From Luminiphilus sp. (GTDB lineage: Bacteria > Pseudomonadota > Gammaproteobacteria > Pseudomonadales > Halieaceae), in contig JAQWUD010000050.1 in assembly GCA_029242325.1 (NCBI GenBank), positions 1 through 42,774 on the forward strand: 42,774 nt of DNA, in the 5' to 3' direction. Shown here in pieces: positions 1-42,774 of the stretch (position 1 is the stretch's first letter; each line of letters starts with the position of its first letter). The translations under genes and the position numbers were made by a program. The notes beneath the pieces were generated by a model, which ran no database searches, was not told the DNA's origin, and saw only the letters and a program-made list of their open reading frames with translations.

Positions 1-216
1 GCCAAAATGGAAGGCTTCTTCGTGTTCGATTACGAGCACCTCTATCCCGAGTGTCTCGATACCCTATCGGGGTGGGTCCGCAATGGCCTACTCAATCCCA
101 TAGAGGATATCTCTGTCGGTATTGAAACGATGCCGGATGCCTTGGCCGATCTTTACCTCGGCAATAATGTGGGTGTCAGGATGGTGCAAGTCGGAGAGCC
201 AAACCCTCATCCTTAA
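1..216 (+). CDS. NADP-dependent MDR-family oxidoreductase, C-terminal fragment
   Basis: This is the last 71 codons of a gene whose 5' part lies outside the window; the reading frame is open through position 1. The residues resemble the C-terminus of medium-chain NADP-dependent oxidoreductases of the CurA/leukotriene-B4-12-hydroxydehydrogenase type: an MEGFFVFDY segment, then a short helix with WVRNG, then a DALADLYLGNN-V segment leading to the last beta strand. These zinc-independent cytosolic enzymes reduce the double bond of alpha,beta-unsaturated carbonyls with NADPH. The gene ends about 95 nt before a strong bidirectional terminator. Substrate cannot be judged from this fragment. Confidence 0.75.
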   Translation, partial: AKMEGFFVFDYEHLYPECLDTLSGWVRNGLLNPIEDISVGIETMPDALADLYLGNNVGVRMVQVGEPNPHP

Positions 217-311
217 CCTTTAAGTTACCTGGCAGGCAGCCAGTGCTCCGTCATCGATCGAGCTACCTACTCGTTTACCCTAAAACATGCCACGCCAGAA
301 AAGTGGCGCAC

Positions 312-341
312 AAAAAAAAGGCGCCTTGCGGCGCCTTTTTT
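312..341. terminator. Bidirectional rho-independent terminator
   Basis: A perfect 6-bp stem (GGCGCC, loop TTGC, GGCGCC) is flanked by eight A on the left and six T on the right, so it can act on both strands. It sits between the converging reductase fragment (ends 216, plus) and the TonB-dependent receptor gene (ends 362, minus), and would stop transcription of both. Confidence 0.9.
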
Positions 342-361
342 GGGGAGCTCGAAAAGTCCAC

Positions 362-2746
362 CTAGAACTTTAGCTGCACCTCGACACCAAAGTTGCGGGG
401 CCGATTGACCGTGCCTTGCGACCAGAGTGCTGGGTTGTAGGTGGGCGTTGCATTGGTTGGACTAGTGGCACCGTAAGAAGCCGCGACGTCAAGGAAGTAC
501 AAACTGTAAATTTCGTCGGTCAGGTTCTTACCGTAAAACGACACTCTCCAGTTGTCAGATTCGAAGCTGATGGAAGCGTCGAGGATACCAAAGGCGTCGT
601 TACAAGCGGGGTTGTTCCCACCGTAGTTGCCTTCGATGTACTTGTTGTTGGCAGACGTGCAGTAATCGTCTTTCCAGCGATAGTCTATAGTCGATACGAG
701 GAAGCTTGACTCTGTCAGTTGTGCTTCATGCATGGCGCCGAGAGTAAAGGTCATGTCGGGAGCGCGGCGAAGATCAAGGCCGCTCTTGTCCAAGGCATTG
801 CCTGCGCCGTCCACTACCATGTAGTCGTCGTAGGAAGAGTCTAAGAGTCCTAGGTTAGCCGACAGTGTCAGTCCCGCAGTCGGAATCCATAATGTTTCAA
901 GCTCCATGCCGTCGATGCTAGCGGCTGCAGCGTTCTGAACAATGGTTAAGGTTATCGCGCCATCGGTGCCTGGCAGGATCACGTCTTCTTGTTTGTCAGA
1001 GTAGTCGACTGAAAAGATCGCTCCGTTGATTTGCAAGGTGTTATCGAACCACATGGTTTTGAAGCCCAGCTCGATACTTTCGACACTCTCGGGTTCGTAA
1101 GGACCGGAGTCGCCGGCACTCGTGTTACGGCCATTGAAGCCCCCAGATCTGAAGCCTTCTGAATACGAAGCATAGATCATGTGGTTATCAGTGGTGTAGG
1201 TGAGGCCCACTCGCGGCGTAAAGTCATCCCAGCTTTCATTACCAGTAAAGACTTTGGCTTCTCCAGTAGCAGGGTCGGTGTAGTTGTTCTTCGCGGTCGC
1301 CGCGAGAGAGCTGTCACAAGCTCCCCAGCTTTTGACGGCATAGCGTGGGTCGGCGCCGGGGTTAGCACCATCTGCCTCTTCCCCGGGCCAATTGCCATAA
1401 AACGGCTGCTCACCGGTCTCGTCTCGAGCGGTGAACACCTGGCATATTGACTTTTCTTCATCAATCCAGCGGCCGCCAAGCGACAGGCTCAACCGATCAG
1501 TGATATCAAAATCGATCTGACCAAAAACCGCGGTATTCTCGGTTTCATGCTGTGTTCTGGGGGAGTCGTTGAATCCGCCGAAGAACCAGGTCGTTTGCCA
1601 CGCGTCGTATTCGCTATCCCACAAGTAGGCGCCCACGGTGGTCTTACCCCAAGAAAAATCGCTTTCGAGCCGAATCTCGAGGCTTTCCTGCTCCTCGGTT
1701 TGCGGGCGAGACACTCGGAACAGATCAGCTGCACTGTTATCGAATTCTTGTAGAGATGTTTCTTCCATCTCACGCGTGCCGTAAATCGCCACCAGTTTGT
1801 TGTTGTCATTAATATTCCACTGCATGTTCAAGGTCACCGCCTCGACCTCTACCGAAGCACGCTGCTCCGAGCTGTGAAAGGTGTTGTAGTGGAAATCGTT
1901 GAGAGCAGGATTACACTCAGCCGCTGGTTGGCCTACAAAGTTGAATAATTCTCCAGCGCCGTTGAAGCAAGTGGTAGGGCGGGCGTTGGTCTCGTCATCA
2001 ATATCGTCGTAGATCAGGTGCGCTTGAAAATTGTCATTCGGGTTCCACAATGCAGAAGCGCTCCACGCCTGCACTTCGGTGTCACCTTCACTCGTATTAC
2101 GTGTGGGGTTATTAAAGTAGCCACCGCCACTCAGGTTCATGGCAGATACTTTGGTCGCCAACGTGCCACCAAAAATAGCGGGAAAGTTAATCATGCCTTT
2201 AAAGTCTTGCTGATCATCCTCTGAGATCAGAACGTTAACCTTGCCGCCCAGCTCGCCAGTTGGCTTTGAGCGGATGACATGGACGAGTCCACCAATCGTG
2301 TTTCGTCCAAATAAGGTCCCTTGAGGTCCTCTCAAGACTTCGATTCGCTCAGCATCCCAGACATTGAGAAGGGCGCCGGTAGAAGTCGCCAGATAGATAC
2401 CGTCTTGGTAAATCGCCACTGCCGGGTCAAAGCTTTTTTCAACCTCAGCGAGTTGAATGCCGCGAATGGACACAACAGCGGTGCCATTGCCCAGTACCGG
2501 GTCAATAATCATATTTGGGGAGACGCCAGCGACATCCATCAAGTCACGAGCAAAGGTTTTTTCGATTGCAGATGCGTCCATCGCGCTAACGGATGCAGGT
2601 ACCGATTGCAGATTTTCTTCTCGCTTCTGAGCCGTCACTACGACTTCTTCAATTTGTGCTGATGTTGTGCGCTGGGCGTTCACCTGACCAGAAATGGCCA
2701 TTGATACGGCAACAGCGAGTATGGATAGATTACGAATCGTACTCAT
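362..2746 (-). CDS. TonB-dependent outer-membrane receptor
   Basis: A 794-residue TonB-dependent receptor for active uptake of a ligand across the outer membrane, powered by TonB-ExbBD. A signal peptide (about residues 1-24, ending in VNAQ) is followed by a TonB-box/plug start (IEEVVVTAQKREE, about 32-44). The plug shows the motif IEVLRGPQGTLFGRNTIGG, and the C-terminus is a 22-strand-type barrel ending in aromatic/Phe (VEVQLKF). The ATG at 2746 was chosen over a longer upstream frame because it begins the signal peptide and follows GAGGGA at good spacing. The style of plug and barrel (PQGTLFG, YASYSEGFRSGGFNGR) is that of the large receptor family abundant in marine gamma- and alphaproteobacteria. 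Its ligand is unknown, and no siderophore or sugar genes lie beside it. Confidence 0.93.
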   Translation of the reverse strand: MSTIRNLSILAVAVSMAISGQVNAQRTTSAQIEEVVVTAQKREENLQSVPASVSAMDASAIEKTFARDLMDVAGVSPNMIIDPVLGNGTAVVSIRGIQLAEVEKSFDPAVAIYQDGIYLATSTGALLNVWDAERIEVLRGPQGTLFGRNTIGGLVHVIRSKPTGELGGKVNVLISEDDQQDFKGMINFPAIFGGTLATKVSAMNLSGGGYFNNPTRNTSEGDTEVQAWSASALWNPNDNFQAHLIYDDIDDETNARPTTCFNGAGELFNFVGQPAAECNPALNDFHYNTFHSSEQRASVEVEAVTLNMQWNINDNNKLVAIYGTREMEETSLQEFDNSAADLFRVSRPQTEEQESLEIRLESDFSWGKTTVGAYLWDSEYDAWQTTWFFGGFNDSPRTQHETENTAVFGQIDFDITDRLSLSLGGRWIDEEKSICQVFTARDETGEQPFYGNWPGEEADGANPGADPRYAVKSWGACDSSLAATAKNNYTDPATGEAKVFTGNESWDDFTPRVGLTYTTDNHMIYASYSEGFRSGGFNGRNTSAGDSGPYEPESVESIELGFKTMWFDNTLQINGAIFSVDYSDKQEDVILPGTDGAITLTIVQNAAAASIDGMELETLWIPTAGLTLSANLGLLDSSYDDYMVVDGAGNALDKSGLDLRRAPDMTFTLGAMHEAQLTESSFLVSTIDYRWKDDYCTSANNKYIEGNYGGNNPACNDAFGILDASISFESDNWRVSFYGKNLTDEIYSLYFLDVAASYGATSPTNATPTYNPALWSQGTVNRPRNFGVEVQLKF

Positions 2747-3266
2747 GGGGTCCCTCACTAATTTTCCCTTATTATGTTGTTCACACTTGACGCACCCCCA
2801 GCTCATTAGGAGTCAGCAACAGCGCCCGTTTTCCTGTCCGCACAAACACTATCACAATCGTCGTAAAATACCCCCAGCAAACCGCATTTTTAGATGATAT
2901 CGATCTGTCACGTTGACTGGGGCGAGACATCAAGTGTGTCCGGTCTAGCGAAGCCGTAACAGTATACCACTAATAGGGCTTAACCGCTATAATTTGAGTA
3001 ATATTCAATTTTATGCGACATCATAACGCGCGACTTGAGCCATGCACTGGGAGATCAGCGCATCTTTTCGTGGCCGGCTTTACACCGGAAGCGCTGTCGT
3101 GTGCTTCATCGTTTCCATCACAAACCGAGCACTCACATCAAAAAGATCCGCTTAACTCGCCTCATAGAATTATACGAAAGGGGGCCCATACCCTCCCATA
3201 AACCTCAAGGCAGCCGGTGCCCCCCTAGATCCTCATACCCGCACGCACCCGCACAGCGCTTTTCGC
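2747..3266. other. Gene-free stretch upstream of TonB-dependent receptor
   Basis: About 520 bp with no convincing gene. On the minus strand an extended -10 element (TGG-TATACT, plus-strand 2961-2969) could drive the receptor gene with a 5' leader of about 200 nt; no good -35 accompanies it. A TATAAT on the plus strand at 2988-2993 has no gene to serve. Short frames at 3013-3292 have neither coding character nor ribosome sites. The long leader could hold a regulatory element, but I see no recognisable riboswitch. Confidence 0.4.
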
Positions 3267-3578
3267 CTAGTCGAGGGACTCCGACACCATGAAAACGGGG
3301 CTATCGGCAAATTGCCGGAACGCTGCGGCCACTGCCTGCATGGCTTCAGTTGCCACCGCCTCTCCAAAATCGCCCATGTCATCGACCTCAATGATCTCTG
3401 AATAGGCATAAGGAGCAGCCTGATCAGAGCCTAACAGGCCTTGAACTTTCAGAACCCGAAAATCGCTACACCCGGGCAAGCTGCGCACATTCGGGATATC
3501 GACCTCTCTCGCCCACGCTTCGTATTCTTGAGCCGTCACCTCGGGCAAGAGGTTAAAAAGCACCACGATTGTCGTCAT
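3267..3578 (-). CDS. HapK/REDY-like small protein
   Basis: A 103-residue protein resembling the REDY-like/HapK family, small ferredoxin-like alpha+beta dimers first noted in prodigiosin-type gene clusters. It opens with the beta strand MTTIVVLFNL, continues through YEAWAREVDIPNVRSLPG, and carries the conserved GLLGSD and YSEIIEVDDM segments, then the C-terminal helix and FMVSESL strand. The ATG at 3578 is preceded by GGAG at about 8 nt; an in-frame TTG 12 nt upstream would add only MEKK and is less likely. No prodigiosin genes are in the window, so the role is unknown. In many marine proteobacteria such proteins sit near catabolic oxidoreductases, which fits the flavin reductase encoded divergently to the right. 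Confidence 0.7.
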   Translation of the reverse strand: MTTIVVLFNLLPEVTAQEYEAWAREVDIPNVRSLPGCSDFRVLKVQGLLGSDQAAPYAYSEIIEVDDMGDFGEAVATEAMQAVAAAFRQFADSPVFMVSESLD

Positions 3579-3745
3579 TTTTTTCTCCAATTAAGTGTCC
3601 ACTAGGGCGCACCATCATGATGCGCTCACCCCACGTCTGGCTACTACCGTAGATTTCAAGCAAGCCACCTTTTGGCCCATGTCGCCCTCACTGCATGGGC
3701 AAGTATGCTTTATAGCGCGCGTCATGACGTGGATCTGAGGTATTC

Positions 3746-5812
3746 ATGACAGCGAGGTTGACGCTTTGGCTCGCTTGGTGTCACCTTGGTGCATCGCTCA
3801 GATTCGGCCCCATTTATAAACCCATGCCCAACAACCCCTTTTTCCCCCAGCTTTTCAGGCCGATTAATATCGGGGGTATCACGCTGCGCAATCGCATTCT
3901 GCACGCCGCGATTGTCACGCAATACGTGGCGCATCACGCGCCAACAGAACGACTGCTCAATTATTACCGTGCTCGGGCTGCCGGCGGGGCCGCTGCCATC
4001 ATCACCGAACCCATCGCGATGACTAAATTTAGTCGTCTGCCCTCTCGTCTGAGATGCTGGGACGATGCGGGTTTGGATGACCTATGCCGAGTTGCCGACG
4101 TGATCAACGCGCACGGGGCGCAGGTGCTGGGGCAGATTCAGGACTCCGGCAGAGGACGGCACGCAGCAGGTCGCAATGATGACGCCGTCGGCGCCTCGCC
4201 ACTGCCAGATGATCTCAGCTGGACCGTTCCGGCGACTTTATCAAGCGGGCAAATACGGCAGATGATTGACGATTGGGCGGAAGGGGCACGGCGACTCCAA
4301 CGCGCGGGATTCGCAGGCGTCGAACTATCGGCAGGCCATGGTCACCTGTTTCACCAGTTCCTCTCACCCTGGTCTAATCACCGATCTGACGAGTACGGAG
4401 GAGAACTCAGAAACCGGACTCGCTTCCTCACGGAACTGATTTCCGCCATCCGCAGCCGCTGTGATCGCCCTTTCATTGTTGCTCTCAAACTACCGGGGGA
4501 CGATGGCGTTCCCGGCGGCATCGATCTCGAAATGGCTTCTAATATCAATGCAGTGTTGGCAGAGCAAGCGGGGGATATTGATCTGTGGACCTGGGTTTGG
4601 GGGGCGCACGCCCGCTCCCTGTATCGGCATCTCCCCGACGCTCACGGGCCACGGCATCCTTATCTGGAAGAGATCAAATCCCTGCGCACACAACACCCTG
4701 GTATCGCGGCCGGCGCGATTGGCTACATGACCGACCCCGGGGAGTGCGAAGCGGCCTTGAGTGACGGCACCGCCGACGTGGTCTTCCTCGGACGGCCCCT
4801 GATCACGGATCCCCAATTTCCCAAAAAAGCAGCGTCTGGCAGGGCCAACGATATTCGTTACTGTGTATCGTGCAACAGCTGCTGGCGAAGCATCATCGAG
4901 GCCGGCGAGCTCGCCTGTGACAACAACCCGGGGGTCGGCGAACCCGAGGAAGCGAGCGCGGCGATCTTGCGTGCCACAGCGCAAAAGCACGTTGTGATTG
5001 TGGGTACAGGCGTGGCCGCTTTGGAGGCCGCGCACATCGCAGCCAAGAGAGGACATCGTGTCACCGTGCTTGGCCGCACTGATGCCATGGGCGGCAAGAC
5101 TCGGCTACATGCTGAACTGCCGGGGGGCGAGAATCTCTCCAGTGTGTACGACTACCAGTTGCTCGCCGCGCAGCAATCAGGTGTGAACTTTGAACTGGGA
5201 CACCAGGCAAGCGCAGAGGACGTGCTCGCTTACAAGCCCGACGTGGTCTTACTGGCTACCGGAGCAAGCGCCGCTTGCCCAGCCTGGCTACCGAGAGATT
5301 GGCATGCGCAGCACCTCATCCCGAGCCTGCGCGACATCGCGCAACAACTTGCATTGGGTATGCCTCACGTCTCGGGACAGGCGGTACTGGTAGACTCAGA
5401 CCACACTGAGATGACCTATGCTGCCGCCATCAGTTTGACCGAGGTTTTTGACCGCGTCACGCTCGTTACTTCCCGCGAACGCTTTGCTCACGATATGTCG
5501 CTGATCAACCGACAGGGCACGCTACAGCGTCTCTTCGACAATAAGGTAAGGTTGATTAACCACGTCGAACCGGACAGCCTGAATCAACTGGAGAACGGCA
5601 TACTGCTCCTGAAAAACGTGTATAACAATGAAATAGAGACGCTTGACGACGTCTCAACGCTCATCCACGCCAGCAGCAGAGTGCCCAATGATGCCCTGCT
5701 GTTGCCCCTCTGCTCGCTCGGGCTAGAGGTCATTTCGATCGGCGATTGCCGGGCACCCCGATCACTGATGGCGGCGACGCGGGATGGCTATCTCACTGCC
5801 AAGGCGCTCTAA
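3746..5812 (+). CDS. FMN/[4Fe-4S]/FAD oxidoreductase of the trimethylamine dehydrogenase / 2,4-dienoyl-CoA reductase family
   Basis: A two-part flavoenzyme. Numbering from the internal ATG at 3824 (662 residues, the family's usual size), residues 8-340 form an Old Yellow Enzyme-like FMN barrel with GHGHLFHQFLSPWSNHRSDEYGG at 171-193. Cys347, 350, 353 and 365 make a CxxCxxC-x11-C iron-sulfur site, and a GTGVAALEAA nucleotide-binding turn near 394 begins the FAD/NAD(P) domain. The CxxCxxC spacing is that of trimethylamine dehydrogenase rather than the CxxCxxxC of E. coli FadH. The enzyme should transfer electrons between NAD(P)H or a donor and an enone or amine substrate in the cytoplasm. Start choice: ATG 3746 has GAGG five bases upstream and would add 26 residues, while ATG 3824 fits the family N-terminus but lacks a ribosome site. 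Substrate unknown. Confidence 0.85.
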   Translation: MTARLTLWLAWCHLGASLRFGPIYKPMPNNPFFPQLFRPINIGGITLRNRILHAAIVTQYVAHHAPTERLLNYYRARAAGGAAAIITEPIAMTKFSRLPSRLRCWDDAGLDDLCRVADVINAHGAQVLGQIQDSGRGRHAAGRNDDAVGASPLPDDLSWTVPATLSSGQIRQMIDDWAEGARRLQRAGFAGVELSAGHGHLFHQFLSPWSNHRSDEYGGELRNRTRFLTELISAIRSRCDRPFIVALKLPGDDGVPGGIDLEMASNINAVLAEQAGDIDLWTWVWGAHARSLYRHLPDAHGPRHPYLEEIKSLRTQHPGIAAGAIGYMTDPGECEAALSDGTADVVFLGRPLITDPQFPKKAASGRANDIRYCVSCNSCWRSIIEAGELACDNNPGVGEPEEASAAILRATAQKHVVIVGTGVAALEAAHIAAKRGHRVTVLGRTDAMGGKTRLHAELPGGENLSSVYDYQLLAAQQSGVNFELGHQASAEDVLAYKPDVVLLATGASAACPAWLPRDWHAQHLIPSLRDIAQQLALGMPHVSGQAVLVDSDHTEMTYAAAISLTEVFDRVTLVTSRERFAHDMSLINRQGTLQRLFDNKVRLINHVEPDSLNQLENGILLLKNVYNNEIETLDDVSTLIHASSRVPNDALLLPLCSLGLEVISIGDCRAPRSLMAATRDGYLTAKAL

Positions 5813-5974
5813 AGAGAGCCGGTAGCGTGCTTTGTACCCATAAAAATCGCGGACCAACCCATGACACCGGGGCGCCCTCATGCTTTTTACTGCCCGCTTA
5901 TCCAAATCCTAAGAGGACAGGCTCCCCCGCCTCTGTCAAACTGAATCCAGAACGTAGCGACTCGATTTCTCACC

Positions 5975-7768
5975 ATGCACCCAAGCTCTGAAAAGGCACT
6001 GTCCGCTATGAGAACCGGTGATCTGATCACCGCTTGCTCGCTCTTCGATCAGTCCATCTCGATAGAAACAAATCCACACTGTTTATTTCAGGCTGCACTG
6101 TGCTACCGGAAGTCCGAACGCCTCAACGACGCGCTGTCTTTACTCAAACGCCTGGAAGAACAAGGCGACACCAATCCGCCCGCGCTGCTGTTACGTGCCG
6201 ATATTTTTTCCGCGATCGATCGGCACCACCACGCCCTGCCACTCTATCAAGCCCTTGCTGGCATCGAAGATGCGCAAATTCAATATTCAGCCGCCCTGGG
6301 TCTCTTTCAATGTAGCGACATTGAAGCGTCTCTTCAGCTTGCCACTGCCCTGTCTGAAGGTGGCGACAATGCCCTGAGCCACCAAGCCAGGCTGTTGAAA
6401 GGACGATGCCTGGCCGCCGCGCAACGCTACGATGAAGCTAGGCAAACCTTCAGCGAAGTCGAGGCCGCACCCGCATTAAAAAAGGCTGCGCGTTACCGAA
6501 CCGCGCGACTGGATCTTCATCTTGGCCACTTTGCCGCCGCTGAAACGGCGTTAAAAAACTTACTAAAAATAGATGAGCCGCCTCGCGGTGCGCAAGAAAC
6601 TTTGCTGCAAACACTCGTTCACAGTGGTCAAACTGACCTAGCGCTCAATATGGTCCAGGCAGCAACCGATAAGGGCTGTGACTTGTCCTGGTTACGCCAT
6701 GGGACTGAGCTTCTGTCGGAGCTTGATGCGCCGGAGCCTTTACAACTGCTCACGTCACGCTGGGATGCGGCGCCAAGGCCAGATATTTTTCGGGAATTAT
6801 GCAGTCGGCTCCTCGAGGCGGATGACCTCTCGCAAGCAACCGCTTTACTCGCAGACTATGCCAACGCGTTTGGAGAAGATACGCATTGGCAATGGGTACG
6901 CATCCGCCTTTTGGAAAAAGAGGAGGCCTACGAGGAGGTGCTCCAGCTACATAATGCTGACCCGTTCAGCTCAATGGAGATCGTCTGCCACGCCTACTTT
7001 GCACTGGGGCGCTATGAGCAAGCCTTTGAAACGGCCCAGCGACTGTGCCGTTCAGCACCGGGCGATCAGTATTTCATTGCACTGCTGGCAACAGCACTAA
7101 GATGTCTCGATGACCCGCGGCAAGCGGCCCTCATTGATCCAAAATTACTATTTACCCGCGACCGGCTTTTGGAATCCAGGCCCGACGGGGGCACTGACTT
7201 ACCCTTTTGGATGGCGGCCCAGGGTGCGATCGCGCAACACCACAGTATGAAATCTGCACCTCCCACCCAATCGGTTGTGGGTGGTATTCAAACGCCCGGC
7301 AACCTGCTCGTTCAGACCCAAGAGCTAGCACTTCTTAAGCTGAAGACTTTACTGAATGAGACCGCTCAGGACTTTTTTGACAACGCCCTGTTTCCGGACT
7401 TGGCAGAGCCGCATCCCCTGCGCCTGTTTCGACCCAAAGACATCACGATGCACGCCAGCTGGGCCATTCAAGGCAGGGCCGGCACCTATCATCACTCCCA
7501 CGTGCACAGTAAAGGGTGGTACAGCGGTACCTGTTACATCGAGGTGCCAGAGAGCATCGAGGACGGTGACAAAGCGGGTCACCTCATTTTGGGCGAGCCC
7601 CCTTTTCGAACCAAGCATGCATTACCCCCAATCGCGACCATCCGCCCCACCGTGGGGAAAATGGTGCTGTTTCCCAGCTATTACTGGCACAGCACTCGCC
7701 CTTACTCGGGAGGAGGACAACGGCAGGTCGTGGCCTTTGATTTTGGCCTAGAAAATCGGTTTGTTTGA
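5975..7768 (+). CDS. TPR protein with C-terminal putative 2OG-Fe(II) oxygenase domain
   Basis: A 597-residue protein with helical TPR-like repeats over roughly residues 1-420 (many Ala-rich helices, ALGRYEQAFETAQRLC-type units) and a C-terminal double-stranded beta-helix oxygenase from about 440 on. Candidate iron ligands are the histidines of HHSHVH (506-511) and His572 in YYWHSTRPYS; Arg575 may bind the 2-oxoglutarate carboxylate. This resembles the family of putative 2OG-Fe(II) oxygenases often fused to TPRs. The TPR part probably recruits a protein or peptide target for hydroxylation, which is inference. No signal peptide, so cytosolic. It starts 162 nt after the flavin reductase on the same strand and could be co-transcribed. 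The ATG at 5975 lacks a clear ribosome site; ATG 6008 is an alternative. Confidence 0.8.
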   Translation: MHPSSEKALSAMRTGDLITACSLFDQSISIETNPHCLFQAALCYRKSERLNDALSLLKRLEEQGDTNPPALLLRADIFSAIDRHHHALPLYQALAGIEDAQIQYSAALGLFQCSDIEASLQLATALSEGGDNALSHQARLLKGRCLAAAQRYDEARQTFSEVEAAPALKKAARYRTARLDLHLGHFAAAETALKNLLKIDEPPRGAQETLLQTLVHSGQTDLALNMVQAATDKGCDLSWLRHGTELLSELDAPEPLQLLTSRWDAAPRPDIFRELCSRLLEADDLSQATALLADYANAFGEDTHWQWVRIRLLEKEEAYEEVLQLHNADPFSSMEIVCHAYFALGRYEQAFETAQRLCRSAPGDQYFIALLATALRCLDDPRQAALIDPKLLFTRDRLLESRPDGGTDLPFWMAAQGAIAQHHSMKSAPPTQSVVGGIQTPGNLLVQTQELALLKLKTLLNETAQDFFDNALFPDLAEPHPLRLFRPKDITMHASWAIQGRAGTYHHSHVHSKGWYSGTCYIEVPESIEDGDKAGHLILGEPPFRTKHALPPIATIRPTVGKMVLFPSYYWHSTRPYSGGGQRQVVAFDFGLENRFV

Positions 7769-8052
7769 CCCTTGCCGGTTTGTGATGCTCGGGCTATCGA
7801 TGCCGGCCTTTCACTGTAGTCATCAGCACAAATTCATGATGAATCGGGGTGCCCAATGCTTTTTGCTCCGCAAGACACAACGTGACGCGCATGGGGTTGC
7901 GGCCAAAGGCACTGTGTGAAGCGTCGAGGTAAGGTCCTCTACAACAAACATTAGCGGCGCGTGCCGAGCATCCCGCTCGAGGAGATCATTCCGGTGTCAG
8001 CATGCCGCGCCTAGTAGCGCGGAACACATGAGGCGCTCCAGCTCTCATAAAG

Positions 8053-10218
8053 CTAGCACGGCTGGATCTGCGCCCGGAATTTTCGCAATCTCCACCAGGC
8101 AGCGAAACCCATCATCACGGCGGTGAACAAAAGTGAGAGATAGGTGACGGCAGGAATTGGCCGCGCGCGCTCTTGTGAATCAGCCACTGACTCGGAAGGC
8201 CGGGGCGGAGCAACAGATCGCCCCGACGCCGCCATGCCGGTAGCGACGCGGGTCTGCGCCAACACTGAGTCGAGCAAGCTGACAAACAGGCCCTCAGGGC
8301 CCTCAGGTGCCACCGCAGGGGGATCGGGATCCGAATCAACACCGCCGTCACCGACTTCGAAATACGCCTCAATCGTGCAGTCGTGCAGCACCGAACTCAC
8401 CGTATAGGCACCCCCCTCGACCTCGCCTTTACAGCTTCCTTCAATATTGGCTAGCCGGTAACCACTGTCGGGCACAAAGCGAAATTGCTGCGTGTCACCT
8501 ACCTTCAGGAATTTCCCTGTGTGGCCGTCTACACGCCCCCCCGAAGAGGTAGCGATTGTGACTCTGGCATAGTCACCCTGGTACCCTTCCTCCCACGGGA
8601 TATGAATCGACTCATACAGATTCCCCGATACGGGATCGACATAGGTGATCCAGGACTCCAAGTAAGTATTACCGTAGGGGTGCATTTCATCCTCTGCGAT
8701 GCACTGATCAAAACCGAATTCCCGCTCTTCCCCAGCCCTCAGCATGGACTCTCCCGCCGCATAGGTTTCAGATAGCACCTCTCCCTGTGCAGTCATCACG
8801 GCAAACTCACGAATCTCAACACCATACTGGGTTTCGTTCATCATCGAGTGGCCGCGGAGGACCCCCCGCCGCCCCGCCGGCAACTCACAGCCCCCCTCGT
8901 GGCGATGATGGACAATCAATTCATGGGTCAGTCGATCAGAGTAATAGCCGGCCACCATGTGACGAGTATTGGTAAAACCGGCGGCGTTGTCCGCTGATCG
9001 GGACTCGCCCGCGGGCACACCACAGAGAATTTGGGTGCCATAAAAGTCCCCACACGACACCTCGGGGTTTGAGAAGAAATATTTTTCGTCCTCACTGCCA
9101 TAGCTCATGATCGTTTTGAGCCAGCCCTTCCTGTAGTGACCGAAACTGAACGCATAGGCGCCAGTGTCCCCTTCCTCATACAAGCGTCGCTCATGCATTG
9201 ACCCCAGAATATGTCCGACTTCATGGGCAAAGGTGGTGTCATCACAAAAGCTGCCGCTTGTGCCTTGTTCGAGCGGATTCCAATGCACCGAAGAGACGTA
9301 CAGGCGACGCCAGGGAAAACCCTGATCAACACCGATATAGGCGATGCCACAAGATGAATCATCCTGCGGTATTTGGTCCCTGATGGCGATCACCAAATCC
9401 GCTTCAAGAGCGGCACGATCTTCTTCTATGGCCGTGAAGGGAGGCTCTCGGGAAAACATACTGGTCAACAGGTCACTCTGCGTAGTCTGGTTTGAAATCG
9501 TCATGCCTGTGAGGCCCACCAGTTTCAGCTCTATATTGATATCACTGTCGACCATGGCCTGATTGCTGATCTCCACCATGAGGTCTGCGATGACAGCCGG
9601 ATCCTTGGTCATATCATCGTCGTGGTAGATCAGCACGTCGATGGTGGCGCTACCCAATAAATAACTGGGGAATCTGACATCCTGCAATTTCAGTGCAGGC
9701 GAGGACAAGGCGGGCCGCGAGTACTGCTCTATGGATGGTCTGGCAGGATCAGGTGGACCGGGATCTCGCTTTGGGCGCTGTGGCAGCGACCGGCTAGATT
9801 CTGCAGGTAAACGCTTCTGGGTCGTGGCCGGAGATATCAGCTTTCCCTGCCTGAGTGAGCCGGCCAGCCGATGGCGACCCTCAGCATTCTGAATAAACCC
9901 TTCGATGACCTCACCCTTGCTAACGATCAACAGTAAGCGATAGCCCTCTGATGTCGTGCCTGACAAGACCGTATTACCCAACTCACTCTGGCGTACCATC
10001 GACAGTTCGAATGGGGAAAGTGGTTTCTGATCCGCACCGGCAAGTAAGCGATCACCTGCCTTCAATGCCTGGACCTGCCGGAACGTCTCGACCGTGGCAC
10101 GATGCGACCCCAGTTGTACCTGAAGGCGCAGGGACTCATTGGCGTTAGCCGCCAAAGGCATCACCAGCGCATATAAAACAAGCAAGGAAGTTAATAGGTC
10201 TCTCATACTGACGCGCAT
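8053..10218 (-). CDS. Secreted metzincin (reprolysin-like) zinc metalloprotease with C-terminal membrane anchor/sorting tail
   Basis: A 721-residue exported protease. A signal peptide spans about residues 1-27 (cleaved after ANA), a propeptide-like region runs to about 180, then a metzincin catalytic domain carries HEVGHILGSMH (His332, Glu333, His336, His342) and a Met-turn IMSY at 370-373. Several Cys pairs suggest disulfides outside the cytoplasm. Residues about 555-622 resemble a divergent InlB-type B-repeat (GGRVDGH, FVPDSGY, GSCKG). A low-complexity Pro/Ser linker follows, and the end is PIPAVTY, a hydrophobic helix and a basic tail (RLRKFR), the layout of a C-terminal sorting or anchor signal. 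GGAGG precedes the ATG at 10218 by about 11 nt. It probably degrades proteins outside the cell or at the surface. Confidence 0.87.
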   Translation of the reverse strand: MRVSMRDLLTSLLVLYALVMPLAANANESLRLQVQLGSHRATVETFRQVQALKAGDRLLAGADQKPLSPFELSMVRQSELGNTVLSGTTSEGYRLLLIVSKGEVIEGFIQNAEGRHRLAGSLRQGKLISPATTQKRLPAESSRSLPQRPKRDPGPPDPARPSIEQYSRPALSSPALKLQDVRFPSYLLGSATIDVLIYHDDDMTKDPAVIADLMVEISNQAMVDSDINIELKLVGLTGMTISNQTTQSDLLTSMFSREPPFTAIEEDRAALEADLVIAIRDQIPQDDSSCGIAYIGVDQGFPWRRLYVSSVHWNPLEQGTSGSFCDDTTFAHEVGHILGSMHERRLYEEGDTGAYAFSFGHYRKGWLKTIMSYGSEDEKYFFSNPEVSCGDFYGTQILCGVPAGESRSADNAAGFTNTRHMVAGYYSDRLTHELIVHHRHEGGCELPAGRRGVLRGHSMMNETQYGVEIREFAVMTAQGEVLSETYAAGESMLRAGEEREFGFDQCIAEDEMHPYGNTYLESWITYVDPVSGNLYESIHIPWEEGYQGDYARVTIATSSGGRVDGHTGKFLKVGDTQQFRFVPDSGYRLANIEGSCKGEVEGGAYTVSSVLHDCTIEAYFEVGDGGVDSDPDPPAVAPEGPEGLFVSLLDSVLAQTRVATGMAASGRSVAPPRPSESVADSQERARPIPAVTYLSLLFTAVMMGFAAWWRLRKFRAQIQPC

Positions 10219-10293
10219 GTGTGTTGGGCCTCCGAGCGAATCACGCTCTCCAAGACGATATACTAGAGCGCCCAGACGGATTCACAAACTACC

Positions 10294-10713
10294 GTGCCCG
10301 ACCTTGCGAAACCCAATTTGTACGCCATTTATGATGCGGACAACACCGTGATGGGGGAGGTTCGGTATGCCCTGCAAAAAAGCATCGGCAAACCGGCCTG
10401 CGCACTATGCGACATCACCCATGCCTGGAATCCAATAGGCAAACACGCTTGGCGCAACCGCAAGGGCCTCAGCCACAGCATGCACTGGCTTCATCGCAAT
10501 GAGGTCTCATCAGAACTGAATCAGATGCTGGGTCGGCAGACATTGCCCTGTGTAGTGGCAGAAATCGGGCACCATTTTGAAGTGCTGATAAACAGTGTCA
10601 CCCTCGCTGGCTGCGAAGGCGAGTTCACTGTATTTGAGCATCTTTTGGAGCAAAAAGTGCGGGCGCTGCTCGCTCGGCAAGCGCCCGCGGGTGAGGCTGA
10701 GAAAAACGATTAA
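10294..10713 (+). CDS. Conserved hypothetical protein with CALCD-ITH motif
   Basis: A 139-residue soluble protein from a GTG start, divergent from the metalloprotease gene. It begins LYAIYDAD, then GEVRYALQKSIGKPACALCDITHAWNP, with the two Cys and following His (CxxC-D-I-TH) suggesting a metal or redox site. The middle (LPCVVAEIGHHFEVLINS) is strand-rich and the end helical. It gives the impression of a conserved bacterial family of unknown function, but I cannot name it. No ribosome site precedes the GTG, and its stop overlaps, tail to tail, the last codon of the degenerate gene on the other strand. The codon pattern and the length without stops support it as a real gene. Confidence 0.6.
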   Translation: MPDLAKPNLYAIYDADNTVMGEVRYALQKSIGKPACALCDITHAWNPIGKHAWRNRKGLSHSMHWLHRNEVSSELNQMLGRQTLPCVVAEIGHHFEVLINSVTLAGCEGEFTVFEHLLEQKVRALLARQAPAGEAEKND

Positions 10714-11080
10714 GGCGCCGCCGCGTAAACCACCCGCTCCGCCTTCAGCTTCGCCAGCTCTGCCATTACCTAGGGGTTGTATTGCTCAGCGCCCATGGCC
10801 GTCGCATGATCTCCAAAGAGGTGCCAGTAATAGAGCTCTCCAGGGCCGTATAGCCTGCAGATGGGACACAGATACCGCCCACGGCAGCATTGATTGACTC
10901 GGCGATCGCCTCGCCGCTGCCCTGTACCCACTGCACATAAGCGGCAGGGTTTTTGGTATTGATTGTCATCGCCGGCCGCGACCACGCCTGACTCGCAATG
11001 AACATCACACAGCACGCGGCTAACGCGCCCATTCGCCAAGGGGTTTTATCATGAGGCACATCTCGCGCCTTTTTTTTCAT
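10710..11080 (-). pseudogene. Degenerate small exported protein gene (frameshift plus internal stop)
   Basis: Two overlapping minus-strand frames join into one plausible protein. The first part (from ATG 11080) has a signal-like N-terminus (ALAACCVMFIASQAWS) and runs to AAVGGICVPSAGYTA. The sense then continues in another frame as PGELYYWHLFGDHATAMGAEQYNP. One missing C in the run at 10843-10845 (plus-strand GGG) would restore TAPGELYYW. An amber codon at 10770-10772 follows QYNP, and the frame carries on with VMAELAKLKAERVVYAAAP to a stop at 10710-10712. The continuous sense across both lesions points to a recently broken gene or two assembly errors. It is downstream of the AhpD-like gene on the same strand. 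Function unknown. Confidence 0.65.
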
Positions 11081-11135
11081 ATTTACAGATGAAATGTCAT
11101 GGGGTGAGGCGTCCCGCGCCTAAACCAGGCCTGCC

Positions 11136-11528
11136 TCATTCAAACATCTGCATAAAGGTATCCATATCGAACTGATTGCCGTAAAGCATGGATGAGTTCA
11201 ACGCTACATCGGCAGCGATGGCCACAGCCGTTTTGATCTCTTCCTCTGTGGCACCGGCAGCACGCGCAAAGGACGTATGCGCAGGGATGCAATAAACACA
11301 TTTCATAGCGACCGAAGCGGAAATCGCAGCCAGCTGGGCATGCTTCAGGGGGATAGCACCGTTGAAAACATTTTTCTCCACCGCCGCGTAATACGCTTCA
11401 GCCGCCGCCTGTTGAGATTCGGGATGCAGCAGAATGAAGGGATTTGCCGTTTTTACCTCACGCATCTCATCTTCAGCCAGCACCAGCGGATTCAATATCA
11501 GTAAGCACAACGCTGTCAGGTATCGCAT
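11136..11528 (-). CDS. Exported AhpD-like / carboxymuconolactone decarboxylase family protein
   Basis: A 130-residue protein with a short signal peptide (MRYLTALCLLILNPLVLA) and an all-helical AhpD-type domain. The redox motif is Cys77-Val-Tyr-Cys80 followed by His84 (KCVYCIPAH), as in alkylhydroperoxidase AhpD, where the Cys pair and His reduce peroxides or disulfides. Export to the periplasm is less common for this family, which is usually cytosolic. The ATG at 11528 is preceded by AGGAG; the frame is open further upstream but lacks a better start. It lies 141 nt downstream of the desaturase-like gene on the same strand. Confidence 0.82.
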   Translation of the reverse strand: MRYLTALCLLILNPLVLAEDEMREVKTANPFILLHPESQQAAAEAYYAAVEKNVFNGAIPLKHAQLAAISASVAMKCVYCIPAHTSFARAAGATEEEIKTAVAIAADVALNSSMLYGNQFDMDTFMQMFE

Positions 11529-11669
11529 CGGTTTTCTCCTGTTCCGAAATGTTATTCGACTACGCCCAACCCTGCGACGGACTGAGTGCTGTTCAGGTCG
11601 ATAGTAAACCACGTCTGTAGGATGAGGCCCAATACTCGGCGGTTGCCGCCAGATGCGGGTACCGGCGCA

Positions 11670-12515
11670 TCAAATCAACTGCCTGACCGGTACGCCACTG
11701 CTCCTCAAATATCCCTCCAGTTCCCGGTAAAGCATCCGGTAACGGAAGAACGGGACCTTGGGGTACAAATGATGAATGGCGTGGTAATTCTGATACCCCC
11801 AAAGCCATGTCATGAGGGTGTCGAGACCCGTGCGCGCCTGATACACCGTGGTAGTTTTCATCCGCTCCTGCTCGCTATGAGGGTGATGGACTGCCCAGGC
11901 GAACAGCGTGACCAAAACGGCATTGCCGATTACCTGCCCGAGTAGCAAGCTGACAAGTGCGATGCCAAAGTCAGCGCTAAGCAACACAATCAGGAATCGA
12001 GTTAAGAAAATCGCGGCGACCTCGCGGCGTAGGATCACCTTTTCGGCGTCAGTAAAATGCGCGAACGAAGCGGCAAAAAACCACTCCTTGGGCACGCCTT
12101 TGAGCCACGCTGCCACCAATTCTGTGATGCTATGGGCGGAGAAAACCATATCTGGGTCTTCGCTGGGATGATTGGTAGAACGATGATGCTTCAAATGAGA
12201 CCGACGATGCGCGGTAAAGGAAATACCTAAGACATGGGCCGCAACGTAACCGGTCCACTCGTTAATCCAGCGCCGCTCCACGCTCATCCCCGTGACGGCA
12301 CCGTGGACCGCATCGTGAACCGGTGTATAGATGGCGTAGCTGCAGACACTGATCCCCGCCAAAACCCACCAGGAAAAAGCAGGCTCGCTGAGCAGGTACC
12401 AGACGCAGGCCAGATAGACGCTGGCACAGCTTACTAAAAGCAGCAATGTGGGCCATGCCATTCCACCTATATGGCGAATCACAACTTGCTGAGCCTCCTG
12501 CTCACTCGTAATCAT
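11670..12515 (-). CDS. Membrane fatty acid desaturase / carotenoid hydroxylase family protein
   Basis: A 281-residue integral membrane di-iron enzyme. The three histidine boxes are HDAVH (67-71), HLKHH within HRRSHLKHHRSTN (107-111), and HAIHH (245-249). Hydrophobic helices flank the first box (about 22-65) and lie between the second and third (about 150-205). The segment INEWTGY followed by SEDPDMVF after the second box recalls CrtR-type beta-carotene hydroxylases and related desaturases, so a carotenoid substrate is possible as well as an acyl chain; sequence alone does not decide. The ATG at 12515 was chosen because GGAGG precedes it; an upstream extension of 75 residues lacks family character. 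The AhpD-like gene and the degenerate gene follow on the same strand. Confidence 0.85.
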   Translation of the reverse strand: MITSEQEAQQVVIRHIGGMAWPTLLLLVSCASVYLACVWYLLSEPAFSWWVLAGISVCSYAIYTPVHDAVHGAVTGMSVERRWINEWTGYVAAHVLGISFTAHRRSHLKHHRSTNHPSEDPDMVFSAHSITELVAAWLKGVPKEWFFAASFAHFTDAEKVILRREVAAIFLTRFLIVLLSADFGIALVSLLLGQVIGNAVLVTLFAWAVHHPHSEQERMKTTTVYQARTGLDTLMTWLWGYQNYHAIHHLYPKVPFFRYRMLYRELEGYLRSSGVPVRQLI

Positions 12516-12805
12516 TGCGACCTCCGCTACGCATTCTTTAGTTCTGCTATCGAGGCATCCGCCGACGCTTTTAGGCACCAAGACTCTGTAGCTTACGCTT
12601 GTCCAATAGCTAAATCGCGCGATGCGGGTGCAAAAGACGACAGTGAAAATCGGTGTCACCTTTTGCTCAGCGCTCTGATTCATCGAGGCTGTTTTCATCT
12701 GGCGCTGCAAAACGGGGTACAAAACACAATCGCTGTGCAACTGATTAAAAGTTCAGTAGATTGGATGACTGACGCCGCAACCCGCCTCCAATGAAGTGAG
12801 CCACT

Positions 12806-13270
12806 ATGGAAAGCAGTGTGAGCTACCGCCTTGCCCACATTCAGGATCTGGAGAGGCTGGCTTTATTGTTCGACGCGTACCGCCAGTTTTATCTCTGCCC
12901 CCCGGATCTCGCAGCCGCCAAGAATTGGCTGCGACTTAACTTCGAGAAGGAACGCTCGACAATATTTGTCGCTGATACCGGCTCGAAGCTGATCGGTTTT
13001 ACCCAGCTGTATCCAGCCTTATGTTCAGTTGATCTGGTGAAATATTTTGTGCTGTACGATCTATACGTCGTCGAGGGTGCCCGGCGGCAAGGTATCGCCA
13101 GATTGCTCATGAACGCCGCCAGCGCATGGGCAAAACGACAGGGGGCCGCCCGCCTAGATCTTGAGACTGCCCGCGACAACGCGGCCGGGCAGACGTTGTA
13201 TCGAAGTCTTGGCTATAAACTCGACGAGGTGTTTTTAAAGTTCAGTCTGGATCTCACTGAGCCCCTTTGA
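12806..13270 (+). CDS. GNAT family N-acetyltransferase
   Basis: A 154-residue acetyltransferase of the GNAT fold. The acetyl-CoA pyrophosphate loop is RRQGIARLL after the strand LYDLYVVEGA (about 85-102), and the later motif is ARDNAAGQTLYRSLGY (about 125-140), the usual N-x-A-x-x-LY-x-x-x-GF/Y signature. It would transfer an acetyl group to a small amine or protein N-terminus or lysine; the substrate is not predictable. The gene is divergent from the desaturase and convergent with the acyl-CoA dehydrogenase operon, so it looks monocistronic. Confidence 0.88.
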   Translation: MESSVSYRLAHIQDLERLALLFDAYRQFYLCPPDLAAAKNWLRLNFEKERSTIFVADTGSKLIGFTQLYPALCSVDLVKYFVLYDLYVVEGARRQGIARLLMNAASAWAKRQGAARLDLETARDNAAGQTLYRSLGYKLDEVFLKFSLDLTEPL

Positions 13271-13509
13271 AAGCCAACAACACAGCTGCCTGAAGTGGTT
13301 TTCGTCTCAGTCATGGCCTCCGCCCCCTCCAGTTCAAGTTCAGCTCCGGGGCGGCGAGACAACGGGGAACAAAACCAAATCTTGCCGTGTTTAACACTGT
13401 CAGCGCAGTGCCGCGACGCCAACTGGATGCAACGGCCGCGCGATAACGATCGTAGCCACTGTGAACATCATTCAGGGGAACGGCTGGGGCGTTACTGCCG
13501 GGCTACGGG

Positions 13510-14715
13510 CTATCCGGTTGGCACCTCACTGAAGGGAATACCCTTATCCAACCTGGGCTCTTGAGGGAGTCCCAGCACCCGCTCGGCAATAATATTAGCC
13601 ATGATCTCGTCGGTACCTCCCGCGATTCGCAGCCCCGGAGCGCCCATATAAGCCCGCTGAATGATGCCTGCTTGCACAGCCAACTTCTCGTCTGCAATGG
13701 CACCGCTAGCGCCCAGTAAATCAATGAGGAAGGAGGCCATCGCCTGCATTTTGGGCGCACCCACCAGCTTTCCAATCGAATTTTCAGGCCCGGGTAACGA
13801 CCCACGCGAGAGCGCGGTGAGCGACCTGTAGCCAGTGTATTTAAGTCCTGACTCCTGCACATACCAATCCGCAATGCGGGCCCTTACCGCACCGTTCTCC
13901 AGCGCCGGCCGGCCATCAATCTCCAGTTTATCGGCCACAGAAAGCGCCAGCGAGACATCCATTTGTCCGAAGCCACCGCCGATTGCTGCGCGCTCATTCA
14001 TCAAGGTGGTTAACGCCACCTGCCACCCCTGCCCGACCTCGCCCAAGCGCTGACTGTCGGCCACTTTCACGTCGGTAAAATAAACCTCGTTGAAATCCGA
14101 ATCGCCCGTAAGCTGTTTGATGGGTTTAATCTCGACACCTGGCGCCTTCATATCAACATAAAAATAGCTCAGGCCCTTGTGCTTGGGAACACTCGGGTCT
14201 GTTCTCACCACTATGACGCCGTAATCAGAGAAATGCGCACCAGAGGTCCAGATTTTTTGGCCGTTGATGACCCAACCATCACCATCGCGATCAGCGCGCG
14301 TGCGTAAAGCCGCAAGATCTGATCCCCCCGCCGGCTCCGAAAATAATTGGCACCACACCTCTTCACCGCTGGCCAGGGGTGGCAAATAGCGCGCCTTGTC
14401 CTCGTCATTGGCCCAGGCCATCAGCGTAGGTGCAATCATGCCCTGACCGATCAGGAAAAAGGTCGACGGCAGGTCATAACGCCCCTCCTCCTGACGCCAG
14501 ATGACCTCTTCAATCGGCGACGCAGCCCGGCCACCAAACTCCGGTGCCCAGCCAATACAGGCCCAGCCCGCATCGTATTTGCACTTTTGCCACCGCTTGG
14601 CTTGCTCAAGTGGCGACAGCGCGCGAAATGTTTGGTCAGTAGGTGCGTTCTCGGCAAGCCAAGCTGCCGCTTCCTGTCGAAAACGCGCTTCTTCAGATGT
14701 GTCGTTAAAGTCCAT
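13510..14715 (-). CDS. Acyl-CoA dehydrogenase, probable catalytic subunit of a heteromeric enzyme
   Basis: A 401-residue acyl-CoA dehydrogenase that forms the 2,3-double bond of an acyl-CoA with FAD. Substrate-side motifs include CQLFSEPAGGSDLA (about 122-135) and KIWTSGA. The C-terminal EGT glutamate of short/medium-chain enzymes is replaced by GGT (IAGGTDEIMANII), but Glu241 in LMNERAAIGGG sits where isovaleryl-CoA dehydrogenase has its catalytic base. The usual FAD-binding RxxFGxxIxxxQ segment is missing here and present in the neighbouring gene, as in two-gene heterotetrameric enzymes of steroid side-chain degradation. AAGGAG precedes the ATG. It is the last gene of a four-gene minus-strand operon, 12 nt after the companion subunit. 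Confidence 0.9.
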   Translation of the reverse strand: MDFNDTSEEARFRQEAAAWLAENAPTDQTFRALSPLEQAKRWQKCKYDAGWACIGWAPEFGGRAASPIEEVIWRQEEGRYDLPSTFFLIGQGMIAPTLMAWANDEDKARYLPPLASGEEVWCQLFSEPAGGSDLAALRTRADRDGDGWVINGQKIWTSGAHFSDYGVIVVRTDPSVPKHKGLSYFYVDMKAPGVEIKPIKQLTGDSDFNEVYFTDVKVADSQRLGEVGQGWQVALTTLMNERAAIGGGFGQMDVSLALSVADKLEIDGRPALENGAVRARIADWYVQESGLKYTGYRSLTALSRGSLPGPENSIGKLVGAPKMQAMASFLIDLLGASGAIADEKLAVQAGIIQRAYMGAPGLRIAGGTDEIMANIIAERVLGLPQEPRLDKGIPFSEVPTG

Positions 14716-14727
14716 TTTGCTTCTCCT

Positions 14728-15843
14728 TCACGCGGCCACGGTCTGTTCGGTCAAAGCCGATACCAGCCGGTCCTGCCATACAGCCTCACCACCAATCGCC
14801 AAGCTCAGCAACTTCGCGCGCCGGTAATAAAAGTGGCAGTCAAATTCCCAGGTAAAACCCATACCACCATGGGTCTGGATATTCTCCTCCGCTGCATAAG
14901 TCGACGCCTGAATGGCCGCAACCCTGGCGGTGGCTGCTGCCAGTGGTAACTCATCGCTGCCTTCCGCCAAGGCCCAGACACCGTAATACGCGTTGCTGCG
15001 GGCCAACGTGTTCTTAACGTACATATTGGCCAGCTTGTGCTTGATCGCCTGGTAGGACCCGATCGCCCGGCCAAAGGCAAAACGTTGCAGGGCGTAATCT
15101 CGCGCCTGAATGAGCGCAGACTCGGCCACTCCCAATTGCTCCCAAGCAAACAGCACTGCAGCGCCGTCTATTACGCGCTCCCAATCTGCCGGATTCAGGG
15201 GCGCATCTCCCAATGCCTGAGCACCCGCCCGATCAAAAGTGACGGCGCTATGACCTCGGCTGGTGTCGAAGGTCAGCACCGGCGCAATGGAAACACCCTC
15301 TTGCTTTATAGGCACCAAACACGCTTCAAGCCCTTGATCTGAGCGCGCCAGCACCACAGCCACATCAGCCACCGAAGCATCCGCCACCGGTACTTTGTAA
15401 CCGGTAATCTGGGAATCTACGCGCCGGGTTTCGAGCTGATCCAATACTAGGCGCCCCGCACGCTCCACCATTGCCAAAGTTGCAACGCATTCGCCACTGG
15501 CGAGTTTGGGCAGCCACTCTGACTTCTGGCTCTCGTTACCGAAGTGACGAATCGCCTCGCTGGCAAGGTATATGGAGCTGCTAAAAGGGAGAGGCGCCGC
15601 ACTGCGACCCATTTCCTCAGCAAGGATGGCAAGCTCGTAATAACTCAGGCCCAAACCACCATAGGCCTCGGGAATCACCGTTGCGGTCCACCCCATTTCC
15701 GCAACCTTCTTCCACAAACTGGCATCCCAGTCTTCATCGCCATCCAGCACGGCTCTGACAACCGATGTGGAGCAGTATTCGGTCAAAAATCCACGAGCCT
15801 GCTCGCGCAGCAGTTGCTGCTCTTCAGAAAACTCAAAGTTCAT
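14728..15843 (-). CDS. Acyl-CoA dehydrogenase, probable non-catalytic partner subunit
   Basis: A 371-residue acyl-CoA dehydrogenase-fold protein. It holds the FAD-contacting motif RFAFGRAIGSYQAIKHKLA and the C-terminal IQTHGGMGFTWEFDCHFYYRRAK segment. No glutamate is seen at either usual catalytic position: the region aligned with isovaleryl-CoA dehydrogenase reads VIDGAAVLFAWE, and the C-terminal loop has no EGT. This fits the accessory subunit of an alpha2-beta2 enzyme such as FadE28-FadE29 (ChsE2-ChsE1) of mycobacterial cholesterol breakdown, paired with the next gene 12 nt downstream. Substrate is unknown; adjacency does not prove a steroid role. Confidence 0.88.
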   Translation of the reverse strand: MNFEFSEEQQLLREQARGFLTEYCSTSVVRAVLDGDEDWDASLWKKVAEMGWTATVIPEAYGGLGLSYYELAILAEEMGRSAAPLPFSSSIYLASEAIRHFGNESQKSEWLPKLASGECVATLAMVERAGRLVLDQLETRRVDSQITGYKVPVADASVADVAVVLARSDQGLEACLVPIKQEGVSIAPVLTFDTSRGHSAVTFDRAGAQALGDAPLNPADWERVIDGAAVLFAWEQLGVAESALIQARDYALQRFAFGRAIGSYQAIKHKLANMYVKNTLARSNAYYGVWALAEGSDELPLAAATARVAAIQASTYAAEENIQTHGGMGFTWEFDCHFYYRRAKLLSLAIGGEAVWQDRLVSALTEQTVAA

Positions 15844-15896
15844 GGTAATCGCCTGATCAAAAAATCAGTCGTAGGGTAGCAGAAGTACTCGGTGGC

Positions 15897-16655
15897 TCAC
15901 GTCGCCAAAAGCAACTGCGGTGCCTGCTCGCAGAGCCGCAGATATCGAGCCGGTGGCGCAAAGCCCATCTCCTCTCGCACAGCGTGGAGCGGCTGAGCCA
16001 ACTTTTCTTCCCATTCGATCTCGGCCATCCACACCGCTCCCCGAGCGATAGCTGCACCTTCATCGATCAATTGCCTTACGTCAAATTGGGGGACTTCGCG
16101 CAAATACTTACACTTGGCGATCCAGATAATAAAGTTAATACCCCGGTTAGGCGTTTGGGTGGTCATGAAAGAGAGCAGACCGATCTCACCCACCGGATCC
16201 CGGCCGTAGCCGGTCATCACATGCTGTAAATCGTGGATATCGCGCAAGCGGTCTGCCATCCAAATCTCATCATTAGACAGCCCGTGATACATCTCCTCGC
16301 GCGACGCGGTCTCGCTGGAGGCGATCAAGCCATCCGCAGAGAGGTTTTCGGCGTGAACAAAGTCATAGTAGGCTCTGCCCACGCTGCCTGCTGGCAGGCT
16401 CAGCAACCAGGCCTGGTCATTAAGCTTGGCCACGATATCCGGCTTTTGAGCAAGCAGTACTCGACCACGATCGATGGCCCGCAGCCGTCTCACCGCCGCG
16501 CCGAGGCTATCACCCTTTAACGCTTCGATAATATGGAAGACCTGAGAGGTGTCGTCTGGATTTTTCAGCAGCTCGCGCATGGCGCGCCAAGCGGCAATTG
16601 GCTTTATTTGGTTTCGCAACCAGATCGTTTTCAGGCGTTTCATGTCTCTTTTCAT
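15897..16655 (-). CDS. COQ4-like protein
   Basis: About 252 residues resembling the COQ4 family, which takes part in ubiquinone synthesis (in yeast it scaffolds the CoQ complex, and the family has been linked to C1 decarboxylation/hydroxylation of the ring). The family zinc motif HDxxH-x11-E is complete: His141, Asp142, His145 and Glu157 in HDLQHVMTGYGRDPVGEIG. The start is uncertain: ATGs at 16643, 16655 and 16679 and a TTG at 16733 are in frame, none with a strong ribosome site. It lies between an antiporter gene and two acyl-CoA dehydrogenase subunits on one strand, with gaps of about 80 and 53 nt. Placement with acyl-CoA dehydrogenases, which feed electrons to the quinone pool, may be meaningful. 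Confidence 0.82.
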   Translation of the reverse strand: MKRDMKRLKTIWLRNQIKPIAAWRAMRELLKNPDDTSQVFHIIEALKGDSLGAAVRRLRAIDRGRVLLAQKPDIVAKLNDQAWLLSLPAGSVGRAYYDFVHAENLSADGLIASSETASREEMYHGLSNDEIWMADRLRDIHDLQHVMTGYGRDPVGEIGLLSFMTTQTPNRGINFIIWIAKCKYLREVPQFDVRQLIDEGAAIARGAVWMAEIEWEEKLAQPLHAVREEMGFAPPARYLRLCEQAPQLLLAT

Positions 16656-16736
16656 ATCGGCACGGATTGATATTGGCATGGCTTGTAAGCGGCGCCTATC
16701 GCTAACCAGTGTACTACGGCCAGCGCGACCCAATCG

Positions 16737-18071
16737 TCAGGCGACCACCACATACAGAATAGCGGCCACCGTAGCCCCCAATAGGGCATAGGGCAACTGG
16801 GTCAGGGCATGTTCATGGGTTCGACACCCCGCACCCTGAGCTGAAAGCATGGTCGAGTCTGAATAAAAACAGGCGTGGGAGCCAAAACCGCTGGCTGAGA
16901 ACAGCGCCCCCATCACCAGCGGAATACTGACATCAAACGCCTGCGCTAACGGGAAAGCGATCGGCATGGTGATCGCGATCACGCCCCAGTTGGAACCCGT
17001 AGTGAAGGCCAACACCGAAACCGTAATGAACACGACAACCGGCAACAGCGCCGCGGTCATAAAGGGTGACACCGCGTCAATGACATAGGACGTCAGTCCC
17101 AGTCGATCATTGGCTTCAACAAAAACAAAGAGCGTGAGTAGCATCGCCAACACCGGCACCATCGACTTAATGCCGTCCATGCAAGTATCAAATAAGGCTC
17201 CCAACGGCATCACTCGCCATAACGCGTAATGCACTAACGTGATCAGAATGCCCGCGATCACCCCCCGCAACAGATCAATGCTGGGAAAGACGGTAAAAAA
17301 CACCATCGCGATCATGGGAAAGAAAAATGCGCTCATCCCGCCACGCGTTGTCTCTTCAACCACCAGCGCATTGTCTTCAAAAACGCCCAGATCACCCGTG
17401 GTCTCAGCCTGCTTCTCGGCGCGGTGCATGGCGCCCACCAGTGGAATGACACCTGTGGCCACCAGCGGGACGATGAGGATAGCCGCCATGGGATAAAACA
17501 AATAAGGGATAGACTCGATAAAGAACGATAGGCCCTGCCCCTTGGGCGCCACGCCATTTTGTTCCAGCAGGCTCGAAAAGTAAGCACCCCAGCTCGACAG
17601 GGGAATCAGCAGACACAGAGGTGCCGCCGTCGAATCCACCACATAGGCCAGCATGGCGCGGGAAGTACGAAAGCGGTCTGTCACCGCTTTCATGGTCGCG
17701 CCCACGGTCAGTGAGTTCAGATAATCGTCCAGAAAGATCACCAACCCGAGACCCCAGGTAGCGAGGAGTCCACCTCGTTTGGTGTCGATACGGCGCATCA
17801 ATGCCCTGCCAAAGGCATGGGAGCCTCCTCCCTTGACGAGCAGCCCAATAAAACCACCATATAAGCCGCAAACCAGCAAAACCCAGGCCACATCTTCGGT
17901 CATCAGTACAGCGAGGGTCGCGCGGGCCATCGCATCCAGGAACGCAGGGCCCTCCAGGATGAAGAAGGCAAGCAGTGCTCCGGCGAGCACCGATTCCAGG
18001 GTGCGACGGCTCCAAATCGCCAGCATGAGCACCAGCGCAGTGGGCAGTAATGTAATGAAACCGTAATCCAT
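16737..18071 (-). CDS. NhaC-type Na+/H+ antiporter family membrane protein
   Basis: A 444-residue inner-membrane transporter with about 10-12 hydrophobic helices. The family core is visible in GLGLVIFLDDYLNSLTVGATMKAVTDRFRTSR (about 107-138) with the acidic pair DD, then YVVDSTAAPLCLLIPLSSWGAY, and FTTGSNWGVIAITMPIAF near 370. These are features of the Na_H_antiporter/NhaC superfamily, which exchanges Na+ for protons or carries amino or organic acids with Na+. It is the first gene of the minus-strand operon with the COQ4-like gene and the two acyl-CoA dehydrogenase genes, so uptake of an organic acid degraded by those enzymes is an alternative to plain pH homeostasis. AGG-rich sequence precedes the ATG at 18071. 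Confidence 0.85.
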   Translation of the reverse strand: MDYGFITLLPTALVLMLAIWSRRTLESVLAGALLAFFILEGPAFLDAMARATLAVLMTEDVAWVLLVCGLYGGFIGLLVKGGGSHAFGRALMRRIDTKRGGLLATWGLGLVIFLDDYLNSLTVGATMKAVTDRFRTSRAMLAYVVDSTAAPLCLLIPLSSWGAYFSSLLEQNGVAPKGQGLSFFIESIPYLFYPMAAILIVPLVATGVIPLVGAMHRAEKQAETTGDLGVFEDNALVVEETTRGGMSAFFFPMIAMVFFTVFPSIDLLRGVIAGILITLVHYALWRVMPLGALFDTCMDGIKSMVPVLAMLLTLFVFVEANDRLGLTSYVIDAVSPFMTAALLPVVVFITVSVLAFTTGSNWGVIAITMPIAFPLAQAFDVSIPLVMGALFSASGFGSHACFYSDSTMLSAQGAGCRTHEHALTQLPYALLGATVAAILYVVVA

Positions 18072-18250
18072 GGATTACCCTATCCTGTTAAGCGATTCAG
18101 CGTCGTCGCGGCGACGTAAGCACCTTAAAACTGGGTAAAACGCGCGGTTAGAACGGCAGTTTTCGCGTTTTTACACTTGGTACTCGCCCAGCCTGCCGTG
18201 TAAGGTTCTGATCCTAGTCGAATTTTAGGTTACGCCAAGGGCAGCCTGAC

Positions 18251-19942
18251 ATGTCATTCTCATCATTGCTGCAAAACATAGCCGAGTCCGCGCCGGGCCC
18301 AGACACCTGCGCGCTGTTTGACTTTGATGGCACCATCATATCAGGCTACTCGGCGACCGCGTTCCTGAAGGATCAGATCTCTCGCGGCGAGATATCCCCT
18401 GCTGACTTGGTGCAGCTGACCCAAGCAGCGACGAGGTTCGGTCTGGGTTCAATGGGCTTCTCGGCACTGATGTCGGTGCACGCACAGTATCTGGCGGGAC
18501 GTTCCGAGGCTGACTATATCGCTACGAGCGAACGGCTTTTTCGCCGCGCCATTGCAAAACTGATCTACCCAGAAGCGAGAAAACTGATCGCGGCACACAG
18601 AGCGAAAGGCCACAGCATTGCCATCATCAGCTCTGCCACCCCATACCAAGTCCGTCCGGCAGCAACAGACTTGGGTATAGATGATGTCTATACCTCTGAC
18701 CTCGAGGTGGTCGAAGGGCTCTTCACCGGAGGGGTTGTGAAACCCACCTGCTTCGGCGAGGGCAAAGTGCTTGCTGCGCAGGCGTTCACCAAAAAGCAGC
18801 GAGGTTCCCTGCAAAGCTGCTTCTTTTATAGTGACAGCACCGACGATATCGAACTGCTCGAAGCCGTGGGCAAGCCGGTGGTGCTCAATGGGAGCCGGTC
18901 ACTCCGGGTAATTGCCCGCGAAAACGGTTGGACCTCAGCGGATTTTGACAGCCGCGGCAATGCCTCTGGTAGCCAGGTGTTGCGCTCTCTGGCAGCGACC
19001 GGCTCTTTGGTGGGAAGCTTCATGATGAGTCTGCCGCTTTTTGTATTAAGCGGTTCCCGTCGGGATTCTGTTAATTTCTCGATCTCGCTGTTCGCCGATA
19101 CAGCGAGTGCTCTGATTGGGCTGGACCTCGAAGTGAGAGGCCGTGAGCAGCTCTGGAATCAGCGCCCTGCAATTTTTATGTTTAACCACCAGAGCAATGC
19201 CGACATGCTGATCATGGCCAGCTTGATTCGGCGAGACATTGTAGGCGTGGGTAAACGCGAGCTCAAAAACCTGCCGTTTATTGGATCGGTGATGGGTGCA
19301 GCTGGCGTTGTCTTTATTGATCGCAGCGACCGCAAAGCGGCTATCGATGCAATGCAGCCGCTGGTCAACGCCATGCAACAGGAACGCAAAAGCCTCGTTA
19401 TTGCACCAGAGGGTACGCGCGCGCCAACGCGCAACCTCGGGGCCTTTAAAAAAGGGGGGTTCCACATTGCTATTCAGTCGGGCATTCCCATTGTGCCTGT
19501 CGTCATTCACAACTCGAGTGATATCTCGCCAAAAGGTGATCGGGTTTTCCGCAGTGGCACTGTGCATGTCGATGTGTTGCCCGCCATCAATACCACAGCG
19601 TGGTCAGTGGCAACTATCGACGAGCACGTTGCAGAAGTGCGCAACGCGTTTCTGCGAACACTGGGGCAACCCGAACTGTCCGTGGAGGAGACGGCCACCC
19701 TGCATCGCCTGACGCCAGAAGACCTCCGACCGGAAATTCGCGGCCAGAAGAAAAATCGAAGGGCTGCAACCGAGCGAAGAGCAGCAACGGACAGTCGGAG
19801 CGATGACACAGCGGCCGATCCGTCGCTCGGTCATCAAGACGCATCTTCACCCTCATCGGGTCGAGCACCCGCAACGCGTCAGGCACCCGCAACAGGGCAG
19901 GGAAATGGCGTCGAGCGAGAGGCGCCGGCCACAAGGCACTAA
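18251..19942 (+). CDS. HAD phosphatase / 1-acylglycerol-3-phosphate acyltransferase fusion (PlsC type)
   Basis: A 563-residue fusion. Residues 18-225 are an HAD-IB hydrolase related to phosphoserine phosphatase: DFDGT at 24-28, ISSAT at 126-130 and SDSTDD at 194-199. Residues about 290-480 form a PlsC acyltransferase: NHQSNAD (312-318, the HX4D motif), FIDRSDR (355-361), and PEGTR (386-390), with GIPIVPVV following. The second activity adds an acyl chain to lysophosphatidic acid to give phosphatidic acid at the inner membrane; the role of the HAD half is unclear. The last 70 residues are a Ser/Ala/Arg-rich, repetitive, probably disordered tail. The next gene, PlsB, starts 3 nt after the stop. 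The same fusion-plus-PlsB arrangement is known from Mycobacterium (Rv2483c-Rv2482c). Confidence 0.92.
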   Translation: MSFSSLLQNIAESAPGPDTCALFDFDGTIISGYSATAFLKDQISRGEISPADLVQLTQAATRFGLGSMGFSALMSVHAQYLAGRSEADYIATSERLFRRAIAKLIYPEARKLIAAHRAKGHSIAIISSATPYQVRPAATDLGIDDVYTSDLEVVEGLFTGGVVKPTCFGEGKVLAAQAFTKKQRGSLQSCFFYSDSTDDIELLEAVGKPVVLNGSRSLRVIARENGWTSADFDSRGNASGSQVLRSLAATGSLVGSFMMSLPLFVLSGSRRDSVNFSISLFADTASALIGLDLEVRGREQLWNQRPAIFMFNHQSNADMLIMASLIRRDIVGVGKRELKNLPFIGSVMGAAGVVFIDRSDRKAAIDAMQPLVNAMQQERKSLVIAPEGTRAPTRNLGAFKKGGFHIAIQSGIPIVPVVIHNSSDISPKGDRVFRSGTVHVDVLPAINTTAWSVATIDEHVAEVRNAFLRTLGQPELSVEETATLHRLTPEDLRPEIRGQKKNRRAATERRAATDSRSDDTAADPSLGHQDASSPSSGRAPATRQAPATGQGNGVEREAPATRH

Positions 19943-19945
19943 CCG

Positions 19946-22300
19946 GTGGCCTACGAGTCGTCGCGGGATCTTTTCGCTGTCAGCCCCTGGCCCGCAGGTG
20001 ACGACCCCGTCATCTTCCTCATCGATGCCACGCGCCGCTTCGAAACAGAGTGTCTGGAGCGCTGGATCACCCAACACCTCTCTGGTGATCGTGCATCCAG
20101 CACCGTGCACATTGACCTGTGCGATGATCGCAAGTCATTGGACACCAGCAGTCTCGAGGTTGCGTTATGCGAGCACCCATTAGCCGCTGTCGCCCCCCTT
20201 CGATTATCATGGCTTAACCCAGCACGCACATCGCAATCAGGACCTAGAATCAGCGACCTTTTGAAGGGTGGCGACCGTGGACCACCTGGCTGGCTGGCGC
20301 AGCGCGTCGCGCAAAAACAGCCTCAGCGCTTACATCTAACCTCGGGCGAACCGGGCACTGCGACTGAACTGGCAGAGCGGTTCGAAGCCAAGACCGGTCT
20401 TTCTGCCATTGAGCAAACTGAGGATTTCGCGGTGTTTGTCGCACGACAGGCCGCCGTGGTGCTCGACATTGCTGAACGACAATTGATCGGTGGGCGCTAC
20501 AAAGTGCCCCGGTACGTCCATCAGAGCATTCGCAATAACCGCACATTCAAGGAGAGTCTTGACGATATTGCAGACGATACCGGTCAACCTCTCAGGGCGG
20601 TGACAGCCGAAGCGAGTCATTACCTTCGTGAAATGATTTCGATTCCCACAGGCTTCTGGCTGGATGTATGGGCCAAACTGTGCGGTATTTGTCTTGGGCT
20701 TGGCTACGACAAGGCGCTGCAATATGACGCCGACGATCTGGAGCGGGTCAGACGCGTCGTGCGGCGCTACCCCTCCGCCTTGCTGTGGACACATAAAACC
20801 TACATCGATGGCTTCGTCGTGCCAAAAATCCTGTTTGACAACGACTTCCCCATGCCGCATTTCTTTGGTGGCGCCAATCTGAATATACCGGTGCTGGGAT
20901 TTTTGCTGAGGCGAGCCGGAGGCATTTTCATTCGCCGCAGCTTTCAGGACAACGAGGTCTACAAACTCAGTCTCAAACAATACATCGGCTATCTGATGGA
21001 GAAACGCTTTCCTATGACGTGGTCCTTTGAAGGGACCCGCTCGCGGCTCGGCAAACTCATGCCACCCAAATATGGGTTGCTAAAATACGTACTCGAAGGT
21101 GCCCATCATGCAGGCTCTAGAGATATTCACATCATCCCGGTCTCGGTGTCCTATGACCTGGTCCGCGACGCAGAAGAATACGCGCGAGAACAATCAGGGA
21201 CGCCCAAAGCCCCCGAATCCGTTGCATGGCTGGTGCGCTATTTGCGCAGTCTGGCAAGGCCCATGGGTCGCATTCATGTCGACTTTGGTCAGCCCGTAAA
21301 GCTGGATCAGGCACCCGCGCCAGACGATCAATTGGCAATATCAAAAATAGCGTTCCAGGTAGCAGTAGAAGCCAATCGCGTTACCCCCGCTACTTTCCCC
21401 GCCGTGGTGTCAGCAGCGCTGCTGGGTGCATTTCCTCGTGCTCTGATAGAACGCGAGATCGCTAATGAAATTACGGTTATTACAGACTGGGCCGTCGCTC
21501 GAGGTGTCAAACTGTCGCCTGATTTCAACAGCGGATTTGCCGACGATATGGCCGGGCCACTTGGCAACATGATCGAAGAGGGCATTATCACGCGCTTCAA
21601 AGGTGGACCCGAAACGGTATACGGCATCGGCGACGGCCAGGCACCGATCGCCAGTTTTTACCGCAATACGATTGTGCATTTCTTTCTGCACCGAGCAGTG
21701 GCTGAGTTGGCTTTGCTAGCAGTCAGTGAGATAGAGCGCGGCGAGCCGCCTCTTGAGTACTTTTGGCAAGTGGTACGAGACCTCCGGGATCTATTCAAAT
21801 TCGAATTTTTCTATCCTGACAGCCAACGCTTTGAGGACGAGATCAACACGGAGCTGTGCCGCGACACGCCAGACTGGCGACAACAAATCAGCGATGACAC
21901 GAATAATGCCCGTGCGCTTCTTGACAAGCTCTCTCCAAAACTGGGCCACATGACGCTCACTATTTTTGCCGAGGCTTACAGCATTGGTGCAGATATACTC
22001 GTGAAGTGGGGAGACAAAGATGGCCTCAACGAGAGCGTCTTTATCGATCGATGCATGAGCTACGGCAAGCAGGCATACTTGCAACGACGAATCAGCAGTG
22101 AGGCGTCGATTGGAAAGCTGCTTTTTGCCAATGCCTGGAAGATGTTGACGAGCAGAGGCCTGATAGCGGACACAACACAACGCACCGTTCAAGCTGAGTC
22201 CCTGAATCAGCTGATTCGCCGGCTCGAAGTGATCAGAGCCCTAAGTATCGCGGATCGCGGTGCCAGCACGCTGAGGGATGTGGCCCGTGGAACCATTTAA
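19946..22300 (+). CDS. plsB: Glycerol-3-phosphate 1-O-acyltransferase
   Basis: A 784-residue PlsB-type acyltransferase that adds the first acyl chain to sn-glycerol-3-phosphate. Block I reads THKTYIDG (His283, Asp288), block II GGIFIRRSF (325-333), block III FEGTRSRLGK (361-370) and block IV HIIPVSVSYD. Block III is FEGTRSR rather than the FIEGGRSR of E. coli PlsB, closer to mycobacterial and other non-enteric forms. The GTG start follows the upstream stop by 3 nt with no strong ribosome site, suggesting translational coupling. The 3' end overlaps gpsA by 23 nt. The long C-terminal region (about 480-784) is helical and typical of PlsB. Confidence 0.92.
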   Translation: MAYESSRDLFAVSPWPAGDDPVIFLIDATRRFETECLERWITQHLSGDRASSTVHIDLCDDRKSLDTSSLEVALCEHPLAAVAPLRLSWLNPARTSQSGPRISDLLKGGDRGPPGWLAQRVAQKQPQRLHLTSGEPGTATELAERFEAKTGLSAIEQTEDFAVFVARQAAVVLDIAERQLIGGRYKVPRYVHQSIRNNRTFKESLDDIADDTGQPLRAVTAEASHYLREMISIPTGFWLDVWAKLCGICLGLGYDKALQYDADDLERVRRVVRRYPSALLWTHKTYIDGFVVPKILFDNDFPMPHFFGGANLNIPVLGFLLRRAGGIFIRRSFQDNEVYKLSLKQYIGYLMEKRFPMTWSFEGTRSRLGKLMPPKYGLLKYVLEGAHHAGSRDIHIIPVSVSYDLVRDAEEYAREQSGTPKAPESVAWLVRYLRSLARPMGRIHVDFGQPVKLDQAPAPDDQLAISKIAFQVAVEANRVTPATFPAVVSAALLGAFPRALIEREIANEITVITDWAVARGVKLSPDFNSGFADDMAGPLGNMIEEGIITRFKGGPETVYGIGDGQAPIASFYRNTIVHFFLHRAVAELALLAVSEIERGEPPLEYFWQVVRDLRDLFKFEFFYPDSQRFEDEINTELCRDTPDWRQQISDDTNNARALLDKLSPKLGHMTLTIFAEAYSIGADILVKWGDKDGLNESVFIDRCMSYGKQAYLQRRISSEASIGKLLFANAWKMLTSRGLIADTTQRTVQAESLNQLIRRLEVIRALSIADRGASTLRDVARGTI

Positions 22301-23291
22301 AGTAGCAGTGCTTGGAGGGGGTTCCTGGGGTACCACCACTGCCTCCATCATCAGTCGCCATTGTGACACCCTGTTGTGGGCGAGAGACACGCGCATCGTC
22401 GACGAGATCAATCAAAAGCACCGCAACACGCGCTACCTCGGCGAGGCAGCGCTGCATCAGAAACTCGCTGCCACAGACGACATTAGAACCGCAGTGAGTC
22501 AGGCTAACGCATTATTAATCGCTGTACCGAGCACCCATTTTCGGGCGGTACTGACCAGTGCCATACCCGGTGTGCCTGACGCTATTCCTATCATCAGCCT
22601 GAGTAAGGGGCTCGAGAAAGTAACGCGCATGCGCATGACGGAAATTATCCGCGAGGTGGCACCAGGCAGCATTCCCGGCGTGCTCACAGGCCCCAATCTG
22701 GCCAGGGAAATCGTAGAGGGCCAAGCCGCTGCGAGTGTGTTGGCTTTGGAGCAGCACGATGCCGCGCTAGCGCTGCAAGCGCGGCTTAATGTCGGTCTTT
22801 TTCGTGTTTATACCAACCAAGACGTGGTGGGTTGCGAGCTTGGTGGCGTGCTGAAAAACATTATCGCCATTGCCGTTGGTATGGGCGATGGATTGGGAGC
22901 GGGTGACAATACACGTGCTGCTCTCATCACTCGCGGGCTTGCTGAAATGAGTCGTCTCGGGGTTGCGCTGGGCGGCAGCGCCGAGACATTTTCTGGACTG
23001 GCGGGCATGGGCGACATGATCGCCACTTGCACCAGTCCCCAGAGTCGCAACCGACATGTCGGGATGGAGCTGGCCAAGGGCCGCCCTATCAAAGAGATCA
23101 TAGAAAGTATGCATATGGTGGCGGAAGGCGTAAAAAGCGCTCCCACTGTGATCGAGCTGGCGCGCGAAAAAGGCATTAGCTTGCCTATCAGCGAGGATGT
23201 GTATCGAGTGATAACCGGAGAGTCCAATGCCCGCGGTGTTTATCGTGGGTTATTGCGTGTGATCGCCGGCGCCGAATCGGAACCCGGCTAA
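22278..23291 (+). CDS. gpsA: NAD(P)H-dependent glycerol-3-phosphate dehydrogenase
   Basis: A 337-residue cytosolic dehydrogenase reducing dihydroxyacetone phosphate to sn-glycerol-3-phosphate, the substrate of PlsB. It has the Rossmann turn VLGGGSWGT (11-19), the LSKGLE segment, LTGPNLAREI, and GVLKNIIAIAVGMGDGL with the catalytic lysine, then GLAGMGDMIATCTS and the C-terminal SRN signature. Length matches GpsA (about 330-340). The ATG at 22278 lies inside plsB (23-nt overlap); an in-frame GTG at 22287 is an alternative. Together with the two upstream acyltransferases it supplies a full route from dihydroxyacetone phosphate to phosphatidic acid. Confidence 0.96.
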   Translation: MWPVEPFKVAVLGGGSWGTTTASIISRHCDTLLWARDTRIVDEINQKHRNTRYLGEAALHQKLAATDDIRTAVSQANALLIAVPSTHFRAVLTSAIPGVPDAIPIISLSKGLEKVTRMRMTEIIREVAPGSIPGVLTGPNLAREIVEGQAAASVLALEQHDAALALQARLNVGLFRVYTNQDVVGCELGGVLKNIIAIAVGMGDGLGAGDNTRAALITRGLAEMSRLGVALGGSAETFSGLAGMGDMIATCTSPQSRNRHVGMELAKGRPIKEIIESMHMVAEGVKSAPTVIELAREKGISLPISEDVYRVITGESNARGVYRGLLRVIAGAESEPG

Positions 23292-23416
23292 GATGAATCG
23301 GAAAGCGCATTGCTGACGGTAAGTGTGGCGCGACCTAATCGTGAGAAATGCCGTGGCACCTGTCTGACGTTTTGGCTAATCTCGGCGTCTACAGGGATTT
23401 GATTGGGAATCAAACC

Positions 23417-24253
23417 ATGACTCATTGGTGCAAACCCGGGGCGAGCCGGTGCCTGCTGGCTGGGTTATCCGTTATGTTACTGGCCAGCTGCGCAACCAGC
23501 CCGACCGGTCGCACTCAATTTATTATCATCTCTCCCGACGCAGCCATTATCGAGTCAGAAACTGCCTATCTTGGCACTGTCCAGCAACTGGATGACGAAG
23601 ACAAACTGGTTGACGATCCACTGACCGTGGCAAGGGTTGCCCGCATCACGGGCCGATTGGTGTCGATAGCCGCCGCCCGGTTTCCCGATAGCGCAGATTG
23701 GAAATGGAGCGTTGCAATCGTTGACGACACGGAAACCGTGAATGCGTGGTGCATGGCGGGTGGGCGAATGGCCGTCTACACGGGTTTATTCGATCAGCTT
23801 GAACTCACAGATGACGAGTTTGCTCAAATCATGGGCCACGAAATTTCCCACGCGCTGGCCAACCACACTGCGGAAAGAATGTCCCGGGCGATGGCAACCA
23901 CTCTTGGCATGGCGGTGATCGGCGCCGCTTCGGACAACAGTGGCGCAGCCATGGCTGGCGCAGCCGTTGCGGCTAATGTGGCGCTTACCCTTCCTAACAG
24001 TCGTGACGCTGAAAACGAGGCCGACGTAATGGGAATGAAGCTGGCCACCGAGGCAGGGTACGATCCCGAGGCAGCCGTGACGCTATGGCAGAAAATGGGT
24101 GACCTGAGCGATGAGCGGCCAGCAGAGTTTCTCAGCACTCACCCCGCGCCTGAAAACCGCCAAGCTGCACTCAACGCCATGATTCCCGAGATGTTGCGTG
24201 TGAACCCAGACCGAACCAAGGCGTCGATTCATCCCGTGACGATTGTGAAGTAA
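23417..24253 (+). CDS. M48 family zinc metallopeptidase, lipoprotein
   Basis: A 278-residue periplasmic lipoprotein protease. The signal peptide ends in a lipobox LLASC (Cys25). The zinc site is HEISH (His141, Glu142, His145) in MGHEISHALANHTAER, with the third ligand in ENEADVMGM near residue 201, and the tail STHPAPENRQAAL is typical of LoiP/YcaL-like M48B peptidases. These proteins take part in outer-membrane protein quality control. The ATG at 23417 was chosen because it begins the lipoprotein signal; the frame is open 69 nt upstream. It follows gpsA by 125 nt and converges with the BCCT gene with a 9-nt gap and no visible terminator. Confidence 0.92.
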   Translation: MTHWCKPGASRCLLAGLSVMLLASCATSPTGRTQFIIISPDAAIIESETAYLGTVQQLDDEDKLVDDPLTVARVARITGRLVSIAAARFPDSADWKWSVAIVDDTETVNAWCMAGGRMAVYTGLFDQLELTDDEFAQIMGHEISHALANHTAERMSRAMATTLGMAVIGAASDNSGAAMAGAAVAANVALTLPNSRDAENEADVMGMKLATEAGYDPEAAVTLWQKMGDLSDERPAEFLSTHPAPENRQAALNAMIPEMLRVNPDRTKASIHPVTIVK

Positions 24254-24262
24254 GTCACTGGC

Positions 24263-26230
24263 TCAATCACGGACAGTGTGCAGGAAATGGAGATGATCCT
24301 CATATTGGTTGAGGATATCGACAATGATCTGCTCCTGTGACCATCCCATCACATCATAGTCCTGCCCACCCTCGGCGAGGTGAACCTCTGCCCTGACAAA
24401 GCTTTCCTGCGGGCGACTATCCTCATCCATCCCCAATGAAGCATCTGGTAATAGGTGGCTGCGCGCCCGCACTTCGTAAGCAAAATCTTCCTCGTCTCCG
24501 TGGGAAGCCTCAAGCCGAATAGACAGCGTATCTTCTTCTGCGACGACACGGGCCGCTACGCCTCGCTCGGCCAGCGCGCCGGCAAAAGACTGCATCGCCG
24601 GACGAACGGTAGTGCGCTGAAAAACCTGCACCGAGTCGTTATCAGGGTAATCGAGCAGCAGTTTCAGGCGATCGCGCCAGCCCTCGGCGGCCATGGCGGG
24701 CGGCGTGTGGATCGAGTGCGCCTGACGCTTGGCACCGTCTACCAATATTGCTTTACCAAACCCCCAAAAAGCGCCCAGTAGGGCCACAGCAAATGGCAGC
24801 GCACTGGCAATCGTGGCAGTTTGCAGCGCTTGTAGACCACCGCCCAGCAAGAGTAAAGACGCTGCCAGCGCAATAACCAACGTCCAAATGGTACGCTGCA
24901 GAATCGGAGTATCGTCTACGCCGTTCGCACTGAGCATGTTGAGCACCATGGCACCACTGTCGGCCGAAGTGACAAAGAAGATCACAATCATGAGGAGTGA
25001 AATGACGCTCAGCACCTGTGATGCGGGCAGAAATTCGAGAAAGCGAAACAGACCCACGGCGGGGTTGTCCTGGACCGCAGCACCCAGCTCCACCACTCCC
25101 TGATTGCTGATCAACTCAAGCGCACTTCCCCCCAGAACACCCATCCACAGGCAGATAAACAGTGTTGGTACGACCGTCACGCCGATCAGAAATTCCCGGA
25201 TAGTCCTGCCACGGGAGATCCGCGCCACGAATACACCCACAAACGGCGTCCAGCTGATCCACCAGCCCCAATAAAAAATGGTCCAACCACCAAACCAATC
25301 GGTTTTATCGTAGACGTACATGTCCAGTGTGCGCGGAATCAGGCCCGCCACGTAAGCGCCAAAATTTTGCAATGTGCCCGCTAACAGTAGTGCTGTGGGT
25401 CCGGTCAATAGGATCAGCAATAGTAATAGCACGGCAAGGACAATGTTGATCTCAGACAGGCGCTTGATGCCGCTATCGAGCCCGAGGGTGACCGACACGG
25501 TGGCCACCGCCATGGTGGCAAAGATAAGCCCCACCTGAACCCACACATCAATGGGTAAATCGAACAGGTAGTTGAAGCCGGTGTTGATTTGCAGAACACC
25601 CAAGCCGAGACTCACCGAGATGCCGCAGGTAGTGCAGATCACGGCGAATACGTCTACCGCTGCGCCGATCGGTCCGTAAATACGCTCGCCAATCAACGGG
25701 TAAAAAGCCGAGCGTAGTGTGAGCGGCAGATCATGCCGATAAGCAAAGTAGGCCAGAATCATGGCCACTACTGCATAAGTGGCCCAGGCGGTGAAACCCC
25801 AATGAAAGTAGCTGATCTGGATGGCTTCAGCAGCAGCAGCCGGCGTCCCGCCGGGCCCCAGGGGAGGAGTGAGGTAATGCATCACAGGCTCTGCGATACC
25901 GTAGAACATCATGCCGATACCGATACCTGCGGAGAACAGCATTGCGAACCACGAAACAAAGCTATACTCAGGCTCTGCGTGGTCCGGCCCCAGCTTGATG
26001 TCGCCATAGCGCGAGGCGGCAAGAACGACGACGATCACAGTAATTAGCGACACAATTAGCACATAAAACCAACTCGCGGTTGAGACGATCAAGTTCTGAA
26101 GACCAGCAAAGGGGTCGCTGCCTTTCTCCGGGATGATCAGCACCATGAGGATGGCACCAAACAACAGCACCAAGGCGGGGAAAAACACGGCAGCGTCGAT
26201 GGTGAATCGGCGTGGGTTGTGTTGGGTCAT
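24263..26230 (-). CDS. BCCT family transporter (BetT-like) for betaine/choline-type solutes
   Basis: A 655-residue inner-membrane transporter with 12 predicted helices and a C-terminal cytosolic domain of about 140 residues, the layout of E. coli BetT. The substrate/ion motif region is SAGIGIGMMFYGIAEPVMHY (about 95-114), and the family signature WTIFYWGWWISWTPFVGVF with RISRGRTIREF is complete. It would import choline, glycine betaine, carnitine or a related osmolyte such as DMSP, by proton or sodium symport. The ATG at 26230 starts the usual BCCT N-terminus; the frame is open further upstream without family character. It is divergent from the second TonB-dependent receptor with 179 nt between. 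No betA, betB or betI lies near. Confidence 0.93.
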   Translation of the reverse strand: MTQHNPRRFTIDAAVFFPALVLLFGAILMVLIIPEKGSDPFAGLQNLIVSTASWFYVLIVSLITVIVVVLAASRYGDIKLGPDHAEPEYSFVSWFAMLFSAGIGIGMMFYGIAEPVMHYLTPPLGPGGTPAAAAEAIQISYFHWGFTAWATYAVVAMILAYFAYRHDLPLTLRSAFYPLIGERIYGPIGAAVDVFAVICTTCGISVSLGLGVLQINTGFNYLFDLPIDVWVQVGLIFATMAVATVSVTLGLDSGIKRLSEINIVLAVLLLLLILLTGPTALLLAGTLQNFGAYVAGLIPRTLDMYVYDKTDWFGGWTIFYWGWWISWTPFVGVFVARISRGRTIREFLIGVTVVPTLFICLWMGVLGGSALELISNQGVVELGAAVQDNPAVGLFRFLEFLPASQVLSVISLLMIVIFFVTSADSGAMVLNMLSANGVDDTPILQRTIWTLVIALAASLLLLGGGLQALQTATIASALPFAVALLGAFWGFGKAILVDGAKRQAHSIHTPPAMAAEGWRDRLKLLLDYPDNDSVQVFQRTTVRPAMQSFAGALAERGVAARVVAEEDTLSIRLEASHGDEEDFAYEVRARSHLLPDASLGMDEDSRPQESFVRAEVHLAEGGQDYDVMGWSQEQIIVDILNQYEDHLHFLHTVRD

Positions 26231-26346
26231 ATCGGGCTCGTACAGAAGGCGCCATGACAGTGTACCCGAAGCGAGGTAAAAGGCTGCATGGAGCCTCGTT
26301 GTAAAAAAAAGGTCCGGTTTGCAGACCCTGCTCATAACAGGTAGCC

Positions 26347-26374
26347 TTTACACTTGTAGCTTTAGAACAATAAT
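26347..26374 (+). promoter_or_regulatory. Candidate sigma-70 promoter for the second TonB-dependent receptor
   Basis: TTTACA (26347-26352), a 16-nt spacer, and AATAAT (26369-26374) each match the sigma-70 consensus at five of six positions. The receptor ATG lies 35 nt beyond the -10, giving a short leader. Read by eye only. Confidence 0.45.
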
Positions 26375-26409
26375 CATTTTCCTTGGCCACGAGAAATAAG
26401 GGAGCCAGT

Positions 26410-29241
26410 ATGTCTCATCCCCAACGTTTTCAACGCGCGCCGCTTGCCGCAGCGCTAGGCGTCGCACTTTTACCGCTTGTTGCAAGTCCCGTTCATGCTC
26501 AGCTAGAGGAGGTAGTAGTCACCGCCACCAAGCAAGCTGAGAGCCTCCAGGACGTGCCTATTTCAGTTAACGCGCTGTCCGGTGACTCGATGCGCGAGCA
26601 GGGCATCATGACTTTCGACGAATACGTCAACTTTTTACCGAATGTGGTCGATGCCGGTAATGCACCGGGAATGAGGGAAATTTACATTCGCGGTTCTGCG
26701 ACGGAGCAAGGCTCCGTAACCGTCTCCTCTGCACAGGGATCAGCGCCGGGCGTGGCGCTCTATCTCGACGAGACGCCAGTCTCTTTCGGAGGCCGAAACC
26801 TTGACGTCTACGCGGCCGACTTGGAGCGCATCGAGGTGCTCGCAGGCCCCCAAGGAACTCTGTTCGGCGCCAGCTCTCAAGCCGGCAACATGAGAATGAT
26901 CACCAACAAACCGGTTATCGGCGAAATGCAAGGCCGGGTGGATGTCGGCATGTCATCGACGCATGGCGGTGATACCAGCAGTAATGTAGAAGGCATGATC
27001 AATATGCCTATCGGTGACAGTTTGGCTATTCGCGCGGTGGGCTACAGCAATCGCCAAGGCGGCTGGATCGACAATACCGCTTCAACGTTTACCCCTTCGG
27101 GTCCCGTTGTCGATCGTAACTCTATCGGTTACGGCCCTTACTTTAGAAACTTCCCCGACACCGTCGTCAGCAGCGTCAGTAACTCAGAGGAAGTCAAAGA
27201 CGACTGGAATGAAGCGACCTATAACGGTTTCCGTGTTGGTGTTCAGTGGGATGTATCTGATGACTGGAGCCTGCTGGTTCAACACTCCTCTCAGAAGCTC
27301 GATGTAGAGGGATCATTCCTCATCGACCCCAGCCTTGGCGATGACAAGTCGGCCAAGTTTCAGCCAGAAAGTAACGTCGATGAATTCGACTTGACCACGT
27401 TGACCATTGAAGGGCGTGTTGCCGGCCTTGATATTGTTTATGCCGGTGGTTACCTCGATAGAGAGATCGACTCGATCATCGACTACACCCACTACAACAA
27501 CGGTGGCGGCTACATCACTTATTACCTTTGCAGCGGCAACATTTACGCTGACCCGGGCCCTTCAAACCAGAACACCTGCTTTGACCCCCGAAAAAGGTAC
27601 TCAGATACCACCACCAATGAGCGCACCACGCACGAGCTCAGAATCAGCACGGATCCTGATCGCCGCTGGCGTGTAATGGCTGGGGTCTACTTCAGCGATG
27701 TAGAAACCAAAACGCTGGGTGAATTCCAATACTATTCTACCGGTGACGCCTTCAGTGACTTCCAGGTGCAGTATTATGGCGCGGCCGCTCAGTCGCCCTA
27801 TCAGCTGGCAAACGAAACGATCCCGGGTGTAGCGGGAACCAATCAAGTGGGTCCCACCGGGCCACTCACCACCTTCTATAACGATTACTCGCGAACCGAG
27901 GAGGAACTGGCCTTTTTCGGTCAGTTAGCATTCGATATTACCGATAATCTCACCGCCACTATTGGCGCTCGAAAATATGATCTCGAGACGCAGTTACAAG
28001 GCGCATCGAACTTCTCCTTTGGTTGCCGCTATGGCGGTAATGGCGGCGGCGGCGCTTCCGCAGGATTCTGTAACAGCCACCGCTTCAGTAATAGTCCAAC
28101 AGATCGCTTCACGGCATTAGGCGCCTACAATGCAGGTAGCCTCTCAGACGAGCAATTCTTGGGCCTTCTCAACTACCCAGGGGCAGCAGGAACTTACGGC
28201 GGCAGCGCCAAGGAAATGTTCCGGGGCGGCGGCAGTAATGCAGCAACGCTGCAGGCTATTAAAGAAGGCCGGCTTGATATTTCGAGCATCAACAGCAGCG
28301 GTGTCACTGAAGAGGACGACACGATCATTCGATTCTCTCTGGATTGGAGAATCAATGACGACATCATGCTTTACGGTATTTATTCAGAAGGATATCGACC
28401 CGCGGCCCAGAACCGGAACGCTGGCCAATTAGCGAGCAACCAATCCGGCATCTATGAAGGCTATGTGGTGCCCGCAGTGGCGACGACTGATGAGCTGGAG
28501 AACATGGAGTTGGGGATTAAGTCAGAGCTTTTTGACAACACTCTGCGACTCAATGCCAGTATTTATAGCACCGAGATCACTGATCTGCAGGTCGCTCGAT
28601 TTGACCCGTCCAATGTCGCGTTTTTGGTATTCCTAGAGAACGTCGGTGACGCCGAAACGCGCGGTCTGGACGTTGACTTTATGTGGGCGGTCACTGGGCG
28701 ACTCACTCTGTCGGGTGCAGCAAGCATTCTCGACACAGAGCTAACGGCTATTAATAAGCAGTTACAAGGAGTCAGTGTTCCTAAGGGATCTGAGTTGCCA
28801 TTGGCGCCCAGCTTCTCCGGCAATATCCGCGCGCGTTACGACTTTGACATTATGAACGGCAATGCTTGGGTAAATGCCGCATTGGTTTACCGTGGTGAAA
28901 CCGTCACCGGTATCGTCGGAAGCGCCGAGTTTATGACCGATACGCACAATCTCGCGTATGGTAATGACCCCGGTATCAGCATTCAGAACGAGGGCGGCAC
29001 TTTTGGTACGGTGGCCACATCAAACGGCAACATTCCCTCCAACTCTCGCTACGTGAATGATGCGGCAACCACGATGAATATAGGTTTGGGTTACGCGCGA
29101 GAGAACTGGACTGCAGAAGTCTTTGTGAATAACGTCACTTCAGAAGAAGGGTACGTTGTGCAGACTGCTGGTAAATTCACCCCTGAATCCAGCATGATGC
29201 GCCCACGCACGTTGGGCTTACGTTTCGGGTATTCTTTCTAA
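26410..29241 (+). CDS. TonB-dependent outer-membrane receptor
   Basis: A 943-residue TonB-dependent receptor. A signal peptide (about 1-30, ending SPVHA) leads directly to the TonB box LEEVVVTATKQ. The plug contains IRGSATEQG, the motif LERIEVLAGPQGTLFGASSQAGNMR, and the barrel ends in LRFGYSF. It is longer than the first receptor in this window, with Cys-containing and Gly-rich barrel loops (around FGCRYGGNGGGGASAGFC). The ATG at 26410 follows GGGAG by 5 nt. A strong terminator lies 24 nt after the stop, with the TPR-sulfotransferase gene starting just beyond. Receptors of this type next to TPR-sulfotransferases are common in marine proteobacteria; the ligand is unknown. Confidence 0.93.
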   Translation: MSHPQRFQRAPLAAALGVALLPLVASPVHAQLEEVVVTATKQAESLQDVPISVNALSGDSMREQGIMTFDEYVNFLPNVVDAGNAPGMREIYIRGSATEQGSVTVSSAQGSAPGVALYLDETPVSFGGRNLDVYAADLERIEVLAGPQGTLFGASSQAGNMRMITNKPVIGEMQGRVDVGMSSTHGGDTSSNVEGMINMPIGDSLAIRAVGYSNRQGGWIDNTASTFTPSGPVVDRNSIGYGPYFRNFPDTVVSSVSNSEEVKDDWNEATYNGFRVGVQWDVSDDWSLLVQHSSQKLDVEGSFLIDPSLGDDKSAKFQPESNVDEFDLTTLTIEGRVAGLDIVYAGGYLDREIDSIIDYTHYNNGGGYITYYLCSGNIYADPGPSNQNTCFDPRKRYSDTTTNERTTHELRISTDPDRRWRVMAGVYFSDVETKTLGEFQYYSTGDAFSDFQVQYYGAAAQSPYQLANETIPGVAGTNQVGPTGPLTTFYNDYSRTEEELAFFGQLAFDITDNLTATIGARKYDLETQLQGASNFSFGCRYGGNGGGGASAGFCNSHRFSNSPTDRFTALGAYNAGSLSDEQFLGLLNYPGAAGTYGGSAKEMFRGGGSNAATLQAIKEGRLDISSINSSGVTEEDDTIIRFSLDWRINDDIMLYGIYSEGYRPAAQNRNAGQLASNQSGIYEGYVVPAVATTDELENMELGIKSELFDNTLRLNASIYSTEITDLQVARFDPSNVAFLVFLENVGDAETRGLDVDFMWAVTGRLTLSGAASILDTELTAINKQLQGVSVPKGSELPLAPSFSGNIRARYDFDIMNGNAWVNAALVYRGETVTGIVGSAEFMTDTHNLAYGNDPGISIQNEGGTFGTVATSNGNIPSNSRYVNDAATTMNIGLGYARENWTAEVFVNNVTSEEGYVVQTAGKFTPESSMMRPRTLGLRFGYSF

Positions 29242-29264
29242 GAGTCCCTGTAGCAATAATCAAA

Positions 29265-29292
29265 GGGCGATCACCTGATCGCCCTTTTTTTT
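29265..29292 (+). terminator. Rho-independent terminator after the TonB-dependent receptor
   Basis: A perfect 9-bp stem (GGGCGATCA, loop CC, TGATCGCCC) is followed by eight T. It lies only 13 nt before the ATG of the next gene, so either transcription reads through at a low level or the next gene has its own start inside the receptor gene. Confidence 0.9.
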
Positions 29293-29305
29293 GGGACACA
29301 ATTTG

Positions 29306-31318
29306 ATGACTGACCCTCGCGCCCCGTCGCCGGCACTCGAAACAATCCAAACGAAGCTCGCCAGTGGTGCGCTGGATGAGGCAGGCACCCTGATTGATGA
29401 ACTGCTGGTGGACTTTGCAAGCGACCCTAACCTCGCCTACCTGAGTGCACTGCGTTATCGACTCACGGCTAACGCTGCCAAGGCGCTTCAAACGCTCTAT
29501 GACCTGACCGCGCGCTTCCCCGATATGGCCCGGGCGCATCAAGAAATAGCCATCAATTCACTCAGCAGTAATTTACCTCAAAAAGCGCTGGAGGCAGCCG
29601 AAGCAGCGGTAGCGCTAGACGGCTCGTTACTAGCGTGCTGGGAGTTGCTCGCGCCACTCCACCAGCGTTTCGTTCCCGAAAAGCAAGAAGCCACAGCACA
29701 GCAGATCGCCTTTCTCAAGTCGTTACCGCAGGAGCTGAGAACGGTGATGAGTTATTTGTCACAAAATCAACTCAACGATGCCGAGCGTTTGTGTAAATAC
29801 TTTCTACGAGACAACAAGACTCACGCGGAAGGCATGCGATTGCTCTCAGAGGTGCTGACACGAAAAAACATATTGGACGAGGCGCAGTTCTTATTAGAAA
29901 CACTGCATCAGTTGGAACCTGACAATGTGACTGCTGCCGTTCAGCTCTTCCACGTCATGATGCGGCGTCAGCGCTTTCATACTGCCTATGACTTGGCAGC
30001 CACGTTATGGCAGCAACAACCGCAGGATGATGACCAAATTAAAAAGGCCTACGCAGCGGCTTGTTTTGCTGTCGGGCAAACAGAAGAGGCCGAGCACCTG
30101 TATCAGGCGCTTCGAAAAACCCACCCAACCGATCACCATATCCCTATCAGCCAAGGCCACATCTATAATGCGAATGGCGACAAAGCGGCCGCCATCGCTG
30201 CTTTTCAAGAGAGCTCATCCATCAAGCCAGATCATGGCGACGCCTACTGGAGCCTGGCCAACACCAAATCCTATCGGTTTGACGATCCACAGATAACGCG
30301 AATGAAGGCGTTGGAGCAGTCTGCCTCAATTGGCGGTATCGATCGCATTCAGATTTGCTTTGCCTTGGGGAAAGCGCTGGAGGACGGGGAGCAATACGAT
30401 GCCGCGTTTGAGTATTATGCTCGCGGTAATGCCCTGAAACTGCCCACCACGCACTTCAATCCAACACAATTGTCGAAGCGCATCACGGCACAGATTAGCG
30501 TCTGCACCCAGGCATTATTTGAGCAACTCGGACCCACCGGCACGGAGTCGCCCGATCCTATCTTTATCGTCGGTCTACCTAGGGCTGGATCCACACTCCT
30601 TGAACAAATTCTGGCATCGCATTCTCAAGTCGATGGCACGATGGAGCTCCATAATATTTTGGACCTCGCTAAGCGACTGCGAGGTCGAGACGAGGCGGGC
30701 GCGACCGAGCCTCGCTATCCCAGAATACTCGGGGAACTCGACACACAACTCTTCACTCAGTTCGGAGAGCAATTCATAGAGCAAACACGTGTCTATCGCA
30801 GTGATGCGCCGTTCTTCATCGACAAGATGCCCAATAACTTTTTCCATGTCGGGTTAATCAAACTCATTCTCCCCAATGCCAAAATCATCGATGCGCGACG
30901 TCACCCCATGTCCTGTTGCTTCAGTGGCTACAAGCAACTGTGGGGTGAAGGGCAGGAGTTTTCTTACGGATTGACTGAGATCGGCAGCTATTACAAGCAA
31001 TACACTCAGTTAATGGCGCACTGGGATACGGTACTGCCTGGTTTCGTTTTGAGAGTTCACCACGAGGACGTGGTGAATGACCTTGAGAGTCAAGTAAGAC
31101 GGATCCTGGATTTCTGCGGACTGCCGTTTGAAGACGCCTGCTTGAATTTTCATGAGACGGAGCGAACGATCAGAACACCGAGCGCTGAACAAGTGAGACA
31201 GCCCATCTATCGCTCCGGTCTAGATCAATGGCGCAATTTCGAGCAATATCTGGACCCCTTGAAGCACGCTCTCGGAGAAGAGCTACTTGATGCTTATGGC
31301 ATCACTCCGCCACCATGA
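29306..31318 (+). CDS. TPR-repeat sulfotransferase
   Basis: A 670-residue protein with TPR-like helices over residues 1-380 and a sulfotransferase domain from about 415. The PAPS 5'-phosphosulfate loop is GLPRAGSTLLEQ (423-434), and the 3'-phosphate segment is RRHPMSCCFSGYKQ after DKMPNNFFHVGLI. It would transfer sulfate from PAPS to a hydroxyl or tyrosine of a target that the TPR part probably binds; the target is unknown. No signal peptide, so cytosolic. The ATG at 29306 is close behind the receptor's terminator; a TTG at 29303 is also in frame. Its stop overlaps the start of the next sulfotransferase as ATGA. Confidence 0.9.
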   Translation: MTDPRAPSPALETIQTKLASGALDEAGTLIDELLVDFASDPNLAYLSALRYRLTANAAKALQTLYDLTARFPDMARAHQEIAINSLSSNLPQKALEAAEAAVALDGSLLACWELLAPLHQRFVPEKQEATAQQIAFLKSLPQELRTVMSYLSQNQLNDAERLCKYFLRDNKTHAEGMRLLSEVLTRKNILDEAQFLLETLHQLEPDNVTAAVQLFHVMMRRQRFHTAYDLAATLWQQQPQDDDQIKKAYAAACFAVGQTEEAEHLYQALRKTHPTDHHIPISQGHIYNANGDKAAAIAAFQESSSIKPDHGDAYWSLANTKSYRFDDPQITRMKALEQSASIGGIDRIQICFALGKALEDGEQYDAAFEYYARGNALKLPTTHFNPTQLSKRITAQISVCTQALFEQLGPTGTESPDPIFIVGLPRAGSTLLEQILASHSQVDGTMELHNILDLAKRLRGRDEAGATEPRYPRILGELDTQLFTQFGEQFIEQTRVYRSDAPFFIDKMPNNFFHVGLIKLILPNAKIIDARRHPMSCCFSGYKQLWGEGQEFSYGLTEIGSYYKQYTQLMAHWDTVLPGFVLRVHHEDVVNDLESQVRRILDFCGLPFEDACLNFHETERTIRTPSAEQVRQPIYRSGLDQWRNFEQYLDPLKHALGEELLDAYGITPPP

Positions 31319-31938
31319 TTTTTTCGGAGTCCCGGAAATTTATATTTTTTGCTGTACCCAAGACTGGGACCCATGCTGTCAGAGCAGCGCTGCGACCGCA
31401 CCTATCAGCATCTGACTGGGAGCAGCAGCTCCGTTATGGGCAGCAGCTCTCGCCACTGCCCGAAATCGCTGCCATTAATCATGGTCACGTCAGTTATCAG
31501 CAAATTTCTGATGTGATAGGTGAAGGCGCTCTAACAACATTTTTTCGGTTTGCTTTTACGCGACACCCCTTTGATCGTTTTGTGTCGGTGTGCGCTTTTT
31601 TAGCAAGAACCGATGCCAGCTATATCGAGAATCCGACGGGGTGGATGAAGCGAGCGCTACAACGTCCGCAGTTTCGCCAGCGAGTGCTAGTCGCGAGTCA
31701 ATCTTCGTTGTTGTCAGATCAATACGGCGGCATAGCGCTTGATTATGTAGGGCGATTTGAATCTCTGCAGACTGATTTTGACGCGATCTGCGTCCGACTC
31801 GGACTGCCGACAGTGTCTCTTGAGTTTAAGAACACGTCTGCGCATGAAGCCTTTCAAAAGCTGCTGGATGATGAGCTAAGAGAAGTATTGTGGGAGCGTT
31901 ATGAAGAGGACTTCGCTACTTTTAATTATTCCCCGTAA
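31315..31938 (+). CDS. Sulfotransferase family 2 protein
   Basis: A 207-residue single-domain sulfotransferase of the family that includes carbohydrate sulfotransferases. The 5'-phosphosulfate loop is VPKTGTHAVRAAL (about 13-25) and the 3'-phosphate region FAFTRHPFDRFVSVCAFL (about 78-95). Only weak end-domain features follow, with FESLQTDFDAICVRLGL matching the usual C-terminal part. It starts by ATGA overlap with the TPR-sulfotransferase, so the two are translationally coupled. Its 3' end overlaps the convergent hydroxylase-like gene by 17 nt. Two different sulfotransferases in one unit suggest two acceptor sites or a paired function. Confidence 0.87.
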   Translation: MIFSESRKFIFFAVPKTGTHAVRAALRPHLSASDWEQQLRYGQQLSPLPEIAAINHGHVSYQQISDVIGEGALTTFFRFAFTRHPFDRFVSVCAFLARTDASYIENPTGWMKRALQRPQFRQRVLVASQSSLLSDQYGGIALDYVGRFESLQTDFDAICVRLGLPTVSLEFKNTSAHEAFQKLLDDELREVLWERYEEDFATFNYSP

Positions 31939-32893
31939 CAAACTCTTGTGCTCGCTGCGGTTTCAAGGCTGCCGCCAACAACCGCTGACTGATGATTGGA
32001 TTGATACCGACCTTGTTGGATTGGGTCACTAGCACTCTAGGATTCGGTCTCAGCCCAGCCTGCGTTCTGTGCAGCAGCGCTTGATATCCTTCGATGCCCC
32101 CTGCCATGAAACCGTATAGAGACCAATGACTGCGCCAATCGTGCACCAGATCGAACAGCAGGTCGTGATAGTACTGCACGATGGCAGCATCATTATCGGG
32201 ATTGGCTGCGCAGTCTGCTATCAGTTCAGTAACAATGGCTGACATCTCTCCAGGCGCCATGACAGGCGCTCCCGGGAAGCGCTCAGTCGTCAGATGAGGC
32301 CTCAGATTGTCATCATAGGCAACTCGGGTCATAACACCCGAGCCAGGAGTGCGCTGCACACGCCGAACCATCTGCCAGAACTTCGCGGAGCCCGCGATAT
32401 CGATGACCAGATGAATGCGGTCTGATGAGCTGCCGTTGATCACCCGGTGCCGGCGCCATGAATCAAAAAGCCAAGCTTCACCAGCTGCCATATGCACTTC
32501 TTCCGGGCCACAGAAAAAACGCACAGAGGGTTCCGTCATAATCGGCACATGGATTCTGATTCTGCTGTACCAGTGATAATTAAAATCGACATGTTCCTGA
32601 ACTTCTGCGCCTGGGCTTAAGCGCATCAGTCGACTCCGCGCCACAACTTCATCAAAACTGCTCACCACCTGCATCAAATACGGGGAGTCTTGCAGCACTA
32701 TGGTCGCGGCCATCTGGCCGTCGAAACCATCTTTGAGCTCACCGTTAATCGCAACGAGTGGAACAGCGCTATTACCTGCCAATCCTGAGGGGTGTGGTAA
32801 CCAGAGCTGGGGTGACAATCGGCTCACTTCGTCTGCCAGCATCTCCGGGTCGAAGAGGCAGGGGAGCTGTAAAAATGGCCGGTCCAGTTCCAT
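31922..32893 (-). CDS. Aspartyl/asparaginyl beta-hydroxylase-like 2OG-Fe(II) oxygenase
   Basis: A 323-residue protein whose residues about 60-170 match the Asp/Asn hydroxylase domain: an HVDFNYHWYSRIRIHVPI segment with His101-x-Asp103, then CGPEEVHMAAGEAWLFDSW and RHRVINGSSSDRIHLVIDI with His149 as distal iron ligand and Arg159 as likely 2OG ligand. The C-terminal half (about 180-323) is unassigned. It should hydroxylate a protein, peptide or amino-acid side chain using oxygen and 2-oxoglutarate. AAGGA precedes the ATG. It begins 9 nt after mmsB on the same strand, so it may be the last gene of the valine operon, yet it converges with, and overlaps, the sulfotransferase gene; either link may be the functional one. 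Confidence 0.85.
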   Translation of the reverse strand: MELDRPFLQLPCLFDPEMLADEVSRLSPQLWLPHPSGLAGNSAVPLVAINGELKDGFDGQMAATIVLQDSPYLMQVVSSFDEVVARSRLMRLSPGAEVQEHVDFNYHWYSRIRIHVPIMTEPSVRFFCGPEEVHMAAGEAWLFDSWRRHRVINGSSSDRIHLVIDIAGSAKFWQMVRRVQRTPGSGVMTRVAYDDNLRPHLTTERFPGAPVMAPGEMSAIVTELIADCAANPDNDAAIVQYYHDLLFDLVHDWRSHWSLYGFMAGGIEGYQALLHRTQAGLRPNPRVLVTQSNKVGINPIISQRLLAAALKPQRAQEFVTGNN

Positions 32894-32902
32894 TAAGAAT
32901 CC

Positions 32903-33802
32903 TTATCCGGACTGGGCCTTCACCCATTCAAGTATGGAGGAGAAATCCCGTGGGCCGTTACCGTCACCTTGATGGGCTGAATACGCCGCCATAGCCTGCT
33001 TGCCCATCTGATTGTTGAGCCCGCAACTCTCTGCGACTTCACAGGCCAAGCCCAGATCCTTGACCATCAGATCAACCATAAAACCGGGTTGATAATCGTT
33101 GCTAGAAGGGACGCCTTCCATCACATCGGGCCAGGGGTTGTAGACCTGTAACGACCAATTGTTGCCCGAGCTCGCCTTCATAATGTCGGACAGCACCGCG
33201 GGATCAAGCCCATGCGCTGCACCCATGGCCAACGCCTCGGAAGTGCCGACCATGTGAACCGCCAGCAACATATTGTTGGCCGCCTTGGCCACCTGCCCGG
33301 CGCCGGCAGGCCCCGCATGGAAGATTTTCTCTGGACTGCCCATGCCCTCGAGGACCGGCTTCGCGCGGGCAAATGCTGCTGCACTGCCACCACACATAAA
33401 GGCGAGAGTGCCAGCCGCCGCTGCGGCCACTCCGCCTGACACGGGGGTATCCATAAAATCGATACCAAGCTCAGCAGCGGCCTCTCCTACCTGCCGCGCA
33501 GTCGCGGCGTCAATAGTACTGGCATCTAGAATCAGCGTGTCCTGAGAGACACTGGCCAGCAATCCATCCTCGCCAAGGAACGTGCCCGCGACGTGCTGAC
33601 CCGCTGGCAGCATACTGATAATGACATCGGCACCCGCTGCCGCCTCAGCCGCAGACCCAGCGATAGAGGCGCCCTCAGCCGCTACCGCCGTACAGGCCGA
33701 CTCCACCAAGTCGAATACCGTCAGGGAATGACCCGCAGCAATCAGGTTCCTGGCCATCGGCCCGCCCATGTTGCCCAACCCCAAAAATGCGATAGCGGCC
33801 AT
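32903..33802 (-). CDS. mmsB: 3-hydroxyisobutyrate dehydrogenase
   Basis: A 299-residue cytosolic NAD+-dependent dehydrogenase that oxidises 3-hydroxyisobutyrate to methylmalonate semialdehyde in valine breakdown. It shows the Rossmann turn GLGNMGGPMARNL (8-20), DASTIDAATAR, the substrate motif DTPVSGGVAAAAAGTL (118-133) and catalytic Lys173 in GAGQVAKAANN. The C-terminus has the helical DLMVKDLGLA segment. GGAG precedes the ATG at 33802. It is the fourth gene of a minus-strand operon, 3 nt after the hydrolase gene. Confidence 0.95.
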   Translation of the reverse strand: MAAIAFLGLGNMGGPMARNLIAAGHSLTVFDLVESACTAVAAEGASIAGSAAEAAAGADVIISMLPAGQHVAGTFLGEDGLLASVSQDTLILDASTIDAATARQVGEAAAELGIDFMDTPVSGGVAAAAAGTLAFMCGGSAAAFARAKPVLEGMGSPEKIFHAGPAGAGQVAKAANNMLLAVHMVGTSEALAMGAAHGLDPAVLSDIMKASSGNNWSLQVYNPWPDVMEGVPSSNDYQPGFMVDLMVKDLGLACEVAESCGLNNQMGKQAMAAYSAHQGDGNGPRDFSSILEWVKAQSG

Positions 33803-33805
33803 CTG

Positions 33806-34924
33806 TTACTCCGGTAGTCCGAGCGCAGGCATATCCGCCGGCGCAGTGAAGAATGTATCGACGACGTCAGCAGGCACTGAGGCGAGATCTGCATAGGCCC
33901 ACGCGGGGGAGCGATCCTTGTCTACCAGTAATGCCCGCACGCCTTCGGCGAATTCGGGGTGTCGCATAATGTTGCAGCCCAGTACGAGCTCCGACTCAAA
34001 GACCGTTTCTAAGCTGGCCTCCCGCGCTTGCTTTAACTGACGGAAAATCCAGGTGGCCGCGAGGGGCGAGCCGTGGGCAAAGCCAGCCTGGGCTTTGACA
34101 AGCCATTTATCTTCGCCCTGCCAGTTCATCACGCGGTCATGGATGGTGGCGAGATCATCGCCCACCATCCACTCGTTGATGATATCGATGCGGGGCTCAA
34201 TCTGCGCATCGGGCCGCTCTGTGCTAGCTGTCATGCCAGCGAGTAACGAACCGACCAGCTCATGGTTGCCGGCCTCATCGCCAGACCACGCCTGCGCCGC
34301 CAAGGCACCCAGCAGGTCCGCCCGTTGATCGTTGCCGAGGAAGTGAGTGCCCAATCCACAGTACAGCGCATCGGCGGCATTAATATGGGAGGAGGTCAGT
34401 GCCAAAAAGCGTCCGACATGGCCTGGCATACGGTTCAGGAACCAGCTACCTCCTACATCCGGAAACAACGCAATCGTGATCTCAGGCATACCAATGCGGG
34501 TCCGCTCACTGACTACGCGATATCGACATCCCGCGAGAATACCGAGGCCGCCCCCCATCACCACGCCATGCCCCCAGCAAATCAGCGGCTTAGAATACGT
34601 ATGCAGCAAATAATTCATACGGTACTCGCGAGCAAAAAAGTGTTCCGCGTACTCGCAGGGGCCTCCGGGGGTTTCGACACATGAATTGCGCAAGGCCTGT
34701 ACGTCACCACCGGCACAAAAAGCCTTCTCTCCTGCACCATCAATGACTACTGCCACCACGTTGGCGTCGGCTGCCCACGCCTCGAGCCGGCCAGTGATCA
34801 CGTCTACCATTTCCCGGGTCAGCGAGTTCAGCGTTTTCTCGGCATTAAGAGTCAGCTGCCCAATCACCCGGTCTCCCGCCGGGTGCTCGGTCACCAGAAC
34901 ACTATCAGTCACTGGTTTTTCCAC
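33806..34924 (-). CDS. 3-hydroxyisobutyryl-CoA hydrolase (crotonase fold)
   Basis: A 372-residue crotonase-fold enzyme of the size and style of HIBCH, which removes CoA from 3-hydroxyisobutyryl-CoA. Motifs are GAGEKAFCAGGDVQALRN (about 65-82), the oxyanion region GHGVVMGGGLGILAGC, then RIGMPEITIALFPDVGGSWFLNRM (about 142-165). The C-terminal 110 residues contain the helices typical of hydrolases of this group rather than plain hydratases. The start is GTG at 34924, inside the enoyl-CoA hydratase gene (16-nt overlap), without a strong ribosome site. Confidence 0.92.
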   Translation of the reverse strand: MEKPVTDSVLVTEHPAGDRVIGQLTLNAEKTLNSLTREMVDVITGRLEAWAADANVVAVVIDGAGEKAFCAGGDVQALRNSCVETPGGPCEYAEHFFAREYRMNYLLHTYSKPLICWGHGVVMGGGLGILAGCRYRVVSERTRIGMPEITIALFPDVGGSWFLNRMPGHVGRFLALTSSHINAADALYCGLGTHFLGNDQRADLLGALAAQAWSGDEAGNHELVGSLLAGMTASTERPDAQIEPRIDIINEWMVGDDLATIHDRVMNWQGEDKWLVKAQAGFAHGSPLAATWIFRQLKQAREASLETVFESELVLGCNIMRHPEFAEGVRALLVDKDRSPAWAYADLASVPADVVDTFFTAPADMPALGLPE

Positions 34925-35697
34925 TCAGGTTCGCGCTTCTCGAGGAAAGCGTTAGTGCCCTCATGCTGATCTTCCGTTGAGAACAATGACACGAACTCAT
35001 CGCGTTCTGCGACCAGCCCGTCAGCAATAGCGATATTGCGCGCAGAGTGGATCAACCGCTTGCAGGCAGCTACGGATGAGGGCGACTGATTACCTACCTT
35101 GGCCGCCAGCGCAGTGGCCGCCGCCAGCGACTCACCGGTAGGCACCACTTCCTCCACGAGTCCGAGCGTCAATGCCTGCTGCGCGCCGATGCGCTCGCCA
35201 CAGAGGATCATTCGCTTGGCCCAGCCTTCTCCAACCAACTGCGTCAGGCGCTGGGTGCCCCCTGCACAGGGCAAAAGTCCTACCCTCGCTTCCGGCAGTG
35301 CCAAAGCGGCCTGCTCTTCAGCGATACGGATATCACAGGCCAAGGCCACTTCCAGGCCACCACCCATCGCGAAGCCATTGATTGCCGCAATGGACACGCC
35401 GCGAAAATCGGCAAGCGTCTCGAACGCCTCGCCAAAGGCCTCGCCCACCGCACGCGCCACGTCGGCATCACCTGAAGCAAACTGGTTTAGATCCGCACCA
35501 GCGGAAAAGAATTTCTCGCCGGCACCGGTAAGAACCAGGGCATAGACAGTGGGGTCTGCATTCAGCGCCTCAATCACCTGCTTGAGCGCTGGCAAGCTTT
35601 CACGATCCCAGGTGTTCGCCGCAGGGTTGTCGATCACGACCGTAGCGATATTGCCCTCGATCGAGACTTTGATTTTTTCGGATGCGCTGATACTCAT
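34909..35697 (-). CDS. Enoyl-CoA hydratase, probably acting on methacrylyl-CoA
   Basis: A 262-residue crotonase that hydrates 2-enoyl-CoA; in this operon the likely substrate is methacrylyl-CoA from valine. Oxyanion-hole segment GAGEKFFSAGADLNQF (about 60-75) and INGFAMGGGLEVALACD (about 108-124), with the catalytic glutamates in GGGLEVAL and LPEARVGLLPCAGGTQRL. The ATG overlaps the upstream stop as ATGA and is preceded by GGAGG inside the acyl-CoA dehydrogenase gene. Confidence 0.93.
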   Translation of the reverse strand: MSISASEKIKVSIEGNIATVVIDNPAANTWDRESLPALKQVIEALNADPTVYALVLTGAGEKFFSAGADLNQFASGDADVARAVGEAFGEAFETLADFRGVSIAAINGFAMGGGLEVALACDIRIAEEQAALALPEARVGLLPCAGGTQRLTQLVGEGWAKRMILCGERIGAQQALTLGLVEEVVPTGESLAAATALAAKVGNQSPSSVAACKRLIHSARNIAIADGLVAERDEFVSLFSTEDQHEGTNAFLEKREPEWKNQ

Positions 35698-36854
35698 TGA
35701 ATTACCTCCAAAGCGCCGTCCATCAGCAATTTACGGCCGACGATGACGCGCATAATTTCGTTAGTTCCTTCGAGAATTTGATGCACCCGGGTATCACGCA
35801 CGTAGCGCTCCATCGGATACTCCTTAATGTAGCCATAACCCCCCAGCAATTGCAGAGAGTCGTTACACACCGTAAAACCCACATCCGTGGCAAAGCGCTT
35901 GGCCATCGCGCAATAGGTGGTTGCCTGCGGGTCCTTGTTATCTAACTTGCTGGCAGCCAGCCGGATCATTTGCCGTGCGGCAACCAACTCGGTCAGCATA
36001 TCCGCTAGCTTGAACTGCGTGTTTTGAAAATCAGCAATTGGAGTATCGAACTGATTACGCTCCAGCACGTAAGAAGTGGCATCCTGAATCGCCCTCTGCG
36101 CGGTTCCCACGGAGCACGTGGCAATATTAATGCGCCCCCCATCAAGACCCTCCATGGCGATGGCGAAGCCCTGACCTTCCTCACCGAGGCGCTGCGACAC
36201 GGGCACCCGTACATTGTCGAAGGTAATCATGCGGGTAGGCTGCGCGTTCCAGCCCATCTTGTGCTCTTTTTTACCGTACTGAACGCCCTCGGCATCCGCC
36301 GGAATCATTAATGCCGTAATACCTTTCGGCCCGACATCACCCGTACGGGTCATCACAACCAGCACCTCAGTTTCACCAGCACCAGAAATAAACACCTTAC
36401 TCCCGTTGACCAGGTAGGCGTCTCCTTCGAGCTGTGCGCTGGTGCGTAAACTGCCGGCATCTGATCCTGCTCCGGGTTCGGTCAGGCAGTAGGACGCCAG
36501 TTTTTCACCCGCCACCAGATCGGGGCACCACTCGTCGACGATGGCCTGTTGGCAGTACTTGCCGATCATGGCAGTCGCCATATTGTGGATAGTGAGAAAT
36601 GCCGCCGTCGTCGTGCAACCCTTCGCGAGCTCCTCCACGATGAGGCTGGCGTCCAGTCTTCCCATACCCAACCCTCCTGCGGCCTCGGGGGTATACATGC
36701 CCATGAAGCCCAGTCCACCAGCAGCGCGCAGCGCTTCTTTGGCAAACACCGAATCGGCGTCCCACTGGGCTGCATGCGGGGCCAGCTCATTCTCCGAAAA
36801 TGCTCTGGCACTGGCGATGTAAGCCTGCTGGTCGTCGTTCAGTTCAAAATCCAC
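35694..36854 (-). CDS. Isobutyryl-CoA dehydrogenase-type acyl-CoA dehydrogenase
   Basis: A 386-residue four-helix acyl-CoA dehydrogenase. It has YCLTEPGAGSDAGSL (about 123-137), NGSKVFISGAGE, the FAD motif RNQFDTPIADFQNTQFKLADM, QLLGGYGYIKEYPMERYVRDTRV and the catalytic Glu362 in ILEGTNEIMR. The operon partners make isobutyryl-CoA, the valine intermediate, the most likely substrate. The GTG start at 36854 has GGAG upstream. It is the first gene of the valine operon running left. Confidence 0.93.
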   Translation of the reverse strand: MDFELNDDQQAYIASARAFSENELAPHAAQWDADSVFAKEALRAAGGLGFMGMYTPEAAGGLGMGRLDASLIVEELAKGCTTTAAFLTIHNMATAMIGKYCQQAIVDEWCPDLVAGEKLASYCLTEPGAGSDAGSLRTSAQLEGDAYLVNGSKVFISGAGETEVLVVMTRTGDVGPKGITALMIPADAEGVQYGKKEHKMGWNAQPTRMITFDNVRVPVSQRLGEEGQGFAIAMEGLDGGRINIATCSVGTAQRAIQDATSYVLERNQFDTPIADFQNTQFKLADMLTELVAARQMIRLAASKLDNKDPQATTYCAMAKRFATDVGFTVCNDSLQLLGGYGYIKEYPMERYVRDTRVHQILEGTNEIMRVIVGRKLLMDGALEVIQ

Positions 36855-37242
36855 TCTGGGTTCTCCACAGCTGCATTGCTCCTGCTTAACACAAGAGGCC
36901 TCTCTTAAAGGTCACTACTCGGGCTTGCAGGTCTCGTCTTTTGACGCTCGTTCTCTCGCGCACCTTCTTCTGCTGCGATCTCTACTCAGCGCTTTTCCTC
37001 ACGGTGCTGGCTCCCACCCGATCACGCCAGGAGCGCTAACGCCATGACGTTGCCCACACCCGCACTCTACCAGCCCGCCAGTATAAACCGATTCGGCTCA
37101 GGCCCTGCTTCCGAGCACCCAATTGGAATCGATTACAAGCCGTATCAATGCTCAGTTTTTAGGGCGTACTTCGCTGGCAGTATGCCGTCACGCAGTTTAC
37201 CCTATTGGCTCGGTTTTTCTGGTGATGGGGGGAAGTACAGCA
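36855..37242. other. Divergent intergenic region, valine operon / acylating aldehyde dehydrogenase
   Basis: About 390 bp between the divergent acyl-CoA dehydrogenase and aldehyde dehydrogenase genes; it must hold both promoters. I see TATAAA at 37082-37087 but no good -35. A 72-codon frame at 37044-37262 has AGGAG before its ATG but no protein character. No inverted-repeat operator or hairpin stood out. Confidence 0.35.
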
Positions 37243-38652
37243 ATGTCGCAAGACAATGGTGAAGCCAAGGCATTTATCGGCGATCTTGTGGCGCGTTCAC
37301 GTGCCGCACAGAAGCAGATTGAATACTATTCTCAGGAGCAGGTAGATGCGCTGATACGCGCCATGGTCTGGTCTGTGGCGAGACCCGGTGTGGCAGAAGA
37401 GATCGCCCAATTCACCGTGGATGAAACCCAGCTCGGCAACTACGACGGCAAGTTCCTGAAAATACAGCGTAAAACACGCGCCACGCTGCTCGACATCATC
37501 CACGACAAGTCAGTCGGAGTGATTGAAGAATACCCCGAGCGGAATATTCGCGTGCTCGCCAAGCCACTGGGTGTGATCGGCGCACTGGCACCATCGACTA
37601 ATCCAGAGGCCACACCCGTTATTAAGAGCATTCATGCGGTGAAAGGGAGAAACTCCATCATCGTCGCGCCACACCCCAGAGCAAAACTCACCAACAAAAA
37701 AATCTGTGACCTGATGCGCGCCGCGCTCAAAAAAATGGGCGCGCCAGAAGATCTGGTCATCGGCATTGAAACACCTAGTCTGGAGACTACAAACGAGCTT
37801 ATGCGCCAGTGCGACCTGGTGCTGGCCACCGGCGGGGGCGCCATGGTCAGCGCCGCCTATTCGAGTGGGACCCCTGCGCTGGGGGTCGGTGTGGGTAACG
37901 CCGTTATTACCGTCGACGACACTGCGGATCTTGACGCGGCAGCAGAAAAAATCCGCCTTTCAAAAACACTGGATCTGGCGGCTTCCTGTTCTTCTGATAA
38001 TTCCGTTGTGCTACTCGATGGTATTTACGAACCCATGCTCGAAAAACTGAAGGCACAAGGTGGCTATCTTTGTAACGAGGAAGAAAAAACCGCACTGCGC
38101 CATACGCTGTGGGATGAAGAGCTCCATCTGAATACGGCCATCGTTGCGCAGCCGCCGGGAAAAATTGCTCAAATGGCTGGCTTGAATATCCCTGAGGAAA
38201 CCCAATTCTTCATTGTGCCAGAGGCGGGTTGGGGCCCCGAGCATCCGTTTTCGGGAGAAAAACTCTCGGTCATTATGGCCCTTTACCGCGCCCAAGATAT
38301 CGACCACGCCATCGAGCTCACCCAGAATATTCAGGCCTATCAAGGTCAAGGCCACAGCTGTGGTATCTACTCGGGAAGCGACGAAAACATCATGAAGCTC
38401 GCTACGAATACCTATACCTCGCGGGTGATGGTAAACCAACCGCAGTCGGCCTCTAATAGCGGTAACGTCTGGAATGGCATGCGCCAGACATTCTCGTTGG
38501 GATGTGGTTCATGGGGTGGCAATGGCACCAATAACAACATCACCTGGCGAGACCTGATCAATGAAACCTGGGTCTCAATGCCTCTGGCCGAGAATAAAGT
38601 GATCCCCTCGGACGCAGAGCTGTTTGGTGATGTCATCGCGCAACTGGGATGA
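37243..38652 (+). CDS. CoA-acylating aldehyde dehydrogenase (AdhE N-domain / sulfoacetaldehyde dehydrogenase-like)
   Basis: A 469-residue aldehyde dehydrogenase of the CoA-acylating branch that includes the AdhE N-domain, EutE and SauS. Visible features are APSTNPEATPVIKSIHAVKGRN (116-137) and VAPHPRA, LATGGGAMVSAAYSSGTPALGVGVGNA, catalytic Cys249 in ASCSSDNSVV, GQGHSCGIYS, and the C-terminal GCGSWGGNGTNNNITWRDLIN. It converts an aldehyde, CoA and NAD(P)+ to acyl-CoA, or the reverse. The ATG at 37243 follows a GGGGGGA run by about 10 nt; the frame is open 120 nt further upstream without family similarity. The substrate is open: sulfoacetaldehyde, acetaldehyde or a longer aldehyde are all possible. 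The P450 gene follows after 38 nt. Confidence 0.85.
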   Translation: MSQDNGEAKAFIGDLVARSRAAQKQIEYYSQEQVDALIRAMVWSVARPGVAEEIAQFTVDETQLGNYDGKFLKIQRKTRATLLDIIHDKSVGVIEEYPERNIRVLAKPLGVIGALAPSTNPEATPVIKSIHAVKGRNSIIVAPHPRAKLTNKKICDLMRAALKKMGAPEDLVIGIETPSLETTNELMRQCDLVLATGGGAMVSAAYSSGTPALGVGVGNAVITVDDTADLDAAAEKIRLSKTLDLAASCSSDNSVVLLDGIYEPMLEKLKAQGGYLCNEEEKTALRHTLWDEELHLNTAIVAQPPGKIAQMAGLNIPEETQFFIVPEAGWGPEHPFSGEKLSVIMALYRAQDIDHAIELTQNIQAYQGQGHSCGIYSGSDENIMKLATNTYTSRVMVNQPQSASNSGNVWNGMRQTFSLGCGSWGGNGTNNNITWRDLINETWVSMPLAENKVIPSDAELFGDVIAQLG

Positions 38653-38690
38653 TCTGAAACGTTACCCAATCCAAGGCTGCAGGTAACCAG

Positions 38691-39938
38691 ATGACTCAGT
38701 CAGATATTCCCGATTTGATGGATCCTGCGGTGCAGCAGTGCCCCTATGAGCTGTACCGGACACTTCGCGAGCATGCGCCGCTTTATCAAATGCCATCGAC
38801 TGGCTTTCATCTTGTCACCGGCTACGGGCTCGCACGCGAGGTGATCCGTGCCCCCGACCAGTATCTCAGCAGCGTGAGCCCCATGGCATTGGCTGACGAC
38901 GGCATCCCTCAAGAGATCATCGATATTTACGAGACAGGTGGCTGGCTACCGCTTGCCTCCTGCTCCACATCTGACCCGCCGCAACACACGCGCATTAGAG
39001 GGTTTCTGGAGAAACTCTTCACGGCTGAGCGCGTTCGCGCCGCCACGCCCTCGATTGATGCGATCGCAGCGTCGTTGCTAGATGATCTCGAAGGGCGGAC
39101 AGAAATTGAGTTTATTCACGACTTTGCCCATCCGCTTCCCATGATGGTGATTGCTGATTGGCTCGGTGTACCACGCTCAGATATTACGCAATTCAAAATT
39201 TGGTCTGACGCTATCGTTGAGCCTTTCAGCATGATGGCCTCCAAAGAGCGCCGCATAGAGTGCGCGCGCCTTGCGGTCGATATGCAAACTTACTTTGCCG
39301 AGATGATCGCGGAACGTCGCAAAAAACCGAGAGATGACCTGATCAGCGAAGCTATTGCGTATCGAGACAAGGAGCATAATCCGCTCACCATGCAAGAACT
39401 GATGACTATCATCACGATTGACTTACTCGCATCAGGCAATGAGACCACCACCGCCGCCATTGGCTCAGGGATGAAGTTACTGATCGAAGATGAGCAGGCG
39501 CTGGCAGAAGTCGTCACGAACCCCTCGCTGGTCCCCATCCTCGCTGAGGAAATACTGCGCCTGGAATCACCAGCGCAGGGCATGTTTCGGCGCTGTGCGG
39601 GTGATGCCAAGCTGGCCAATACGAGTCTCATCCAGGGAGACTTGATCAACATCCGTTTCGGGGCGGCGAACCGGGATGATAAACAATTCCCCAACCCCGA
39701 CAGGATCGATCTGCATCGCGCAAAGCCAGGTAGTCATCTGGCGTTTGGGATGGGGCGGCATGTTTGTGTCGGCGCCGCATTGGCGCGTCAAGAAATCGTC
39801 AGCGCGTTCCGAGCACTGACAGAGCGTTACGACCGATTCTGGTTGCTACCCGAATACGATAAACCCGCCTATCAGGCCAGCCTATTTGGCCGCAATTTGC
39901 TGGCACTGCATATAGGCTGCTCGCGCCGGCAATCGTGA
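38691..39938 (+). CDS. Cytochrome P450
   Basis: A 415-residue soluble bacterial P450. The I-helix oxygen-activation motif is LASGNETTT (about 242-250), the ExxR pair is in AEEILRLESPAQGMFR, and the heme-binding loop is FGMGRHVCVGAALA with axial Cys359. It would hydroxylate a hydrophobic substrate with electrons from a ferredoxin and reductase; neither partner gene is in the window. No signal or membrane segment. It follows the acylating aldehyde dehydrogenase by 38 nt, so the two may be co-transcribed. The family resembles P450s acting on terpenoids, steroids or alkyl chains, but the substrate is not predictable. Confidence 0.95.
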   Translation: MTQSDIPDLMDPAVQQCPYELYRTLREHAPLYQMPSTGFHLVTGYGLAREVIRAPDQYLSSVSPMALADDGIPQEIIDIYETGGWLPLASCSTSDPPQHTRIRGFLEKLFTAERVRAATPSIDAIAASLLDDLEGRTEIEFIHDFAHPLPMMVIADWLGVPRSDITQFKIWSDAIVEPFSMMASKERRIECARLAVDMQTYFAEMIAERRKKPRDDLISEAIAYRDKEHNPLTMQELMTIITIDLLASGNETTTAAIGSGMKLLIEDEQALAEVVTNPSLVPILAEEILRLESPAQGMFRRCAGDAKLANTSLIQGDLINIRFGAANRDDKQFPNPDRIDLHRAKPGSHLAFGMGRHVCVGAALARQEIVSAFRALTERYDRFWLLPEYDKPAYQASLFGRNLLALHIGCSRRQS

Positions 39939-39945
39939 CCACGAA

Positions 39946-40449
39946 TTAACGCCTCGCGAAAGATCCGGGAAAGTCCTCGCTTATCACCCTTTCCGGCCAC
40001 AGGAATTGCAGGCGCATATGAGAAATCCGCCATCCGGCCGAGGTTCTCAGGTACCGGTCTTCATACATACCCAACCACAGCAGGGGGTTCTCATCCGCTG
40101 GCCGCGTCAGATCAAAGTCAATCAGTTGGCGTCTACCCAAGGCCGTGTCAGCATCTTCCCACGCTATCCAGTGCCCAGTATTGGCGTGCATCGCGACGAA
40201 CGGATGCGCACCCATATCTCGATTAACCGTCTCGTAGTTAGCGAGCACCGTATCAATGCCCTCCCACGACCCGTAGGGCCCAAACTCGCAAATAACATCT
40301 TGGGTGAAGACGTCTCTCAGCCGCTCCAGATAATGGTGATCCAGGAAATGAGAATAATGGAGCGTGAGTGTCTTGATGGCATCCTCATCGAGTAAACGCC
40401 TGAGGTGACGGCGCTCTTCATCTGTCAGCGGACTTCCAATCTTTGGCAT
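39946..40449 (-). CDS. NTF2/SnoaL-like protein
   Basis: About 167 residues with the cone-like NTF2/SnoaL fold pattern: an N-terminal helix pair (DEDAIKTLTLHYSHFLDHHYLERLRDVFTQD), then FGPYGSWEGIDTVLANYET, AMHANTGHWIAWEDADTALGRRQLIDFDL, and the closing strands GMYEDRYLRTSAGWRISHMRLQFLWP. This fold covers dehydratases, isomerases and small binding proteins; histidines and aspartates line the likely pocket. ATG 40449 has AAAAGG five bases upstream; a GTG at 40467 with GGAGG ten bases upstream would add six residues. It converges with the P450 gene (7-nt gap). Confidence 0.8.
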   Translation of the reverse strand: MPKIGSPLTDEERRHLRRLLDEDAIKTLTLHYSHFLDHHYLERLRDVFTQDVICEFGPYGSWEGIDTVLANYETVNRDMGAHPFVAMHANTGHWIAWEDADTALGRRQLIDFDLTRPADENPLLWLGMYEDRYLRTSAGWRISHMRLQFLWPERVISEDFPGSFARR

Positions 40450-40597
40450 CTCGACCTTTTCAGTCACGTATTTTTGGCCTCCGACCATCGTTGGGTGTAA
40501 ACCCATTTGAGGCTCTGACCAGTTACAAGTGGTCAGGCTTGGGATGCCGTTCTAGAATGTCATGTTCTCCCTAAAATGGAAACTAAGGAGGTCAGCC

Positions 40598-41194
40598 ATG
40601 AGTCGAGTGAGCTTTGTACCCGTGTCCGAATGGACGGATGAGCTGCGAACATTCGCCGCTGCCGACAGCGCAACAGAGCTCGAGCTGGGCATTACCCGTA
40701 TGCTGGCACACGCACCTGAGCTGGCGATGGGGCCACTGAGTTTTGGTGCCGCCATGGTAACCAAACGAACCCTCCCTGAACGCCTGATCGAACTACTGAG
40801 GCTGCGTGTTGCGTTCCACAACCAATGCCGAAGCTGCATGGCTATTCGCTATCGCGCCGCCAGTGCAGATGTCAGTGAAGAAGACGTGTGCAGCCTGGAG
40901 CAACCGCAGCAAGCGGAGTCCCTGGATGATCGAGAGAAGCTCGCCGTAGAGCTTGGAGACCGCTTTGCCTGTGATCACCTGTCCATCGACGACCCCTTTT
41001 TTGGCGAGTTGAGAGCGCTCTTTTCAGAGGCTGAGATTATGGAATTGCTCATGCATTGCGCGCTTTATGTGGGTGTGGGCCGTCTCGCCGCAGTGTTGGA
41101 TATGACGGAGGATTTGCCTGCGGGCTTTGCTCAACCATTTGGCGTTGACCACGTGGTGACGCCGTCATCCGATACACCCGTTTTGGTCCGTTAA
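40598..41194 (+). CDS. Carboxymuconolactone decarboxylase / AhpD-like family protein
   Basis: A 198-residue helical protein of the CMD family. The conserved region is ERLIELLRLRVAFHNQCRSCMAIRYRAA (about 61-88) with Cys77 and Cys80; the His normally four residues after the second Cys is Arg here. A second helical region has EIMELLMHCALYVGVGRLAAVLD. Members are decarboxylases, alkylhydroperoxidases or of unknown role. A perfect AAGGAGG precedes the ATG. The PQQ dehydrogenase starts 33 nt downstream on the same strand, so the two probably form an operon. Confidence 0.85.
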   Translation: MSRVSFVPVSEWTDELRTFAAADSATELELGITRMLAHAPELAMGPLSFGAAMVTKRTLPERLIELLRLRVAFHNQCRSCMAIRYRAASADVSEEDVCSLEQPQQAESLDDREKLAVELGDRFACDHLSIDDPFFGELRALFSEAEIMELLMHCALYVGVGRLAAVLDMTEDLPAGFAQPFGVDHVVTPSSDTPVLVR

Positions 41195-41227
41195 TCAACC
41201 CTCATTCAGACCCCCAGGTATCCGCAG

Positions 41228-42774
41228 ATGTACTCTAGCTACCACACCAAACCGCTGCCTCGATTGATTCTCGCTCTCCTGTTTTTGGCGCTGAATCTGG
41301 GCATGCAGACGGCATCCGCCGACCCGGCCGCGGGCTGGTCACTGCCTGGTGCCGCAATGGGAGGCGGCCACTTCAGTACAGCATCCCAGATCACACGGAA
41401 TAACGTCGACAAGCTCGAGATCGCCTGGACTCATCGCTCGGGTGATTTTCGACAGGGCGAGAACTTTATAGGCGGCCTGAGTGGAGAAGCCCCGCTCCAA
41501 TCTTCGTGGCAAGCAACACCGGTTCTGATCGAAGACCATCTGTACCTCTGCACGCCCTTCAATCGCATCATCTCGGTCCATGCAGAAACGGGCGCAGAGC
41601 GGTGGTCCTACGCCCCCGACATTGATCTTGAGGGTTTCCCCATGCCCCGGTGTCGCGGTGTTACCCAATGGACTGATACCCGCATGCCAGAGGGTGAGCC
41701 ATGTCATCGCGTGGTCATCGCCCCGTTGATGGATGCACGTGTCGTCGGCTTGGATGCCGATAGCGGGCAGGTGTGCCCTTTTGGCAATAAGCCCGAGCTC
41801 GACCTCAGTGAGGGCCTTGGCCCTTACGAGACCGGCTTCTATATGCTCAACACTCCGCCCGCGATCACCGGAAGCACTCTCATCACGGGGGGATCTGTCG
41901 CAGACAATATTACGACCGCTGTGCCGAGTGGTGTTATCCGCGCCTATGACCTGAACAGCGGTGAGTTGCTGTGGGCATGGGAGCCCGTCATCGCAGTGGC
42001 CGAACCAGGCGGCGCATCTGAAGCAGGAGACAATCCTTCAAATGCGCCGCTCAATACCGACACGGCGCACTATCAGCAGGGCACGACCAATTCTTGGTCC
42101 TATCTGTCAATCGACCCAGAACTGGGTCTCGTCTACGTCCCGACGGGTAACACTTCGCCAGATTATTACGGGGGGCATCGGGGCGATCTTGACCACTACT
42201 CCAGCTCGGTAGTCGCGCTGTCGATTGAGACCGGAGAAGTCGCCTGGCACTTCCAAACGGTGCACCATGATATCTGGGATTTTGATGTGCCCTCGCAACC
42301 TACGCTCTTTGAAACCGATATCGACGGGCGAGCGGTTAAGGGTTTGGCGCAGACCACCAAACAAGGTTACGTATTTTTGCTTGATCGACAGACCGGCGAA
42401 CCGCTTTTTCCCGTGGAGGAAGTGCCCATGCCTCAGGGCACGGCGCCGGGAGATTACACCGCGCCCACTCAACCGGTGCCGGTCAAACCCCGCTCACTGC
42501 TGGATCTCCCTGGCGAGCGTGACCCCATTTGGGGGCTCGTGCCCTGGGACAAATGGGCCTGCAAGGATACCCTGTCCTCGTTGCGCTACGACGGCCCCTT
42601 CACCCCCCCTGCACTTGAGGGTGCTCTTCATATGCCCAGCGCATTTGGAGGCCAGAACTGGGGTGGACCAGCTATTGATCCGGGCCGCCATAAATTGGTC
42701 GTCAACACGCTCCACATGGGTACCGTAGTGCAACTGATCCCCCGTGATCAATGTGATGGCGAGGGCCCTGATCC
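41228..42774 (+). CDS. PQQ-dependent dehydrogenase (glucose/alcohol dehydrogenase family), 3' end beyond the window
   Basis: The frame is open from ATG 41228 to the window end (515 codons) and has no stop, so only the first part is present. A signal peptide (about 1-31, ending TASA) points to the periplasm; the five membrane helices of E. coli Gcd are absent. Beta-propeller features include WQATPVLIEDHLYLCTPFNRI, TTNSWSYLSIDPELGLVYVPTGNTSPDYYGG, SSSVVALSIETGEVAWHFQTVHHDIWDFDVPSQPTLF and the QTTKQGYVFLLDRQTGEPLF strand, which are characteristic of membrane-associated glucose-dehydrogenase-like quinoproteins. It oxidises a sugar, polyol or alcohol and passes electrons to quinone or cytochrome. 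Substrate is unknown. No PQQ synthesis genes are visible. Confidence 0.93.
   Translation, partial: MYSSYHTKPLPRLILALLFLALNLGMQTASADPAAGWSLPGAAMGGGHFSTASQITRNNVDKLEIAWTHRSGDFRQGENFIGGLSGEAPLQSSWQATPVLIEDHLYLCTPFNRIISVHAETGAERWSYAPDIDLEGFPMPRCRGVTQWTDTRMPEGEPCHRVVIAPLMDARVVGLDADSGQVCPFGNKPELDLSEGLGPYETGFYMLNTPPAITGSTLITGGSVADNITTAVPSGVIRAYDLNSGELLWAWEPVIAVAEPGGASEAGDNPSNAPLNTDTAHYQQGTTNSWSYLSIDPELGLVYVPTGNTSPDYYGGHRGDLDHYSSSVVALSIETGEVAWHFQTVHHDIWDFDVPSQPTLFETDIDGRAVKGLAQTTKQGYVFLLDRQTGEPLFPVEEVPMPQGTAPGDYTAPTQPVPVKPRSLLDLPGERDPIWGLVPWDKWACKDTLSSLRYDGPFTPPALEGALHMPSAFGGQNWGGPAIDPGRHKLVVNTLHMGTVVQLIPRDQCDGEGPD

Follow-up and report, generated by a model that had tools for sequence, protein, structure and literature searches.

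What do two sulfotransferases of different families and an Asp/Asn hydroxylase-like protein do beside a single TonB-dependent receptor (TBDR), and on what do they act? This question is raised by a locus of Luminiphilus sp. lying in a stretch of 42,774 nucleotides, which was analysed as a whole and is called the window below. The gene order, the protein families, the ATGA coupling and the 17-nt convergent overlap that a first-pass annotation had described were all recovered from the open reading frames (ORFs) and their Pfam profiles (Table 1).

Table 1. Features of the receptor-sulfotransferase locus, with positions in the window.
Feature	Position	Strand	Remarks
TonB-dependent receptor (TBDR)	26383..29241	+	952 aa ORF from TTG, likely ATG start 26410; PF00593 7e-26, PF07715 5e-12
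Receptor loop L4 codons, residues 368-403 (Y368, Y371, Y377, Y380, Y381; Cys 383, 399)	27484..27591	+	Long loop between model strands 349-367 and 404-422
Asp 408 codon, candidate hydroxylation site directly past L4	27604..27606	+	Covariation with hydroxylase-like gene
Intrinsic-terminator-like hairpin and T run, receptor-enzyme gap	29262..29287	+	11 pairs, 6 G-C
TPR-sulfotransferase	29291..31318	+	675 aa ORF, likely ATG start 29306; PF13469 4e-53 and TPR families
Second sulfotransferase, Sulfotransfer_2 family, 207 aa	31315..31938	+	PF03567 2e-15; 4-nt ATGA overlap (31315-31318) with TPR-sulfotransferase gene
Asp/Asn beta-hydroxylase-like protein, 323 aa	31922..32893	-	PF05118 4e-15; convergent, 17-nt overlap (31922-31938) with second sulfotransferase

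In the window, the gap between the receptor and the TPR-sulfotransferase holds the terminator-like hairpin alone and is too short for another gene. Scanning gaps of 35-320 bases, with 25 bases of the enzyme gene counted in, revealed such a hairpin in 87 of 102 same-strand receptor-enzyme gaps (84 strong), vs. 11.4 expected from shuffles, and the stems displayed differ in sequence between loci. A putative terminator at this place would suit a receptor made in quantity and an enzyme needed in catalytic amounts only. A promoter-like match starting at 26347, where the first-pass annotation began, was given no weight, a single such site being present vs. a mean of 4.9 in shuffles. Pfam scans of the 10 main window ORFs brought up neither an exporter or biosynthetic gene nor glycan genes (ORFs of at least 80 aa were listed); an APS kinase gene is present. 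Flanking genes of similar lengths surround a different receptor and TPR-sulfotransferase, without the two extra genes, in L058, L061, L062, L074 and L082; the signal peptide of their receptor type resembles that of the window receptor, the mature part being different. One chromosomal site with differing receptor types looks like receptor cassette exchange.

The TPR-sulfotransferase consists, in a model with a pLDDT of 92.9 and a pTM of 0.88, of a TPR superhelix (residues 13-413) followed by a TPST-like domain (residues 418-674). The latter has a PAPS-sulfotransferase fold like that of TPST: among the matches listed by VIA-align, those to the sulfotransferase domain are the top seven, all of them TPSTs. 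By PDB sequence search, CurM-type sulfotransferases match the catalytic domain best, with TPST after them. R431, E452 and K512 are aligned with TPST2 and invariant in 53 homologues; their counterparts in TPST2 we take to be the 5'-PSB Arg, the Glu and the conserved Lys. The 21-residue spacing from the 5'-PSB Arg to the Glu, together with the conserved Lys, is kept in 124 of 125 enzymes of clades A and M and of the wider set (see below). By eye, no signal-peptide-like start is present at the N-terminus, from which the enzyme would be cytoplasmic, and the OGT-like TPR arm suggests, by analogy, a protein substrate.

How regular is the association of such enzymes with receptors? The window's own genome (2.76 Mb, 96.5% complete) possesses five PF13469 genes and 26 TBDRs. 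Four of the five PF13469 genes lie one to three genes away from a TBDR, which, with only 26 TBDRs in 2.76 Mb, places the pairing above chance; the fifth is a deacetylase fusion, and a TBDR is absent from the 13 kb taken around it. All three PF05118 genes of this genome are in stretches that include a TBDR. The converse is not true, since only 4 of the 26 TBDRs have such an enzyme and most are without. When relatives were sampled from the matches listed (60 regions picked as TPR-type by open-frame length and 20 controls), a TBDR was found at most three genes from the TPR-sulfotransferase in 65 of 71 cases, own genome included, vs. 0 of 20 for non-TPR genes of the same family, TPR-type being defined by a TPR-profile hit or a length of 455-470 aa. 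In this comparison, L126 turned out to be TPR-type and was counted there, while the profile found no sulfotransferase in L121. Forty-nine of the 71 are immediate neighbours of a TBDR, 48 of them on the same strand, and three of the six without a near TBDR lie within 500 bases of the end of their stretch.

A GTDB scan, of which the best 80 of 449 relatives were analysed, extended the pairing to alpha- and gammaproteobacteria, e.g. Alteromonas, Colwellia, Erythrobacter, Hellea and Woeseia. Among these best 80, a TBDR is the directly upstream same-strand gene in 73 of the 76 loci counted (the ORF caller lost the enzyme in L181, L204, L206 and L209), no more than 200 bases away in 70; two loci, L211 (= L082) and L246 (= L079), duplicate contigs already sampled, and the enzyme of L167 is 90% identical to that of the window. 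Co-occurrence is thus better than chance by both counts. The trees of receptors and enzymes also match, with a distance correlation of 0.91 over 108 clade A pairs, the best of 500 permutations reaching 0.15. The two therefore share a phylogenetic distribution, as the first-pass annotation required, even though the match is owed in part to joint vertical descent, which alone would give much of the correlation. In 114 genomes drawn across the class, own genome included, a close receptor was present in 3 and a relative of the TPR-sulfotransferase (E<=1e-40) in 16, the enzyme family thus reaching beyond this receptor clade.

The family also occurs on plasmids, of which 10 of 37 records were viewed. 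A TBDR lies at most three genes from the TPR-sulfotransferase in L301, L303, L306 and L307, and farther off in L305; an autotransporter adjoins the enzyme in L304 and L308; the unannotated L302 has a large opposite-strand ORF nearby; and neither a TBDR nor an autotransporter is annotated near the enzyme in L309 and L310. In L304 (Enterobacter sp. 638 pENTE01, 5347-11560), the TPR-sulfotransferase is followed by a GT8 gene and then by the autotransporter; in L308 (Thalassospira marina plasmid, 3188-7182), it stands beside the autotransporter, and neither autotransporter has the tyrosine cluster described below. As such loci illustrate, the family may serve other surface proteins through another chemistry. 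Several loci of receptor subgroup A1 contain, between the TPR-sulfotransferase and the TBDR, a member of a family of about 313 aa without Pfam or NCBIfam hit (L050:8546-9487, minus strand; L016:8697-9629, plus strand), which matches in the PDB the designed propeller Tako8, over a short stretch of it, and WD40 proteins, these weakly.

Which part of the receptor could the enzyme act on? The window receptor has the plug domain and beta-barrel of a TBDR by PF07715, PF00593 and its AlphaFold model (pLDDT 83.9, pTM 0.86, 22 strands by reading of the model), and it is matched best in the PDB by other TBDRs, e.g. FyuA and Fiu. Its predicted extracellular loop L4 carries a cluster of tyrosines. In 47 aligned receptors, Y371 and Y381 are kept in all 47, Y368 in 46, D367 in 45, C383 and C399 in 44 each, Y380 in 40 and Y377 in 32.

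Fifty-nine paired TBDRs were set against 50 unpaired TBDRs, all of them taken from the own genome or from relatives. Paired receptors fall into three clades, A (43 members, with the window receptor in subgroup A3), M (6) and S (10). The maximum number of tyrosines per 24 residues averages 7.2 in paired vs. 4.1 in unpaired receptors, and at least six in 24 residues are found in 47 of the 49 receptors of clades A and M, 3 of 10 in clade S and 2 of 50 unpaired. In the wider set, taken from the best 80 of 449 relatives, 64 of 66 receptors reach five tyrosines and 42 of 66 reach six, vs. 13 and 2 of the 50 unpaired. Relative to shuffles of the same proteins (at most 20 proteins per group), the mean tyrosine z-score is 3.1 for A1, 5.5 for A2, 3.1 for A3, 6.8 for M and 2.3 for the wider set, vs. 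-0.05 for clade S and -0.14 for unpaired receptors.

Mapped on the window model, the tyrosine peak falls in L4 for 39 of the 43 clade A receptors, whereas by alignment it falls in L5 for all six of clade M; in unpaired receptors the peaks are scattered. Tyrosine makes up 22.6% of L4 in clade A vs. 4.3% in unpaired receptors. For phenylalanine, compared for the clade A L4 only, the values are 8.3% in A1, 3.4% in A2 and 2.7% in A3 vs. 6.8% in unpaired receptors; since an aromatic patch in general should raise phenylalanine as well, the hydroxyl seems to matter. PMC9372746 gives an Asp immediately before the acceptor Tyr for most metazoan TPST substrates of moderate affinity or better. Here, [DE]Y is present in the peak window of 18/18 receptors of A3, 12/12 of A2, 6/6 of M and 65/66 of the wider set, vs. 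2/13 of A1, 6/10 of S and 20/50 unpaired.

A strict motif, DY..Y.{3,14}[YF]Y.C, was tried as the definition of the cluster and rejected. It is found in 17/18 A3, 8/12 A2 and 54/66 wider-set receptors and in none of clade S (0/10) or the unpaired ones (0/50), but it misses A1 (0/13) and M (0/6), and tyrosine density was therefore used as the measure. Likewise, a universal rule placing the cluster on every partner of a TPR-sulfotransferase is ruled out by clade S, by the plasmid TBDRs of L301, L306 and L307 (those beside TPR-sulfotransferases in Asticcacaulis, Pseudoalteromonas and Novosphingobium capsulatum have no cluster) and by the autotransporters of L304 and L308, which is why the claim is restricted to window-type enzymes, i.e. 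clades A and M. L093, L186, L244 and L254 are paired, yet have at most four tyrosines, and one clade A receptor (L016:9707-12241, minus strand) has six in 24 residues without an adjacent TPR-sulfotransferase, its neighbours being a 313-aa partner and a hydroxylase-like gene. Clade A being one lineage, independent gains of enzyme and cluster number about two. In a small forward test, receptor homologues in genome G048 and on contig 51 of G054 had eight and six tyrosines while the catalytic part of the enzyme still lay outside the stretch, and a TPR-sulfotransferase was then found for both once more DNA was fetched; the homologue on contig 28 of G054, with at most three, is without the enzyme, and that on contig 36 runs off its contig. 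Three further G054 homologues, with the enzyme already in view, have five, five and four tyrosines, the last being a miss. A 324-aa protein adjoining a paired TBDR (L094:7850-8824, plus strand) has eight tyrosines in 24 residues and is possibly a second substrate.

The first-pass annotation had suggested that the enzymes modify the receptor, a peptide or the imported ligand. The tyrosine cluster and the TPST fold make the receptor the indicated target of the TPR-sulfotransferase. That the second sulfotransferase and the hydroxylase-like gene share this target is more weakly indicated, by recurrent linkage, fusions and one covarying Asp with exceptions. Judging from sequences and models, we consider it likely that the TPR-sulfotransferase sulfates L4 tyrosines of its partner receptor before export; the other two enzymes may mark the same loop. 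The TPR-sulfotransferase would bind the unfolded receptor precursor in the cytoplasm, and its TPST-like domain would move sulfate from PAPS onto several L4 tyrosines. After export and insertion, the modified receptor would carry around its mouth a strongly negative patch rich in sulfotyrosine, which might bind a basic ligand or alter phage or bacteriocin recognition. With a leaky terminator between the genes, much receptor would be made and enzyme in catalytic amounts. The hydroxylase-like protein could add a hydroxyl to the same loop, with Asp 408 as the candidate, and the second sulfotransferase another sulfate. Other TPR-sulfotransferases, such as those of clade S and the plasmid pairs, may have their targets in other residues, in glycans or elsewhere.

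May the two further enzymes indeed mark the same receptor? A PDB sequence search up to E 1 gave no match to the second sulfotransferase, and no substrate residue for it was found. The hydroxylase-like protein belongs to PF05118 (56.4 bits for a cut-off of 22.6, profile positions 55-154 of 157), and its best PDB sequence match is the L-proline cis-4-hydroxylase 4p7w (2.7e-7). The joint recurrence of receptor, both sulfotransferases and hydroxylase, which the first-pass annotation had proposed to score, is borne out in other genomes. The four-gene set is found in the same-genus genomes L059, L066, L071, L080 and L081 (and, with cut receptors, in L068 and L052), as well as in L167, L168, L169, L176, L178 and L237, some of these being split or cut by contig ends; in Asticcacaulis (L301), genes of these four families follow one another on one strand, in a different order. 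Hydroxylase-like and sulfotransferase domains are fused in L294:6576-9668 (minus strand) and, directly after the TPR-sulfotransferase, in L173:8992-10923 and L180:9028-10917 (both plus strand). Among 293 genomes of the order, eight besides the window's have a strong hydroxylase-like homologue (E below 1e-60); a sulfotransferase adjoins it or is fused to it in seven of the eight, and a TBDR is in the stretch in four (L287, L288, L291 and L299). The stretches around the weak homologues of L295-L298 and L300 gave neither a sulfotransferase nor a TBDR hit. The link between hydroxylase and sulfotransferase thus extends beyond loci with this receptor, as would suit a relay but also enzymes with other substrates.

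Residue 408 is Asp in 14 of 17 receptors with a hydroxylase-like gene at the locus vs. 1 of 74 without the gene seen, absence being uncertain for those of the 74 whose contigs stop short of the hydroxylase position (e.g. L171 and L177). The exceptions among the 17 are L209 and L287, which belong to the same receptor family but have Glu at 408, and L291, a different receptor. A perfect covariation, at first 14/14 vs. 0/21, was abandoned when added loci brought these values. As drawn, the receptor tree has three Asp 408 lineages, all with the gene, and one gene-bearing lineage with Glu, the node between having a support of 0.20. Asp 408 is accordingly put forward as a candidate hydroxylation site only. 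Elsewhere in the own genome, a TBDR cluster on contig C26 (L015) includes a TPR-sulfotransferase and two oxygenases, one being the C-terminal 2-oxoglutarate oxygenase domain of a TPR protein, as well as a gene with an Asp/Asn hydroxylase domain; the receptor of this locus is without the tyrosine cluster.

Could the product be something other than a modified receptor? The sulfotransferases and the hydroxylase-like protein might modify a small molecule or a ribosomal peptide, imported by the receptor or exported, the receptor being linked through uptake of the product. In this direction point the strong hydroxylase-like homologues of L290, L292, L293 and L294, which stand beside or are fused to a sulfotransferase with no TBDR hit in the stretch fetched, and a Pontixanthobacter gene table in PMC10040529, which gives cluster numbers to sulfotransferases and to an aspartyl beta-hydroxylase, listed beside genes for lasso peptides, PqqD and asparagine synthase. 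We nevertheless regard this as unlikely, given the lack of an exporter or biosynthetic gene among the 10 ORFs scanned, a receptor-enzyme gap occupied by the hairpin alone, and tyrosine clusters on the receptors of two separate clades, which such a product does not predict. A sulfated surface glycan (LPS or capsule) working with the receptor is very improbable: the structural matches listed for the catalytic domain are TPSTs, the TPR arm suggests a protein substrate and the scanned ORFs hold no glycan genes, even though PF13469, to which the enzyme belongs, takes in many carbohydrate sulfotransferases and, in Enterobacter sp. 638, a GT8 gene and an autotransporter lie downstream of the enzyme.

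The tyrosine-rich loop could also be an ordinary ligand-binding trait and the enzyme gene a co-inherited neighbour with another substrate. The monophyly of clade A, save for L016 inside it, and the clade S pairs without cluster are in line with this, as are the mirrored trees, which joint vertical descent predicts. Surface loops, however, are usually variable, and here Y371 and Y381 are invariant in 47 receptors; the cluster sits in different loops of two unrelated receptor clades, both paired; tyrosine is raised in the clade A L4 and phenylalanine overall is not; and, among the best 80 of 449 relatives, which span two classes, 73 of 76 loci have kept the two genes adjacent. Co-inheritance alone is, in our estimation, quite unlikely, and sulfation of the partner receptor remains the reading that we favour; it specifies exact residues on the receptor.

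The widespread receptor-modification locus itself is, in our opinion, real. We would stop just short of calling probable the broader idea that many alpha- and gammaproteobacteria chemically code their receptors, with TPR-armed TPST-like enzymes, sometimes in relay with a hydroxylase-like protein and a second sulfotransferase, putting sulfotyrosine and hydroxylated, possibly sulfated, residues on chosen loops of one dedicated receptor, and thereby giving it a ligand and phage specificity beyond the genome sequence. If true, a widespread family of TPST-like enzymes dedicated to receptors would turn the sulfation of protein tyrosines into a common modification of the bacterial surface, the counterpart of what is seen on animal receptors, and the ligand and phage specificity of such receptors would neither be readable from sequence alone nor be reproduced by expressing the receptor alone. 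In the open-access literature searched, no description was found of a TonB-dependent receptor paired with a TPR-sulfotransferase or with sulfotyrosine.

Several known systems share components with this locus. Metazoan TPST1 and TPST2 have in common with the TPR-sulfotransferase the fold and the spacing of the catalytic Arg, Glu and Lys; TPST is, in the account of PMC9372746, a Golgi membrane enzyme, and it is without a TPR arm, whereas the enzyme considered here has a long one, shows by eye nothing like a signal peptide at its start and is bound through its gene to a single receptor. RaxST of Xanthomonas is described in PMC9372746 and PMC4216712 as a bacterial cytoplasmic tyrosine sulfotransferase acting before secretion, and the TPR-sulfotransferase is proposed to be likewise bacterial, cytoplasmic and active before secretion, a likeness drawn from published descriptions of RaxST. 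The substrate RaxX is a small peptide secreted by means of export genes of its own, while the presumed target here is an outer-membrane receptor, with no export gene among the ORFs scanned. OGT and SPINDLY also join a TPR superhelix to a transferase domain, and OGT is among the closest natural TPR matches, but these are glycosyltransferases and the present enzyme a bacterial sulfotransferase. The PF05118 Asp/Asn beta-hydroxylases and L-proline cis-4-hydroxylase resemble the hydroxylase-like protein by family and PDB sequence match; the latter is distinguished by being encoded with sulfotransferases, and fused in L173 and L180. Finally, the siderophore receptors FyuA, Fiu, PiuA and FhuA share plug and barrel with the window receptor, which differs from them in its Tyr-rich, Cys-containing L4 and its dedicated enzyme gene.
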